Of a DNA stretch of 64,000 nucleotides, positions 1 to 64,000 are shown piece by piece. Under the pieces are notes generated by a model. It did not search any database and was not told the origin of the DNA. It was given only the letters and a program-made list of their open reading frames with translations. Position 1 is the stretch's first letter, and every line of letters starts with the position of its first letter. A program made the position numbers and the translations under genes. Origin of the DNA: a bacterium (lineage in GTDB: Bacteria > BMS3Abin14); contig CP070719.1 of assembly GCA_020350725.1 (NCBI GenBank), positions 2,474,997-2,538,996 of the forward strand, written 5' to 3'.

Positions 1-1808
1 CCGTCGCCGAAGGTCCACAGGAAGGTGTGGGTGTCGCCGGCGTCGGCGTCGGAGAAGGAGCCGGTGAAGCTCACCGAGCTGCCCTCGTCAATGGTCGTCT
101 GGTCCGCCTGCGGATCGGCCACGGGCAGTTCGTTCGCCACGGTGACGGTGAGGGTATCCGCGATGGAGGGATCCGAGTCGTCGTCGGTGACGGTCAGGGT
201 GACGGTGAAGATACCCTCTGTGGTGTAAGTGTGGGTCGGGTTCTGGCTGGTGGAGGTGGCGGTGCCGTCGCCGAAGTCCCACAGGAAGGTGTAGGGATCG
301 TCGGCGGGGCCGGCCGGATCGGTGAAGCTGGCGGCGAAGCTGGCGGCCACGTCCTTGGCGACCGTCGGGTCACCGAGCGCCTCCGCGGTGGGGGCCACGT
401 TGTTGACCGTGACGGTGAGGGTGTCGGAGCTCGCGGCGCCGTCATCATCGCTCACCGTCAGCTCCACGGTGTACGATCCGTTGTCCTCGTAGGTGTGGAT
501 TGGGCTGAGAGTCCCCTCCGTCGAGTTGCCGTCACCGAACTTCCATCTGAAGCTGAGCGTGTCGCTGCCCACATCGTTGCCGACTCCGGCAAAGCTCACC
601 GGTGACCCTTCATCGACCGGTGCGGCCGATCCCGCGTTGGCCGTGGGCGGTATGTTGTTGACGGTGACGGTGAGAGTACCGGTACCCTGGCCGCTGCCGC
701 TGTCGGTGACGGTGAAGGTCACGGTGTAGAGGCCGTCCGCGTCGTTGTCGGCGAAGATGTGGGTCGGGTTCCGGCTGGTGGAGGTGGGCGAGCTGTCGCC
801 GAAGTCCCACAGGAAGGTGTGGGTGTCGCCGACGTCAGGGTCGGAGAAGGAGCCGGTGAAGCTCGCAGAGCTCCCCTCGGCGATCGTCCCCTGGTTCACC
901 CTCGGGTCGGCGACCGGGTTCCTGTTGGCGACGGTCACCGTGCTGGCGTAGGCGCCGAAATCGCTGTCCTTGTCCGTGACCGTCAGGGTGACCCGGTAAT
1001 CGCCGAATGCCGTAAAGGTGTGGGTCGGGTTCTGGCTGGTGGAGGTGGCGCCGTCGCCGAAGTCCCACAGGAAGACGTAGGGTTCGTCGGCGGGGCCGGC
1101 CGGATCGGTGAAACTGCCGGCGAAGCTCGCTTCCTGATTACGGTAGGCCGGACCGGCCAACGATATGCCCACCGAGGGTGGCACGTTGTTGACCGTGACG
1201 ACGAGGGTGTCGGTGTCGGCCTCGCCCTCGTCGTCGGTGACGGTCAGGGTCACCGTGTAGAGGCCGCCCCCGTTGTTGTCCGCGTAGACGTGGATCGGGT
1301 TCCGGCTGGTGGAGGCGGGCGAGCTGTCTCCGAAGTCCCACAGGTATGAGTGGGTGTCCCCGGTTCCCGGGTCATCCTGGTCGCCGAGTAACGCCACCGC
1401 TTGCCCTTCGTCAACCTCCTGGTCGTCACCAGCTTTGGCCGTGGGCGCGACATTGGCAACCGTGACCGTGAGGCTGTCCGTACCGGAGCCGCCGTTGTTG
1501 TCGGTTGCCGTCAGCGTCACTGTGTACAGCCCGTTGTCCGGGAAGGAGTGCGACGGGGAGAGGGTCCCGGTCACCGAGGTGCCGTCGCCGAAATCCCACC
1601 TGTAGGTGTGGGTATCGTCGACATCCTCGTCGGTGACGCTGCCGAAGAAATCCACCGGCTCCCCTTCGTCGGCTGTCTGATTGCCCAGCACGAGGACCGT
1701 GGGGAGGTTGTTATTGGATTGGGGTCCACTCCCCCCCCCGCCGCCGCAGCCAACTGCGAACAGGATCAATAGGGGGATAAAGCAGATGAATAGTATAGGC
1801 CGTTTCAT
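1..1808 (-). CDS. PKD-repeat lipoprotein (partial, C-terminus outside window)
   Basis: An uninterrupted minus-strand frame runs from ATG at 1808 to the window edge, about 602 residues without a stop. The N-terminus is a short hydrophobic signal ending AVGC followed by a glycine run, so it is probably a lipoprotein with Cys near residue 21, though the lipobox is not ideal. At least seven PKD-type beta-sandwich repeats follow, each marked by W-D/K/T-F-G-D near residues 69, 156, 246, 333, 420, 509 and 598 (spacing about 87-90). Repeats share TSxNPTH and YTVTLTVTD strands. PKD domains typically mediate extracellular protein or polysaccharide contacts. A good ribosome site (AAGGAGGT) precedes the start. 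It lies downstream of polysaccharide genes on the same strand, so a surface or matrix role is inferred; no catalytic domain is visible in the part present. Confidence 0.85.
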   Translation of the reverse strand, partial: MKRPILFICFIPLLILFAVGCGGGGGSGPQSNNNLPTVLVLGNQTADEGEPVDFFGSVTDEDVDDTHTYRWDFGDGTSVTGTLSPSHSFPDNGLYTVTLTATDNNGGSGTDSLTVTVANVAPTAKAGDDQEVDEGQAVALLGDQDDPGTGDTHSYLWDFGDSSPASTSRNPIHVYADNNGGGLYTVTLTVTDDEGEADTDTLVVTVNNVPPSVGISLAGPAYRNQEASFAGSFTDPAGPADEPYVFLWDFGDGATSTSQNPTHTFTAFGDYRVTLTVTDKDSDFGAYASTVTVANRNPVADPRVNQGTIAEGSSASFTGSFSDPDVGDTHTFLWDFGDSSPTSTSRNPTHIFADNDADGLYTVTFTVTDSGSGQGTGTLTVTVNNIPPTANAGSAAPVDEGSPVSFAGVGNDVGSDTLSFRWKFGDGNSTEGTLSPIHTYEDNGSYTVELTVSDDDGAASSDTLTVTVNNVAPTAEALGDPTVAKDVAASFAASFTDPAGPADDPYTFLWDFGDGTATSTSQNPTHTYTTEGIFTVTLTVTDDDSDPSIADTLTVTVANELPVADPQADQTTIDEGSSVSFTGSFSDADAGDTHTFLWTFGD

Positions 1809-1938
1809 GGCGACCTCCTTGTGCTCAGAGGGATGTGAAGGATGCTTTAAGAGACCGATCGAGGATGAGAAGGAGGGGGAATATCCTCTTCTGCCGTCCT
1901 TGGTTTACCTGACCTGTCCTTGTGGATTCGATGCCGTT

Positions 1939-2409
1939 TCAGTCGATCTTGCGAAGGACCCTCGCCGGGTTGCCCGCGACGATGGTGTTGTCGGGCACGT
2001 CCTTGGTCACGACGCTGCCGGCGCCGATGATGGCGTTCTCACCCACGGTGACTCCGCAGAGGAGGGTCGTGGAGGAGCCGATGGAGGCTCCCTTCTTCAC
2101 GAGGGTCTCCTCACAGTGCCAGTCCTCCTCGGTCTGCAGCTCTCCCTCCGGGTTGGTCGACCTGGGGAACCTGTCGTTGATGAAGGTGACGTTGTGCCCG
2201 ACGAAGACGTTGTCCTGGATGGTGACACCCTCGCAGATAAAGGAATGGCTCGAGATCTTGCAGTTCTTTCCGATCCGGGCGTTCTTCTGGATCTCCACGA
2301 ACGTGCCGACCTTTGAATGGTCGTCGATCTCGCAGCCGTAGAGGTTGACGAAATCGTAGATCTTGACGTCCTTACCCAGCTTTACGTCAGGAGCGATATT
2401 TCTCTTCAT
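1939..2409 (-). CDS. Left-handed beta-helix acyltransferase (WbpD/WlbB-like N-acetyltransferase)
   Basis: This 156-residue protein is built almost entirely of hexapeptide repeats (for example IGKNCKISSHSFI, IQDNVFVGHNVTF, VGENAIIGAGSVVTKDVP), ending in the usual NPARVLRKI cap. The length and the insert with FINDRFPRSTNPEG match the WbpD/WlbB family. Those enzymes acetylate a 3-amino-UDP-uronic acid sugar with acetyl-CoA in the cytoplasm, giving diacetylated uronic acids for surface polysaccharide. The upstream Gfo/Idh/MocA gene, 51 bases away on the same strand, resembles the partner dehydrogenase of that pathway (WbpB/WlbA). The aminotransferase expected between them (WbpE) is not in this window. 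Exact substrate is inferred. Confidence 0.85.
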   Translation of the reverse strand: MKRNIAPDVKLGKDVKIYDFVNLYGCEIDDHSKVGTFVEIQKNARIGKNCKISSHSFICEGVTIQDNVFVGHNVTFINDRFPRSTNPEGELQTEEDWHCEETLVKKGASIGSSTTLLCGVTVGENAIIGAGSVVTKDVPDNTIVAGNPARVLRKID

Positions 2410-2460
2410 CGGGGGACCTCCTTGGGCGCTAATGATGTGTCGGCTGTTATAACCATCGGC

Positions 2461-3483
2461 CTACCCGTCTATGATCACAGCGCCGCCGTCGTTGGCCAGG
2501 CTCCGGGAGGCCGCCTCGAGGATCTGGACGACGTGGTGGCCGTCCCTGCCGCTTGTGATCGGCTCCTCTCCCGAGGCGATGCTGTCGAGGAAATGCCGCG
2601 TCTCGACCTTCAGCGGCTCGGTCTGCTGAATATACGGAGCGTACATATCTCCGTAGTGGTAGGAGTAGGTGAACCCCGCGAAATCGTCGTAGTGCGGAGG
2701 GGCTTCTACGCGTTTATCGTAGATCTTGATCTTCTCCAGCGGCTCGGTGTCGTCGTAGACCAGCATTTTTTTGCTTCCCACGATGATCATCTCCCGGATC
2801 TTGTTGGGGTCCAGCCAGCTGGAGTGGATAGTGGCGAATCCGCCGTTGTCGAAGTTCAGGGTGAGATTCGTCACATCCTCGATGCCGGGATTGATGTGGG
2901 CCTTGCCCTGACAGTTCACGGAATACGGGGGCCTGCCGAAGAGGAAGAGGATAATGGAGATGTCGTGGGGGGCAAGATCCCAGGTGACGTTGATGTCCCT
3001 CTGGAAGAGGCCCAGGTTCAGGCGTCTGGAGCTGATGTAGTAGATCTCACCCAGTTCTCCCGAATCCACGATCTCCTTGATCCGTCTTACCGGCGCGGAA
3101 TAGATGAAGGTGTGTCCGACCATGAGGGTCAGCCGCCCCTGTTCGGCGATCTCCACCAGCTCCTTGCTGTGGACCGCCGATGACGTCATGGGTTTCTCCA
3201 CGAAGACGTGTTTGCCCGCCAGGAGGCATTTTTTCGCCAGGTCGTAATGCAGATCCACCGGCGTGGCCACCGTAACGGCCCCGATACCGTCGTCATTGAT
3301 GATGTCCATGTAATCGAGGGTGGTGTTGATCTCGGGGTAGAGGCCCTTCATGTGGTTGAGCCTCTCCTCGTTCAGGTCGCATACGGTCTTGACAACGCAG
3401 TCCGAGTGGGACCGGAAGTTCCTTATCAGATTAGGGCCCCAGTATCCGCAGCCCACCACGGCGATTTGCAACGGCTCATTCAT
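2461..3483 (-). CDS. Gfo/Idh/MocA-family sugar-nucleotide oxidoreductase
   Basis: A 340-residue NAD(P)-dependent oxidoreductase. The N-terminal Rossmann motif is VVGCGYWGPNLIRNF; the family lysine is in HVFVEKPMT, followed by the C-terminal alpha/beta domain with DLAPHDISI. I chose ATG at 3483, with AAAGGAG about seven bases upstream, over a TTG 21 bases further out. Paired with the downstream hexapeptide acetyltransferase, it probably oxidises a UDP-N-acetyl-glucuronate-type substrate at C3 (WbpB/WlbA-like) for an exopolysaccharide sugar. That substrate assignment rests on context only. Confidence 0.85.
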   Translation of the reverse strand: MNEPLQIAVVGCGYWGPNLIRNFRSHSDCVVKTVCDLNEERLNHMKGLYPEINTTLDYMDIINDDGIGAVTVATPVDLHYDLAKKCLLAGKHVFVEKPMTSSAVHSKELVEIAEQGRLTLMVGHTFIYSAPVRRIKEIVDSGELGEIYYISSRRLNLGLFQRDINVTWDLAPHDISIILFLFGRPPYSVNCQGKAHINPGIEDVTNLTLNFDNGGFATIHSSWLDPNKIREMIIVGSKKMLVYDDTEPLEKIKIYDKRVEAPPHYDDFAGFTYSYHYGDMYAPYIQQTEPLKVETRHFLDSIASGEEPITSGRDGHHVVQILEAASRSLANDGGAVIIDG

Positions 3484-3614
3484 GATCCTCTCCTTTCTCA
3501 CCAACGCTCCATGAGCACACTATTGTCAGCGGAATTGCGCAGTCGGTAATGTCAATCAGCTCTTGGTTCCACCAATCGCGGGGATTTGGTACATCCGGGA
3601 CAACCAGAATCGAA

Positions 3615-4901
3615 TCAGAGGAAAATCTGCCGAACGAAGCTTCCCAGGGTGCGGGAAACCCTTGGGTTGGACCCGACGGGAGCACCTCTGGACAGCTCTT
3701 TTCTCCTGCAGCGGTAGGAGTCCGCGATCTGGCCGATGATGGCCGGCACGGTCTTTGCGAATATCAGGAGGTCCATAGAGGGTGATCCCCGTCGGGAATA
3801 GCGGATGTCCAGCCTCATCATCTGTTTGAAGGTGGTTCTGTTCTTGCCGGATACCTGCCACAGCCCTGTCATGCCGGGGAGGGTGTGAAATCGCTGGTTC
3901 TGCCACAGTTGAAATTCCTCCGCCTCGTAGCGAAGACACGGTCTGGGACCAACGAGGCTCATGTCACCGAGGAGGACGTTTATCAGTTGGGGGAGTTCGT
4001 CGATGCACGTCTTCCTCATCAGGCCGGCCAGGGGGATCAGCCGGTCGTCCCTGTTGTGATCCAGTTTGACCATCTCCTCATCGCTGGAGATCAGGCTCTT
4101 CAGGTACTCCTCGTGCACGTGTGTATCGGCATTCGTCCGCATGGTCCGGAATTTCCACATGGTGAAGGGGCGTCCGAGGTAGCCGATCCGCTCCTGGCGG
4201 AAGAACACGGGCCCCGGTGAGACGATCTTGATGTAGGCGGAGATGACCAGGAAGACGGGGGAGAGGATGACCAGCCCGATGAGGGAACCGATGATGTCCA
4301 GGGTCCTCTTCCATATCGGGAGCCTTGTTCCCATGAGCATTTCCTTGAGTTCGTCGCCCCCACACTGGCGGTGGTTTATGTAGGTCTTCAGTTCGCTGTG
4401 GAACTGGGCGTCGGAGTGTTCCTCCGGCGGAGAGGACCGGTCGGCCCCCGACGGCCGATCGCCGTCGCCGCCTCTCGGCTCTTGCGCTCTCCCGTTGCCG
4501 CTGATCCCTGCGGGCAGGGGCGAGGGATAGGTGTACGACCGGCAGTGGTTGTCCTGGCATACCTCCTCGCAGATCTCCGAACAGATATCCCTGATAAAGG
4601 CCTGAGCTCCGTCACCGGAGGTCTCGGGGAGGAAGACCCCTATGTGGCGCTCATCGAACCATCCCAGTTCGTCCGTCATCCTCATTCGCTGAATGATGTA
4701 CCGGACGAAATGGTTCATGTGGCGCTTTTTGCCGGCGTGCTCCGTGTCGATGAGGACCAGGGAGAACTCGTGGCCGTTCCGGTCGCATCGGGCGCATTCG
4801 TGTTTGAGGATAGCCCGGAACTCCTCCGCGGACAGGAGGGTCGAAACGGTCCGCTTCCGAGAGCCGTTGAAGATGGATTTTATGAACGTGATGGGCTTCA
4901 T
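3615..4901 (-). CDS. Initiating sugar transferase with degenerate GGDEF-like N-terminal domain
   Basis: A 428-residue protein in two parts. The C-terminal half (about residues 190-400) is a bacterial sugar transferase: membrane anchor TLDIIGSLIGLVILSPVFL, then GPVFFRQERIG, MWKFRTM, DELPQLINVLLGDMSLVGPRP and PGMTGLWQVSGKN. It should transfer a sugar-1-phosphate to undecaprenyl phosphate and start exopolysaccharide repeat synthesis. The usual N-terminal membrane bundle and CoA-binding-like domain are missing. In their place about 100 soluble residues resemble a GGDEF fold, with the signature replaced by WFDER, followed by a low-complexity linker. Start is ATG 4901; a TTG six bases upstream is possible. 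The gene sits behind a sigma54-type promoter at 4991-5007. Confidence 0.9.
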   Translation of the reverse strand: MKPITFIKSIFNGSRKRTVSTLLSAEEFRAILKHECARCDRNGHEFSLVLIDTEHAGKKRHMNHFVRYIIQRMRMTDELGWFDERHIGVFLPETSGDGAQAFIRDICSEICEEVCQDNHCRSYTYPSPLPAGISGNGRAQEPRGGDGDRPSGADRSSPPEEHSDAQFHSELKTYINHRQCGGDELKEMLMGTRLPIWKRTLDIIGSLIGLVILSPVFLVISAYIKIVSPGPVFFRQERIGYLGRPFTMWKFRTMRTNADTHVHEEYLKSLISSDEEMVKLDHNRDDRLIPLAGLMRKTCIDELPQLINVLLGDMSLVGPRPCLRYEAEEFQLWQNQRFHTLPGMTGLWQVSGKNRTTFKQMMRLDIRYSRRGSPSMDLLIFAKTVPAIIGQIADSYRCRRKELSRGAPVGSNPRVSRTLGSFVRQIFL

Positions 4902-4990
4902 GGGCAATGAGTTCTCACAGGTTTCGATCGTTCCGCCGAATTTTTCTGCTCCCCAGGTGCTTTATATGAGAAGGTTCCTTCACTCTGTCA

Positions 4991-5007
4991 TATCAAAATC
5001 TGTGCCA
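4991..5007 (-). promoter_or_regulatory. Sigma54 promoter (-24/-12) of sugar transferase unit
   Basis: Read on the minus strand the bases are TGGCAC-AGATT-TTGATA, against the consensus TGGCAC-N5-TTGCW: full -24 element, correct spacing, one mismatch in the -12. Predicted transcription start is near 4982, about 80 bases before ATG 4901. Confidence 0.75.
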
Positions 5008-5092
5008 GAAAGAAATTTTGTTTAATTACAGTATGTTATGGCTTAACTGCAGTTTCTGCCACCGCAACAGTGGAAATGGTTTTCACAATACA

Positions 5093-5108
5093 GGGAAAAA
5101 CTTTTCCC
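5093..5108. promoter_or_regulatory. Palindromic candidate activator site GGGAAAA-N2-TTTTCCC
   Basis: A perfect 7-base inverted repeat around AC, centred about 95 bases upstream of the -24 element of the sugar transferase promoter. The identical arms recur at 12017-12032 upstream of the other sigma54 promoter. A weaker related sequence lies at about 5070-5086. Probably an upstream activator (enhancer) site. Confidence 0.65.
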
Positions 5109-5257
5109 AGTATGTGTAGGCTGGTCCCCAGTTCGGTATTTTTCTTCACAGTTCACATCTCCGGATGCCTTTCCGATCCGCCCGGGAGCTCTCGGACATG
5201 GCTCCGCCATACCGTGCGTGGGCCGGCATGGGCAAATCCTATTTTGGTGGGTCTTCA

Positions 5258-5815
5258 TTAAATCGTCGTAACTAAATGAGTCTCGACTTCAACCTTTGCC
5301 TGATAGAGGAGTTCCATCAGGACCAATACACGGCTCTGAGCCGTGTCAGTTCTCAAGATGGTTCCGATCAGATCTTTCATGGGCCCTTCCCGGAACCGGA
5401 CCCTGTCGCCGGGCCTGAATTCGGGCGTCTGGTCCAGGAAGCCGTCCTCGTCCACCCTGTTCATGAAGAACTCGATGACGGAATCCTCCACTGCGGGCGG
5501 GTCGTTGTTGCCGAACTGAACGAGATGGCTGACTCCCTTGGCCCATTTCACCGAATAATACTGGTCCGGAAACGTGAAACGGGCGAACAGGTAGCCGGGG
5601 AAATAGGGCACCGTCTCGTGTCGGCGCCTCCGCCAGCGGAACTCCCTGGTCAGGGGACAGAAGACCGGGATCCCCCGGTGTACCAGGTCCTCCCGGCAGC
5701 GCAGCTCCTCCCTGGGTTTGGTCCGGACCACGTACCATTTCGGTTCCAGGGCGTCGGTCAGGGACGGGAGGCCGTCCCTGTCCCATCCGTTCGCGGTCTT
5801 TACCTGAGTGTCCAT
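5258..5815 (-). CDS. NusG-like specialised antiterminator (RfaH/UpxY type)
   Basis: A 185-residue NusG-family protein. The NGN domain (about residues 28-125) shows WYVVRTKPREELRC, PVFCPLTREFRWRRRR, PYFPGYLFARF and VKGVSHLVQFG-like sequence. A KOW domain follows with FRPGDRVRFREGPMKDLIGTI near residues 145-165. Such paralogues load onto RNA polymerase at specific leader signals and suppress termination in long polysaccharide operons. I start at ATG 5815, 7 bases after the kinase gene; the longer frame upstream is not NusG-like. It is the last gene of the operon that begins with the sigma54 activator at 11579, so it may act on that operon's long leader or on the sugar transferase unit. Confidence 0.88.
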   Translation of the reverse strand: MDTQVKTANGWDRDGLPSLTDALEPKWYVVRTKPREELRCREDLVHRGIPVFCPLTREFRWRRRRHETVPYFPGYLFARFTFPDQYYSVKWAKGVSHLVQFGNNDPPAVEDSVIEFFMNRVDEDGFLDQTPEFRPGDRVRFREGPMKDLIGTILRTDTAQSRVLVLMELLYQAKVEVETHLVTTI

Positions 5816-5822
5816 CGTCTCT

Positions 5823-6644
5823 CTATCCCTTGCTCGACTTTCCGTAGTAGCCGTAGGACCCGTATCCCTGTCCAGGCGGCGTCTCAACGCCGTTGAGAAC
5901 GATACCGATGATGGGCGTGTCGCCCAGGGCCTCCACAGTCTGGTCCAACTGGTCCGGGCCGTCTTTTCCGGCGCCGAGGACGACGAGGACACCGTCACAG
6001 TGCTTGGCCAGAATGCCGGGTTCGGGCATGGGGAAGACCGGGGGGGCGTCGATGATGATGTACCGGAACTGCTTCCTCAGTTTGGCCAGCAGTTTTTCCA
6101 GCTCCTTGCCCTTCAGGCGGTCGATGAACTCGTCGCTGAATTCTCCCGACGGCAGATAGATCAGATCGAAGAGAAGCGTGTTCAGGAGAACGCTGCCCAC
6201 CGGCTCCCTCATGGCGAGCACGTCCGAAAAACCCTTGAGGTCCTGTACGCCCAGATCGAGGTACCTTCTGCTCATGGCGCGCCGGCTGTCGATATCGATG
6301 AAGAGGGTCTTGTTCCCGTAGGCCCTTGCGAAGGAAAGGGCCAGGTTGAGGGCACAGGTGGTCTTGCCGCTGCCAAGGGTCGCCCCGGTAACGAGGACGA
6401 TGCGGCCCTGGTCCCCCTTGACGGATGTGTCGAAGTGATGCTCGATCTTCGTCTTGAGAAAACGGAAATACTCGCTCTCGATCGAGCGGGGCTTGTGGAA
6501 GGCGACCAGCCGCTCGTGGATCTTCCGGTCCTCCGGCTCCTTGATGTAGGCCTGCCTCCCCGAGAGGTCCACGGAGTCGACGGAGATGAGGCCGTTCAGC
6601 TTCATGGTCTCGGTAACGGCTTTTGCCAGATCCTTGTCACTCAT
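5823..6644 (-). CDS. Exopolysaccharide tyrosine autokinase (CpsD/BY-kinase type)
   Basis: A 273-residue P-loop kinase of the CpsD/CapB type found in exosortase-associated polysaccharide loci. Visible motifs: Walker A ATLGSGKTTCALNLA near residue 90, Walker A' FIDIDSRR (usual DADLRRP changed), Walker B YIIIDAPPVFP, and a C-terminal tyrosine cluster GYGSYGYYG that would be autophosphorylated. Family knowledge: it works with the Wzz-like membrane partner to control chain length and export. The partner gene lies immediately upstream and overlaps by 4 bases (ATGA). Confidence 0.92.
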   Translation of the reverse strand: MSDKDLAKAVTETMKLNGLISVDSVDLSGRQAYIKEPEDRKIHERLVAFHKPRSIESEYFRFLKTKIEHHFDTSVKGDQGRIVLVTGATLGSGKTTCALNLALSFARAYGNKTLFIDIDSRRAMSRRYLDLGVQDLKGFSDVLAMREPVGSVLLNTLLFDLIYLPSGEFSDEFIDRLKGKELEKLLAKLRKQFRYIIIDAPPVFPMPEPGILAKHCDGVLVVLGAGKDGPDQLDQTVEALGDTPIIGIVLNGVETPPGQGYGSYGYYGKSSKG

Positions 6645-8278
6645 GATACGGCTCCTCTCACGTTATCCCTGATCGCCGCGGCGATCTCACCGATATCCTT
6701 GACGAAGATGTCAAACAGAAGGAGGAAGACCACCAGGACCGCCACCCCCACGCCGATACTGACCAGCATGTGTTTTTTCCGGACCTGCCGCTCAGCCCTC
6801 GAGGCTATGAGGGGAATGGCCATCACGATGGGGTAATCCACCCTCGGTTCCAGCTGCTTCAGGCTGTAGAAGGCGGGAAAGACCGATTCCAGCAGGGTCG
6901 CCAGCCCGATACCGAAGCCCAGTCCCACCACGAGCCCCAGGGCGATGATCATCAGCCGATTGGGCCGATAGGGCTTTTCCGGAAGGTTGGCCGGGTCCAT
7001 GATGCGGAATTTCTCTCCCTTGCGGCGTTTTTCCAGGTTCTCCGAGAGCTGAGCCTCCATCTTCTTGTTCAGGAGGTCCTCGTAGTTCTTCTTGGTGTTC
7101 TCGTAATCCCTCGTCAGGGTGAGCAATTCCTGCTCTCGCTTGGGAGCCTCTTCCACCCGGGCCTGGTATTCCCTGATCCTGTCCCGGAGAGTCCTCTCCT
7201 CCTGGCGAAGGGCGGCCAGACGGGGTCTGTTTTCGTTCAGCTGCCGTCTCAGGTTGGTCAGTTCCCTGGTCAACTCCGGGGCGGCCGCTCCCGGTGCAAT
7301 GGAGACTGTCGAGCCGGGTCGGGAACCCAGGCTCTTCTGGACGTTCTGGATCTTCTTCTCGACGTTGTCGAGCTCCCTGCGGGCCGCGATCACATCGGGG
7401 TGTTTCGACGTGTAGGTCGATTCGAGGCGGACCACCTCCTGCCGAAGGGCGACCCTCCTCTCCAGGAGATCGTTCAGGGAGGTGTTGACGGGCTCGGCCT
7501 CGTCGTCCCCCGAGGCCGCCGGGATCTGGATCTGACCCTCCAGTCGCGTCACCTCCTGCTCCAGGAGGAGGACTCTGTTTTCCACTTCGCGCTGGGCCTC
7601 CAGGTTCGATTTCATCTGGATGTTGAGATTGTCCAGCATGCGAAGGTTGGCATCGAGCTGGTCGGGAAGCTGTCCCATGAACTCCTGCTTGAACTGCTGG
7701 ATGGAGTACTCCTGCTCCTCCAGGACGATCTTGAGCTGCGCAGCCTGCTCCTCGATGAACAGGGTCGTTCCTTCGGCCTGCTCTTCGCGGACCAGGAGGT
7801 TCTCCTCGATGAAGTGTTCTATCAGGCGAGACACCGCCAGCATGGCCTTGGTGGGATCCCGATGGGTGTAGTGGACCATGAAGAAGCTGCTGTCCCGCTG
7901 GTTCGGAACCTCGACCTCGAGGTCCTCCCTCATCGTCGCGACGAGCACCTCTGTGGGCAGATCCTTCGCCTGGGCCTCCGGATAGAGATCGAGTTCATCG
8001 ATTATCTGGAGGATCTTGGTCCGGCTGGTCAGCTGCTGCCGGATGGTCCTGAGACGGGCTGCGATATCGGTGGTGACGGTCGACTTCACGTATTCCTCGG
8101 GGACTTTGGGCGGCTCGATGAATATGGAGGCGGTGCTCCGGTACAGGTTGGGCAGGTACAGACCGTATATGGTCAAGGTCATGCTGATGGCGAGGAAGGG
8201 GACGAGGATGACCCATCTCCTCCTCCAGGCGAGTTGGAGGAAGTTTCTCAGTTCACTGCCGCCGAGTTCGTGTTTCAT
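6641..8278 (-). CDS. Polysaccharide chain-length determinant (Wzz/GNVR, PEP-CTERM-locus type)
   Basis: A 545-residue inner-membrane polysaccharide co-polymerase. One transmembrane helix near residues 22-42 precedes the Wzz domain, a long periplasmic coiled coil (about 150-410) and a proline-rich exit RIMDPANLPEKPYRPNR before a second helix near 440-460. A third hydrophobic stretch near 505-525 follows a cytosolic segment. The large coiled coil is typical of the chain-length proteins of exosortase-type EPS loci. It overlaps the downstream tyrosine kinase by 4 bases, which fits the known pairing of the two proteins, and follows the barrel gene after 10 bases. Confidence 0.93.
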   Translation of the reverse strand: MKHELGGSELRNFLQLAWRRRWVILVPFLAISMTLTIYGLYLPNLYRSTASIFIEPPKVPEEYVKSTVTTDIAARLRTIRQQLTSRTKILQIIDELDLYPEAQAKDLPTEVLVATMREDLEVEVPNQRDSSFFMVHYTHRDPTKAMLAVSRLIEHFIEENLLVREEQAEGTTLFIEEQAAQLKIVLEEQEYSIQQFKQEFMGQLPDQLDANLRMLDNLNIQMKSNLEAQREVENRVLLLEQEVTRLEGQIQIPAASGDDEAEPVNTSLNDLLERRVALRQEVVRLESTYTSKHPDVIAARRELDNVEKKIQNVQKSLGSRPGSTVSIAPGAAAPELTRELTNLRRQLNENRPRLAALRQEERTLRDRIREYQARVEEAPKREQELLTLTRDYENTKKNYEDLLNKKMEAQLSENLEKRRKGEKFRIMDPANLPEKPYRPNRLMIIALGLVVGLGFGIGLATLLESVFPAFYSLKQLEPRVDYPIVMAIPLIASRAERQVRKKHMLVSIGVGVAVLVVFLLLFDIFVKDIGEIAAAIRDNVRGAVS

Positions 8279-8288
8279 AGAGCCCTTC

Positions 8289-9566
8289 CTAAAAAAGTGA
8301 CACGAAGGTGAGTTCGAGGCTGTTCTCCTTCAGGTCCTCGAGGTCATCATTGCTGTCGATCTTCTCCCTATTGGCCGTCAGGGCCAGGTCGGAGTCCTCG
8401 GAGGTCCGCCAGGACAGTCCCAGTGTGGTCACCAGCCTGTTGTCCTGGCGGTCGAAGCCGAACTGGCTGGGGTCGAAGTCGTCCTTGGACGCTATGGCGT
8501 TGACGGTCGCCGTCAGGGTGCTGGTCGTGCGCCATACCAGGGTCGCCTCTGCCAGGCTTCGCCTGCTCCATACCGGGGTCCTGTCGGCCCTCTGGCCAAG
8601 GGTGTTCTCCTGCGCCGCCGACAGAGCCAGGGACGTCCTGTTCGACACCTGGCTCTTGAAGGTGAGACGGCCCCTCTCGCTCCAGTCACGCTCGCTCCCC
8701 TTTTCTTTGAGGCCTTCCGTGCCGAGGCTCACCACCAGGGTCGTCTGGGGGCTGGGATAATTCTCCACGAACAGGATCAGGCCGAGATTGTCGAACTCCA
8801 CGTCCTCATCCAGCGGATTGCCCGGGTTCGTCTCTGACGCGTACAGAAATGTCTCCCCGCCGTAGAGGAATTTTTTGGCCGAGCTTATCTGGATGACGGC
8901 GCTGTACCTGTTCTCTCTCCACCTGTCGTCCGATTCCTTCCCTTCCCCGACGAGGGCGGAGGCGGCGACCTGGATGCTCTTGCCCAGGCCGGCGGGGATG
9001 TCGAGGTTCCCGCCCAGGGAGGCCGTGTTGGTGGTTTCAGTGTCCCGCTTGATCTCCTCGGTCCAGAGGTAGGTGTCGAAGGACCTCAGGGGATAGGTTT
9101 CCCTGCCGATAAAGGTCAGGCTCAGCCGCGATCTGTCCTCCAGGGTCCTGCTTCGGTCGAGGTTGTCTACCTCCTGGAGGTTGGTCTGCCGGGACGCGGT
9201 CGCCTGGAGGCCGAGGGTCGTGAACCCCGACACGGGCCAGATGAGATCGGCGTCCACCTGGTAGATGTTGTTGGTCGACGTCTCCGTTCCCTCCACCCGC
9301 TCCCAGCCCCCCACTCCGCGGAGGGCGTAGTTGTTCTGGCCCGCCTGATGGTCCACCTCGATGCCCGCTTCGAGGGAGAACAGGTTGCCGTCGACCTCTC
9401 TGCCCTCGCGCTGCCTCTCGATGTTGTCACTGTACAGGGCCCTCGTTTCCAGGACCCAGTTCCACTCGGCGGCCCGGGCCCGGTCCGCGAGGCCTCCGGA
9501 CAGCAGCAGGAGGACCCACACCAGGACCGGGAGGCGAACGTATCTCTCCAGATGCCTGCCCCTCAT
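8289..9566 (-). CDS. Outer-membrane beta-barrel protein of the EPS export locus
   Basis: A 425-residue exported protein. The signal peptide has a hydrophobic core VLVWVLLLLSGGLA and a cleavage site near ARAAEW. The rest is alternating amphipathic strands (YALRGVGGWERV, LGLQATASRQTNL, RLSLTFIGRETY and others) and ends in phenylalanine (LELTFVSLF), as expected for a barrel inserted by BamA. It matches the uncharacterised barrel regularly found in PEP-CTERM/exosortase polysaccharide loci. Start is ATG 9566, overlapping the export gene by 4 bases; the much longer upstream frame is an out-of-frame reading of that gene. Probably the outer-membrane conduit or assembly partner for the polymer. Confidence 0.85.
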   Translation of the reverse strand: MRGRHLERYVRLPVLVWVLLLLSGGLADRARAAEWNWVLETRALYSDNIERQREGREVDGNLFSLEAGIEVDHQAGQNNYALRGVGGWERVEGTETSTNNIYQVDADLIWPVSGFTTLGLQATASRQTNLQEVDNLDRSRTLEDRSRLSLTFIGRETYPLRSFDTYLWTEEIKRDTETTNTASLGGNLDIPAGLGKSIQVAASALVGEGKESDDRWRENRYSAVIQISSAKKFLYGGETFLYASETNPGNPLDEDVEFDNLGLILFVENYPSPQTTLVVSLGTEGLKEKGSERDWSERGRLTFKSQVSNRTSLALSAAQENTLGQRADRTPVWSRRSLAEATLVWRTTSTLTATVNAIASKDDFDPSQFGFDRQDNRLVTTLGLSWRTSEDSDLALTANREKIDSNDDLEDLKENSLELTFVSLF

Positions 9567-10159
9567 GGCACCACCACGGTGTCGCCCCTCTGGAGGAGGA
9601 GGTTGTTGCCGCCTTCCGGGTCCTTCAGGATCTCCCCGTAGTTGACCCGGTACCGGACCTGCTTGCCGCCCTCGAACCGGATGACGCCTATCTTGCTGGG
9701 CTGGGCGAAGGTGGAGAAGCCGCCGGCGAGGGACAGGGCCTGGATCACCGTCATCCTGCCCAGCAGGGGGTAGGTGCCCGGTTGGGACACCTCGCCCATG
9801 ACGTAGATCTTGTTGGAGGCCGCCTCCTGCAGGATCACGGTGATGAAGGGGTCCTCGATGAACAGCTCCAGTTTGTCCTTGATCTGGGTGGCGATCTCCT
9901 CGGTGGTCAGGCCCAGGGCGACGACGTCCCCGATCAGGGGGAGGGTTGTCTTTCCGTCGGGACGCACGACGTACTCTCCGGAAAGGTCCTCGTTCTTCCA
10001 CACGACGATCCGGAGGACGTCCCCGCCTCCGACGAGATAGGCACCGCTGGCCGGGCCGGCCTCCATCGGGCCAGGAGATTCCGTCGCGTCGTCGGCCAGG
10101 GCGGCCACGGTAACAGCCAGGATTAATGCCACCAGAAAGGACACGGATTTTTTACGCAT
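9563..10159 (-). CDS. Polysaccharide export protein (Wza/SLBB family, short periplasmic form)
   Basis: A 198-residue protein with signal peptide ([22 protein letters not shown]), then a Poly_export domain (GDVLRIVVWKNEDLSGEYVV, GKTTLPLIGDVVALGLTTEEI) and one SLBB domain (IYVMGEVSQPGTYPLLG, LSLAGGF). It lacks a lipobox cysteine and the C-terminal outer-membrane helix of Wza, so it is a short periplasmic type; the neighbouring beta-barrel may supply the outer-membrane pore. It overlaps the upstream activator gene by 8 bases and the barrel gene by 4, implying translational coupling. Confidence 0.93.
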   Translation of the reverse strand: MRKKSVSFLVALILAVTVAALADDATESPGPMEAGPASGAYLVGGGDVLRIVVWKNEDLSGEYVVRPDGKTTLPLIGDVVALGLTTEEIATQIKDKLELFIEDPFITVILQEAASNKIYVMGEVSQPGTYPLLGRMTVIQALSLAGGFSTFAQPSKIGVIRFEGGKQVRYRVNYGEILKDPEGGNNLLLQRGDTVVVP

Positions 10160-11579
10160 TGTCGATCCCCATTTCCTTGATCTTGGACAGCAGGGTTTTA
10201 TAGCTGACGTCCAGGAGGGACGCGGCCTTCTTCCTGTTCCAGCGCGTCATCCTCAAGGCCTGTTCGATGGCCTGGCGCTCGGCTTCCAGGGTCGCCTGCT
10301 TGGCGATGGACTTCAGGCTCATTCCCCGGTCCACCAGGTGCTCCTCGTGGACCTGGGTAGACGGCCGGGAACCGTGGCCGTCCGAGTCCGCCGGCAGGGC
10401 CTCCTGCGGCTGATCGGGGATGTCCTTCAATTCCTCGAGGATGACCCTCTGGTCGCCCAGCACGGTGGCCCTGCGGATGACGTTCTCCAGTTCCCGGATG
10501 TTCCCCGGCCAGGAGTGGTAGAAAAGCAGGGAGATGGTGTCCTCGGACAGCTCGATGACCGGGACCTGATACTGGTCCGCGAACCTGTGGCGGAAATAGT
10601 CCGACAGGACATGGATCTGGTCCTTCCTGCTCCTCAGGGGCGGGAGGTGGAGATTGACCACATTGAGCCTGAAGTAGAGGTCCTTCCGGAAGGTCCCAAG
10701 GTGGACGGCCTGGTCGAGCAGCCTGTTGGTGGCGGCTATGATCCTGGCGTTCGTTCGCCCGTCGGTGGTGGAACCCAGGGGCGAGAACTTGCCGTCCTGC
10801 AGGACGTGGAGGAGTTTCGACTGGAGGGAGTAGGGGAGCTCGCTCACTTCGTCGAGGAAGAGGTACCCCCCGTTGGCCGTTTCGAACCGGCCCGGCTTCC
10901 TCCGGTAGGCACCCGTGAAGGCCCCCTTTTCGAAGCCGAAGAGCTCGCTCTCCAGAAGCTCCGACGGGATGGCCGCGCAGTTGACCTTAACGAAGGGGCG
11001 GTCGCTTCGGGGCGAGATCTGCCAGAGGAACTTGGCGATGACCTCCTTGCCCGTTCCGCTCTCCCCCGTGATGAGGATGGGGATGTCGGTGTCCTTGATC
11101 TTGTGGATGGCCCGTTTGATATCCAGCATTCCGCTGGACTGGCCGAACAGGACTTCCTCGGGGATGACCGACTTCTGGTGCTTCTCGCGGGAGAGGAAGG
11201 ATGCTTCCGCACTGTCGTGATGGAAATTGATGACCCGCTGCACTTTCTCCACCAGGCTGGAGCGGCTCACGGGGAAGTGGATCATCTCCGAGACGCCCGT
11301 CGGCATGGACGTGGTCTCCCATCCGGTTCTGCTCTCCTCGAACAGGAGGATTATGGGGACGTGGGGCAGAACACCCCTGATCTCCGCGACCATCTTTCCT
11401 GGTTCGTCCCTGTCGGAATCAGTCAGGTAGAGGAGGAGAAGATCCCAGATGTTGACCAGAAGCGACGCCAGGAGCCTTTCCTTGCTGGAGCAGGACAGGA
11501 TCTCATCGGAGATGTCCCTGGAGATCCAGTGCAGGATCTCCGAGGGAAGAGAGACCTGTCCACCGATAAGAATTTTCAT
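10152..11579 (-). CDS. Sigma54-dependent activator with degenerate receiver domain
   Basis: A 475-residue NtrC-class enhancer-binding protein. Residues 1-130 look like a receiver, but the phosphoacceptor aspartate is replaced (DLLLLYLTD; Tyr51 at the Asp position) and the acidic pocket is absent. The AAA+ domain has Walker A GESGTGKE, the sigma54-contact loop GAFTGA, Walker [13 protein letters not shown] and the arginine-finger region [10 protein letters not shown] Fis-type helix-turn-helix ([20 protein letters not shown]) ends the protein. Start is ATG 11579, preceded by GAAGGGA; the frame extends further up without domain content. It is the first gene of the EPS operon behind a sigma54 promoter, so it probably both activates and is produced by the same system. 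Its activity is unlikely to be set by phosphorylation. Confidence 0.92.
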
Positions 11580-11872
11580 GCCATTCCCTTCTTGCTGTCT
11601 CGACGGGACAATAACCCTCTCCTCGAGGTGAGCGGCCCCTGTGTGCCTGACGGTTGACGATCCATGGATCCCCGGCGCCGGGTTCATCGGCGCCGTCCTA
11701 TGCCGGGTGTCCTCCGCCCGGCTGGGCTGGGGGCGGAACCGGGCGGCGCGTTGAATAACCGGGTGCAATCTCCGTCAGAAAAGTCCTGCGCGCGCCGCCC
11801 GTCCGGCCGGGATGTCATCGGGGCCTATCGGCCATGGACGATGAAAACGGGGCACAATTTCCGGACAGGGGA

Positions 11873-11887
11873 GCAACATCTGTGCCA
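11873..11887 (-). promoter_or_regulatory. Sigma54 promoter (-24/-12) of the EPS operon
   Basis: Minus strand reads TGGCAC-AGATG-TTGC, a full match to the sigma54 consensus with correct 5-base spacing. The first ten bases (TGGCACAGAT) are identical to those of the promoter at 4991-5007. Expected start of transcription is near 11862. Confidence 0.9.
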
Positions 11888-12016
11888 TGCGGTAGGAAGA
11901 AGGCCGAACGGTGGGAAAAGACTGTAATAGAAAGGAAATAGGGGTGTTTCTTGTGGCAGAGATATACTTATGTTAAGAGAAATTTTTCCTGATTTTGCCA
12001 GATCACACGGCGGAAA

Positions 12017-12032
12017 GGGAAAATGTTTTCCC
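12017..12032. promoter_or_regulatory. Palindromic candidate activator site GGGAAAA-N2-TTTTCCC
   Basis: A perfect 7-base inverted repeat around TG, centred about 140 bases upstream of the EPS-operon -24 element. A degenerate second copy overlaps the end of the neighbouring regulator gene at 12038-12053. The same arms occur at 5093-5108. Probable binding site of one of the two adjacent sigma54 activators. Confidence 0.65.
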
Positions 12033-12045
12033 AAATAGGGAAAAA

Positions 12046-13569
12046 TTATTCCACAACTTCCTGCTCCGGGAGTGGTTTTTCCAGGCCGCCCTCCCTCATC
12101 TTGTAAAGGAGGGCCTTATAGCTGATCTTGAGAAGCTTGGCCGCCTTGCTCTTGTTCCACCTGGTTATCTCAAGGGCCCGGAGGATGGCCTCTTTCTCGG
12201 CGGCCTGGGCCGCTTCCTTGGCGATCTCCTTGAGGGAGTAGTTCTCCCGCTGCATTCCCTCCTCATCGAGGGCGACTCCTTTGGCCGTCTCCCGGGTTGG
12301 GCCGGCCTGGTCCGGTCCCGACTCGCCGCCCGCGGCGGCCCGGCCGGGGATCTGTCCTTCCTGCAGGTCCGGGCTTCCGGCCCCCATTGGCGGTGCGGAA
12401 ACGGGACTTTCCTTGTCGAATTCCAGCAGGCCGAGGACGACGTAACGCCGCATGACGTTCTGAAGTTCCCGAACGTTTCCGGGCCAGCTGTGGCGGTTGA
12501 GCCGGGGCAGTGCGCTCTCGCTCAGGTCAACCTCTTTTCGGTATTTCCTCGAGTAGAAATCGAGATAGTAGTTGGCCAGCAGGGCGATGTCCACAGGCCG
12601 CTCTCTCAGTGGAGGGATGTGGATGCGGACGACGTTGAGCCGGTAGTAGAGGTCGGAACGGAAGGATCCGCTTTTGACCTCCTCCTCCAGGTCCTGGTTG
12701 GTGGCGACGAGGATGCGCGTGTTCGTGCGGATGGTCTTGTTGCTGCCCAGTCGGTTGAAGAAGCCGTCCTGGAGAACGTGGAGGAATTTCGCCTGGAGGG
12801 CGGGGGCGATCTCCCCGATCTCATCGAGGAACAGGGTCCCGTTGTCCGCGTTCTCGAACTTGGACGGTTTGGCCTGGGATGCGCCGGTGAAGGCACCCTT
12901 GTTGTATCCGAAAAGCTCGCTCTCGAGGAGGGAAGCAGGCAGGGCGGCGCAATTGACCTTGAGGAAGGGGCCCGAGGCCCGGAGCGACTTCTGATGGATC
13001 TCCCTGGCGATGACCTCCTTCCCCACTCCGCTCTCGCCGGTTATGAGGACCGGTACGTCGGTCTGGGCTACCTTTGACACCATCTCGATGATATTGGCCA
13101 TCTCTCGGCTGGCGTACAGGGCGGAGTGCGTCTCGGCGAAGGCCTCCTGTTTGCGGAGGCGGTCGAGCTCCTCGGCCATCTGCTTCTGGGAGAGGGCTTT
13201 GTTGACGGCGATCATCAGCTCCGCCACGTCGAAGGGCTTGTGGATGTAATCCAGGGCTCCCATCTGGAGGGCCTCGACGACGGTCTCAACGTCACCCCTT
13301 GCCGAGATGACGATCGCTTTCAAGTGGGGATATCTGTTGCGGAGGAGCTGGAGAAAATCAAGTCCGCTCATCTCCGGCAGCATGAGATCGAGAAGGATCA
13401 GGTCGGGAAGGCTGCCCCTTTCCAGGAGGGCCAGGGCTTCCGTGCAGTCACCGCACGTCATGACGTGATAGTCTTCGTCGGAGAAGGCGTGATAGATGAG
13501 GTCCCTGATATCGGGCTCGTCGTCGATGGCGAGAAGTGTGTGTTGACGGGAGATCTTATCCGCTGCCAT
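12046..13569 (-). CDS. NtrC-family response regulator, sigma54-dependent (PrsR-like)
   Basis: A 507-residue three-domain regulator. The receiver (about 10-125) has acidic pocket DDEPD, phosphoacceptor Asp61 in LLDLMLPEMSG, and the conserved Lys in YIHKPFD. The AAA+ domain follows with GESGVGKE, GAFTGA, LFLDEIGE and FRSDLYYRLNVV. A proline/glycine-rich linker (about 400-450) precedes the Fis-type helix-turn-helix TRWNKSKAAKLLKISYKALL. Its C-terminal third is closely related to that of the neighbouring activator (both have S-L-K-x-I-A-K before the HTH), suggesting a duplication. No cognate kinase lies in the window. Architecture matches the response regulators of PEP-CTERM/EPS systems. It is the best candidate to bind the nearby GGGAAAA-N2-TTTTCCC palindromes. 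Confidence 0.93.
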   Translation of the reverse strand: MAADKISRQHTLLAIDDEPDIRDLIYHAFSDEDYHVMTCGDCTEALALLERGSLPDLILLDLMLPEMSGLDFLQLLRNRYPHLKAIVISARGDVETVVEALQMGALDYIHKPFDVAELMIAVNKALSQKQMAEELDRLRKQEAFAETHSALYASREMANIIEMVSKVAQTDVPVLITGESGVGKEVIAREIHQKSLRASGPFLKVNCAALPASLLESELFGYNKGAFTGASQAKPSKFENADNGTLFLDEIGEIAPALQAKFLHVLQDGFFNRLGSNKTIRTNTRILVATNQDLEEEVKSGSFRSDLYYRLNVVRIHIPPLRERPVDIALLANYYLDFYSRKYRKEVDLSESALPRLNRHSWPGNVRELQNVMRRYVVLGLLEFDKESPVSAPPMGAGSPDLQEGQIPGRAAAGGESGPDQAGPTRETAKGVALDEEGMQRENYSLKEIAKEAAQAAEKEAILRALEITRWNKSKAAKLLKISYKALLYKMREGGLEKPLPEQEVVE

Positions 13570-14032
13570 TTGGCCTGCTTCGTATTCCGGTCCCTCGGAT
13601 CCTGGGCAATGTTCGATTTATTTCGCCAGTGTGGCCCTTTTCCCCTGTGCGCTGCGATCGATAGCAGTTTTTATAGCACATATTTTACCGGAATTGAGAA
13701 AAATTTTTCCCAACTTGGCAAAATTTCCTCTATCATTGCAGGAAAAGACGCGGGCTGAAACGGAGGAACAGGCCAACGGAAAGGGGGAGGATGTGGCAAA
13801 AAAAGCGGGGGCAGGGCCCCTCTGGAACCGCCGGGGGATGCCGACCCACCCACCGCCCACATCGGACCCTTCAAAATATCCGTGCCGTGGCGGCTCGGAG
13901 ATGGTCGGCGGTTGACTTTTCTGCGGTTGAATCCGGCCCCCTAATGTGATATGGGTGCGCCCGACACGTGGACGGAAATTTTCCATCTCTTTTTCCGGGA
14001 GACGGGAGTCTCCCCGGCCGGGGAAATCCCTG
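13570..14032. other. Gene-free divergent region between response regulator and DUF2065 gene
   Basis: 463 bases between divergent genes. I see no supported gene: open frames here lack ribosome sites and normal composition. It contains an imperfect copy of the palindrome at 13696-13711 and several A/T-rich GGAAATTTTCC-like stretches (for example near 13975-13985). Confidence 0.5.
13696..13711. promoter_or_regulatory. Imperfect copy of GGGAAAA-N2-TTTTCCC palindrome
   Basis: Reads GAGAAAA-AT-TTTTCCC, one mismatch from the two perfect copies. It lies 127 bases upstream of the response regulator start, so autoregulation is possible. No clear -24/-12 element accompanies it. Confidence 0.45.
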
Positions 14033-14242
14033 ATGGCTGAGTTTCAATGGAACATCTTTCTCGCGGCGCTGGGATTGGCCCTCGTCATCGAGGGACTGCC
14101 TTATTTCCTTGCCCCCAATGCGGTCAAGAGAATAGCCATGCGGTTCGGGGAGATCCCCCCAGGCGTCCTCAGGCTTCTCGGTCTCCTGAGCATCGCGGGG
14201 GGCCTCGCGATCGTTGCCCTCTCGCGCTACTTTTCCCGCTGA
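14033..14242 (+). CDS. DUF2065 small membrane protein (YjeT-like)
   Basis: A 69-residue protein with two predicted transmembrane helices (about 5-25 and 47-65) and the DUF2065 pattern EGLPYFLAPNAVKR with a second-half GGLAIVALSRY. The ATG at 14033 is chosen because the frame upstream has no hydrophobic or family content. DUF2065 proteins are inner-membrane proteins of unknown role. It precedes the SpoIID gene by 15 bases and may be co-transcribed. Confidence 0.8.
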   Translation: MAEFQWNIFLAALGLALVIEGLPYFLAPNAVKRIAMRFGEIPPGVLRLLGLLSIAGGLAIVALSRYFSR

Positions 14243-14257
14243 GAGACCCCTGGGGCG

Positions 14258-15433
14258 ATGCGCGTCGGCAGATCCCGCCCATCTCTTCACCCGGTCGCCC
14301 TTGCGGCGGGCCTCTTCCTCGCCGGCGTGACGGCCGCCGCTTCTCCCACCGACGGTCGGGCGTCTGCGCCCGAGATCCGCGTCCTCATCGCCCAGGGAGA
14401 GAAGCACTCCATCGTTCGTGGCGATGACCTCACGGTCGAAGTGGAGACCCAGGGAGGGTTCCGAAAGATCATCAATCGATTGAGGGGAGTGTCCTTTTCC
14501 TACAGCGAGGGGCGGATGCGGTTGGACGGGAGCGACATCAGGGGCGGCCGGTTCGCCGTCGGTTCGAGCAGCGGTCTGTTCAACTATGACGGCACCCTGA
14601 TGCGCGGGAGGGAGTTAAAACGCGGCAAGGTCATCCTCACGGCCCTGCCCGACGGGATCGCCGTGGTCAACGCCATTCCCCTGGAGTCCTACCTGGTGGG
14701 CCTGGTCAACGGCGAGATCGATTCCGGATGGCCGATGGAAGCGGTCAAGGCCCAGGTCATCGCCGCCAGGACTTATGCCCTCCTGAGAATGGCAGCGGGA
14801 GGAGGCGTCTACGACGTCAGGGACGATGTGGAGGACCAGGTCTACCTCGGTCCGGGCGGGGAGGATGAGAGGGCCGCCGCGGCCGTCAGGCAGACAAGGG
14901 GAAAGGCGCTCTTCCGTGCCGGCGAGCTGGTCCCGGCCTTCTTTCACTCTTCCTGCGGCGGCAGGACAGCTGACGCAGGGGAGATCTGGGGTGCGCCCCA
15001 TCCGGCGCTGGTAAGTGTCGAATGCTCCGACTGTGAGGGATCGCCGAGGTCGCGGTGGGACCTGGTCCTCGACCGGGTGGATCTCCAGGGCGTCCTCGAT
15101 GCCCTCTTTCCCGGATCGGGGGATATCCGGACCCTGGGCATCCAGGAACGCACCGGGAGCGGCAGGGTGAAAACCCTGTTTTTCGCCACCGGGGAGGGAA
15201 GGACGCTGGTGGATGGGGAGGATTTCCGCAAGGAGGTCGGTTACCGGCGCCTCCCGAGCACGAGGTTCACGGTCAGCGGATACGAGGGCAAGGTCCTCTT
15301 CCGGGGAAGGGGTTACGGGCACGGGATCGGTCTGTGCCAGTGGGGGGCAAAGGGGGCCGCGGAGCGGGGTATGGACCACGAGCAGATCCTGAGGCGATAT
15401 TACCGGGGGGTGACCATCAGGAGGGCGTATTAA
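14258..15433 (+). CDS. SpoIID/LytB-domain protein
   Basis: A 391-residue exported protein: signal peptide to about residue 28 (LAAGLFLAGVTAAASP), then a SpoIID/LytB domain. Typical motifs are YLVGLVNGEIDSGWPMEAVKAQ, AARTYAL, FFHSSCGGRTADAGEIWG and, near the end, GRGYGHGIGLCQWGAKG. SpoIID itself is a lytic transglycosylase acting on denuded glycan strands; in non-sporulating Gram-negatives the domain is a peptidoglycan-modifying factor, and this gene precedes queA in many deltaproteobacteria. The DUF2065 gene is immediately upstream. Periplasmic peptidoglycan processing is likely; the enzymatic role is inferred. Confidence 0.9.
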   Translation: MRVGRSRPSLHPVALAAGLFLAGVTAAASPTDGRASAPEIRVLIAQGEKHSIVRGDDLTVEVETQGGFRKIINRLRGVSFSYSEGRMRLDGSDIRGGRFAVGSSSGLFNYDGTLMRGRELKRGKVILTALPDGIAVVNAIPLESYLVGLVNGEIDSGWPMEAVKAQVIAARTYALLRMAAGGGVYDVRDDVEDQVYLGPGGEDERAAAAVRQTRGKALFRAGELVPAFFHSSCGGRTADAGEIWGAPHPALVSVECSDCEGSPRSRWDLVLDRVDLQGVLDALFPGSGDIRTLGIQERTGSGRVKTLFFATGEGRTLVDGEDFRKEVGYRRLPSTRFTVSGYEGKVLFRGRGYGHGIGLCQWGAKGAAERGMDHEQILRRYYRGVTIRRAY

Positions 15434-15452
15434 GGGCCGGGGTCCGAGAAGG

Positions 15453-15530
15453 GACATTAGAGATTGGAGATTAGAGAATTAGACATTAGAGATTAGAGAT
15501 TGGACATTGGAGAGTAGAGATTGGAGTTGG
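15453..15530. repeat. Heptad repeat tract, unit GA(G/C)ATT(A/G)
   Basis: About eleven 7-base units (gacatta, gagattg, gagatta and variants) with one 1-base phase slip. It fills most of the spolID-queA gap and ends about 50 bases before queA. A second, short tract of a different unit (ttttgga, ccctgga, tctggca, ttttggg) follows at 15539-15566. Confidence 0.85.
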
Positions 15531-15580
15531 AAGATCCCTTTTGGACCCTGGATCTGGCATTTTGGGTCAGGCCTTAGCTG

Positions 15581-16636
15581 ATGCTTAAAACCGCCGATTT
15601 CGATTATGATCTGCCTGCCGGCCGGATCGCCCAGGAGCCGGCCCCCCACCGGACGGGATCAAGGCTGATGGTCCTCGGGGCCCTCCCGGGGAGGATACGC
15701 CATTTGAAGTTCATGGACCTGCCCGACCTGCTGCGGCCGGATGACCTCGTCGTTCTCAACGACACGGAGGTTTTTCCCGCCCGGCTCACGGCCGCCAGGC
15801 AGGGAGGCGGGCGGGTGGAGATCCTGCTCCTCGGCTATCCGGCGGGGGACTCCGAGGTGAGATGCCTGGCCAGGCCCGCCCGCAGGATCAGGGAAGGCGA
15901 TGTCCTCGTCCTGGAGGACGGGTCACGCCTCGTGGTGCGCCGGGACAGGGAGACCCTCTGGGTTCGCGCGGCCGAGGGCGGCCTTCTGCCCGTGGTCAGG
16001 AGGGTGGGGAAGATTCCTCTGCCACCCTACATTAAACGGGGAGGACCGGAGAGGGATGGTATGGATCGGGAGAGGTACCAGACTGTTTTCGCCAGCCGGC
16101 CCGGAGCGGTGGCAGCGCCCACGGCCGGCCTTCATTTCGATGAAGAGGTCCTTCGGCGAATCGCCGACCGGGGCGCGAGGATCGAATATGTCACTCTTCA
16201 CGTGGGGCAAGGTACCTTTGAGCCGGTCCGCGCCGATCACGTGGCCGACCACGTGATGGGGGAGGAGGCGTACGATGTTCCCCGAATCACCGCCGATGCG
16301 GTGAACGGGGCCAGACAACAGGGGAGGAGGGTCGTGGCGGTGGGGACCACTGTTGTGAGGACTCTGGAATCGGCCGGGGCCGGGGGCAAGGTGATCCCCG
16401 GTCAGGGAACCACGGATCTGTTCATCTACCCCGGTTACCGGTTTCAGGTCGTCAATGCTCTCCTGACCAATTTCCATCTCCCCCGGTCCACCCTTCTCAT
16501 GCTCGTGTGCGCCTTCGGCGGGACGGACCGTGTCCTGGCCGGCTACCGTGAGGCCGTGGGTCTTGGATACCGGTTCTACAGTTACGGGGACTGCATGTTT
16601 CTTGAATGGACCGGGAACCGGCAGCATGACAACTAG
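15581..16636 (+). CDS. queA: S-adenosylmethionine:tRNA ribosyltransferase-isomerase
   Basis: A 351-residue protein of normal QueA length. It transfers and isomerises the ribosyl group of SAM to 7-aminomethyl-7-deazaguanine in tRNA, making epoxyqueuosine. Motifs seen: FDYDLPAGRIAQEPAPHRTGSRLM at the N-terminus, VLNDTEVFPARL, PLPPYIKR, YQTVFA, GAVAAPTAGLHF, VTLHVGQGTFEPVR and TNFHLPRSTLLMLV. The next gene is tgt, which acts one step earlier on the same tRNA base. The start codon follows a heptad-repeat gap and its ribosome site is weak. Confidence 0.97.
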   Translation: MLKTADFDYDLPAGRIAQEPAPHRTGSRLMVLGALPGRIRHLKFMDLPDLLRPDDLVVLNDTEVFPARLTAARQGGGRVEILLLGYPAGDSEVRCLARPARRIREGDVLVLEDGSRLVVRRDRETLWVRAAEGGLLPVVRRVGKIPLPPYIKRGGPERDGMDRERYQTVFASRPGAVAAPTAGLHFDEEVLRRIADRGARIEYVTLHVGQGTFEPVRADHVADHVMGEEAYDVPRITADAVNGARQQGRRVVAVGTTVVRTLESAGAGGKVIPGQGTTDLFIYPGYRFQVVNALLTNFHLPRSTLLMLVCAFGGTDRVLAGYREAVGLGYRFYSYGDCMFLEWTGNRQHDN

Positions 16637-18157
<1,521 letters not shown>

Positions 18158-18279
18158 CAGGCCAACCTGCGACATGAATCACCCGGGTTTTACTGTAAAC
18201 TGGATACTGTAGGCAGGAAACTTCGGATACCTGGGGCCCGGGACCAGAGCCTTGGGACCTCATTTTTAAGGAGGATAAA

Positions 18280-18600
18280 ATGTTCACAGGTATTGCATAT
18301 GCCGCGCAGCCGACGGGCACGACCGGCGGAATCGGTGCTTTTGCCCCGCTGATCTTCCTCTTCATCATCTTCTACTTTCTGCTCATCCGCCCGCAGCAGA
18401 AAAAGGCCAAGGAGCATCAGGCCACCCTTGACGGGTTGGTGGTGGGCGATACCGTGATCACCAACGGCGGGATATACGGCACCGTGATCAGGATCGAAGG
18501 CCATGTCGTGCTGCTGCAGTGCTCAGACAAAGTCCGGATCAAGATCATCAAGAAAGCCATATCCGCCAAGGTCGATCCGGTGACCATGGAAGGCGAATAG
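18280..18600 (+). CDS. yajC: Preprotein translocase auxiliary subunit YajC
   Basis: A 106-residue protein with one transmembrane helix (about 20-42, PLIFLFIIFYFLLIRPQQKK) and the C-terminal YajC beta domain (GDTVITNGGIYGTVIRI). It forms a complex with SecD and SecF, whose genes follow, at the SecYEG channel. A strong ribosome site (AAGGAGG) lies at correct distance from ATG 18280. Confidence 0.96.
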   Translation: MFTGIAYAAQPTGTTGGIGAFAPLIFLFIIFYFLLIRPQQKKAKEHQATLDGLVVGDTVITNGGIYGTVIRIEGHVVLLQCSDKVRIKIIKKAISAKVDPVTMEGE

Positions 18601-18623
18601 GACGACGGCAGAAAACCATCTCC

Positions 18624-18679
18624 CGCAGAGACGCAAAGGAGGCGGGTTCACCGCAGGGGACGCTGAGAGGCCCGCAGGC
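18624..18679. repeat. Degenerate 7-base periodic tract in yajC-secD gap
   Basis: Units such as cgcagag, acgcaaa, cgcaggg, gacgctg, cgcaggc lie in 7-base register in the 199-base gap. Units are more diverged than in the other tracts, so this is a tentative member of the heptad family. Confidence 0.4.
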
Positions 18680-18799
18680 TTGTATCGAAAAGTGGAGACG
18701 GTTTTTTCCACCCCGATTCCCACCTGGAGATCTTCATCCGGTGCCATCGATGATCCGAATCAGCGGGTGTAGGTCCGACCTATTTCATCAGGAGGAATG

Positions 18800-20374
18800 A
18801 TGCGCAGCAGAGTCAAGACCAAACTGATCGTCGTTGTCTCGGTAATAGTTGTTGCCCTGGTCGGTGTCACTCCGTCCCTTACCCAGACCCTGCCCGGGTG
18901 GTGGACCCGATTTCTCCCGTCCAAGGCCGTCCAGCTCGGTCTTGATCTCAAGGGCGGGATGGAGCTCCTCCTCGAGGTGCAGGCTGAGGAGGCTGTCGGA
19001 AACGCCCTCTCGCGGACGGCAAGCGATCTGAAAACGGCTCTCAAGGACAGGAGGATCCGCTACAGCCGCATCGAGACGGCCGGGTCGAACAAGCTCCTGG
19101 TGGAGGTAAGGCGGCCGAAGTACCGCGACGAGGCCATGGAGCTGATCCGGCAGGATTATCCGGACTACATCGTCACTGAGGAGACCGAGACGCGGCTCGC
19201 CCTCAGCTATCCCGAGAGTGAGGTGGCCCGCCTCCGGGAGAACTCCATCGTTCAGGCCCTCGAGACCATCAGAAGCCGCATCGACGAGTTCGGAGTGGCT
19301 GAGCCCACCATCATCAGACAGGGTGTGGACCGCATTCTCGTCCAACTGCCCGGCGTCAAGGACCCGCAGAGGGCGATCCAGCTGGTGAAGAGGACGGCCG
19401 TCCTGAAGTTCATGCTGGTCGATGAGGGGGCGTCGGCAGACAGCCCCCCGGCGGGGACCGTCGTCCTTTCCAGCCGCCAGTATGACCCTGCGACGGGGCA
19501 GGTCCAGAGAAGCTCCTATGTGCTGGAGGACAGGATCCTCCTCACCGGCGACACCATCAAGGACGCCAGGGTCCGTTACGATTCCCAATATGGCCAGCCC
19601 TACGTCTCCATGACCTTCGACAAGGTGGGGGCCAGGATCTTCGAACAGGTGACGGGAGAGCACGTCAAGGAACGTCTGGCCATCGTCCTGGACGATAACG
19701 TCTACTCCGCTCCGGTTATCCAGGAGCGGATCGCCGGGGGACAGGCGCAGATAAGCGGGAGCTTCACGCCCGATGAAGCCACCGACCTCGCCATTGTCCT
19801 CAGGGCGGGGTCCCTTCCCGCGCCGGTCAAGATCCTCCAGAAATGGACCGTCAGTCCCACCCTGGGCAACGATTCCATCAGGAAGGGGCTGCTGTCGATC
19901 ATCTTGGGGTTCTCACTGGTCATCGTCTTCATGTCCGCCTATTACCGCTTCTCGGGCCTGGTGGCCGACATGGCTCTAATATTCAATATCTTTATCATCA
20001 TGGCTGCCCTCGCTCTTCTCCAGGCGACACTGACCCTGCCCGGTATCGCCGGCATCGTCCTGACCATCGGCATGGCGGTGGACGCCAATGTCCTGATCTT
20101 CGAGAGGATCAGGGAGGAGTTGCGCACCGGCAAGACCGTGCGGGCAGCTCTGGACAGCGGTTACGGGAAGGCTCTTCTCACCATCATCGACGCCAACGTG
20201 ACGACTCTCATAGCAGCGGTCGTGCTCTTCCAGTTCGGGACCGGCCAGGTCAAGGGTTTCGCCGTAACTCTCAGCATCGGCGTCCTGGCCAGCATGTTCA
20301 CGGCCATCTTCGTCAGCCGGGTTATCTTCGAGGCCTACCTGGAGGGCAGATCGGTCGAATCGTTCAGCATCTGA
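18800..20374 (+). CDS. secD: Protein translocase subunit SecD
   Basis: A 524-residue inner-membrane protein. The first helix (about 10-30) is followed by the large periplasmic region with GLDLKGGMELLLEV, IRSRIDEFGVAEPTI and GGQAQISGSFTPDEA. Five C-terminal helices carry the RND-type motifs GIVLTIGMAVDANVLIFERI and TLIAAVVLFQFGTGQVKGFA. It uses the proton gradient to assist late export steps. ATG 18800 sits 4 bases after GGAGG; the ATG at 18797 is too close to it. yajC precedes and secF follows after 30 bases. Confidence 0.97.
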   Translation: MRSRVKTKLIVVVSVIVVALVGVTPSLTQTLPGWWTRFLPSKAVQLGLDLKGGMELLLEVQAEEAVGNALSRTASDLKTALKDRRIRYSRIETAGSNKLLVEVRRPKYRDEAMELIRQDYPDYIVTEETETRLALSYPESEVARLRENSIVQALETIRSRIDEFGVAEPTIIRQGVDRILVQLPGVKDPQRAIQLVKRTAVLKFMLVDEGASADSPPAGTVVLSSRQYDPATGQVQRSSYVLEDRILLTGDTIKDARVRYDSQYGQPYVSMTFDKVGARIFEQVTGEHVKERLAIVLDDNVYSAPVIQERIAGGQAQISGSFTPDEATDLAIVLRAGSLPAPVKILQKWTVSPTLGNDSIRKGLLSIILGFSLVIVFMSAYYRFSGLVADMALIFNIFIIMAALALLQATLTLPGIAGIVLTIGMAVDANVLIFERIREELRTGKTVRAALDSGYGKALLTIIDANVTTLIAAVVLFQFGTGQVKGFAVTLSIGVLASMFTAIFVSRVIFEAYLEGRSVESFSI

Positions 20375-20404
20375 AGACCATTACGGAAAGGCAAGGGCAA
20401 ACAG

Positions 20405-21316
20405 ATGGAGTTCATCAGACCTGAGATCAACATCGATTTCGTCTCCAGGAGGCGGATCGCCACTATCTTTTCCCTGGTGTTTATCTTCCTGGGAATGGCC
20501 TCCCTGGTGTTAAAGGGCGGGCCCCGGTACGGCATCGACTTTGCCGGCGGCACCCTGGTCCAGGTAAGGTTCGAGCGGATGGCCGACATAGGGGATATCC
20601 GTTCGGCCCTTGACGAGCGGGGAATGGGTTCTTCCATTATCCAATCCCTCGGAGACAACAAGGTGGCCATTCGGGTCAAGAGCGGTGTGGGTGAGGAGGA
20701 TACCGTATCCGACGATATCTCGGACATCCTGAGCGCCCGGTTCGGTGAGGGAGGCGTCTCCATTGACCTGGTGGAGATGGTCGGCCCTCAGGTGGGTGCC
20801 GACATGAGACGAAAGGGGATGCTCTCCATCGTTTACGCCATGGTGGGGATCCTCATCTATATTACCCTCCGGTTCCAGTTCCGTTTCGCCCTGGGAGCCA
20901 TCGCGGCCCTGATCCATGACGTCCTCATCACCATAGGTGTCTTCAGCTTCTTCGGCAAGGAGTTCACTCTTCCCGTGGTGGCTGCACTTCTCACCATCAT
21001 CGGGTATTCTCTGAACGACACGATCGTCGTCTACGACAGGATCAGGGAGAACACCCGGAGATCGCCCCGCGACAGCCTCGCCGATATCATCAACAGCAGT
21101 ATCAACCAGACCTTGAGCAGGACGATCCTCACGTCGGGGACGACCCTGCTGGTGGTGCTTTGCCTTTTCTTTCTCGGAGGGGAGGTGATCCACGACTTTT
21201 CCTTCGCACTGCTGGTAGGAGTCGTAATAGGAACATACTCCTCGATCTACATCGCCAGCCCGATCCTTCTCTTGGGCCAGAGGTCTCCGAACAGGAAGGG
21301 GAGCGGAAGGCGTTAG
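20405..21316 (+). CDS. secF: Protein translocase subunit SecF
   Basis: A 303-residue inner-membrane partner of SecD. N-terminal helix (about 18-36), periplasmic domain beginning YGIDFAGGTLVQVRF, then five helices with YSLNDTIVVYDRIREN and the terminal GVVIGTYSSIYIASPILL. It completes the yajC-secD-secF operon; the DUF456 gene begins 3 bases later. Confidence 0.97.
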   Translation: MEFIRPEINIDFVSRRRIATIFSLVFIFLGMASLVLKGGPRYGIDFAGGTLVQVRFERMADIGDIRSALDERGMGSSIIQSLGDNKVAIRVKSGVGEEDTVSDDISDILSARFGEGGVSIDLVEMVGPQVGADMRRKGMLSIVYAMVGILIYITLRFQFRFALGAIAALIHDVLITIGVFSFFGKEFTLPVVAALLTIIGYSLNDTIVVYDRIRENTRRSPRDSLADIINSSINQTLSRTILTSGTTLLVVLCLFFLGGEVIHDFSFALLVGVVIGTYSSIYIASPILLLGQRSPNRKGSGRR

Positions 21317-21319
21317 GGG

Positions 21320-21838
21320 ATGATTGCACTGCTGGCCTACCTTGGCTGGGCCGCTTTCTGGGTTGTGCTGGTCATCTCCCTGCCGGCCCAGGTGATCGGA
21401 CTGCCGGGGACCTGGATCATCGTCATCGATTCCCTCCTCCTCAGGCTGGTAGGGGGAGTGGAGGCCATCTCCACAGGAGCGGTGGTCGCTCTGGGAGCGC
21501 TGGCCATCGGGGGGGAATTTCTCGAATTCGCCGTCTCGGCGGCCGGCGCCCGTTCAGAGGCGCCGGTAAGGGGAACGGTTCTGGCGGCGATCGCCGGCGG
21601 TGTGATCGGCGGCGTAGCCGGCGCCCCGTTCCTTTTCGGAGCCGGAGCCATCCCCGGTATGGCGCTGGGCGCATTCGGGGCGGTTTTTACCGTCAACCTC
21701 TTGGCCGGAAAGGGACCCTGCGATGCGGCAAGGTCTGGTTTCGGCGCGTTGATCGGCCGCCTCAAGGGTACGGCCGCGAAGATCCTCATCGCATCGGTTA
21801 TGGTGGTGGTCGCTGTCATTGCCGTTCTTTCGACCTAG
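21320..21838 (+). CDS. DUF456 membrane protein
   Basis: A 172-residue hydrophobic protein with the DUF456 pattern: LPGTWIIVIDSLLLRL at the first helix pair, a glycine/alanine-rich central region GGVIGGVAGAPFLFGAG, and RLKGTAAKILIASVMVVVAV at the end. About four membrane segments. Family function is unknown. Three bases separate it from secF and 34 from recJ, so co-transcription with both is likely. Confidence 0.85.
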   Translation: MIALLAYLGWAAFWVVLVISLPAQVIGLPGTWIIVIDSLLLRLVGGVEAISTGAVVALGALAIGGEFLEFAVSAAGARSEAPVRGTVLAAIAGGVIGGVAGAPFLFGAGAIPGMALGAFGAVFTVNLLAGKGPCDAARSGFGALIGRLKGTAAKILIASVMVVVAVIAVLST

Positions 21839-21872
21839 CTCATGATAGACGGAGGGAGATCGGATTCTGCCC

Positions 21873-23603
21873 ATGACTGTCGAAGGAAAGAAATGGGTTC
21901 TCAGACCGCAGGACGGTGAGGCTGCAGCACGTCTCGCGAACGCCCTTGATTCGACCTCCCTGGTCGCCCAGATCCTCCTCAACCGGGGTCTGGGAGATGA
22001 GGGAAAGGCCCGGGACTTTCTCAGCTGCCACCTGAACAACCTGACCGATCCCTATCTCATCTCCGACATGGAAAGGGCTATCGACAGGATCATTGCCGCC
22101 CTCAAGGGGGATGAGAAGATCCTCATCTACGGCGATTACGATGTCGACGGCGTGACGGCCACCTCCCTCCTTCTCCTCTTCCTCCGGGATCTCGGGTTCT
22201 CCGCCTACTACTATATCCCCAACCGCGTGAGCGAGGGTTACGGCATGAACGTGGAGAGCATCCGGAGGTTTCGGGAGAAAGGGATCGGTCTCATCATCAC
22301 GGTTGACTGCGGGATCTCCTCGGTGGAGGAGATCTCCCTGGCAAAATCCCTCGGCATGAGCGTCGTGGTGACCGACCATCACGAGCCGCCCGCAAGGCTT
22401 CCCGAGGCAGAGGCGCTCATCAACCCCCTGCTGGAAAGCTGCTCCTTTCCTTTCAAGGCCCTGTCCGGTGTCGGTCTGGCCTTCTATCTCGTCGCCGGCC
22501 TGAGAAAACGGCTCCGGGAGGAGGGATTCTTCCATGACAGACCGGAACCCTCCCTGCTGCATTACATCGATCTGGTCGCCGTGGGGACCATCGCGGACAT
22601 CGTCCCCCTCACGGGCCTGAACCGCATCCTCGTGCGCGCCGGCCTGGAACAGATCAACCTCAATCCCCGTCTCGGCATCGAAACCCTCCTCACCGTCTGC
22701 GGCGTCCAGAAGGGGCACGTGGACTCCACCGCCGTAGCCTACAGGCTGGCACCGAAGATAAACGCCGCCGGCAGGCTCTCCGATGCCTCCGCAGGGGTGA
22801 AGCTCCTCACGACGGAGAACCTCGAGGACGCTGAGAGACTGGCGGGCTACCTGGATGTTGAGAACGTGGAACGTCAGAGGATCGAGGAGAGGATCTTCAA
22901 CGAAGCCGTGGACCAGATCACATCGGGAGACCTCCTGGAGGGCCGCCGCAGCATCGTCCTGTACTCCGAGGATTGGCACCCTGGAGTCGTGGGGATCGTG
23001 GCGTCGCGCCTGATGGAGAAGTACTACCGGCCCACCGTTCTCCTCTGTATGGAGGATGGGGTCTGCAAGGGGTCGGCCCGGGGCATCCCCAGCTTTCACC
23101 TCTTCCAGGGACTCTCCAGGTGCCGGGACCTTCTCATTGATTTCGGCGGCCACAAGTACGCGGCCGGGATCAAGATGAGTCCCGAGAAGGTCGTTCTCTT
23201 CAGAGAGACGTTCGAGAAGGTGGTCCAGGAGATGATCCCGGAGGACGGTTTTGTGCCCATCATGACCCTCGATGCCGTCGCTACCCTCGAGGAGATGAGC
23301 CTGGAGGAAGTGGAGAAATTTCAGGGATTGTCCCCGTTCGGTGCCGGCAATCCCGAGCCCGTTGTCCTCATTTCCGATGTCGAAGTCGTCAAGCCCCGTG
23401 TCTTCGGGCGCAACCATCTGAGTTTTCAGGTCGTCCAGAATGGCCGGACCGTAGATGCCATTGCCTTCCGCCAGTCCCACGAACTGGAAGACCTCGTCCC
23501 CAGGATGGATCTGGCGGTGGTCCCTGAGATCCAGACCTGGCAGGGGACGAGAAGCGTCAAGCTGAGGGTCAAGGCCATGAGGAGGCACAGCGCCGACCTC
23601 TGA
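21873..23603 (+). CDS. recJ: Single-stranded-DNA-specific 5'-3' exonuclease RecJ
   Basis: A 576-residue DHH-family nuclease acting in recombination and mismatch repair. DHH motifs with metal ligands are clear: YGDYDVDGVTATSLL, TVDCGISS, TDHHEPP and DLVAVGTIADIVPL. Then APKINAAGRLSDA, the DHHA1 domain (HPGVVGIVASRL, GSARGIPSFHL, FGGHKYAAG) and the C-terminal OB-like segment with PFGAGNPEPV. Length is normal. The start is ATG 21873; its ribosome site is weak. Confidence 0.97.
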   Translation: MTVEGKKWVLRPQDGEAAARLANALDSTSLVAQILLNRGLGDEGKARDFLSCHLNNLTDPYLISDMERAIDRIIAALKGDEKILIYGDYDVDGVTATSLLLLFLRDLGFSAYYYIPNRVSEGYGMNVESIRRFREKGIGLIITVDCGISSVEEISLAKSLGMSVVVTDHHEPPARLPEAEALINPLLESCSFPFKALSGVGLAFYLVAGLRKRLREEGFFHDRPEPSLLHYIDLVAVGTIADIVPLTGLNRILVRAGLEQINLNPRLGIETLLTVCGVQKGHVDSTAVAYRLAPKINAAGRLSDASAGVKLLTTENLEDAERLAGYLDVENVERQRIEERIFNEAVDQITSGDLLEGRRSIVLYSEDWHPGVVGIVASRLMEKYYRPTVLLCMEDGVCKGSARGIPSFHLFQGLSRCRDLLIDFGGHKYAAGIKMSPEKVVLFRETFEKVVQEMIPEDGFVPIMTLDAVATLEEMSLEEVEKFQGLSPFGAGNPEPVVLISDVEVVKPRVFGRNHLSFQVVQNGRTVDAIAFRQSHELEDLVPRMDLAVVPEIQTWQGTRSVKLRVKAMRRHSADL

Positions 23604-23791
23604 TGGTTTCCCGCTCGGCAGACGGATCTCCCGGCCGTTCCACTCAGGCGGGAAGGACCCCACACCGGCGGAAGGCGTTCGATTCTCTCCGACAGGGGCG
23701 CCGACTGTGGTAAAATTAAGAAGTATATATGACTGGTAAGGCGGGTGCTTAAATATGGTCCCGCCCTTTTCAGCCGGCAAGGGGTGAGGAC

Positions 23792-25207
23792 ATGGCTGCG
23801 TCCGATCAGTCGATCCTTGAGGCGGTGACAGGCCTTCAGGACAGCGCCTTTAACATCCCCGACGAGATAAGGGACAGCCTGCTCCACCTTTACAGGGATT
23901 ACCTGGATCTCAGGAACGGAGCGGCGATCCGAAGGCAGATCGATCTGTTCCTCGGCGAATCGGCCGACAAGGACCAGATCATAGCCCTTACGCTGACGAT
24001 CGCCACCACGGGTCAGATCTTCGGGTTCAACCGGGCTTTCCTTCTCCTGGACGATCCGACCGACGGGTCCACGAGGGGAGCGGCCGGGGTGGGTCCCCTC
24101 TCCAGGTTGGAGGCCGGTCCCCAGTGGCACGGGATCCTCGAGGAAGGACTGGACTTCGAGAAAGTCGTGCGGAGGGCGATCGGCGATTTCGATTCCCGCA
24201 ACCGTCACCTGGCTCCCCTCCTGGAGGGGATGGTGTTCCTGCCCGACGGGGGAGGTGACACGACATCGGTTCTCTGGAAGCGCAATGTGTCGGTCGTCAA
24301 CGCGGGGGAGGCTGGAAGCATCGACGAGGGGATCTTCAGCCTGCTGGACGCGGGTCAGATCGGCGTCCTCCCCCTGTGGGGGCAGCGGGGGCACTTCGGC
24401 GCCATAACTGTCGATAATTTCGCAAACGGGCGGGAGATCACCCTCGGTCAACTTGAACAGTTGGATGCCTTTCTCCGTCCCTTCACAAGCTCCCTGGAGA
24501 AATCACTGCTGATCGAGGGATACCGGATCAAGGTCAAAGAGCTTGAGGAGACCCGGGCGATCCTCCATGCCCGGGAAGAGATGCTCATCCGCATGGAAAG
24601 GCGGGCCGCACTCAACCGCTACACTACCGTGCTGGCCCACAACCTGAAGAACCCCCTCATGTCCATGGCGGGCCATCTGAGGGCGATGGAGACAGGGGGC
24701 GCGGATCATGAGGGCTCCGGCACCGGAGAGTCTTCCCGAGCCCTCAGGGAGGGCATCAAGAAACTGGATGACTTCGTCGGGGATTTCGTCTCCCAGGTCC
24801 AGGAGGATCATCCCTCGTCCCATTACTGGGATGTCAACCACATCATCGGCGACGTTATCAGGGCCCTGGGTGATTACCGGCCCCTCGACCCGGTCACTGT
24901 GGTCTTCGAGGAGGGCGGTGTACCGCTGGCCTGGGTTGATTATGATCTGTTGACCTCTGTGATTAGGCGCATCGTGGGCCTGATGGTATCTCCCCAGCTG
25001 AATTGCCGATCCCTGAGGATAGCGACCGCCGCTGACGGTGACGAACTGAAGATCAGTGTCGAGGATGTCCGCGACAGACCGGACGACGCGGTTCTTCCCG
25101 AGAGATATGCGGCGGCGATCCGTGGCATAGAGGGCAGGCTGGCCAGGGAGAGGATCCGGCTCCAGTGGGACGGGTTGCGGTTCGTCCTGCGCATTGCGCT
25201 CAGATGA
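23792..25207 (+). CDS. GAF-domain histidine-kinase-like protein with degenerate ATPase domain
   Basis: A 471-residue cytosolic protein. Residues about 65-235 form a GAF-like sensor, followed by a coiled coil (about 240-275) and a HisKA-like dimerisation helix with candidate phosphoacceptor His283 in LAHNLKNPLMSM. The C-terminal region aligns in position with HATPase_c but the N-box asparagine and the DxGxG and GxGxG nucleotide loops are not visible. It may be an altered kinase, a phosphotransfer protein or a pseudo-kinase. The single-receiver response regulator starts 16 bases downstream and then the first nucleotidyltransferase fusion overlaps, which suggests control of the glycan cluster. 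A possible extended -10 (TGGTAAAAT) lies at 23708-23716. Confidence 0.7.
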   Translation: MAASDQSILEAVTGLQDSAFNIPDEIRDSLLHLYRDYLDLRNGAAIRRQIDLFLGESADKDQIIALTLTIATTGQIFGFNRAFLLLDDPTDGSTRGAAGVGPLSRLEAGPQWHGILEEGLDFEKVVRRAIGDFDSRNRHLAPLLEGMVFLPDGGGDTTSVLWKRNVSVVNAGEAGSIDEGIFSLLDAGQIGVLPLWGQRGHFGAITVDNFANGREITLGQLEQLDAFLRPFTSSLEKSLLIEGYRIKVKELEETRAILHAREEMLIRMERRAALNRYTTVLAHNLKNPLMSMAGHLRAMETGGADHEGSGTGESSRALREGIKKLDDFVGDFVSQVQEDHPSSHYWDVNHIIGDVIRALGDYRPLDPVTVVFEEGGVPLAWVDYDLLTSVIRRIVGLMVSPQLNCRSLRIATAADGDELKISVEDVRDRPDDAVLPERYAAAIRGIEGRLARERIRLQWDGLRFVLRIALR

Positions 25208-25223
25208 GGAAAGGGAGAGGGAC

Positions 25224-25607
25224 ATGAGTAGGATATTGGTTGTGGATGATGACCGGGGGATCCGGGATCTTTACCGGCTGGAACTCGAATCCGAGGGATA
25301 TGAGGTCCTCGAGGCCGGAGACAGGGCAGGTGCACTTGGGACCCTCAAGAAGTCAAATGTCAACCTGGTAGTCCTGGACATCAGGCTGGAGGGCGAGAGC
25401 GGGCTGGAACTTCTCCACACCATATCCAACGACTATCCGAAGGTGCCCGTCATCATCTCGTCGGCATACGCCTGCTATAAATCGGACTTCTCCTCATGGC
25501 TCGCAGAGGGGTATGTCGTGAAGTCCACGGACATAGACGATCTCAAGTCGGAGATCTCAAGGGTCCTTGAGGAAACTTCCCAAAGGAGTGGGAGCCGGAT
25601 GCCATGA
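25224..25607 (+). CDS. Single-domain response regulator
   Basis: A 127-residue CheY-like receiver without an output domain. Acidic pocket VVDDDRGIRD, phosphoacceptor Asp52 in VVLDIRLEGESG, switch Ser in VIISSAYA, and the conserved Lys in YVVKSTD. Start is ATG 25224 behind GGGAGAGG; an in-frame upstream codon would overlap the preceding gene. The stop codon overlaps the next start by 4 bases (ATGA), tying it to the nucleotidyltransferase fusion. The histidine-kinase-like protein upstream is its likely partner. Confidence 0.9.
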   Translation: MSRILVVDDDRGIRDLYRLELESEGYEVLEAGDRAGALGTLKKSNVNLVVLDIRLEGESGLELLHTISNDYPKVPVIISSAYACYKSDFSSWLAEGYVVKSTDIDDLKSEISRVLEETSQRSGSRMP

Positions 25608-28093
25608 AAGCCGTCGTTCTGGCCGGCGGTTTCGGGACCCGTATCCAGCCTCTCACCGCGAACCTGCCCAAACCGATGCTCCCTGTGGTCACGTATCCCA
25701 TGCTGGAGAACGTTCTGATCAACCTTGACCGGATCGGGGTCGACGAGGTGTTCCTGCTCCTTTACTTCATGCCCGAGAAGATCCGGGAATACTTCGAGGA
25801 TCACTGGTGCGGGCAGGCCACCCTCCATTACATCATTCCTGACAGCGATTATGGGACCGCCGGATCCGTGGCCTTCGCCGCCGATTCCATCGAGGAGACC
25901 TTTGCCGTGATCAGCGGCGACCTCGTCACGGACATAGACCTCAAGAAGGTGGTGGATTTCCACCGGCGCAGGAAGGCGATGGCGACCATGGCGCTGACCT
26001 CGGTACCCAACGCACTGCAGTTCGGAGTGGTCATCGCCGACGAAAAGGGCAGGGTGAGGAGCTTCCTGGAAAAGCCGGGCTGGGGTGAGGTCGTCAGCGA
26101 CACCATCAACACCGGGATCTATATCCTCGAACCGGAGGTCCTCAAGCATATCCCGCGCGGCAGGAGTTTCGATTTCTCCAGGGACCTCTTTCCGGAGCTG
26201 CTGAAGAAGAAAAAACCCATTTTCGGCTTCGATGCCAAGGGCTACTGGAGGGATGTGGGGAATCCGGATTCCTACCGGACCGTGCACAGGGATATCTTTG
26301 CCGGCAAGACGCGGGTGACGTTTCCCGGCAGGCGTGTGGAAACGGGAGGAGGTATCGTATGGCTGGGGGAGGGGTCTAAGGTGTCGACCCGAGCCAGGAT
26401 CCACGGTACCGTTGTCGTCGGACGGGACGTCAAGCTTCCCCGGGGAACCTACACCGACACCGTCATCGGAGACGAATGTGAGATCGCACCGGGGTGCAGG
26501 ATCCAGGCCTCCATCCTCTGGACCGGGGTGACCGTCGGTCACAACTGTCATGTCAACAATGCCGTGCTCTGTGACAACGTCCGGTTGGGGGACGGCGTCT
26601 CCGTCAAGGAGGGGGCCGTCATCGCCTCGGGGACCATCATCGAGGACGGCGTTTCCATGGAGAGAGACATCCTCCTCTGGCCGGGGAAACTGGTGGAGGC
26701 CGGGTCCGTGCTTTCCTCCAACCTTATCTGGGGCGACAGATGGAAGGCGTCCCTTTTCGAGGGGGATACGGTATCCGGGTACACCAACGAGGAGATGAGT
26801 CCGGTCTTCACAGCCAAGCTGGGCGAGGCCTTCGGATCGGTGCTCAAGTCCGGCGAGAGCATCCTCGTCAGCAGGGATTACCACAAGGCGTCCAGGATGT
26901 TGAAGAGGTCCTTCCTCGGGGGGGTCCTGTCCACCGGAGTCTCTGTCCACGACCTCAGGCTCAACCCCATTCCGGTGACGAGGTTCAAGCTGACGTCCTT
27001 CGGTGAGGTAGCAGGAGTCCACTTCCGTCAGAAACCCGGAGACGAGACCTCCACCGAGATGCTCTTCTTCGACGCACAGGGTTACGAGATGGGCGAGGAT
27101 TGGGGCAAGGACATCGAGAGGATCTTCTTCAGGGAGAGCTTCCGCCGGAGCCATTACAACGATGTGGGAACAATCCTCGAGGTGCCCCTCGCCCTTGACT
27201 ACTACCGCGAACATTTCCTGAAGTCGGTTGACCGGGAGAGGGTCAGACGGAGGGCCTTCAAAGTGGTCCTGGACCTCGCGCACGGCTCGACGGCCGGGAT
27301 CCTGCCCGAGATCATGTCCGACCTGAACTGTGAAACGGTCGTGCTCAACGCCCACGCCGACGAGACCAGGCTGGCGTCGTCCCCCGTCCTGATCAGGAGC
27401 AGCCTGAAGCAGGTGGGCAAGATCGTTAAATCCCTCGGCGCCGACATGGGGTTCTACGTCGCCCCCTCCGGGGAGAGGATGTTCATGGTCGATGACCGGG
27501 GCCGGCCACAGGAGGATCACCGGACACTTCTCTTCCTGCTCCTCCTCCTCGGGATCCAGTCCGAAGGCAGACCCCGGTCGTATCTTCCCGCCCAGGCGCC
27601 CCTGGCTGCCGCCGGCCGCATTGAGGGAGTTCAGGTGGATTCCGGGAGGATCTCCCGGTTGGAGAGAAAACAGTTCGCCAGATATGATCTCATCGCCGAC
27701 CTGAACGGACGGTATTCCTTCACCGGGCTCCACCCGCACTGCGACGCCATGTATGCCATTGCCGTCACCCTCCAGCTCCTGGCCGGCATGGATGTGAAGG
27801 TCTCCGCACTGTACGACGCCCTCCCCGAATACGGGTTCGTCCACAGCACCTTTGTCTGTCCGCCCGATATGAAGGGCAGGGTCATGCGAAACTTCAGGGA
27901 ATCCGTCCAGGGCCTGGAACTCTCCTATTCCGACGGCATCAAGGCACTCCTCCCCGAGGGCTCGATCCTGCTCCTCCCGGACGACTACGGTCCCCAGATC
28001 AGTTTTTTCACCGAGACGGATCACCCTCAGACGGCTCAGAGGCTGGCGTCTCGATGGGGCCGGCGCATCAGGCGCTGGATCCTTCAGAGGTGA
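25604..28093 (+). CDS. Nucleotidyltransferase / beta-helix / phosphohexomutase-like fusion (copy 1)
   Basis: An 829-residue fusion. Residues 1-230: NTP_transferase with LAGGFGTRIQPLTANLPKPM, VISGDLVTDIDL and FLEKPGWGE, as in mannose-1-phosphate guanylyl- and glucose-1-phosphate nucleotidyl-transferases. Residues about 250-370: hexapeptide beta-helix. Residues about 385-829: phosphoglucomutase/phosphomannomutase fold, ending PPDMKGRVMR. The mutase active-site serine loop (usual TASHNP) is replaced by GVHFRQKP (His473 region), and the metal loop (usual DGDxDR) by APSGER (620-625), so mutase activity looks lost. The substrate nucleotide sugar is not settled. It is followed after 6 bases by a GH57 enzyme. 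Copy 2 is at 38634. Confidence 0.88.
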   Translation: MKAVVLAGGFGTRIQPLTANLPKPMLPVVTYPMLENVLINLDRIGVDEVFLLLYFMPEKIREYFEDHWCGQATLHYIIPDSDYGTAGSVAFAADSIEETFAVISGDLVTDIDLKKVVDFHRRRKAMATMALTSVPNALQFGVVIADEKGRVRSFLEKPGWGEVVSDTINTGIYILEPEVLKHIPRGRSFDFSRDLFPELLKKKKPIFGFDAKGYWRDVGNPDSYRTVHRDIFAGKTRVTFPGRRVETGGGIVWLGEGSKVSTRARIHGTVVVGRDVKLPRGTYTDTVIGDECEIAPGCRIQASILWTGVTVGHNCHVNNAVLCDNVRLGDGVSVKEGAVIASGTIIEDGVSMERDILLWPGKLVEAGSVLSSNLIWGDRWKASLFEGDTVSGYTNEEMSPVFTAKLGEAFGSVLKSGESILVSRDYHKASRMLKRSFLGGVLSTGVSVHDLRLNPIPVTRFKLTSFGEVAGVHFRQKPGDETSTEMLFFDAQGYEMGEDWGKDIERIFFRESFRRSHYNDVGTILEVPLALDYYREHFLKSVDRERVRRRAFKVVLDLAHGSTAGILPEIMSDLNCETVVLNAHADETRLASSPVLIRSSLKQVGKIVKSLGADMGFYVAPSGERMFMVDDRGRPQEDHRTLLFLLLLLGIQSEGRPRSYLPAQAPLAAAGRIEGVQVDSGRISRLERKQFARYDLIADLNGRYSFTGLHPHCDAMYAIAVTLQLLAGMDVKVSALYDALPEYGFVHSTFVCPPDMKGRVMRNFRESVQGLELSYSDGIKALLPEGSILLLPDDYGPQISFFTETDHPQTAQRLASRWGRRIRRWILQR

Positions 28094-28099
28094 GACGGG

Positions 28100-30241
28100 A
28101 TGGCTCAGAGCGTCAGATTGGCTATTCTCTGGCATATGCACCAGCCCGCCTACCGGAACTTCTACGATGACGCCTACGTGATGCCCCTGACCTTCCTGCA
28201 TGCGACCAAGGATTACTACGAGATGCTCAAGGTGGCAACGAACCACGAGGGGGCCCGTGTTTCCTTCAACCTGGTCCCCTCCCTTATCGACCAGCTGGCG
28301 GACTACGCGGGGGGAGGCATCAAGGACCTCGTCCTCAGCACCCTCCTCAAGCCGGTGGCGGACCTCGACGAAGGAGAGATAGAGACCCTCCTGACCTTCC
28401 TGTTCATCGGTGACGTGAGGCACATGATCCTTCCCCTGAGACGCTATTACGAACTGTTCGACAAGAGGGAGAGACAGCCGCCGTTCACGCCGCCGTCCCG
28501 GATCTTCACCCGGGACGAATTGCTGGACATAGAAGTCCTCTTCCTCCTTGCCTGGACGGGGACCACGATCAGGCAGGAAGAGCCGCTGGTCCAGGAACTC
28601 ATCGCAAGAGGAAGTGAATACAGCCAGGGGGACAAGGAAGACCTTGTGAGGCTGCTGCAGCGGAGGGTGTCGGAGATCCTGGACCACTATCGAGAGGCCC
28701 AGGACAGGGGCCTGATCGAGATGACCACCTCGCCTTACTACCATCCTATTCTCCCTCTGCTCATCAATTTTCACAGCGCTCGGGCGGTGATCAGGCAGAT
28801 CCCGCTGCCTGTGACCTGCGGCGACCTGACCGAGGACGCCTCCCTTCACCTGGACAGGGCTCTTTCCAGATACCGGGAGACGTTCGGCATGGAGTGCGCC
28901 GGGATGTGGCCCTCGGAGGGAGCGGTGTCCTCCGAGGCCCTGGAGCTCATGATATCCAAGGGCCTCAGATACGCTGCCTCGGACGAGGCCGTCCTGGCGA
29001 ATTCACTCTCCCTGTCCGGCCGGGCCTTCTCCTCCAACCGCCAGGAGCTCTACCGCCCCTATGTCTTCGGCAGGGAGGGTCAAGAGATCACGGTCTTTTT
29101 CAGGGACCGGGTTCTGTCCGACCTCGTCGGCTTCACCTACCAGCACATGGAGCCCCAGGCGGCCGTCAGCAACTTCATGGACAGGATCAACGACATCCGC
29201 TCCTCCCTCCCCGACGAAAACGCCGTGATCACCGTCATCCTGGACGGGGAGAACGCCTGGGAGCACTATCCCAACAACGGACGGGATTTCCTCGACCAAT
29301 TCTATCAGGCCCTTGTGGACGATGACCGGGTAAGTCTGGTAACGTTCAGCGATCTGCTCGGCGGGGACGATCACTATCCCACCCTCCCCGAGATCGTGCC
29401 GGGGTCCTGGGTCGGTGGGCATCTGGCTATCTGGGTCGGTCACAGAGAGAAGAACAGGGCGTGGGAGCTGGTGTGCCGTGCCCGGGCTGACCTGTTCGCA
29501 CAGAGGGGGGAGATAGCCGAGGAGGCCTGGGCAAAGGGAATGGAGCAGCTCCTGATCGCAGAGGGGAGCGACTGGTACTGGTGGTTCGGCGATGACCATT
29601 TCAGCATTATCAGCGACCGGTTCGATGAGCTTTTCCGGGCCCACCTGATCAACGTCTACCGGTTCATAGGCCAGACGGTTCCCCAGGATCTCTACGTCCC
29701 GATCAAAAAACCGGTCCTCAAGGGACATATCGCGGCGCCGACGGCGATCCTCGAACCGGAGATCGACGGACGGGTCACCGATTATTTCGAATGGCTGAAC
29801 GCGGGCCGGTTCGACCTGAGTTTCGAGCAGGGCACCATGCACAGGGCAGGGGCGGTGTTTCAGGATCTCTACTACGGTTTCGGACCCGGGTTCCTGTTCC
29901 TCAGGCTGGACTCCGAGGGGGACATGAGCCGGAAGCTGGCAGGCAACATGCTCATGGTCGAGACCGTCGGGACACACGAGAGGGAGATCCGGCTGGACAT
30001 AGGCGAAGCCGCGGGAACGGCTGCCGATGACCATGCCCGCAAGGCGGGTGTTCTGTCGGCCGTGGACAGGATCCTGGAAGTCGGCCTGCCCCTGGACTAC
30101 ATCGGCGCCGTAGAGGGTGGCGAGGTGCTCCTCTCCTTCACCCTCTGGAAGGACGACACCCCTGTGGAAAAAGCGCCCCTCTTCTCCATGGTGAAAATCC
30201 TCGTCCCGGAGAATTACGACCTGGAGTACTGGATGATATGA
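28100..30241 (+). CDS. Glycoside hydrolase family 57 protein
   Basis: A 713-residue GH57 enzyme. The N-terminus has the family start WHMHQPAYRN. The predicted nucleophile Glu is in GMWPSEGAVSSE and the acid/base Asp in VILDGENAWEHY; the WYWWFGDDHFS motif near residue 495 is also typical of the amylopullulanase/alpha-amylase-like branch. A C-terminal beta domain (about 540-713) follows. GH57 members cleave alpha-1,4/1,6-glucans or act as glucanotransferases or branching enzymes. Position between the nucleotidyltransferase fusion and galT/glgA/glgB supports a role in glycogen turnover. There is no signal peptide, so it acts in the cytoplasm. Confidence 0.9.
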   Translation: MAQSVRLAILWHMHQPAYRNFYDDAYVMPLTFLHATKDYYEMLKVATNHEGARVSFNLVPSLIDQLADYAGGGIKDLVLSTLLKPVADLDEGEIETLLTFLFIGDVRHMILPLRRYYELFDKRERQPPFTPPSRIFTRDELLDIEVLFLLAWTGTTIRQEEPLVQELIARGSEYSQGDKEDLVRLLQRRVSEILDHYREAQDRGLIEMTTSPYYHPILPLLINFHSARAVIRQIPLPVTCGDLTEDASLHLDRALSRYRETFGMECAGMWPSEGAVSSEALELMISKGLRYAASDEAVLANSLSLSGRAFSSNRQELYRPYVFGREGQEITVFFRDRVLSDLVGFTYQHMEPQAAVSNFMDRINDIRSSLPDENAVITVILDGENAWEHYPNNGRDFLDQFYQALVDDDRVSLVTFSDLLGGDDHYPTLPEIVPGSWVGGHLAIWVGHREKNRAWELVCRARADLFAQRGEIAEEAWAKGMEQLLIAEGSDWYWWFGDDHFSIISDRFDELFRAHLINVYRFIGQTVPQDLYVPIKKPVLKGHIAAPTAILEPEIDGRVTDYFEWLNAGRFDLSFEQGTMHRAGAVFQDLYYGFGPGFLFLRLDSEGDMSRKLAGNMLMVETVGTHEREIRLDIGEAAGTAADDHARKAGVLSAVDRILEVGLPLDYIGAVEGGEVLLSFTLWKDDTPVEKAPLFSMVKILVPENYDLEYWMI

Positions 30242-30363
30242 ATGATTTCATGCTGTCGAAGGCCGGGATGGAGAGTGAGCGGGGAAGGCGAAGGGGAGCG
30301 CGCGCGGGATGACCACGCCTCTCACCGCCGACCGGCACCCCTTAACTGATCCTTGGAGGTCCC

Positions 30364-31407
30364 ATGTCTGAGCTTCGCTACGATCCGATCAAGCAAACCT
30401 GGGTCATCATCGCCACCGAGAGGGCCGTGAGGCCGACCCACTTCCACAGGCGCGAGGAAATGGTCGGAGAGATCACCTGCAAGACCTGCCCCTTCTGTCC
30501 CGGCAACGAAGGCAGGACGCCGCCCGAGATCATGGCGATCAGGGAGCCGGACACAGCCGCCAACACGCCGGGGTGGAAGGTCAGGGTCATTCCCAACAAG
30601 TTCCCCGCCCTGTCCATCGAGAGCTCCCGAAAAAGATACGGCAGGGGGATCTATGACGTGGTCTCGGGTTTCGGCGCCCACGAGGTCATCGTCGAGACGC
30701 CCGAGGACAGCCTGCAGATGGTGGACTTCTCCCTTCAGCAGCTGCGGGACGTATTCTTCGTCTACCGCGAACGCCTGAAGGACCTGAAGAGGGACGAGAG
30801 GCTCAGGTACATCATGATCTTTAAGAATTACGGCCTGGAGGCCGGGGCCAGCCTGTTTCATTCCCATTCCCAGATCATCGGCATTCCGGTCACCCCTAAC
30901 ATGGTGGCGACGGAGCTCGTGAGCACCCGGGAGTACTACAGCCTGAAAGAGAGATGCATGATGTGCGACATCCTCGACCAGGAGGTCCAGGAGGGGGAGC
31001 GGGTGGTGATCAACCAGGAGAAATTCATCGTCTACACCCCCTTCGCCTCGAGTTTCCCCTTTGAACTGCGGATCGTCCCGAAGGGCCACAGCCACGACTT
31101 CGGGCTCACCGACGAGGATACGCTCAGACACTTCGCCTCCGTGGTCAAGGAGGTCCTTCAGCGCCTGAGGAAGGTGCTCAACGATCCCCCCTATAATTTT
31201 ATTCTCCACACCTCTCCACCCCAGACACGGCGTCCCGGAAAGCCCGACTACTGGGCCAGTATCGAGAACGATTTTCACTGGCATCTGGAACTCATACCGA
31301 GAATGACCATGCTGGCCGGGTTCGAATGGGGAACCGGATTCCACATCAACCCGACCTCCCCGGAGGATGCTGCCGGTTTCCTCAGGGATGCCGAGATCGA
31401 ACTCTGA
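30364..31407 (+). CDS. GalT-family nucleotidylyltransferase (HIT superfamily)
   Basis: A 347-residue protein. Zinc-type motif CPFCPGNEGRTPPE near residue 43, then FHSHSQIIG with the nucleophilic His of the H-x-H-x-Q triad, a second CMMCDIL and FHWHLELIPR. This is the galactose-1-phosphate uridylyltransferase family; members also include ADP-glucose phosphorylases. The HSHSQ form rather than HPHGQ, and the place directly before glgA with no UDP-galactose genes nearby, leave both options open. GGAGGT precedes ATG 30364. A 122-base gap separates it from GH57. Confidence 0.85.
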   Translation: MSELRYDPIKQTWVIIATERAVRPTHFHRREEMVGEITCKTCPFCPGNEGRTPPEIMAIREPDTAANTPGWKVRVIPNKFPALSIESSRKRYGRGIYDVVSGFGAHEVIVETPEDSLQMVDFSLQQLRDVFFVYRERLKDLKRDERLRYIMIFKNYGLEAGASLFHSHSQIIGIPVTPNMVATELVSTREYYSLKERCMMCDILDQEVQEGERVVINQEKFIVYTPFASSFPFELRIVPKGHSHDFGLTDEDTLRHFASVVKEVLQRLRKVLNDPPYNFILHTSPPQTRRPGKPDYWASIENDFHWHLELIPRMTMLAGFEWGTGFHINPTSPEDAAGFLRDAEIEL

Positions 31408-31423
31408 ACCGGGGCCTTCACCC

Positions 31424-32902
31424 ATGCTCAGCGTCCTCATGATCGCCGCTGAAGCAGCGCCCTACGCCAAGGTCGGAGGCCTGGGCGATGTCGCAGGCAC
31501 CCTGCCTAAACGGCTGGCCGAGCGCGGTTTGAAGGTTTCCGTTTACCTGCCTTACTACAGCCAGATAAGGGAAAGCGGCCGTGAGCCGGAGATGATGGAC
31601 AGGCATTTCACCCTCCGTCACGCCGGGAAAGCGAGGAGGGTGAGGGTCGGCCGCGAGGTGTCGGACGGGGTGGATTTCTTCTTTATAGAAGAGGCGACGT
31701 ACTTCCGTCGGGACGGGATCTACGGTCCCCATGGAGGGGATTTCCCCGATAACGCCCAGAGGTACTCCTTCCTGGTCCGGGCGGCCCTGGCCGCCGCAGC
31801 CAGCGACCGGTTGCCCGACCTGATCCACTGCCACGATTGGCACGGTGCCCTGGCGCCGGTCTACCTCAGCTATGGCGACGCGGCACCCGGCTGGCGGAGT
31901 GTCCCCACGATCCTGACCATCCACAACCTGGCCCATCAGGGGGTTTTCGACGCGGGGATCTTCCCCGACCTGGGGCTCCCGGCCAGGGCCTACGCCCCCG
32001 ACTGTCTCGAGCACTTCGGATCCGTGAACTTCCTCAAGGCAGGGATCCTCAAGGCAGATTATGTGACGACCGTCTCGCCGACCTACGCCAGGGAGATCAC
32101 AGGCCCCGAACTGGGTTTCGGTTTGGATGGTGTGCTGGCGGCAAGGGGGGGCAGGCTGGTGGGGATCGCCAACGGCATCGACTATGAGACCTGGAACCCC
32201 CGAACGGACCTCTCCCTTCCGGTGCCCTTCGACGGCGATCAACTCGAGGCCCGGGAGAGGGGAAAGAACCTCCTCAGGGAGGAGCTCCGTCTCGACCCCC
32301 AGCGAAGATCGCCCCTGTTCACCTTTGTCGGGCGCCTCGTCCACCAGAAGGGTGCCGACCTGCTTGCCGGCATTATCCCGGGCATGGTCGACAATGGGCT
32401 GCAGATCTCAGTCCTGGGAAGCGGCCAGCGGGAGATCGAGGATCGGTTCAGGATGCTGGCCGGTTCACACCCCGGAAGGGTTTCGGTCACCATCGGGTTT
32501 GATGAACCGCTCAGCCGGCGTCTCTATGCCGGATCGGATTTCTTTGTCATGCCCTCCCGGTTCGAGCCGTGCGGGCTGGGGCAGATGATAGCCATGCGGT
32601 ACGGTTGTCTGCCCGTGGTTCGGCGGACGGGAGGGCTGGTCGACACGGTGTTCGATCTCAGTGCCGATCCGGAGGGAGGGAACGGATTCGTTTTCGACGG
32701 GCCGGGGGAAATTGACCTGCGGGAAGCCGTGACGAGGGCGGCCCGTTTTTTCCGGACCGGCGACAGGGAGGCCGTTATCAAAAGGATCATGGCTCTGGAC
32801 AACTCATGGAGGCACGCCGCCGGGCTGTACCTCGACCTTTACCGGAAGTCAGTGAGGGCCGCCCCTGAAGGACCTTCCAAAGAGGACACCGATGATGGCT
32901 GA
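31424..32902 (+). CDS. glgA: Glycogen synthase (GT5)
   Basis: A 492-residue GT5 enzyme that adds glucose from ADP-glucose (or UDP-glucose) to alpha-1,4-glucan ends. Seen: [22 protein letters not shown] with the KxGGL glucose-phosphate loop, [14 protein letters not shown]-like HDWH segment, [33 protein letters not shown], and [18 protein letters not shown] with the EPCG catalytic glutamate. I use ATG 31424, which restores the standard N-terminus; the longer frame overlaps galT. The 3' end overlaps glgB by 11 bases. Confidence 0.96.
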
Positions 32903-34907
32903 CGGCCGGAAAAGGGCTGGGAGGTCCGCAGGCGCCGGCCAAGGGGACCGAAGGAACGCCGGACAGGGATCGGGGCCGGGAGGGCAGGGAACGGTCCTTG
33001 GCCCGACCCTCTGGACCGAACAGGACGTATGGCTGTTCAAGGAGGGGAACCATTACCGTCTCTACGAACGGCTCGGCTCCCATGCCATGGAAGTGGAGGG
33101 CGTGGAGGGGACATACTTCTCCGTGTGGGCTCCCGCGGCAACCGCTGTTTCCGTCATCGGTGACTTCAACCGCTGGGACCCCCAAAGCCATCCCCTTGGC
33201 GTTCGCTGGGACGGGTCGGGGATATGGGAGGGTTTCCTGCCCGGAGTGATGAGGGGATCTCTCTACAAGTACCACATCATCTCCCGGCACAGCGTCCGGC
33301 CCAAAGAGAAGGGAGACCCCTTTGCCCTTCACTGGGAAACACCCCCCAAGAGCGCTTCCGTCGTCTGGGATCTTCGGTACCGGTGGACCGACGGGCAGTG
33401 GATGGGGACGCGTCGGGAACGGAACAAGCCGGATTCGCCCATCTCCATCTACGAGGTCCATCTGGGGTCGTGGAAGAGGGCGGAGAGGGACGGAAATCGT
33501 TCCCTGAGTTACCGTGAGATAGCACCGCTGCTGGCCGAATACGTCCTCGACCTGGGCTTCACACATGTGGAGTTTCTCCCCCTGACCGAACACCCCTTCT
33601 ACGGCTCCTGGGGATACCAGGTTACCGGATATTTCGCCCCCAGCAGCCGCTACGGGACGCCGCAGGATTTCATGTTCCTCGTCAATCACCTCCACCGGAG
33701 AGGGATCGGTGTCATCCTCGACTGGGTTCCGTCCCATTTCCCGACCGATGGACACGGGCTGGCCCGTTTTGACGGAACACATGTGTACGAACACTCGGAT
33801 CCGCGCAAGGGTTACCACCCCGATTGGAAAAGCGCCATCTTCAACTTCGGCCGGAACGAGGTGAGGAATTTCCTCATCAGCAGCGCCCTGTTCTGGCTGG
33901 AGAATTATCACATCGACGGCCTTCGGGTCGACGCGGTGGCCTCCATGCTCTATCTTGATTATTCGAGGAAAGAGGGAGAATGGGTCCCCAACCGCTACGG
34001 CGGCCGCGAGAACCTCGATGCCATGGACTTCATCCGACGTTTGAACCAGGTGGTCTACGGCGAATATCCGGACGTCCAGACCATCGCCGAGGAGTCCACG
34101 GCCTGGCCCATGGTGACCCGCCCCACCTACTCGGGGGGGCTCGGTTTCGGCCTGAAGTGGAACATGGGGTGGATGCACGACACGCTGAAATATTTTTCCC
34201 ACGATCCCGTCTTCAGGAAATATCATCATGACAGGCTGACTTTCAGCATGTGGTACGCCTTCAGCGAAAACTTCCTCCTTCCCCTGTCCCACGACGAGGT
34301 CGTGCATGGCAAAGGGTCCCTCCTGGGCAAGATGCCCGGAGACGAGTGGCAGAGGTTCGCCAACCTGAGACTTCTCTTCGGCTACATGTACATGCACCCG
34401 GGAAAGAAGCTTCTGTTCATGGGAGGCGAATTCGGGCAGGAGGGGGAGTGGGATCACGATGGAGGACTGTCGTGGCACCTCCTGGACCGTGAGGGACACC
34501 GGGGGGTCCAGACATGGACCAGAGACCTCAACGTCCTTTACCGATCGGAGGCGGCCCTCTATCGGAAGGACTTCTCCCCGGAGGGGTTCGAATGGATCGA
34601 CACCAGCGATCACGAGGACAGTGTGATCAGCTTTCTGCGCCGGGGTGATTCCCCACACGACGTTCTCGTGGCGATCTGTAACTTCACACCCGTACCCCGG
34701 GAGGACTACAGGGTCGGGATCCCGTTCAGCGGCCACTGGCGGGAGGTCCTCAACAGCGACAGCCGGACATACGGCGGCAGCGGCGTCGGGAACTGGGGAC
34801 AGGTTCGGTCCACCGACACGGCCTGCCACGGCCGGGAACGGTCCCTCGTCCTGACCCTGCCTCCGCTGGGCGTCCTGATCCTCAAACCCGATGGAGGGAA
34901 CCGGTGA
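32892..34907 (+). CDS. glgB: 1,4-alpha-glucan branching enzyme (GH13)
   Basis: A 671-residue GH13 enzyme. A low-complexity Gly/Arg-rich N-terminus (about 1-40) precedes the CBM48 domain ([23 protein letters not shown]). The catalytic barrel has [25 protein letters not shown], nucleophile Asp in [10 protein letters not shown], acid Glu in [22 protein letters not shown], and MGGEFGQ. It makes alpha-1,6 branches in glycogen. It overlaps glgA by 11 bases, so the two are translationally coupled. Confidence 0.96.
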
Positions 34908-35032
34908 CTGCGGCCGGTCCCACAGCTGTCTGACCCCGGCCCGTCCGTGGTCATGCCGGGGCAAAAAGGGGGTGCCGGGCTGTTCCGGGGAGGGCCGCGG
35001 GTTGCCTGCGGTGTTATGCCGAAAGGGCGAAA

Positions 35033-36541
35033 ATGAATAACAGGGCTTCGGGGATTCTTCTCCACATCACCTCCCTCCCCTCTGAATTCGGCATCGGTGA
35101 TCTGGGTCCAGAGGCCTACCGTTTCGTCGACTGGCTGAGGAGGGCCCGGCAGACCTTCTGGCAGGTCCTCCCCCACAACCCGACGGAAGCGGCGTTCGGC
35201 TATTCGCCCTACAGCGTTCCGTCGTCCTACGCAGGGAACCCCCTTCTGATCAGCCCGCAAATCCTCCTTGAGAGGGGGTTGCTGGAGGAGGCCGACCTCA
35301 GTCCCCGGCCGACCTTCCCCCGGGACGGCATCGACTTCGGTCTGGTGGCCCGGTACAAGGGGCACCTTCTCCAGGTCGCCTTTCAGCGTTTCCGCCGGCA
35401 AGGGGGCCCCGTGGAATTCGAAACATACTGCACCGATAACGCCCATTGGCTGGATGATTACGCTCTGTTCGCCTCCCTGAAATCACGGTACGGTGGACTT
35501 TCCTGGAATCTCTGGCCCGAACCGGTGCGGGACAGGGATCCGGACACGTTGTCCCGCCTCGCTGAGGAACTCCGGGAGGAGATGGACGGGATCCGTTTTG
35601 CCCAGTATCTTTTTGCGGACCAGTGGGGGCGTCTGAGGAGTCATCTCCACAGCAGAGGGGTCGAGATCATCGGCGATCTGCCCATATACGTCAACTACGA
35701 CAGCGTGGACACGTGGGCTGATCCCGGCATCTTCCTGCTGGACGAGGACCGGAACCCCGTTGCGGTTGCCGGCGTTCCCCCTGATCACTACAGTTCCACC
35801 GGGCAGTTGTGGGGGAATCCCCTTTACCGCTGGGATGTGCTGAAGGAGACCGGATACCGGTGGTGGATCGAGCGCCTTGAGCATGCCCTGGGTCATTTCG
35901 ACAGGCTCCGCCTCGATCACTTTCGGGGACTGGTTGCCTATTGGGAGGTTCCTTTCGGAGAGAACACCGCGATCGGGGGCCGTTGGGTAGGGGCGCCTGC
36001 GGATGACTTTCTGGCAGCCCTCGAGAGGATCGGACTCCTCCGCCGTATCATCGCCGAGGACCTCGGCACGATCACGCCCGACGTGCGCAGGATCATCGGG
36101 CGTTTCGGCCTTCCGGGGATGAAGGTCCTGTATTTCGCCTTTGGCGATGCTGACCCGATGCATCCCTACCTGCCCCACACCTATCCGCGCAACTGCGTTG
36201 TCTACACGGGGACCCACGATAATTCGACCATACGGGGATGGTACGAGTTGTTCGCCACTGCCGAGGAAAAAAAACGGCTTGTCGACTACCTGGGAAGGGA
36301 CGTGACGGCGGACGATGTCTCCTGGGAGTTGATCCGGGTGGCGATGATGTCCGTGGCTGACCTGACCATTTTCCCCATGCAGGACGTCCTCGGTCTCGGG
36401 GACGATGCCGCCATGAATCGGCCGGCCACGGTAAAGGGAAACTGGCTGTGGCGTCTCATCCCCGGGTACCCCGACGAGGAAAGTGCCGGCCGTCTCGGCC
36501 GGATGACGGAGACCTACGGGAGAGCCCCCCGATCAGGGTGA
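35033..36541 (+). CDS. malQ: 4-alpha-glucanotransferase (GH77)
   Basis: A 502-residue amylomaltase of normal length: ITSLPSEFGIGDLG, WQVLPHNPT with SPYSVPSSYAGNPL, GDLPIYVNYDSVDTWA, nucleophile Asp in LRLDHFRGL, acid Glu in IIAEDLGTITP and TGTHDNSTIRGW. It disproportionates maltodextrins during glycogen turnover. AAAGGG precedes the ATG. It converges on glgP, with 63 bases between the stop codons. Confidence 0.96.
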   Translation: MNNRASGILLHITSLPSEFGIGDLGPEAYRFVDWLRRARQTFWQVLPHNPTEAAFGYSPYSVPSSYAGNPLLISPQILLERGLLEEADLSPRPTFPRDGIDFGLVARYKGHLLQVAFQRFRRQGGPVEFETYCTDNAHWLDDYALFASLKSRYGGLSWNLWPEPVRDRDPDTLSRLAEELREEMDGIRFAQYLFADQWGRLRSHLHSRGVEIIGDLPIYVNYDSVDTWADPGIFLLDEDRNPVAVAGVPPDHYSSTGQLWGNPLYRWDVLKETGYRWWIERLEHALGHFDRLRLDHFRGLVAYWEVPFGENTAIGGRWVGAPADDFLAALERIGLLRRIIAEDLGTITPDVRRIIGRFGLPGMKVLYFAFGDADPMHPYLPHTYPRNCVVYTGTHDNSTIRGWYELFATAEEKKRLVDYLGRDVTADDVSWELIRVAMMSVADLTIFPMQDVLGLGDDAAMNRPATVKGNWLWRLIPGYPDEESAGRLGRMTETYGRAPRSG

Positions 36542-36570
36542 GGAAAGGAGGCCGTCGGCCCCGCCCTCCC

Positions 36571-36602
36571 CGCGGTGCGGCCCCGGGTCCGGCACCGTGC
36601 GC
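36571..36602. terminator. GC-rich hairpin between convergent malQ and glgP
   Basis: GGTGC (36574-36578) pairs with GCACC (36592-36596), with flanking CGC/GCG extending the stem around a bulge. There is no T-run on either side, so intrinsic termination is uncertain. Confidence 0.3.
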
Positions 36603-36604
36603 CC

Positions 36605-38335
36605 TCAGGTGTCTTCGCCGACGTCCATGGGGTGTTGATGGGTCGTAATGTATGCGTTGGTGACATACCGGCGCATCATCCGGTGTGAGTTGAAATAGTA
36701 CGCATTCTTGCTGATGGCATTCTTCATCACCTTGATCCACCCGGCACGGTCCCCGTAGTAGAGGGGCAGGATCGTCTCAGCGAGCTTTCTGTAGAGATCC
36801 TCCGCATCCCCGGATCCGTTGTGGTCTGCCGCCTGCTTGTCGGAGGGTGCCGGTCCGATGGACCAGCCGGTGACCCCTTCGATATGTCCCTCGATCCACC
36901 ATCCGTCCAGGACGCTGAAATTGGGAACACCGTTGAGAGCGGTCTTCATGCCGCTGGTCCCTGACGCTTCCATGGGCCGGAGAGGGGTGTTGAGCCAGAT
37001 GTCCACTCCCGCCAGGAGGACAGCAGCGAGCTCTATGGAATAACCCGGAAGATAGACCACGTCGACCCTGCCGCGAAGGGATTGAGCGTGGCGAAAGATC
37101 TCCTTGATCATCTCCTTGCCCGGCCCGTCTTGAGGATGGGCTTTTCCGGCGTAGATGATCTGGAGTTTGCCATCGCCGATATCGGCAAGTCTCTCCAGAT
37201 CGGTGAACAGGAGATTGGCCCTCTTGTAGCTCGTCGCCCGCCTGGCAAATCCTATCGTGAACCGGTCCGGAGACATCACGACGCCGGTCAGCTCCCGGAC
37301 CTTTTCCAGGAGTGACCTCTTTGCCTCCATATGACCGTTCCAGATCTCCTCATCGGGTATGGCATCCGCTCTCACGAACAGCTCCGGCTCGTTGGCCCAC
37401 CCGGGGATGTGCCGGTCGAAAACCTTTTTCATGGCATCACAGGCCCAGGAGTAGGGATGGATGCCGTTGGTGATGGAGTGTATATGGTACCCGCGGAACA
37501 TCTGGCGGGAGACCTCGCCATGTTTTTTCGCCACCCCGTTGACGTAATTGCTGAGGTTCAGGGCGAGGAGGGTCATGTTAAGATGATCGGCGCCACCCAG
37601 TTCCTTGAGGATCTCAATGGGGAGCTGCTTGCCGAGAGTGGATTCCACCAGGTCGTAAGGGAACTTGTCGTGCCCTGCTTCTATGGGTGTGTGAGTGGTG
37701 AAGATGCAGCGCTCCCTGACGGCTTCGATGTCCCAGATCAGTTTCTCGTCCCAGACAGCCCTGATGTCGCGCTTGTACCACTGCAGCAGTTCGAGGGTGA
37801 GGAGCGCCGAGTGACCCTCGTTGAGATGGTACTTGTAGACGGAGATGCCGAGGTCATTGAGCATCATGAGACCACCGATGCCGAGCACGATCTCCTGCTT
37901 GAGCCGATAGGCGCTGTCGCCACCGTAGAGGTGATCGGTGAGGCTGCGATCCTGGGCCGCATTGCCCTCGATATCCGTATCGAGAAAGTAGACGGGAACG
38001 ATGGTCCCGGCCAGACTTTCCACATCGTAGCGCCATGCCTGCACCAGCACCTTTCTCCCCTCGATCGTCACCGATATCCGGTTGGGCAGGAGCTCGAGGT
38101 GGTCTGCAGGGTCCCAATCGGCCGGGTGCTCTATCTGGGTCCCATCGGCGCTGAGCTCCTGGTGGAAATAGCCCTTGCGGGACAGCAGGGTGACCGCGAC
38201 CAGGGGAAGTCCGAGGTCGGCGGCCGATTTGATGGTGTCGCCCGCCAGAACGCCAAGACCTCCACTGTAGGTGGGGATGCGCGAATCCAGGCCGATCTCC
38301 ATGGTGAAATATGCAATCCTCATCACGCTGTTCAA
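36605..38335 (-). CDS. glgP: Alpha-glucan phosphorylase (GT35, short form)
   Basis: A 576-residue phosphorylase of the short form, releasing glucose-1-phosphate from glycogen. Seen: [20 protein letters not shown] at the N-terminus, YHLNEGHSALL, TTHTPIEAGHDKF, HSITNGIH, FARRATSYKR, YAGKAHPQDG and EASGTSGMKTALNG, whose Lys binds pyridoxal phosphate. The likely start is TTG 38335, seven bases after a good AAGGGAGG; GTG 38326 and ATG 38323 are alternatives. Upstream extension of the frame is antisense to the divergent gene and is not coding. It degrades the polymer made by glgA/glgB, and is divergent from the second nucleotidyltransferase fusion. Confidence 0.95.
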   Translation of the reverse strand: MNSVMRIAYFTMEIGLDSRIPTYSGGLGVLAGDTIKSAADLGLPLVAVTLLSRKGYFHQELSADGTQIEHPADWDPADHLELLPNRISVTIEGRKVLVQAWRYDVESLAGTIVPVYFLDTDIEGNAAQDRSLTDHLYGGDSAYRLKQEIVLGIGGLMMLNDLGISVYKYHLNEGHSALLTLELLQWYKRDIRAVWDEKLIWDIEAVRERCIFTTHTPIEAGHDKFPYDLVESTLGKQLPIEILKELGGADHLNMTLLALNLSNYVNGVAKKHGEVSRQMFRGYHIHSITNGIHPYSWACDAMKKVFDRHIPGWANEPELFVRADAIPDEEIWNGHMEAKRSLLEKVRELTGVVMSPDRFTIGFARRATSYKRANLLFTDLERLADIGDGKLQIIYAGKAHPQDGPGKEMIKEIFRHAQSLRGRVDVVYLPGYSIELAAVLLAGVDIWLNTPLRPMEASGTSGMKTALNGVPNFSVLDGWWIEGHIEGVTGWSIGPAPSDKQAADHNGSGDAEDLYRKLAETILPLYYGDRAGWIKVMKNAISKNAYYFNSHRMMRRYVTNAYITTHQHPMDVGEDT

Positions 38336-38478
38336 GGTCGTGCCTCCCTTCTGAAATGGATGGACATTATATTCCTCCTGCAATCGATTGTCATGGCCTT
38401 CGTAAGCTGGACCTCCGCGCCCCTTTACAACCCGGATCGCGGGGAAAGACCTGGATCCGGCTGCCTCCCCGGGCCATA

Positions 38479-38508
38479 TTGACCGAATGAAGTGTGATAT
38501 TCTAAACT
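38479..38508 (+). promoter_or_regulatory. Putative sigma70 promoter of second nucleotidyltransferase fusion
   Basis: TTGACC (38479-38484), 18 bases, then TAAACT (38503-38508) in the divergent gap upstream of the TTG start at 38634. Confidence 0.4.
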
Positions 38509-38633
38509 TAATGGTCCCCAGGGGCTGTCTGCGAATTGGGCCCTGAATCCGGACATCCGGCGTGGCCGGGCATATCCGGGCCCGGAGAGAGGCCAGCCCT
38601 TTTGAGCCGTTACTGCCTTCGGAGGAAGCCCCC

Positions 38634-41132
38634 TTGAAAGCCGTTGTCATGGCAGGTGGATACGGAACACGCCTGAGACCGCTGACCGTCAAACTGCCAA
38701 AGCCCATGATCCCCATCGCCAACCGGCCTATGCTGGAGCACATCATCCGGCTCCTGAAGGGGCACGGCTTCGAGGACATCATCATGCTCACCTACTTTTT
38801 CCCGGAGATGATCGAGGACTATTTCGGGGACGGTTCAGCCTTCGGGGTCAGGGTCGTCTACAGGCAGGACCCGCCGGGGGGCCTGGGAACCGCTGGAGCC
38901 GTCAAGGGGGTTCAGGATCTCCTCGACGATACCTTCCTGGTTATCAGCGGCGACGTGATCACCGATTTCGACCTGAGCGAGGCCGTTCGATTTCACCGTG
39001 ACCGGGAAGATCCGGCGACAATGGTTCTGACCCGGGTAGACAACCCTCTCCCCTTCGGCGTTGTGATCACTGACGAGGAAAACAGGGTGTCACGTTTTCT
39101 CGAGAAACCCTCCTGGGGGGAGGTTTTCAGCGACAGCATCAACACCGGTATCTACATTATCGAACCGGAAGTGCTGGACATGATCCCCCAAGGAGAACAG
39201 AGGGACTTCTCCAAGGATATCTTCCCAATGCTTCTGGCTGAGGGCCGGCCTCCGTCGGCCTACCTGGCGGAGGGCTACTGGAGGGATATAGGCAATACCG
39301 TCGAATATCTTCAGGTCCACAGGGAGATCGCGACCGGAGGACTGTATCTGGACATTCCGGGAAGGCCGATGGAGATCAAAGGCGCCGCGGTCTACCTGGG
39401 CGAAGGAGCCAGTGTCGACCCGGAGGCCAACCTCTCGGGGATGATCGTCCTCGCCGAAGGCTCCAGGGTGGAAGGGGGATGCAGGATCAGGGACTCCTTC
39501 ATCGGTCCTGACTGTCGTCTGGGAAGCAGGGTTCGGATAAGCTCCACCGTCCTGTGGGACGGGGTCGACGTGGAGCCCGGCGTCTTCATAGCGGGGAGCG
39601 TCATCGGGTCCAGGACCAAGGTCAAGACCAGGGCCAACATCGAGGAGGGAACCATCATCAGCGGGGGCTGCGTCATTGGCAGGGGGAGCATCATCCGTGC
39701 CGGAGTCCGCATCTGGCCCGACAAGGTGGTGGAGGATGAGGCCGTCCTGTCCACTCACTTCGTCTGGGGGACGCGATGGAGAGGAACCCTGTTTACCTCC
39801 GGCCTGGTGCGCGGTCTTTCCAACAAGGAGATCACACCCGAGTTCGCGTCACGTCTGGGAGCTGCTTTCGGCGCCACCCTGCCGGACCGGTCGGCGGTGT
39901 CCGTTTCCCGGGGAATTCACCGGGCGGCAAGGATGATCAGCGATGCCCTGAATGCAGGGGTCCTGTCGGTGGGAATCGACGTCCACGATTACGGTGTCGT
40001 TCCCATTCCCCTCTCCAGGCACCAGATGACCGGCCAGGGTGAGACGGGCGGCCTGCATGTGCGGCGGTCGCCCTCGGACCCTGAGGTCATGGAGGTCCGC
40101 ATGTTCCGGGAGGGTGGGCGGGAACTCGCCACCAACGAGAGGAACGAAGTGGACCGTCTCTTTTTTCGCATGGACTTCAAGAGGGCCGGCGTCGAAGGTG
40201 CTGGAACCATCAGCTATCCCCACTTTGGAACCGAGTTCTACGAGAAGAGCTACCTGAAGGGGATCAACCGTGAGGCATTATCCAAAAGGCGTATGCGGGT
40301 GGTCGTCGATTACTCCCACGGCAGCACGTTGAAAGTCCTGCCCGGTCTTCTGGGCAGGATCGGCGTTGAGGTCATCTCTCTGAACGCACACCTCGATGAG
40401 GAGCGTGCCACCCGGACGACCAAGGAGTTCGACAGGGCTGTCCGCCAGATCTCCGATATCGTAAGGAGGCTCAGGACAAACCTGGGGGCCATTGTCAGCG
40501 CAAGCGGCGAAACCCTCTTCCTCATCGACGATACGGGGCGGTGGATCGACGGGGGAAAGGTGCTGCAGATCATATCCCTCCTGTCTTTTCAGACCAATCC
40601 CGGCGCCAAGGTCGCGGTTCCGGTCAGTGCCAGCGGCAACCTCGAGAAGATAGCCGGAGATTACGGCGGACAGATCATCCGGACACCTATTCTGCCGCCC
40701 TCGATCCTCGACAGTGCGTCCGCTAACGGAGCCTTCATGGCCGGCAGCGGGGAGGGCGGGATCGCCTTTCTCGGATTTCACCCCTCCTTCGATGCCATGT
40801 ACGGCCTCGGTAAGATCATCGAGATGCTGGCCGTCACGGGACGTTCACTCAGTGATCTGGTTGACTCGCTCCCTGAGGCCTATCTGCAGCGCAGCATCGT
40901 CCCCTGTCCATGGGAGATGAAAGGACAGGTCATGAGACGGCTCGTGGAGGAATTGGGCGAGGAGGTAAAGGATAACGAGGGGGTCCGGTTCGTCGAGGAC
41001 GGCGGGTGGATCCTCATCTACCCCAGCTCCAACCACGCCTGTTTCAACATATTTGCCGAGAGCTCCAAGCGGGACCTGACCCGGAACCTGGTGAAGAAGT
41101 GGTCCAGGAAGGTCGAGGAGATGCAGGATTGA
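38634..41132 (+). CDS. Nucleotidyltransferase / beta-helix / phosphohexomutase-like fusion (copy 2)
   Basis: An 832-residue paralogue of the fusion at 25604, with the same three parts. The NTP_transferase has MAGGYGTRLRPLTVKLPKPM, VISGDVITDFDL and FLEKPSWGE. A hexapeptide beta-helix (about 255-375) and a phosphohexomutase-like domain follow. The serine loop is again altered (GGLHVRRSP around His475), as is the metal loop (SASGE near 622-626, followed by LIDDTGR), so both copies lack the mutase signature. TTG 38634 is the chosen start: it follows GGAGGAAG at good distance and aligns with the start of copy 1. Located divergently from glgP, it probably makes a nucleotide sugar for the glucan cluster; GDP-mannose or another NDP-hexose cannot be excluded. 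Confidence 0.88.
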   Translation: MKAVVMAGGYGTRLRPLTVKLPKPMIPIANRPMLEHIIRLLKGHGFEDIIMLTYFFPEMIEDYFGDGSAFGVRVVYRQDPPGGLGTAGAVKGVQDLLDDTFLVISGDVITDFDLSEAVRFHRDREDPATMVLTRVDNPLPFGVVITDEENRVSRFLEKPSWGEVFSDSINTGIYIIEPEVLDMIPQGEQRDFSKDIFPMLLAEGRPPSAYLAEGYWRDIGNTVEYLQVHREIATGGLYLDIPGRPMEIKGAAVYLGEGASVDPEANLSGMIVLAEGSRVEGGCRIRDSFIGPDCRLGSRVRISSTVLWDGVDVEPGVFIAGSVIGSRTKVKTRANIEEGTIISGGCVIGRGSIIRAGVRIWPDKVVEDEAVLSTHFVWGTRWRGTLFTSGLVRGLSNKEITPEFASRLGAAFGATLPDRSAVSVSRGIHRAARMISDALNAGVLSVGIDVHDYGVVPIPLSRHQMTGQGETGGLHVRRSPSDPEVMEVRMFREGGRELATNERNEVDRLFFRMDFKRAGVEGAGTISYPHFGTEFYEKSYLKGINREALSKRRMRVVVDYSHGSTLKVLPGLLGRIGVEVISLNAHLDEERATRTTKEFDRAVRQISDIVRRLRTNLGAIVSASGETLFLIDDTGRWIDGGKVLQIISLLSFQTNPGAKVAVPVSASGNLEKIAGDYGGQIIRTPILPPSILDSASANGAFMAGSGEGGIAFLGFHPSFDAMYGLGKIIEMLAVTGRSLSDLVDSLPEAYLQRSIVPCPWEMKGQVMRRLVEELGEEVKDNEGVRFVEDGGWILIYPSSNHACFNIFAESSKRDLTRNLVKKWSRKVEEMQD

Positions 41133-41222
41133 GAGGCGGGCGATCCCGTCAGGGGATTTTTTGAAGGTCGGCATTTCCGGCGGGGTGTGGTATACGTTCT
41201 GGGATCACCGGGCGGAACCGAG

Positions 41223-41528
41223 ATGATGAAGAGAGGGAAGAACATAGTGATGGCCGTCCTCGCAGTGGCGCTGACCGCCGTTCTGGTTTACGGCTTTGCG
41301 GGCCCCCAGGGGTTCATCCGCCTCAGCCAGATGGTCCACCGCAGGAACGACCTCAGGACCAGGGTCCAGGATCTTGAGAGGACCAATGCGGTGATCGCCA
41401 GGGAGATCGACCTCCTCCGCTCCGATGAAGGGACCATTGAGGATCTGGCCAGGACGCGTCTGGGAATGGTAAGGTCCGGTGAGATCGTCTATATCTTTCC
41501 CGAAAAAGGCGAGGACGCGGGGAAGTGA
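41223..41528 (+). CDS. FtsB/DivIC-like septum formation initiator protein
   Basis: A 101-residue bitopic membrane protein: one helix (about 10-28, IVMAVLAVALTAVLVYGF), then a coiled coil (LRTRVQDLERTNAVIAREID) and the typical DivIC end IEDLARTRLGMVRSGEIVYIF. FtsB links FtsL and FtsQ in the division complex. ATG 41223 or 41226 can serve as start; the frame upstream is not conserved-looking. The stop overlaps the GTG start of the diguanylate cyclase by 4 bases. Confidence 0.88.
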   Translation: MMKRGKNIVMAVLAVALTAVLVYGFAGPQGFIRLSQMVHRRNDLRTRVQDLERTNAVIAREIDLLRSDEGTIEDLARTRLGMVRSGEIVYIFPEKGEDAGK

Positions 41529-43660
41529 ATTCCGGCATCAGGTGGCCATGGCCTTCGGTCATCCTGATCATTCTGTTCATCCTCTCAGGCGGATTTCTGT
41601 TCTTCCCCTCCCCGGTAGACGGGCTGTCCTGGTACCCGGTCCATCTCCTCACGGCTGCAGCTGTGCTCGGTCTTACCCTGTTCGTACCCGTGGGGAGGAG
41701 AGGGGCAAGGGAGCGCCTCGCAGCCCTTCCCTTCCAGTCCGCGGTCCTGGTCGTCTCCGCGGCCGCGGTCAAGATCCTCCTCGATCGGATCCCCCTTGTT
41801 CCGCTGGTCTTTTTTCTCGCTTTTCCCTTCTCCGTATTCGCCTCGCGCCTGAGCCTGTTCTGGATCCCGGGGGCCGTCCTGGGTGCGATGGCCACTGGTC
41901 TGTGGATCTTCCAGGCGAACCCTTACCTCGCCCAGTGGGCTTCCGCATTCGCCCTTTTCAGCCTCGCTCTGACCTTGGCCATGGCCGGACGCTCGGACCG
42001 TTATGACTCCCTGCGGAGGAGATACGACAGGATCCTTGCCGACGCCAGGGACATGGGCCGGCGGATCAGCGAACTGGACCTGGACACGGCCGGTCTCGAG
42101 TTCCTCTCCCAGCGGGAGAGGATGAAAACGTCCGCGGTCCTGGAGGAGGATGAGCTTCTTCAGAGGTCCATGGAACTCGGTCGCCATCTGCTGAACGCCA
42201 CAGCGGCTATTCTGCTTGTCCCGGAGAATTCCGGCATGTACCGAGTAAGAGCCGCCACCGTATCGAGATCCTACTCCGGGCGGGTCACCAATGAGCCCAT
42301 CCCGGGCGACAGCGGGATCATCAGCCTGGCGAGGGAAAGGGGAGGGCATCTGGTCGTCAACGACATCCGCCCCGGATCCCCGATCGTTCCCCTGTACAAT
42401 GACACGGTGCCGGTGAGGTCTCTGATGGTCAAAATCCCCCGCTCGGATCCTTCCGGGGACGGCCGCCACCCGGACCACATCCTTTACTTCGACAGCCTGC
42501 ATCAGGATGCTTTCCCCGATGACCCTGTTCTGGAAGCCCGCCTGAACATCTTCTGCGGGTTCCTCTCCCAGATCATGAAAAGAGATTCCCTCCTGAAGAA
42601 AGTCACATGGGAGGTCCGGTCAAAGGCCGCCATCTCCAGGTATGCACAGAGCCTGACGAGAACCCTCGATCCCGAGGAGATCGCCAGGGGGGCCGTGAAG
42701 GCCATCCAGAAGGCCGTCCCGAGATGCGAGGGCGCCGCGTTTCTCCTGAACGACGACCGGGTGGTCGTGGTCTGCGCCAGAGGAGATGCACTCCAGTCCC
42801 TGCAGGGTTCCGTCATACAGAGGACGGAATCAAGCCAGATCGGCCTCCTGTTGAAGGTGGGTCGCGAGATCATCCTGGGAAGCCGGCGCACGAAACAGTC
42901 CCCCTACTTCCACGCGAACGAGAACCTGGGCCGCATAGCCTCCTTCGCCGCCGTCCCCAGTCACATCAACGAGGAGGGCGAGGATCGCCTTTTCGCCGTT
43001 CTGGTGGGCGTCTCCTCCCACGAGGAGGTGTTCGACCGGGAGTCCGTCTCCGATATCAGGGCCATCGCGGACATCACGGCTCAGGCCCTTGCGAACGCCC
43101 TCAAGCACAGGAAGATAGAGGAGCTTTCCCGGACCGACGGTCTGACCGGTCTGCTGAACCACAGGACCTTTCAGGAGGTGCTGGCCAGCAGGATCGAGAG
43201 GGTGGGAAGGGAGTACGAGAGATCCCTCGCTGTTGTGATGGTGGATGTGGACCATTTCAAGGAGGTCAACGACGTCTACGGCCATCCTGTCGGGGACGAG
43301 GTGCTCAGGGAACTGGCCGGCCTGCTCAAGACCGGCGTGCGTGAACTCGATGCCGTGGCCCGATACGGCGGTGAGGAATTTGCCCTCGTCCTGGACAACG
43401 TCGACGACCGGATGGCGAGAAAGATCACCGAGAAACTCAAGCAGGCCGTTGATCGGCATGAATTCCGCACGGCCGCCGGTTCCCTCCACCTCACGGTGAG
43501 CATGGGTTACGCCGTTCTCACGCAGGGTGACACCGTCTCCAAACAGGAGATCCTGGACATGGCCGATCGAGCATTGTACAGCGCCAAGAGGGGAGGACGA
43601 AACCGGACTGTCGATTACCGGGACCTGAAGGGATCGAGCGCCCCAATGGCACGTCCATGA
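41525..43660 (+). CDS. Membrane GAF-GAF-GGDEF diguanylate cyclase
   Basis: A 711-residue protein starting at GTG. About five transmembrane helices span residues 10-155, then a coiled coil, two GAF-like sensor domains (about 215-355 and 385-530) and a GGDEF domain (about 545-700). The active site is intact (RYGGEEFAL), with an RxxD inhibitory site (RELD) five residues before it and DGLTGLLNHRTF at the domain start. It should make cyclic-di-GMP from GTP and be feedback-inhibited. Coupling to the ftsB-like gene by a 4-base overlap is notable. Cyclic-di-GMP could influence the EPS genes elsewhere in the window; that link is inference. Confidence 0.93.
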   Translation: MNSGIRWPWPSVILIILFILSGGFLFFPSPVDGLSWYPVHLLTAAAVLGLTLFVPVGRRGARERLAALPFQSAVLVVSAAAVKILLDRIPLVPLVFFLAFPFSVFASRLSLFWIPGAVLGAMATGLWIFQANPYLAQWASAFALFSLALTLAMAGRSDRYDSLRRRYDRILADARDMGRRISELDLDTAGLEFLSQRERMKTSAVLEEDELLQRSMELGRHLLNATAAILLVPENSGMYRVRAATVSRSYSGRVTNEPIPGDSGIISLARERGGHLVVNDIRPGSPIVPLYNDTVPVRSLMVKIPRSDPSGDGRHPDHILYFDSLHQDAFPDDPVLEARLNIFCGFLSQIMKRDSLLKKVTWEVRSKAAISRYAQSLTRTLDPEEIARGAVKAIQKAVPRCEGAAFLLNDDRVVVVCARGDALQSLQGSVIQRTESSQIGLLLKVGREIILGSRRTKQSPYFHANENLGRIASFAAVPSHINEEGEDRLFAVLVGVSSHEEVFDRESVSDIRAIADITAQALANALKHRKIEELSRTDGLTGLLNHRTFQEVLASRIERVGREYERSLAVVMVDVDHFKEVNDVYGHPVGDEVLRELAGLLKTGVRELDAVARYGGEEFALVLDNVDDRMARKITEKLKQAVDRHEFRTAAGSLHLTVSMGYAVLTQGDTVSKQEILDMADRALYSAKRGGRNRTVDYRDLKGSSAPMARP

Positions 43661-43685
43661 TAACGCCGTCATCAGGGAGGAAAAA

Positions 43686-44567
43686 ATGCTGAAAGTCGCC
43701 GCAATCCAATTTTCCAGCCAGGGCAGCAAAGGGGAGAATATAGATAAGATGCTGGAACTCTCGACCCTGGCCGTGGAACGGGGAGCCAAACTCATCGCCT
43801 ATCCCGAACTGTGCACGACAAGATGGTTCCCTTCGAAGATGAGGCAGGCGAACTTCGATCTGGCCGAGACCATCCCCGGACCGACCGTCGACAGGCTTTC
43901 CCGCTTCGCGGCGGAGAACGACGTCGTGATCGTGTCCCCCATCTTCGAGAGGGGGGGGAGGGGAAAATATTACAACAGTTCCGCCGTGATCGACGCCAAC
44001 GGTGCTCTTCTGGGGGTCTACCGCAAGGTGCACGTGCCCCACGTGAAGGGCTGGCACGAGACCTTCTATTTCCTCCCCGGTGATCTGGGTTTCCCCGTGT
44101 TCCACACCAAGGTCTGCCGGATCGGGGTCCAGATGAGCTGGGACCTGTTTTTCCCGGAGGGGACGAGGATATTGGCTCTGAAGGGAGCCCAGCTGGTGGT
44201 CGCTCCCACCTCCAATGCCCATGCCAGCCACGACAGGTGGGAGAGGATGATCGCCGGCAATGCCATCGCCAATGGGGTCTTCTGCCTCAGGGTCAACAGG
44301 GTCGGCCGGGAGGATAGCCAGTCGTTCTACGGTAAGAGCTTCTGCATGGACCCGCACGGTGACCTGATCCACCGGGCGGCAGGCGGCAGGGATGCCGTTC
44401 ACCTGAGCGGCGTCGACCTGGCGGAGATCGACAGAACGAGGGACGAGTGGGCCTTCTTCCGGGACCGGCGGGAGGAGGCCTACGAGGACCTGAAGGCCCG
44501 CTACAGGGGAGCCGACCGGTTGGGGCTCCCCGCCGCCAAATATTCCGGGTCGGTTCTGGGTGATTAG
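43686..44567 (+). CDS. Nitrilase-superfamily protein with catalytic Cys replaced by Ser
   Basis: A 293-residue carbon-nitrogen hydrolase fold, most like N-carbamoylputrescine amidases (AIQFSSQG start, HVPHVKGWHETFYF, VNRVG). Two of three catalytic residues are present: Glu41 in AYPELC and Lys114 in YRKVHVP. The nucleophile motif, normally ICWDxxFPE, reads MSWDLFFPE, with AGC coding Ser151 (44136-44138). A Cys-to-Ser change normally abolishes this chemistry, so the protein may be inactive, a binding protein or an altered enzyme. The frame is intact and well preserved over its length, with a strong GGAGG site, so it is not a decaying gene. Confidence 0.88.
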   Translation: MLKVAAIQFSSQGSKGENIDKMLELSTLAVERGAKLIAYPELCTTRWFPSKMRQANFDLAETIPGPTVDRLSRFAAENDVVIVSPIFERGGRGKYYNSSAVIDANGALLGVYRKVHVPHVKGWHETFYFLPGDLGFPVFHTKVCRIGVQMSWDLFFPEGTRILALKGAQLVVAPTSNAHASHDRWERMIAGNAIANGVFCLRVNRVGREDSQSFYGKSFCMDPHGDLIHRAAGGRDAVHLSGVDLAEIDRTRDEWAFFRDRREEAYEDLKARYRGADRLGLPAAKYSGSVLGD

Positions 44568-44627
44568 GATCTCGGCCAGGGGAAAAGGGACCGACGATAT
44601 AGCCCTGGACGCTGGACATGAAACAAT

Positions 44628-44732
44628 GGACATTGGAGGGTAGAGATTAGACATGAGACATTGGAGATTAGAGATTAGAAAATAGAAATTAGACATTGGA
44701 GATTGGCGATTGGAGAATAGAGATTGGAGATC
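44628..44732. repeat. Heptad repeat tract, fifteen units
   Basis: Fifteen consecutive 7-base units in exact register (ggacatt, ggagggt, agagatt, agacatg, agacatt, ggagatt and so on; consensus RGAGATT). It fills the centre of the 240-base gap and ends 75 bases before the next gene. The unit is the same as in the 15453-15530 tract. Confidence 0.9.
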
Positions 44733-44807
44733 GGGCAGGGGAGGCCCCCCCTGGGCGTTGAACGCCGGTTGCCCCTTCAGGGGCCTGCCGGTCGGAGGGC
44801 AACGGTA

Positions 44808-45458
44808 ATGAGAAAAGGACCCCGCTCCGTGTTCCCGGTCATCGCTGCCTGCCTCCTGCTGGCGATCGAATGCCGGCCTGTGGCTCCGGGACCCGGGATC
44901 GAATACGGATTTGCCACCGAAAGGGAGAGGGAGATCTCGGCCGTATTCCGCCGGCACACGGGCCGTGTGGAGGTGTACAGAGGTTATCTGAACGTCTTCT
45001 CGGCCCGCGCACTCTACCTCTCCAGGGAAGTCACGGAGGCGGCCGTGGACTGGGAGGCCGACTCCCGGCTGCTGTCTCCTGAGGCGAAAGAAAGGATCTA
45101 CCGGCTGGCCTCACCGGAGGATGAGCGCTGCATAAGATTCCTCGTCGCCTTCTATGCGCGAGGGAACGGCGTCTCTCTGGAACATCCGGATTCACCGTGG
45201 CAGATTCGTATGGTGGGTCCGGACGGCCGCTACGTCGAGGCCGACCGCATCAGTACGGCCGACACGGTCGGCCCGATCTACCTCAGATTTCTTCCCTGGG
45301 ACCTGTCCTGGTCCAAGCTTTACCTCGTGTGTTTCCCCCCGACGGAGGGGGAGGCCGATCCCGATGGAAGGGGTGTCGACCTTCTCTTCACGGGTCCGGA
45401 CGGACGGGGCGGCATGCACATCATGACCAGGTCCCATCCTGAGGATAGCGGACCATGA
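44808..45458 (+). CDS. Secreted hypothetical protein
   Basis: A 216-residue protein I do not recognise. It begins with a signal-type segment (VFPVIAACLLLAIEC); the Cys after AIE is a poor lipobox because Glu sits at -1, so lipidation is doubtful. The mature part has REREISAVFRRHTGRVEVYRGYLNVFSARALYLS and a later beta-rich region (PWQIRMVGPDGRYVEADRI). ATG 44808 follows TCGGAGGG. The stop overlaps the tsaB start by 4 bases (ATGA). Confidence 0.7.
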   Translation: MRKGPRSVFPVIAACLLLAIECRPVAPGPGIEYGFATEREREISAVFRRHTGRVEVYRGYLNVFSARALYLSREVTEAAVDWEADSRLLSPEAKERIYRLASPEDERCIRFLVAFYARGNGVSLEHPDSPWQIRMVGPDGRYVEADRISTADTVGPIYLRFLPWDLSWSKLYLVCFPPTEGEADPDGRGVDLLFTGPDGRGGMHIMTRSHPEDSGP

Positions 45459-46153
45459 TCATGGTGGCTGCCGACACCTCGACGCCTTCGCCCAGCGTAG
45501 CCTTTGGCAGGGTGCCGGGAGAATCCGTCGGGAGGTCCCTGGATCCAGGCCGTCCCCACAGCGAAACCCTCCTGCCGGCAATAGACGGATTGCTCAGGGA
45601 TTCCGGTGTCGGGAGGGAATCGGTCCAGGCGCTCGCCATAGGCACGGGCCCGGGGATGTTCACGGGGCTCAGGGTGGGGCTGGCGACCTTCCAGGGATGG
45701 GCCTACACCGCCGGCCTCCCCATCGTCCCCGTTCCGTCACTGGACGCCCTCGCGTGGCCTTACATCCTGGAAGGCAGGAAAACCCTGGTTGTGTCGGATG
45801 CCCGCAAGGGAGAGATCTATGCCGCCCTGTATGCCGGACTGGGTGAGGACGGTCTTCCGCTCCTTCAGAGGGCCGTCGCCCTTGTCAGGCCGGCCGGCCT
45901 GAGGGAATGGCTCGGGGGGACCGCTGTTCCTGGCACCGTCGCCCTGGGGACGGGGCTGGACCTTGCCGCGCCGGGCCTGGAGGGCCTCGGCGGAATTAAG
46001 CCCTTGCCCGATGCCTGCCCTTACCCCATGGCCGTCCACGTTCTCGACATCGCCTGGAGGCTCCTCGATCTCGACAGGACCGTTTCCCCCTCGGAGCTGA
46101 AACCCACCTATGTCCGGCCGCCGGACGCGATCCCCGCGACCGGGAGAAAATAG
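45455..46153 (+). CDS. tsaB: tRNA threonylcarbamoyladenosine biosynthesis protein TsaB
   Basis: A 232-residue ASKHA-fold protein without catalytic metal site. Signature: ADTSTPSPSVAF at the N-terminus, HSETLLPAIDGLL, AIGTGPGMFTGLRVGLATFQGWA and a DARKGEIYAALY loop. It forms the TsaB-TsaD-TsaE complex that makes t6A37 in ANN-decoding tRNAs. rimI follows after 50 bases, the classical tsaB-rimI neighbourhood. Confidence 0.93.
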   Translation: MIMVAADTSTPSPSVAFGRVPGESVGRSLDPGRPHSETLLPAIDGLLRDSGVGRESVQALAIGTGPGMFTGLRVGLATFQGWAYTAGLPIVPVPSLDALAWPYILEGRKTLVVSDARKGEIYAALYAGLGEDGLPLLQRAVALVRPAGLREWLGGTAVPGTVALGTGLDLAAPGLEGLGGIKPLPDACPYPMAVHVLDIAWRLLDLDRTVSPSELKPTYVRPPDAIPATGRK

Positions 46154-46203
46154 GACAGGGGGCGGTCCTTCACGGAGCGGGGGTAGGGGACCGAAACGAA
46201 CGG

Positions 46204-46752
46204 ATGGAAAACAATATACCAAAGTCTGACTTGAGGATCCGGCCCATGATCGCGGCGGACCTCGAAGAGGTTCTCGTCATCGAGGGAGAATCCTTCTCCC
46301 ACCCCTGGTCTCGGCGGAACTTCCTGGAGGAGCTGGACAGGGGAACCCTCGGCAGGTGTCTGGTGTCCGAGATAGGAGAGGGTTCGGGAGACGACAGCCG
46401 GGTTTCCGTGGAGATGCGGATCTGTGGTTATATCATGGCATGGTTTGTCGCCGATGAGGTCCACATAACGAATCTCGCGGTGGCATCCCGGCACAGGAAG
46501 CGCGGCGTCGCCCGGAGCCTGATCCAGCGTCTGATAGACGATGCCGTCGGAGAGGGAGCGGGGTGGTGCGTTCTCGAGGTTCGAGAATCCAATCTCGCCG
46601 CCAGGTCGCTCTACGAGGGAATGGGCTTCCATCATCTGGGGGTCAGACGGCGGTACTATCGTAACGGCGAGGATGCCTTGGTGATGGGGAAGGAACTGAG
46701 GGCGCGGACCGAGTCCGATGAACAGGACGAAGACGGAACGGCCGATCCTTGA
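46204..46752 (+). CDS. rimI: Ribosomal protein S18-alanine N-acetyltransferase-like GNAT
   Basis: A 182-residue GNAT acetyltransferase. Typical RimI features: IRPMIAADLEEVLVIEGESFSHPWS, ITNLAVASRHRKRGVARSLIQ (acetyl-CoA loop R/Q-x-x-G-x-A), EVRESNLAARSLYEGMGF and RRRYY. It is slightly longer than usual, with an insert (about 60-75) and an acidic tail. Its place next to tsaB supports the RimI assignment. The ribosome site is weak. Confidence 0.88.
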   Translation: MENNIPKSDLRIRPMIAADLEEVLVIEGESFSHPWSRRNFLEELDRGTLGRCLVSEIGEGSGDDSRVSVEMRICGYIMAWFVADEVHITNLAVASRHRKRGVARSLIQRLIDDAVGEGAGWCVLEVRESNLAARSLYEGMGFHHLGVRRRYYRNGEDALVMGKELRARTESDEQDEDGTADP

Positions 46753-46891
46753 CCGCAGAGTGCACGGGGGAACCCAAGGGGGAGATCCGGGTCCTGGATC
46801 CGGACCGGCGAACCAGGTCCCGGGGAATGAAGGTGCGCCTGCGTCCTGATTTTTCTTGCTCTTCCCCGCTGTCCGGTTTCCATACTCCTTT

Positions 46892-46905
46892 TTGATCCAC
46901 GTCAA
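46892..46905 (+). promoter_or_regulatory. CRP/FNR-family operator (FNR/HcpR/DNR type)
   Basis: TTGAT-CCAC-GTCAA differs from the FNR consensus TTGAT-N4-ATCAA by one base. Its centre is 46898.5. With a perfect TATAAT at 46928-46933 and a start near 46940, the site is at about -41.5, the class II activation position. Confidence 0.75.
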
Positions 46906-46927
46906 AACGGGGCCTGAATCCCTGTGG

Positions 46928-46933
46928 TATAAT
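46928..46933 (+). promoter_or_regulatory. -10 element of the cytochrome promoter
   Basis: TATAAT in an otherwise GC-rich gap. No good -35 hexamer is present at the expected place, which is instead occupied by the FNR-type site, as is usual for activator-dependent promoters. Confidence 0.7.
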
Positions 46934-47065
46934 TTCGGGAAATAAGGAGCGAGAGACGATCCACGGAAGGGCCAACGGACGCAGGGAGGTGAACGGGAGA
47001 AAAATGCCGTTGAGAACGGGGTTGATGTTCTCCGGATGCAGGAGAACAAAAGGGGAGGGTTATCC

Positions 47066-48400
47066 ATGAGAAAGATCGTTGTCTTTTCACTTGTCGTCAT
47101 TATCGTGTCGATGCTTTCTGTGCCTGCTTTCGCCGCGGGCAAATTTTCCGATGAGACCAAGGAGTGTCTGCAATGCCACGATGCAATGCCGGGCATCGTC
47201 ATCCAGTGGAGCAAGAGTTCCCATTGGAACGCCGGCGTCGGGTGCTACGAATGCCACAGGGCTGGCAAGGATGACCCCGACGCCATGGAACACAACGATT
47301 TCACCATTTCCATCATCGTCTCGCCCAAGGATTGCGGGCAGTGCCACGAGAGGGAGACAGCCGAGCAGGAGGCCAGCCATCACGCTGAAGCAGGGAATAT
47401 CATCAACTCGGCCGATGGCCTCCTCGGCCAGACGGTGGGAGGACCGCCTGCGGTTGCTGTGGGCTGTCGTCAATGTCACGGGTCCGTGGTCCTGACGAAT
47501 GCAGACGGCAGCCTGGATCCCTCCACCTGGCCCAATACGGGTATCGGCCGCCTCAACCCCGATGGGTCTAAAGGGTCCTGCTCGGCCTGCCACACCCGGC
47601 ATAGATTCAGCAAGGAGCAGGCGAGGAAACCGGAGGTCTGCGGTAAGTGCCATCTCGGTCCCGACCATCCGCAGCTCGAGGTCTACGAGGAGTCCAAACA
47701 CGGCATCCTTTACAGGGCCTTCGAGGACGAGCTGAACATGGATCGACCCAAGTGGGTGGCGGGTGAGGACTACTTCGACGCGCCCACCTGCTCATCCTGC
47801 CACATCAGTGCCGGTGGGGGGCAGGGGGTCACCCACGATGTCGGTAAACGGTTGAGCTGGAACCTGCGCGCCCCGGTTTCGAAGAAAATGGAGAACTGGC
47901 AGGAGAAAAGGAAAGACATGCAGGATATCTGTTCCGCGTGTCACGGAGATCCTTTTGTGGCCGGTTTCTACATCCAGCTCGACGAATTTGTGGAGCTCTA
48001 CGACACAAAATTCGGCATACCGGCCCAGCAGATCAGGGATCTGCTCATCAACGAGGGCGTCATCCCCAAGGGGAATTTCAACGACGAGATCGATTGGATC
48101 TACTGGGAGCTCTGGCACCACGAGGGAAGAAGGGCCAGGCACGGGGCTGCCATGTCCGGACCTGATTACGCCTGGTGGCACGGCCTCTACGAGGTGGCCA
48201 AACACTTCTACACGGAATATCTGCCGGCGGCCGAGAGGTTGTCCAGGGAGGCCGGAAAACCAGAGGTCTACGACAGGATCATCAGTGAGTTCATCGACAG
48301 CGATGAGAGACATGAGTGGTTCACCAAGGGGTTTGACCAGAAAAAACTCGAGAAGATCCAGAAGTACTATCAGGAGAGATACCAGCAGAAGGTTGATTAG
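47066..48400 (+). CDS. Octaheme c-type cytochrome, hydroxylamine oxidoreductase (HAO) family
   Basis: A 444-residue periplasmic protein: cleavable signal (VVFSLVVIIVSMLSVPAFA) and eight CxxCH haem sites beginning at Cys34, 60, 90, 134, 172, 192, 242 and 289. A long haem-free helical C-terminal region (about 290-444) follows, including PDYAWWHGLYEVAKHFY. Spacing and C-terminal helices match HAO-like octaheme proteins. These either oxidise hydroxylamine or hydrazine, or, in forms without the P460 tyrosine crosslink, reduce nitrite or hydroxylamine. Which applies needs an alignment of the C-terminal tyrosine. No ammonia-oxidation genes are nearby, so a reductive or detoxifying role is more likely. 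ATG 47066 follows AGGGGAGGG. An FNR/HcpR-type site controls it. Confidence 0.88.
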   Translation: MRKIVVFSLVVIIVSMLSVPAFAAGKFSDETKECLQCHDAMPGIVIQWSKSSHWNAGVGCYECHRAGKDDPDAMEHNDFTISIIVSPKDCGQCHERETAEQEASHHAEAGNIINSADGLLGQTVGGPPAVAVGCRQCHGSVVLTNADGSLDPSTWPNTGIGRLNPDGSKGSCSACHTRHRFSKEQARKPEVCGKCHLGPDHPQLEVYEESKHGILYRAFEDELNMDRPKWVAGEDYFDAPTCSSCHISAGGGQGVTHDVGKRLSWNLRAPVSKKMENWQEKRKDMQDICSACHGDPFVAGFYIQLDEFVELYDTKFGIPAQQIRDLLINEGVIPKGNFNDEIDWIYWELWHHEGRRARHGAAMSGPDYAWWHGLYEVAKHFYTEYLPAAERLSREAGKPEVYDRIISEFIDSDERHEWFTKGFDQKKLEKIQKYYQERYQQKVD

Positions 48401-48596
48401 CGGTTGCCCTCGACGGGGAGACGGAGCGGAGATTGTCCGCCCCGTTTCCACCGTCAATGTCGAAGATCCCGCCGCTGAGCGGACCGGGAACACAGCAGCT
48501 GAGGGACCCAACCGGCAGGGGCGAAGGGGGGATTTGAGGCTCCGTGCGAATCTGCTGTATTTATATAGAATAAAAGGTAAAATCGCCTAACCGGCC

Positions 48597-48625
48597 TTGA
48601 CATTGAAGGCGGTCAATGCTAATAA
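48597..48625 (+). promoter_or_regulatory. Strong sigma70 promoter upstream of DUF465 gene
   Basis: TTGACA (48597-48602), 17-base spacer, TAATAA (48620-48625). The start would be near 48632, 22 bases before the DUF465 ATG. This is the best sigma70-type promoter seen in the window. Confidence 0.75.
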
Positions 48626-48653
48626 TCCCGAATATTTTTCCAGAAGGGGTATC

Positions 48654-48869
48654 ATGAGCAGGGATAAGGAACTCATCAGCAGGCTCCTTGAGGAGAACGA
48701 AGAGTTCAGAAAGCTGCACGAGGAGCACATCGCTTTCGAGGAGGAGATCGAGAAACTGATGAAGAAAAGGCCACAGACCACGGAGCTTCACTTCGAGATC
48801 GAGACCCTCAAGAAGAAGAAGTTGTTCGGTAAAGACAAGATGGAAAGAATCCTTACCAAATATCGTTGA
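48654..48869 (+). CDS. DUF465 (YdcH-like) small coiled-coil protein
   Basis: A 71-residue acidic-basic helical protein with the DUF465 pattern: LISRLLEENEEFRKLHEEHIAFEEEIEKL, then LKKKKLFGKDKMERIL. Family function is unknown. ATG 48654 follows AGAAGGGG. It has its own promoter upstream and an intrinsic terminator 25 bases downstream, so it can be expressed as a single short transcript. Confidence 0.88.
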   Translation: MSRDKELISRLLEENEEFRKLHEEHIAFEEEIEKLMKKRPQTTELHFEIETLKKKKLFGKDKMERILTKYR

Positions 48870-48894
48870 TTGTTCAGCCGGTGGCTATCTTCGA

Positions 48895-48922
48895 GGCGAG
48901 GCCAGTGGCCTCGCCTTTTTTT
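48895..48922 (+). terminator. Intrinsic terminator between DUF465 and ilvD
   Basis: Perfect 9-base stem GGCGAGGCC / GGCCTCGCC with an AGT loop, followed by seven T. It ends only 31 bases before the ilvD start, so it also lies in the ilvD leader. Confidence 0.92.
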
Positions 48923-48953
48923 CAACTGGGGATTCGAGAGGAGTCCAAAGAGA

Positions 48954-50612
48954 ATGAAAAAACCCCTGACCAGCGATCGAGTGAAACGGGGTCCTGAGAG
49001 AGCTCCCTCCCGGGCACTGCTCTATGCTACGGGAGTGACCAAGAAGTCCATGGACCGTCCCCATATCGGTGTCTTCACCAGTTTTACGGATATCATCCCC
49101 GGACACATCGGCATGCGGGAACTGGAAAGGTCCATTGAGAAGGGGGTCCACTCGGGAGGGGGCCTTTCTTTCCTGATCGGGGTTCCCGGGGTCTGTGACG
49201 GTATCGTCATGGGCCACGAGGGGATGCGCTACAGCCTCCCCACCCGTGAGTGGATATCGGATCTCGTGGAGGCCGTCAGCCGTGGTCACGCCTTTGACGG
49301 CATTGTCCTCCTCACCAACTGCGACAAGATCACCCCGGGCATGCTGATGGCCGCGGCCAGGCTGAATATCCCCGCCATAGTGGTTACAGCCGGGCCCATG
49401 CATTCCGGAATGTATAAAGGGGTGCGCCGTTCCCTCGTCAGAGACACCTTCGAGGCTGTCGGCAGCTTTCAGGCCGGCAAGATCGACGAAAGGGAGCTCG
49501 AGTGTATGGCATTGGAGGCCTGTCCCGGCCCGGGGGCGTGCCAGGGCATGTATACAGCGAACACCATGGCCTGCGTTACGGAAGCCCTCGGAATGTCGCT
49601 TCCGGGCTGCGCTACCGCCCTCGCCGGATTCGCCGAGAAGAGACGGATAGCCTTCGAAAGCGGTGAGCGCATTGTCGCCATGGTGGAAGAGAACCTGCTG
49701 CCCGGCGGCGTTTTGACGAGAGAGGCCTTCGAAAACGCCATCTCCGTGGACATGGCGCTTGGCGGCTCCACCAACACGGCCCTGCATGTTCCCGCCATTG
49801 CACACGAGGCGGATGTCAAGGTCGACCTCGATCTTTTCGACAGGATCAGCTCCCGCACCCCCCACCTGGCCAACATAAGGCCCGGGGGAGAGCACTTCAT
49901 GGAGGATCTCCACTATGCCGGCGGGGTTCCGGCCGTCCTGAACCGGCTCCAGCCGCTGCTCCGGGCGTCCATGACCGTATCCGGCAGGGATCTGTTGGCC
50001 ATTGCCTCCGCATCCGAGGTCAAGGACCCCGAAGTCATCCGGTCCATGGATCAACCCTATCACAAGCAGGGAGGTATCGCCGTCCTCAGGGGCAACCTGG
50101 CCCCGGACGGCAGCGTCGTCAAGCAGACCGCCGTGGCGGAGGATATGCAGGTCTTCCAGGGTCCCGCTCGCGTCTTCGAGCAGGAGGAGGATGCCATGAG
50201 GGCCGTCATGGACCGGAAGATCAAGGACGGCGATGTGCTGGTGATCCGCAATGAAGGGCCCCGGGGGGGGCCCGGCATGAGGGAGATGCTGTCGGTGACA
50301 TCGGCCATTCACGGGATGGGTCTGCGGGTGGCCCTGATAACCGACGGTCGATTTTCAGGGGGAACCCGGGGGCCGTGCGTCGGGCATATATCGCCCGAGG
50401 CCGCCTCGGGCGGACCCATGGCCCTCATTGAGAACGGGGACCCCATCCGGATAGACATCCCGGACCGCAGCCTCAACGTGGAGGTACCCGAGGAAGAGCT
50501 GGCCGCGCGGAGATCCCGCTGGTCGGAACCCGAGCCCAGGGTGACCAGGGGGATACTCGGCCGGTACGCCCGTTTGGTGAAATCGGCCAGCACAGGCGCG
50601 ATCCTGGAATAG
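48954..50612 (+). CDS. ilvD: Dihydroxy-acid dehydratase
   Basis: A 552-residue Fe-S dehydratase, third step of valine/isoleucine synthesis. Cluster and metal regions: [38 protein letters not shown] and [14 protein letters not shown]. The C-terminal [19 protein letters not shown] is also seen. ATG 48954 is used, behind GAGAGGAG; the frame upstream runs back through the terminator. First gene of the ilv-leu block. A promoter between terminator and start is unlikely because only 31 bases separate them. Confidence 0.97.
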
Positions 50613-50641
50613 AACTGGAATAATCCACCTTCCTCAATCTT

Positions 50642-50724
50642 CCTCTCCCCTTTTTGGAGAGGACCGAGGTGACGGGGCATTCACACCACCCTCACCCCGG
50701 TCCCCTCCCGTCAAGGGAGGGGAG
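50642..50724. repeat. Palindromic intergenic element in ilvD-ilvB gap
   Basis: Two hairpins (CTCTCC...GGAGAG and CCCCTCCC...GGGAGGGG) are enclosed by a longer imperfect inverted repeat, gaccgaggtgacgggg against ccctcaccccggtc. Its form resembles the small mobile palindromes common in proteobacterial gaps. It sits just upstream of ilvB and could form a strong structure in the mRNA. Confidence 0.65.
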
Positions 50725-50748
50725 ATGCAGCAGATCAGGAGAGTAACG

Positions 50749-52476
50749 ATGCAGATGTCAGGCGCGGAGATACTAGTAAAAGCCCTCCAGGAAGAGGGTG
50801 TTGAAGTGATTTTCGGCTATCCGGGCGGTGTTCTGCTGGATTTTTACGATGCCCTTTTCAGGGCAGGCATGAGGCACATTCTGACCCGCCACGAGCAGGC
50901 CGCCGCTCACGCGGCAGACGGGTACGCCCGTGCCTCAGGAAAGGTCGGCGTGTGCATGGCCACCTCCGGCCCCGGAGCCACCAACCTCGTCACGGGCATC
51001 GCCACGGCCCACATGGATTCGGTCCCCGTCGTGGCGTTTACCGGCCAGGTTCCCTCCCACATGATCGGCGGGGACGCCTTCCAGGAGGCCGACATCATCG
51101 GGATCACCCGGCCGATCACCAAGCACAGCTACCTGGCCACCAGCCCGGGCGAACTCCCCAAGATCGTTCAGGAGGCATTCCATATCGCCTCCACCGGGCG
51201 GCCGGGTCCCGTGGTCATCGACCTGCCCAAGGACGTCCTCCAGGGCAAGGGCAAGTATCACCGGCCGGACAAGGTCGAGATCCGGGGATATAAGCCCAAG
51301 ACGGAAGGGCATCCAGGGCAGATCAAGAGGGTCCTGAGCGAGATCATGAAGGCCAAGAGGCCCGTGATCTATGCCGGCGGAGGGGTGGTGATCTCGGGGG
51401 CGGGCGGAGAACTGGTCGCCTTCGCGGAGAAGAACATGATCCCCGTGACGAATACCCTGTTGGGCCTGGGCGGTTTTCCCGGCAACCATCCTCTCTTTCT
51501 GGGCATGCTGGGCATGCACGGGACCTACCAGGCCAACATGACCATTCACGAGTCCGACCTGATCATCGCCATCGGAGCCCGGTTCGACGACAGGGTGACA
51601 GGCGCGGTGGCCAAGTTCGCCCCCAGCGCCAGGGTCGTCCACATCGACGTGGACCCATCGGCCATAAGCAAGAACATCGTTGTTCACGTCCCGGTCGTCG
51701 GTGACGTCAGGGGTGTCCTGAAGGAGTTGAACAAGATCCAGAAGGGGGAAAAGGCCGTCTGGAAGGAGATCCGGAGCAAATGGCTTGACAGGGTCAGGGC
51801 CTGGGGCGAGGAAAGGCCACTGTCCTACGACCGCAAGAGCAGTCTGATCAAGCCGCAGTATGTGATCGAAAAGCTCAGTGAACTGGCGCCCGATGATGCT
51901 ATTATCACCACGGAGGTGGGGCAGAATCAGATGTGGGTGGCCCAGTATTACAAGTTTGTCAAACCGAGGACCCTTCTGTCATCCGGCGGCCTGGGAACCA
52001 TGGGTTATGGGTTCCCTGCGGCCATGGGAGCCCAGTTCGCCTTTCCGAAAAGGGTGGTGGTGGACGTCGCCGGCGACGGGAGTATCCAGATGAACATCCA
52101 GGAACTGGCAACCGTGGCCCAACACAACATCCCGGTCAAGATCGTCATCCTCAACAACTGCTTTCTGGGCATGGTAAGGCAATGGCAGGAGCTTTTTTAC
52201 GACGCCCGCTATTCCCAGACCTGTCTTTCCTCCAACCCTGATTTTGTGAAGGTCGCCGAGGCCTACGGGGTCAAGGGTATCCGGATCTCCGATAAAGCAG
52301 AGGTGGAAGCGGGCCTCAAGGAGGCACTGGCCCATCCCGGCCCTGTGGTGGTGGACTGCCAGATCGACCGGGAGGAGGGCGTTTACCCCATGGTTCCCGC
52401 CGGCGCGGCCTCCAGCGAGATGATCTTCGGGCCCGATCGAAAGAAGAAGGAGAGCAAGCTCAAAGCTGTTAAATAG
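50749..52476 (+). CDS. ilvB: Acetolactate synthase large subunit
   Basis: A 575-residue thiamine-diphosphate enzyme. Seen: IFGYPGGVLLDFYDAL, catalytic Glu in LTRHEQAAAHAADGYARA, FAD-region ARFDDRVTG, and the ThDP motif VDVAGDGSIQMNIQELATV with NNCFLGMVRQWQ. It condenses pyruvate to acetolactate (or with 2-oxobutyrate). ATG 50749 has GGAGA at correct distance; ATG 50725 is too close to its purine run. ilvN follows. Confidence 0.96.
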   Translation: MQMSGAEILVKALQEEGVEVIFGYPGGVLLDFYDALFRAGMRHILTRHEQAAAHAADGYARASGKVGVCMATSGPGATNLVTGIATAHMDSVPVVAFTGQVPSHMIGGDAFQEADIIGITRPITKHSYLATSPGELPKIVQEAFHIASTGRPGPVVIDLPKDVLQGKGKYHRPDKVEIRGYKPKTEGHPGQIKRVLSEIMKAKRPVIYAGGGVVISGAGGELVAFAEKNMIPVTNTLLGLGGFPGNHPLFLGMLGMHGTYQANMTIHESDLIIAIGARFDDRVTGAVAKFAPSARVVHIDVDPSAISKNIVVHVPVVGDVRGVLKELNKIQKGEKAVWKEIRSKWLDRVRAWGEERPLSYDRKSSLIKPQYVIEKLSELAPDDAIITTEVGQNQMWVAQYYKFVKPRTLLSSGGLGTMGYGFPAAMGAQFAFPKRVVVDVAGDGSIQMNIQELATVAQHNIPVKIVILNNCFLGMVRQWQELFYDARYSQTCLSSNPDFVKVAEAYGVKGIRISDKAEVEAGLKEALAHPGPVVVDCQIDREEGVYPMVPAGAASSEMIFGPDRKKKESKLKAVK

Positions 52477-52547
52477 AGATTTTTTCCGGAACGCGCTGAA
52501 GAAGTCCGGTTGCTCGGAGGGGCGCAAAGCCCGCAGAAGATGATCGG

Positions 52548-52575
52548 GGTCTGGAGCCTGGACCCTGGAGTCAGG
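52548..52575. repeat. Heptad repeat tract in ilvB-ilvN gap
   Basis: Four 7-base units (ggtctgg, agcctgg, accctgg, agtcagg) in register, 72 bases before ilvN. Confidence 0.6.
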
Positions 52576-52646
52576 GAACCGGCTGGCCTCTTTAGGGAGC
52601 CACATGTGGGCGTGACGAGCGAGCGTGAGAAGATGAGAGGTGCACA

Positions 52647-53132
52647 ATGAGACACACCATTACCATAACGGTGGAGAATAAATTCGGAGTCCTGTCCCGG
52701 GTGGCCGGTCTCTTTTCGGGGAGGGGTTTTAACATCGAGAGCCTCAGCGTGGGAGAGACCCTCGACCCCACGATCTCCCGGATGACCATCGTCACCCGGG
52801 GCGATGACCGGATCATCGAACAGGTGACAAAGCAGCTCCGAAAGCTTGTCGACGTCATCAAAGTGACTGACCTGACGGACAGCTCCTTCGTGGACAGGGA
52901 GATGATCCTCGTCAAGATCAGCGCCACAGAGAAGAACAAGGCCGAGATTCTCAGGATCAACGAGATCTTCAGGGGAAAGATCGTGGACGTTTCGCCGACC
53001 ACCTACACGTTCGAGATCACCGGTGACGAGGGCAAGATCGAGGCGTTCATAAAACTGATCAAGCCCTTCGGCGTCAAGGAGATAAGCCGCACGGGCAAAG
53101 TCGCCATTCTGCGCGAGATGAATGGGGAATAA
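52647..53132 (+). CDS. ilvN: Acetolactate synthase small (regulatory) subunit
   Basis: A 161-residue protein with an N-terminal ACT domain ([27 protein letters not shown]) and the C-terminal ALS_ss domain ([13 protein letters not shown]). It confers valine feedback inhibition on IlvB. It lies between ilvB and ilvC with repeat-filled gaps on both sides. Confidence 0.96.
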
Positions 53133-53135
53133 ATT

Positions 53136-53224
53136 CAGTACCTGGTGTCTGGTATCCAGCGCCCAGTGCTCAGTGCTCAGTGCATGCTGTTATTGTCAGG
53201 AGCCAGGAGCTTGAAACTGGGAAC
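53136..53224. repeat. Heptad repeat tracts in ilvN-ilvC gap
   Basis: Seven units at 53136-53184 (cagtacc, tggtgtc, tggtatc, cagcgcc, cagtgct, cagtgct, cagtgca). A second block follows at 53197-53224 (caggagc twice, ttgaaac, tgggaac). It ends 26 bases before ilvC. Confidence 0.8.
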
Positions 53225-53250
53225 TGTCTTTTCGAAAGGAGCAACAGGAA

Positions 53251-54270
53251 ATGAACGTACTGACCGATAAGGACCTCAAGATCAAAGGGAAGCCCCTGGC
53301 GGGCAAGAAGGTGTCCGTCATCGGATACGGAAGCCAGGGCCACGCCCAGGCCCTCAACCTCAAGGACAGCGGTGTCGACGTGACGATCGGCCTCATCGAG
53401 GGCGATCCCGGCAGGGAGACCGCCGCCAAGGCCGGATTCAAGGTGGCCTCTATAGAGGAGGCCTCCGCGGGCGCGGACCTGATCATGCTCCTTGTGCCGG
53501 ATGAATTCCACAGGACGGTTTACGGGACGGCCATCGCTCCTAACGCCAAGGATGGCTGCACCCTGGCCGTATCCCACGGTTTTTCCATCCACTACGGCCA
53601 GGTGTCGCCGTCGGCCGGCATGGACGTGATCATGATCGCCCCCAAGGGACCCGGGCACCTGGTGCGCCAGGAGTTCGCCCAGGGGCGCGGGGTCCCCTCC
53701 CTCGTCGCCGTGCACCAGGATGTCACCGGATCCGCGCGGCAGACCGCCCTGGAGTATGCGGCAGCCATCGGAGCCGGCAGGGTAGGGATCCTGGAGACCA
53801 CTTTCCGGGAAGAGACGGAGACGGACCTGTTCGGTGAGCAGGCCGTTCTCTGCGGCGGCGCGACCCGGCTGGTGCTGGCCGGTTTCGAGACCCTTGTCGA
53901 GGCCGGCTATTCACCGGAGATGGCCTACTTCGAGTGCCTGCACGAACTGAAGCTCATTGTGGACCTGATGTACCAGGGCGGCATCGCCACCATGCGCTAT
54001 TCCATCAGCAACACCGCTGAATACGGCGATCTCACCCGGGGGGACAGGGTCATCGACGCCCTTGTCAAGGAGGAGATGGAGGAGATCCTGGCCGAGGTCC
54101 AGAGCGGGGAGTTCGCCAGGGAGTGGATCCTGGAGAACCAGGCCGGCCGACCGGTGTTCAACGCCCTCAGACGGCAGGCTTCCGAGCACCCCATCGAGGA
54201 GGTCGGAAGGCGTCTGCGGGGCCTCATGCCCTGGCTCAAGGAACAGGCGGCGGTGAAGGAAGAAGAATAA
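53251..54270 (+). CDS. ilvC: Ketol-acid reductoisomerase (class I)
   Basis: A 339-residue class I enzyme. Rossmann motif [21 protein letters not shown], catalytic helices with [29 protein letters not shown] and the metal ligands Asp and Glu. The cofactor-specificity loop after strand 2 reads [14 protein letters not shown]-dependent members usually have an Arg after GL and Ser residues that hold the 2'-phosphate; here these are Ile and Asp. NADH use is therefore plausible. Converts acetolactate and acetohydroxybutyrate to dihydroxy acids, using the product of ilvBN and feeding ilvD. Confidence 0.96.
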
Positions 54271-54278
54271 TAAATGCC

Positions 54279-54496
54279 GTGATCAGTGATGTGTTATTTG
54301 TGATCGGGAATGGCTGAGACTGAAGGCCTTTGGTCCCATACAGTCCTTAAGGACAGTTAAGGGACAAGGTTGCAACTTCTGAATTTTAGATTGTCCGACC
54401 GAATTATTGGTGTGGAGCAACTGCCATAGGGAATTACAAAGAACAAAGCAGGAAAGTTAAGAGCGCTTGGATCGCGAATTACGAATCACGAGACCA
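54279..54496. repeat. ilvC-psd gap with two heptad tracts
   Basis: Units gtgatca, gtgatgt, gttattt, gtgatcg, ggaatgg at 54279-54313 and ggatcgc, gaattac, gaatcac, gagacca at 54469-54496, the last ending 2 bases before psd. The 150 bases between are AT-richer than the rest of the window, with no gene seen. Confidence 0.6.
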
Positions 54497-54498
54497 AA

Positions 54499-55155
54499 AT
54501 GAAACAGAAGCAGATAATACCGCTAATAGCAAATGAGGGGCTCATCCGAGCGGCATTTCCCGGCGTGGCCTGCGTGGTTCTGTTTCTGGCGGGGTGGAAC
54601 GCTCCCGGTACCGTCATGGCGGCGGTCACGGTGGCGGTTCTCCTCTTCTTCCGGGACCCGGAAAGGGCCATCACGGCAGACGCCGGGCAGATCCTGTCCC
54701 CCGCCGATGGAAGGGTCGTAGCCGTCGACCGGCCAAGGGAGGATCGTTATCTGGGGACCGACAGCCTGAGGGTCAGCGTGTTCATGAGCATTTTCAACGT
54801 GCACATCAACCGGATTCCCTGCGACGGCAAGGTCCTTGAGGTCAACCACGTTCCGGGAGGTTTCAGGATGGCCCATCTGGATGACGTGGGGGCCGAAAAC
54901 GAGAGGATGGAGGTCCTCCTCGAGGACCCCGGAGGGCGAAGAAGCCTCATGGTCCAGGTGGCCGGCCTGGTGGCAAGGAGGATCATCTGCCGGGTGGCGC
55001 CCGGGACGGACGTCGGGCGCGGGGAGCGTTACGGGCTGATCTGCTTCGGTTCCAGGGTGGACCTCTATCTTTCCTCCGAGGCCGAGGCGCGGGTGAGGAT
55101 CGGAGACAGGGTGAGGGCGGGGCTGTCGGTCGTCGCTGAACTCCCGGCGAGGTGA
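54499..55155 (+). CDS. psd: Phosphatidylserine decarboxylase proenzyme (short type)
   Basis: A 218-residue short-form Psd. Membrane segment near residues 18-48, then LSPADGRVVAVDRP, FMSIFNVHINRIP and the self-cleavage site GLICFGSRVDLYL, where the Ser of FGS becomes the pyruvoyl group. It makes phosphatidylethanolamine from the phosphatidylserine made by the next gene. Confidence 0.95.
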   Translation: MKQKQIIPLIANEGLIRAAFPGVACVVLFLAGWNAPGTVMAAVTVAVLLFFRDPERAITADAGQILSPADGRVVAVDRPREDRYLGTDSLRVSVFMSIFNVHINRIPCDGKVLEVNHVPGGFRMAHLDDVGAENERMEVLLEDPGGRRSLMVQVAGLVARRIICRVAPGTDVGRGERYGLICFGSRVDLYLSSEAEARVRIGDRVRAGLSVVAELPAR

Positions 55156-55262
55156 GTCGCCTGGCCTGCAGCCGAAGAACACAAAAAAAGGAGGTCCGGG
55201 AAGACGTCCCGGCATCGATTCCTGGAGATCAGGTCCAGGTTGTCCGGGACTGACCGGCAGAG

Positions 55263-56180
55263 ATGACCATGAATAACGCCAAAAACAGTGTTCCTCACAG
55301 GCAGATGGATATCCAGCCCGTTTCGGCTGATCCGTCCTCGGTCGGGGAGACGGCCGGGGACAGAATATCCAGCCGGCGGGCCATTTACCTGCTGCCCAAC
55401 ATGATCACAACCCTGGCGCTCTTCTCCGGGTTCATTTCCGTGGTGGCCTCTCTGAATGGAGAATTCGTGAGGGCTTCGGTCGCCATCATCGCGGCAGGGC
55501 TTTTCGACGCCCTGGACGGCCGCATAGCCCGGATGACCAGGACGTCATCCCTCTTCGGGGTCCAGTACGACAGCCTGTCGGACATCGTCGCCTTCGGTAT
55601 GGCCCCGGCCATCCTCATGTACACGGCGGTCCTGCAGCCGCTTGGCCGGTTCGGGTGGCTGGGAGCCTTTCTCTTCCTTGCCTGCGGGGCCCTGAGGCTG
55701 GCGCGTTACAATGTCGAGGCTCAGAAAGTGGGCCAGAAACACTTCACCGGCCTCCCGATTCCAGCGGCGGCCGGCGTGGTCGCCACCGGGATGCTTCTGA
55801 TCGGTGATCAGGGACTGCCGTCGGGCTTTGTGGAAGTGTTGGTCATACTGACCGTCTATCTGCTCTCGTTCCTGATGATCAGTACCGTACCCTACCCGAG
55901 CCTGAAACAGGTGGTGATCCCGAGACGAAAGGCCTTCCAGGTCCTGGCCGGCCTGGTCGTGTGCCTGGTCCTGGTCGCCAATTATCCGGCTCACTTTCTC
56001 TTCGGATTCGGTGTGACCTATACGGTCCTCGGGCCCGTTCTGGGCACCTGGGTCCTGAGAAAGTTGGGAAGTGAGGACATCGAGCACATGGAGAGCTTCA
56101 CACTGGAGGATGAAGACATCCTCGAGACCACTGGAGAGGAGGTGGTGACGCGACATGGGACTCAGCGAGAGCGACCTTAG
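55263..56180 (+). CDS. pssA: CDP-diacylglycerol-serine O-phosphatidyltransferase
   Basis: A 305-residue membrane enzyme of the CDP-alcohol phosphatidyltransferase family. The signature D-x2-DG-x2-AR-x8-G-x3-D-x3-D is complete (DALDGRIARMTRTSSLFG then VQYDSLSD). About seven helices span residues 40-260, with a 35-residue soluble head and an acidic tail. It makes phosphatidylserine from CDP-diacylglycerol and serine, the substrate of psd. The pair lies inside the ilv-leu block, as in Geobacter relatives. Confidence 0.96.
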   Translation: MTMNNAKNSVPHRQMDIQPVSADPSSVGETAGDRISSRRAIYLLPNMITTLALFSGFISVVASLNGEFVRASVAIIAAGLFDALDGRIARMTRTSSLFGVQYDSLSDIVAFGMAPAILMYTAVLQPLGRFGWLGAFLFLACGALRLARYNVEAQKVGQKHFTGLPIPAAAGVVATGMLLIGDQGLPSGFVEVLVILTVYLLSFLMISTVPYPSLKQVVIPRRKAFQVLAGLVVCLVLVANYPAHFLFGFGVTYTVLGPVLGTWVLRKLGSEDIEHMESFTLEDEDILETTGEEVVTRHGTQRERP

Positions 56181-56328
56181 GCTGACCGGGGTGTCCCGGA
56201 CGTGGTGGAACGGGCAGGTCCGCCGCGACGGCGTTGCCCATGAGGTCACCGCCGGGACCTTCCAGACCCCATTACGGTCGAAGAAGGGAAAAGCAGTTCA
56301 GGTAACATGGAGATCAGAAATCAGATAA
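56155..56328 (+). CDS. Possible small protein overlapping pssA end
   Basis: A 57-codon frame begins at ATG 56155 inside the pssA tail, about 11 bases after AGGAGGT. It encodes a basic peptide with GVSRTWWNGQVRRDG and a Lys-rich segment. The first 37 codons have the high GC third positions of real genes here. No family is recognised and it is not rich enough in leucine to be a leu attenuator peptide. Confidence 0.3.
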   Translation: MGLSESDLRLTGVSRTWWNGQVRRDGVAHEVTAGTFQTPLRSKKGKAVQVTWRSEIR

Positions 56329-56417
56329 CTGGGAATGAGAGCATTGGTTCATCTATAGGGCCTCTTCGATCGCCGGCTATCCGAATTTCTATTCTCTGTA
56401 CAGGGAAGGAGAACCAG

Positions 56418-57959
<1,542 letters not shown>

Positions 57960-57962
57960 TTT

Positions 57963-58004
57963 CAGTGCTAAGTGCTAAGAACTAAGAACTAAGTACTGAA
58001 TGCT
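57963..58004. repeat. Heptad repeat tract in leuA-leuC gap
   Basis: Six units in register: cagtgct, aagtgct, aagaact, aagaact, aagtact, gaatgct. It starts 4 bases after the leuA stop and ends 80 bases before leuC. The unit resembles that in the ilvN-ilvC gap. Confidence 0.85.
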
Positions 58005-58084
58005 GAGGCGGGATCTTAATCCTATTTCCTTAAGTCCTTGGCTCGCTGTGCTTAAGTTCTCATCCCAACGACAAGGAATACCCT

Positions 58085-59344
58085 ATGGCAATGACCATCA
58101 CACAGAAGATCCTTGCGGCCCACGCGGGGCTCGACTCGGTCCACCCGGGTGAGATCATCATGGCGGAGGTGGACCTGGCCCTCGGCAACGACATCACCGC
58201 CCCTATAGCCATCAGTATCCTGCGCGAGAAAGGCATCCAGAGGGTCTTCGACAGGGACAGGATCGCCCTTGTCCCCGATCACTTCGCTCCCAACAAGGAC
58301 ATAGCGTCCGCCGAGCAGTGCCGGCAGATGAGGGAGTTCGCGCGCGATTTCGACATCACCCACTATTTCGAACTGGGAGAGATGGGCATCGAGCATGCCC
58401 TTCTTCCGGAGAAGGGTCTCGTTCTCCCCGGCGACCTCGTCGTCGGCGCCGACAGCCACACCTGCACCTACGGGGCACTGGGCGCCTTCTCCATGGGGGT
58501 AGGAAGCACCGACCTCGCGGGCGCCATGATCAGCGGCAAGGCCTGGTTCAAGGTGCCGACGTCCATCAAATTCGTTTTCTCGGGAAAGCTCAGGCCGTGG
58601 GTGGGCGGCAAGGATCTGATCCTTTACACCATCGGCCGGATCGGTGTGGACGGGGCCCTCTACAGGTCCATGGAGTTCACCGGTGAGACCATCGACAGCC
58701 TCCCCATGGCCGATCGTCTGGCCATGTGCAACATGGCCATTGAAGCGGGGGCCAAGAACGGTATCATCACCCCCGACGGCATCACCGAGGAATACGTTAA
58801 GGGGAGGGCCTCACGCGAGTACACACTCTATTCCTCCGATCCCGGAGCCCGGTACGACGAGGTCCACGAGTACGACGCCTCGGCCATTGATCTTCAGGTG
58901 GCCTTTCCCCACCTTCCGGAGAATTCCCGCCCTGTGGGCGAGGCCAGGGGCGTATCCATCGACCAGGTGGTGGTTGGATCCTGCACCAACGGACGCCTGG
59001 AGGATCTTCGCCAGGCCGGGGAGGTCCTCAGGGGGCACCGGGTGGCCAGGGGGGTCAGGATGATCGTGATCCCGGCGACCCCGCTGATCTACCGGCAGGC
59101 CATGGATGAGGGCCTCTTCGAGATCTTCCTGGATGCCGGGGCCGTCATCAGCACCCCGACCTGCGGGCCCTGTCTCGGCGGCCACATGGGGATCCTGGCC
59201 GAGGGGGAGCGGGCCGTCGCCACCACCAACAGGAACTTCGTCGGCCGCATGGGGCATCCGAAGAGCGAGGTCTACCTCTCCGGTCCCGCAGTGGCCGCGG
59301 CGAGCGCCGTCGTGGGCAGCATCGCGAGTCCGGAGGACCTGTAA
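58085..59344 (+). CDS. leuC: 3-isopropylmalate dehydratase large subunit
   Basis: A 419-residue aconitase-family subunit of the shorter (bacterial/archaeal type 2) class. Cluster cysteines are in [13 protein letters not shown] and [23 protein letters not shown] is also typical. Together with LeuD it isomerises 2- to 3-isopropylmalate. leuD follows after a repeat-containing gap. Confidence 0.97.
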
Positions 59345-59357
59345 TGTGTGTCCGAGG

Positions 59358-59434
59358 CCAAAGTCCAACATCCAAAAGTAAAAGGCAGAGCAGGTTATTT
59401 CTAATAATTTTGGATTTTAGATTTTGGACTTTGG
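59358..59434. repeat. Inverted heptad tracts in leuC-leuD gap
   Basis: Left arm 59358-59378 (units on the complementary strand: ctttgga, tgttgga, ttttgga type). Right arm 59407-59434 has attttgg, attttag, attttgg, actttgg. The last 21 bases of the right arm pair with the left arm at 18 positions across a 35-base loop. Confidence 0.8.
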
Positions 59435-59465
59435 ATTATTTTAAAGGCACCGAAGAGGTGAGAAA

Positions 59466-59969
59466 ATGACCAAACAGTCTCTCTACAAAGGCAAGGCCTG
59501 GCGTTTCGGTGACGACATCGACACCGACGCCATCATCCCCGCCCGGTACCTGACCACTTCCGACCCGGATGAACTGGCCGGTCACTGCATGGAGGATGCC
59601 GATCCCGATTTCCAGTCGAAAGTGTCCGCCGGCGACATCATCGTCGGGGGGAAGAATTTCGGATGCGGTTCCTCCCGTGAACACGCCCCCATCGCCATCA
59701 AAGCGGCGAAAGTGTCCTGTGTCATCGCCTCCTCCTTCGCCAGGATCTTCTACAGGAACGCCTTCAACATGGGGCTGCCTATCTTCGAGTCCCCGGAGGC
59801 TTCTGCGGGCATCCGGACCGGCGACGAACTCGAGGTGGACCCGGCGGAGGGCATTATCCGGAATCTGACCAGGGGGGTGGAGTTCCGCGCCGAACCCTAT
59901 CCGCCCTTCATGGTGGACCTCATCCAGTCCGGAGGGCTCATCCCTTACCTGCTCAAGGAGGTTTCATAA
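59466..59969 (+). CDS. leuD: 3-isopropylmalate dehydratase small subunit
   Basis: A 167-residue swivel-domain subunit: [35 protein letters not shown] and [13 protein letters not shown]. Partner of LeuC. GAGGTGAG precedes ATG 59466. leuB begins 1 base after its stop. Confidence 0.97.
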
Positions 59970-59970
59970 T

Positions 59971-61059
59971 ATGACCGACAGGAAGAGTTTCGACATCCTC
60001 GTCCTCGAGGGGGACGGGATCGGGCCCGAGGTGGCCGCGGAGGCCCTCAAGGTCCTGGACGCGGCAGGAGAAGGGGCCGGTCTCGAATTTCACTATCACC
60101 ATGCCCTTGTGGGCGGCGCGGCCATTGACGAGGAAGGGGCGCCCATCTCCCAGGAGACCATGCGAAAGGCCGAGGCGGCGGACGCCATTATTCTCGGGGC
60201 GGTAGGAGGGCCGAAATGGGACGACCTGCCCACCCTGGAGAGGCCCGAACAGGGCCTGCTGGGTCTTCGGATGAGACTGGATCTTTTCGCCAACCTCCGA
60301 CCGGCCACCGTTTTTGAACCCCTCGCCGACGCATCCACCCTGAAGCGCGAGGTCGTGTCGGGTATCGACCTGCTGGTGGTCCGGGAGCTCGTCTCCGACC
60401 TCTATTTCGGAGAACCGAGGGGCGTCAAGTCGAGCGATGAAGGCCGTGTTGCCTTCAACACCATGAGGTATTCGGACCGGGAGATCAGCAGGGTGGCCCG
60501 GGTCGCCTTCGATGCCGCCCTCCGCCGAAGGAGGAAGGTGACGTCGGTGGACAAGGCCAACGTCCTGGAGGTCAGCGGCCTCTGGCGGGAGGTCGTGTGC
60601 GAGGTCGCCAGGGAATATCCCGACGTGGAGCTGGACCATCAGTACGTGGACAACTGCAGCATGCAGCTTATCAGAGACCCGTCCCAGTTCGATGTCATCC
60701 TCACCGGCAACATGTTCGGGGATATCCTGTCCGATGAGGCGGCCATGTTGACCGGTTCCATTGGAATGCTCCCCTCCGCAAGCCTGGGTGCCGATTTCGC
60801 CCTGTACGAACCGGTGCACGGAAGCGCCCCGGACATCGCGGGGCAGGACAGGGCCAATCCCCTGGCCACCATCCTCTCCATCGCCATGCTCCTGGAGATC
60901 ACCTGTAAGGACGCCGAATCCGCCGGCAGGGTGCGCTCGGCAGTGGAAAGGGTCCTCAACGACGGCTATCGGACGGCGGACATCATCGGGGAGGGGGAAG
61001 ATCCTGTACCCTGCTCCCGTATGGGGGACCTGGTCGTCGAGGCGGTGAGGAGGGGGTGA
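59971..61059 (+). CDS. leuB: 3-isopropylmalate dehydrogenase
   Basis: A 362-residue NAD-dependent decarboxylating dehydrogenase: [57 protein letters not shown], and metal/nucleotide loop [20 protein letters not shown] with [14 protein letters not shown]. It makes 2-oxo-4-methylvalerate. hom starts 1 base after the stop. Confidence 0.97.
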
Positions 61060-61060
61060 A

Positions 61061-62374
61061 TTGAAAGCCGTCAACATCGGCCTGGTCGGTCTCGGCACCA
61101 TCGGCTGCGGGACGGTGGACATCCTGCAGCGGAACCGGTCCGTTTTAAAGGACCGCCTGGGAGCCTCCATCGATATCGTGCGGGCGTCGGACATCGATCT
61201 GAAGCGTCCCAGACCGGTGGAACTTCCCGCCCGGATCCTGACCCCGGATGCCTGGGAGGTTATCAGAGATCCTGAGGTCCAGATAATGGTGGAACTGATC
61301 GGGGGGATCGAACCGGCCAGGAGCTTGATCCTTGAGGCCTTCGATCGGGGCAAACATGTGGTCACGGCCAACAAGGCTCTCCTGTCAACCCACTGGTCGG
61401 AGCTGGTTTCCAAGGCCGATGACCGAGGCGTGACCCTCGGGTTCGAGGGAAGCGTGGCCGGCGGTATCCCCCTCATCCGGGCCATCAAGGTCGGCCTGGT
61501 AGCCAACCGCATCCGCTCCGTCACGGGGATCATCAACGGTACGTGTAACTATATTCTGACCAGGATGCACCGGGAGGGCAGGCCCTTTCCGGAGATCCTC
61601 GGCGAGGCACAGGCCATGGGATACGCGGAGGCCGACCCGGCCCTGGATGTGGAGGGTGTTGACGCGGCCCAGAAGCTGGCGGTCCTGGTCAACCTGTGTT
61701 TCAACTCTCCGGTGTCCCATGCCGACATTCTCCACCGGGGCATCACCGAGATCACTCCTCTCGACCTGGAGATGGCCGAGGAGTTCGGCTTCAGGGTCAA
61801 ACTCCTGGCTTCGGCGACCCAGGTCGAGGATGAGGTGGAGGCCTGGGTCTATCCGGCCCTTGTTCCCGAGGGACACCCTCTGGCCACGGTTGACGGCGTC
61901 TTCAACGCCGTTTACATAGAGGACGACAACCTTGGACCGTCCCTCTATTACGGTCGGGGAGCGGGGGACCTGCCCACTGGAAGTGCGGTGGTGGCCGATA
62001 TCGTCTCATGTGCCCGCGACATCCTCTCGGGAGCTGTGGCGAGGTTGCCCGTCGGCGGTCAGCGTCACGGTCTCGGCAGCCAGAAGCGGGTGAGTCTGTC
62101 GGATGACACGAGGAGTGAATTCTACGTGAGGATGTCGGCGGCAGACAGGCCGGGAGTGCTTTCAACCATAGCGGGGATTCTGGGCAGGAATGAGATCAGC
62201 ATAGCGTCGGTTATCCAGCGGGGAAGAGAGTCGGCCCAGGGGGAGGGGGTCCCCATAGTGATGATCACCCATGAGGCTTCCTATTCCAGGATGATGACGG
62301 CCATAGGGGAGATCGACGACCAGGAGGTCGTGGTGGGGAACAGTTTCAGTATGCGGATATTGAGATCGGACTAG
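61061..62374 (+). CDS. hom: Homoserine dehydrogenase
   Basis: A 437-residue enzyme starting at TTG, 1 base after leuB. NAD(P)-binding GLVGLGTIGCGTVDIL, VVTANKALLS, the catalytic domain GFEGSVAGGIPLIRAIKVG with NGTCNYIL, and YAEADPALDVEGVDAAQKL. A C-terminal ACT domain (about 350-430, DRPGVLSTIAGILGRNEISI) probably senses threonine. Converts aspartate semialdehyde to homoserine. Confidence 0.97.
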   Translation: MKAVNIGLVGLGTIGCGTVDILQRNRSVLKDRLGASIDIVRASDIDLKRPRPVELPARILTPDAWEVIRDPEVQIMVELIGGIEPARSLILEAFDRGKHVVTANKALLSTHWSELVSKADDRGVTLGFEGSVAGGIPLIRAIKVGLVANRIRSVTGIINGTCNYILTRMHREGRPFPEILGEAQAMGYAEADPALDVEGVDAAQKLAVLVNLCFNSPVSHADILHRGITEITPLDLEMAEEFGFRVKLLASATQVEDEVEAWVYPALVPEGHPLATVDGVFNAVYIEDDNLGPSLYYGRGAGDLPTGSAVVADIVSCARDILSGAVARLPVGGQRHGLGSQKRVSLSDDTRSEFYVRMSAADRPGVLSTIAGILGRNEISIASVIQRGRESAQGEGVPIVMITHEASYSRMMTAIGEIDDQEVVVGNSFSMRILRSD

Positions 62375-62447
62375 GTCCGGATGGTGGTCTCTGTCCGCAG
62401 AGGACGCCAAGGGCAAAGAGGGAATATCGCGTTAAACAGGTTTTTTT

Positions 62448-62468
62448 TGGATTTTGGACTTTGGATTT
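62448..62468. repeat. Heptad repeat tract in hom-apgM gap
   Basis: Three units (tggattt, tggactt, tggattt) preceded by a T-run, same unit class as 16956 and 59407. It ends 44 bases before the next gene. Confidence 0.7.
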
Positions 62469-62512
62469 TTTATCGATATCCCGACTTCCGGATCCTGAAA
62501 CGTAAGGGAAAC

Positions 62513-63796
62513 ATGAGTGTGAAATACAAATACATCATCCTCCTCGGTGACGGGATGTCCGACCGGCCGATCCCGGAACTGGCCGGAAGAACGCCCCTCG
62601 AGGCGGCGGCTACCCCCCACATGGACCGGGTGGCATCCGGCGGGATCGTCGGCCTTGCCAGGACCATTCCCCAGGGCATGGCCCTCGGCAGCGACGTGGC
62701 CAACCTCTCTGTCCTGGGATACGATCCAGCCAGGGTTTACACCGGCCGATCGCCCATCGAGGCGGCGGGGATGGGTGTTGACCTGGGACCGGATGATGTG
62801 GCCTTTCGCTGCAATCTGGTCACCCTCGGTTCGATGGGCGGAGGAACCGATCTGGCGGACGGCCCAGTCGACCCTCAGTGGGTCATGGTGGACTTTGCCG
62901 GCGGGCATCCATCCAACGAAGAGGGCCGGTCCCTCGTCGCCAGCCTCAGTGAGCACATCGCGGGCAGCGGTATCGAGTTTCATCCCGGTGTTTCCTATCG
63001 CCATCTCATGGTCTGGCGAAACGGCATGGATGAACTGGACGTCGCTCCCCCCCACGATCTGACGGACAATCCCATCGGGGAAGGGTGGCCGAAGGGGGAT
63101 GCCTCCGAGAGGGTCCTGGACATCATGAGACGCTCTGTCGAGATCTTTGCCCACCATCCGGTCAACAGGCTGCGGCGGGATGCGGGAAAGGCGCCGGTGA
63201 ACTCAGTCTGGCTCTGGGGACAGGGCAGGAGACCGAACCTCCCCCTTTTCGCGGACAGATACGGACTGCAGGGAGCGATGATCACGGCTGTCGACCTTCT
63301 GAGGGGCCTGGGGGCGTGCCTCGGGTTCGAATTGATCCAGGTTCCGGGCGCCACCGGCTACCTGGACACTAATTACAGGGGCAAGGCGGATGCCGCCCTG
63401 GAGGCATTGGGCCGGGTGGACCTGGTCTACCTGCACGTTGAGGCTCCCGACGAAGCCGGCCACGGGGGAAACCTGAATGACAAGCTGGCAGCCATCGAAG
63501 CCTTCGACGGGAAGGTCGTGGGCCCGGTCCTCCAGGGACTGGGGAGGCTGGGGGCCCACCGGGTCCTGGTCATGCCCGACCACGCCACACCGCTGGAGAT
63601 CAAGACCCACTCAGGCGATCCGGTCCCCTTCGCCGCCCTGGATTCGGAATCCGGTACGGCCGGGTCGGGAGTGGAGTACACTGAGAACAGCGCTGCCGGC
63701 ACCGGCCTGATGATCGACAGGGGACACGAACTGATGGGAAGGTTCATCAGGGGAGAACTCTGGAACCGGCCAACAGATCCAGGAGCCGAAATCTAA
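62513..63796 (+). CDS. ApgM-family phosphotransferase, probable homoserine kinase
   Basis: A 427-residue alkaline-phosphatase-superfamily protein of the cofactor-independent phosphoglycerate mutase (archaeal ApgM) type. Metal/catalytic motifs: [12 protein letters not shown], the serine region [26 protein letters not shown] and [21 protein letters not shown] subgroup found beside threonine genes in bacteria lacking ThrB is proposed to be a homoserine kinase. Here it lies directly between hom and aspartate kinase, which supports that role; glycolytic mutase activity remains possible. Start is ATG 62513, behind AAGGGAA. Confidence 0.88.
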
Positions 63797-63827
63797 ACTC
63801 CGGAACACAGGGCATTGGAGTGGTTTC

Positions 63828-63855
63828 GGACCCTGGATGTTCACTTTTGGATTCG
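63828..63855. repeat. Short heptad tract before aspartate kinase
   Basis: Units ggaccct, ggatgtt, cactttt, ggattcg in 7-base register, diverged. It ends 26 bases before the next ATG. Confidence 0.5.
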
Positions 63856-63881
63856 AACTTGAGAGGGGGAGGACTGAAACT

Positions 63882-64000
63882 ATGGCATTGATCGTTCAGA
63901 AGTTCGGTGGGACTTCGGTGGGAGACATCGAGAAGATCAAACATGTCGCCACCATCGCCAAAGCCGCCCATGACGCCGGCAACAAGGTCGTGGTCGTGGT
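63882..64000 (+). CDS. lysC: Aspartate kinase (partial, N-terminus only)
   Basis: The first 39 codons are present: the protein starts [19 protein letters not shown], the canonical K-F-G-G-T-S nucleotide-binding start of aspartokinases, followed by [21 protein letters not shown] strong GAGGGGGAGG precedes ATG 63882. It supplies aspartyl phosphate for lysine, methionine and threonine, in line with hom upstream. Confidence 0.95.

Follow-up and report, generated by a model that had tools for sequence, protein, structure and literature searches.

A putative sigma54-dependent switch for EPS genes with tandem palindromes and two paralogous activators

The window, by which we mean the whole 64,000-nucleotide stretch of bacterial DNA that was analysed, carries an EPS gene cluster on the minus strand next to the gene for an NtrC-type response regulator, here called RR (507 amino acids; 12046..13569, minus strand; Pfam, alignment). 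Downstream of a promoter that we designate P1 are six tightly packed minus-strand genes. The first of these codes for a second sigma54 activator, Act2 (475 amino acids; 10152..11579; Pfam, alignments and a receiver profile match). It is followed by genes for a Wza-like polysaccharide export protein (9563..10159; TIGR03027, 144 bits against a cut-off of 180), a putative outer-membrane protein (8289..9566, predicted start at 9566), a Wzz-like chain-length determinant (6641..8278; TIGR03007, 286 bits against a cut-off of 279), a tyrosine autokinase-like ATPase (5823..6644; TIGR03018 and TIGR01007, sub-cut-off), and a NusG/RfaH-type antiterminator-like protein (5258..5818; PF02357, with RfaH and UpxY models sub-cut-off). 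Thus, the Wzz-like assignment exceeds its curated cut-off whereas several others in the cluster fall below theirs. No Pfam match was obtained for positions 8289-9500 of the outer-membrane protein candidate, which has an equivalently placed counterpart in relatives.

A second promoter, P2, faces the gene for an undecaprenyl-phosphate sugar transferase (3615..4907, with a likely ATG near 4901, minus strand; TIGR03025, 243 bits, below the cut-off of 296), and this gene is followed by one for a GFO/IDH/MocA oxidoreductase (2461..3480, minus strand; Pfam), an order that is the same in relatives. Between the units led by P1 and P2 lies the NusG/RfaH-type gene, which has an equivalently placed counterpart in relatives; this suggests antitermination on the long EPS operon. 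Downstream of the cluster, window positions 1-1800 are occupied by a large minus-strand gene that, as judged by eye, has PKD-like module repeats and a lipoprotein-like start.

P1 (TGGCACAGATGTTGCT; 11872..11887, minus strand) matches the sigma54 consensus TGGCACRNNNNTTGCW with 0 mismatches, as the preliminary description of this DNA had claimed. Exact matches to this consensus occur once in the window (P1) and twice in the genome. The sequence carries the -24 GG and -12 GC elements with 10 bp between them and an upstream enhancer, and the genome encodes rpoN. Transcription is predicted to start near 11862. The proximal enhancer copy is a perfect palindrome (GGGAAAATGTTTTCCC; 12017..12032) that is conserved in relatives, and the distal copy (GGGAAAAATTATTCCA; 12038..12053) lies 21 bp from it and has 2 mismatches. 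Both sites had been reported earlier, the second as a degenerate copy, and both were confirmed at the same positions. The -24/-12 element and the proximal palindrome are 145 bp apart from start to start, leaving a gap of 129 bp between them, and the distal copy overlaps the stop codon of the RR gene (12046-12048). A search of the window against Rfam for leader RNAs returned no match.

The earlier list of sites was accurate for P1 but lacked the P2 promoter and its palindrome, a site upstream of RR, and the 21-22 bp spacing of the tandem copies. P2 (TGGCACAGATTTTGAT; 4992..5007, minus strand) has 1 mismatch to the consensus, and a similar promoter precedes the same gene in relatives. Its enhancer includes a distal perfect palindrome (GGGAAAAACTTTTCCC; 5093..5108, an exact match) and a proximal degenerate copy (5071..5086) that is 22 bp from the distal one. 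The -12 element of P2 ends in GA or GT rather than GC in all four genomes examined (window 4992-5007; L044 near 14431; L046 12059; L048 near 1772), whereas that of P1 always ends in GC. Perhaps P2 is a conserved but weaker promoter.

The operator upstream of RR (13696..13711) has 1 mismatch and adjoins a sigma70-like extended -10 element on the minus strand; tandem sites are equivalently placed in two relatives. As assessed by eye, the palindromes end 13-17 bp before extended -10-like elements in the analysed genome, which we call G000, and in relatives G003 and G005 (TGTGCTATAA, TGTGTTAGCA and TGTGCTAGTA, respectively). These are the only three of six genomes in which the RR-upstream sites are convincing. 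The site overlaps this sigma70-like promoter and adjoins its -35 region, a position from which a bound activator could block the promoter, and the arrangement suggests that RR might be autoregulated.

Five genomes of the same family, with RR at 51-67% identity, were used for comparison. Each has a sigma54 promoter in the gap between RR and Act2, at the place equivalent to P1, and the export genes follow Act2 in the same order in those relatives whose contigs are long enough. In every one of the five, the same gap also contains paired GGGWAAA-NN-TTTWCCC sites with a spacing of 19-23 bp. These are weak in G004 and strong in the other four, and in G005 the enhancer is 328 bp from its promoter. 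The proposal that a sigma54 promoter with upstream enhancers precedes an export operon beginning with a sigma54 activator gene is therefore supported, and the layout is kept in all five relatives. The P2 arrangement recurs in G003 and G004 and less clearly in G002, with weak tandem scores at P2 of G002 and at P1 of G004. When eight regions from the relatives were summed, GGGWAAA ranked first of 140 half-site permutations, and the runners-up were near-identical to it. Elsewhere in these genomes, 1-mismatch sites lie mostly inside ORFs and are without a tandem partner. RR, Act2 and the operators form one inherited block in six genomes. Across the family, genomes with RR and/or Act2 contain 20 motif matches versus 9 for the control, whereas genomes that lack these genes contain 6 versus 9 in total.

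The statistics for the whole genome (2.78 Mb) are based on pattern searches. The window contains 9 motif matches at ≤3 mismatches versus 3.2 +/- 2.0 in shuffles, and at ≤1 mismatch the genome contains 7 sites versus 1 for the reversed control pattern. Only two perfect copies of the palindrome exist in the genome, and these are located at P1 and P2. The preliminary description had proposed a genome-wide search for the motif near sigma54 promoters, and this test gave a positive result. At ≤2 mismatches the motif alone is unspecific (60 matches versus 54 for the control), and it was rejected as a genome-wide predictor. Its association with sigma54 promoters, in contrast, is specific: 6 of the 46 sigma54-like sites with ≤1 mismatch have GGGWAAANNTTTWCCC (≤2 mismatches) 30-250 bp upstream, versus about 0.2 expected, and 1 has it downstream. 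The binomial p value of about 1e-7 assumes a uniform background, and intergenic DNA is AT-richer. When half-sites were permuted (on 38 of the promoters), the mean number of motif-bearing promoters was 0.3, and 1 of 139 permutations reached six; this permutation is probably a near-identical one.

Besides P1 and P2, the motif-bearing promoters are those of an SGNH-esterase operon, a GAF-GGDEF-HD gene and a small unknown gene, and one upstream of tRNA-Cys. The SGNH-hydrolase, SxtJ-like and carbamoyltransferase genes (L053 9410-13105), which likely serve EPS decoration, are preceded by a sigma54 promoter that has a tandem motif pair at 21 bp spacing. No orthologues of the SGNH-esterase gene were found in the relatives at 1e-20. 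The gene for the GAF-GGDEF-HD protein (L175 2416-4668) has a sigma54-like promoter with a single weak motif copy only 46 bp upstream, and a link to c-di-GMP is possible. Just upstream of tRNA-Cys (L050 2022-2337; G000:C1:692021-692336), a sigma54-like promoter is accompanied by three copies of the motif, spaced by multiples of 21 bp. This tRNA gene also has a sigma70-like promoter, and the sigma54 site and motif array are not conserved in the three relatives compared. A further tandem pair, 21 bp apart (L054 2406; G000:C1:1231405), has no recognisable, correctly placed sigma54 promoter nearby.

RR has the features of an NtrC-type (group I) activator. Matches to PF00072, PF00158 and PF02954 are all above cut-offs, corresponding to a receiver with its acceptor Asp, an AAA+ domain with a GAFTGA loop, and a Fis-type HTH. 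In the alignment its receiver is intact, with the Asp pair in IDDE, the acceptor Asp in LLDLMLP and the Lys in KPF. Act2 has the same two domains for sigma54 activation, with the GAFTGA loop kept, but not a phosphorylatable receiver. A Pfam search of Act2 gave no PF00072 match, although its N-terminus is receiver-like (profile match to the RR receiver, 98.4%). Alignments indicate that the acidic pair and the Lys are lost, and that the acceptor Asp is lost in G000 and G004. The recognition helices are SYKALLYK in RR and SYKTLLSK in Act2.

The two proteins are found in the same genomes, and in a tree of 83 relatives RR, Act2 and two acidobacterial proteins form one set at 96%. Among the 80 named relatives of Act2 that were listed, only L087 had any of five tested EPS proteins (a sugar transferase), and so no named organism there carries the unit. 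Sigma54 activators number about two dozen in this genome, and thus the link between the operator and RR or Act2 rests on neighbourhood, co-occurrence and conservation.

Given the promoters, tandem sites, conservation, association with sigma54 promoters and domain integrity that can be read from the sequence, the best explanation, to which we assign a probability of about 0.7, is a sigma54-dependent EPS switch operated by two paralogous activators through tandem-palindrome enhancers. A kinase would phosphorylate RR, which would then bind the GGGWAAA-NN-TTTWCCC palindromes, placed two helical turns apart, and via looping would open sigma54 polymerase at P1 and P2. Expression from P1 would yield Act2, the Wza-like protein, the outer-membrane protein, the Wzz-like protein, the kinase and the NusG-like protein, whereas P2 would yield the sugar transferase and the oxidoreductase. 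The receiver of Act2 is dead, so phosphorylation by that route is probably unneeded. Because the recognition helix of Act2 closely matches that of RR, Act2 would probably act from the same enhancers, amplifying the output or locking it. An activator at the RR-upstream copy probably limits the synthesis of RR in an NtrC-like manner. We infer the identity of the binding protein, the phosphorylation, the feedback and the autoregulation from these sequence features.

The feedback part of this proposal requires that Act2 bind its own enhancer, and the near-identical recognition helix makes positive feedback plausible. If RR alone binds and Act2 recognises other sites, the circuit would be a one-way feed-forward cascade, since RR lies outside the P1 operon, and such a cascade would fit the sequence as well as feedback does. 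We regard RR-only binding as a serious possibility, albeit not the favoured one. The P1 enhancer touches the stop codon of RR, which itself has similar sites upstream, the two recognition helices are not identical (A/T and Y/S(T)), and branch lengths indicate that Act2 has evolved faster than RR. In addition, the syp promoters of Vibrio fischeri answer SypG and not its relative LuxO, even though, upstream of qrr1, the sites used by the two overlap (PMC10162802). However, the HTH and GAFTGA loop are intact in Act2, whose own promoter showed no other class of motif, and sharing of a motif by paralogous activators is on record for DVU0110 and DVUA0057 (PMC4641369). A more elaborate form of the favoured switch is speculative and, in our judgement, somewhat doubtful: the signal-dependent regulator would start P1, the constitutive pseudo-receiver paralogue would act on the same enhancers to sustain EPS export after the signal has passed, and the operator before the regulator gene would shut off the first stage, making a self-locking two-stage switch.

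It is improbable that another of the sigma54 activators binds the palindromes while RR and Act2 act elsewhere. The number of such proteins in the genome favours this reading, as does the fact that most target operons of G000 outside the EPS locus lie far from RR and Act2, but the inheritance of RR, Act2 and the operators as one block argues against it, as does a motif excess that is confined to genomes with RR and/or Act2. More improbable still is that the P1 palindromes are the intrinsic terminator of the RR gene rather than an operator. A hairpin is present on the minus strand (12044-12026), where a 7-bp stem (TTTTCCC-TATTT-GGGAAAA) is followed by CATTTTCCC and was called terminator-like. 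However, a clean run of T residues is missing from its tail, and the arms form no consistent stem in relatives. Moreover, each copy is itself palindromic, the repeats are spaced by two turns, and the same paired motif lies upstream of P2 and RR, away from gene ends, and at other sigma54 promoters. We rejected the terminator reading because the hairpin does not fit these other sites. A chance occurrence of a good sigma54 match near an AT-rich palindrome could appeal to the 2-mismatch motif being no commoner genome-wide than its control, but the association with sigma54 promoters and the conservation across five diverged relatives leave this prospect negligible.

Several known systems resemble the favoured switch. 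In the NtrC system (glnA/ntrBC), tandem palindromes serve as enhancers for sigma54 promoters and mediate repression where they cover a sigma70 promoter; here, repression is proposed solely on the basis of where the RR-upstream site lies. The syp locus of V. fischeri comprises 18 polysaccharide genes under the control of sigma54 and the phosphorylatable NtrC-type activator SypG (PMC10162802). Polysaccharide genes would likewise be under sigma54 and an NtrC-type activator here, both systems include a related activator pair, and several sigma54 promoters in one cluster with a common operator are found here as P1 and P2 in G000 and as their counterparts in G003 and G004. However, the SypG operator is TTCTCANNNTGMDWN, whereas the operators described here have a different consensus. 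In addition, the second activator here has a degenerate receiver and is encoded by the first gene of the operon, and the species are not closely related.

In the PrsK/PrsR PEP-CTERM system, a motif that is sometimes repeated lies upstream of the sigma54 site (PMC1569441). An NtrC-type response regulator near EPS genes is a shared trait, and the TTTACA end of the PrsR motif resembles GTAAA/TTTAC variants in the relatives studied here, but the targets here are EPS genes rather than PEP-CTERM genes. RR was rejected as a PrsR, scoring 371 bits against the curated TIGR02915 cut-off of 502.6. Other genes, at G004:C123 and G002:C52, pass this cut-off (598-599 bits) in genomes with no detectable exosortase. 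An XrtA/PEP-CTERM exosortase system was likewise rejected, as none of 12 family genomes has an exosortase (PF09721), although the Wzz-like protein passes TIGR03007. No PrsK gene was recognised among the ORFs examined.

Desulfovibrio vulgaris has two sigma54 response regulators, DVUA0057 and DVU0110, with a predicted common motif for EPS and biofilm operons (PMC3333781, PMC4641369). Unlike RR and Act2, these are encoded apart, one on a plasmid and the other on the chromosome, and each of the two is listed as a response regulator. No report of either one controlling the other was found in the literature. Likewise, among titles and abstracts retrieved with the half-site, no paper was evidently on the operator described here. 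With its operator, two promoters and two candidate activators, the locus offers a testable regulon for surface polysaccharide in a poorly known lineage. Should Act2 prove to share the enhancers, the locus would be a compact example of an EPS switch in which a duplicated activator has become an amplifier or a memory element, and the division of labour between activator duplicates would become a testable question. The design itself is of the kind already known from Syp/SypG, PrsR and DVUA0057/DVU0110, of which this locus is a new example.
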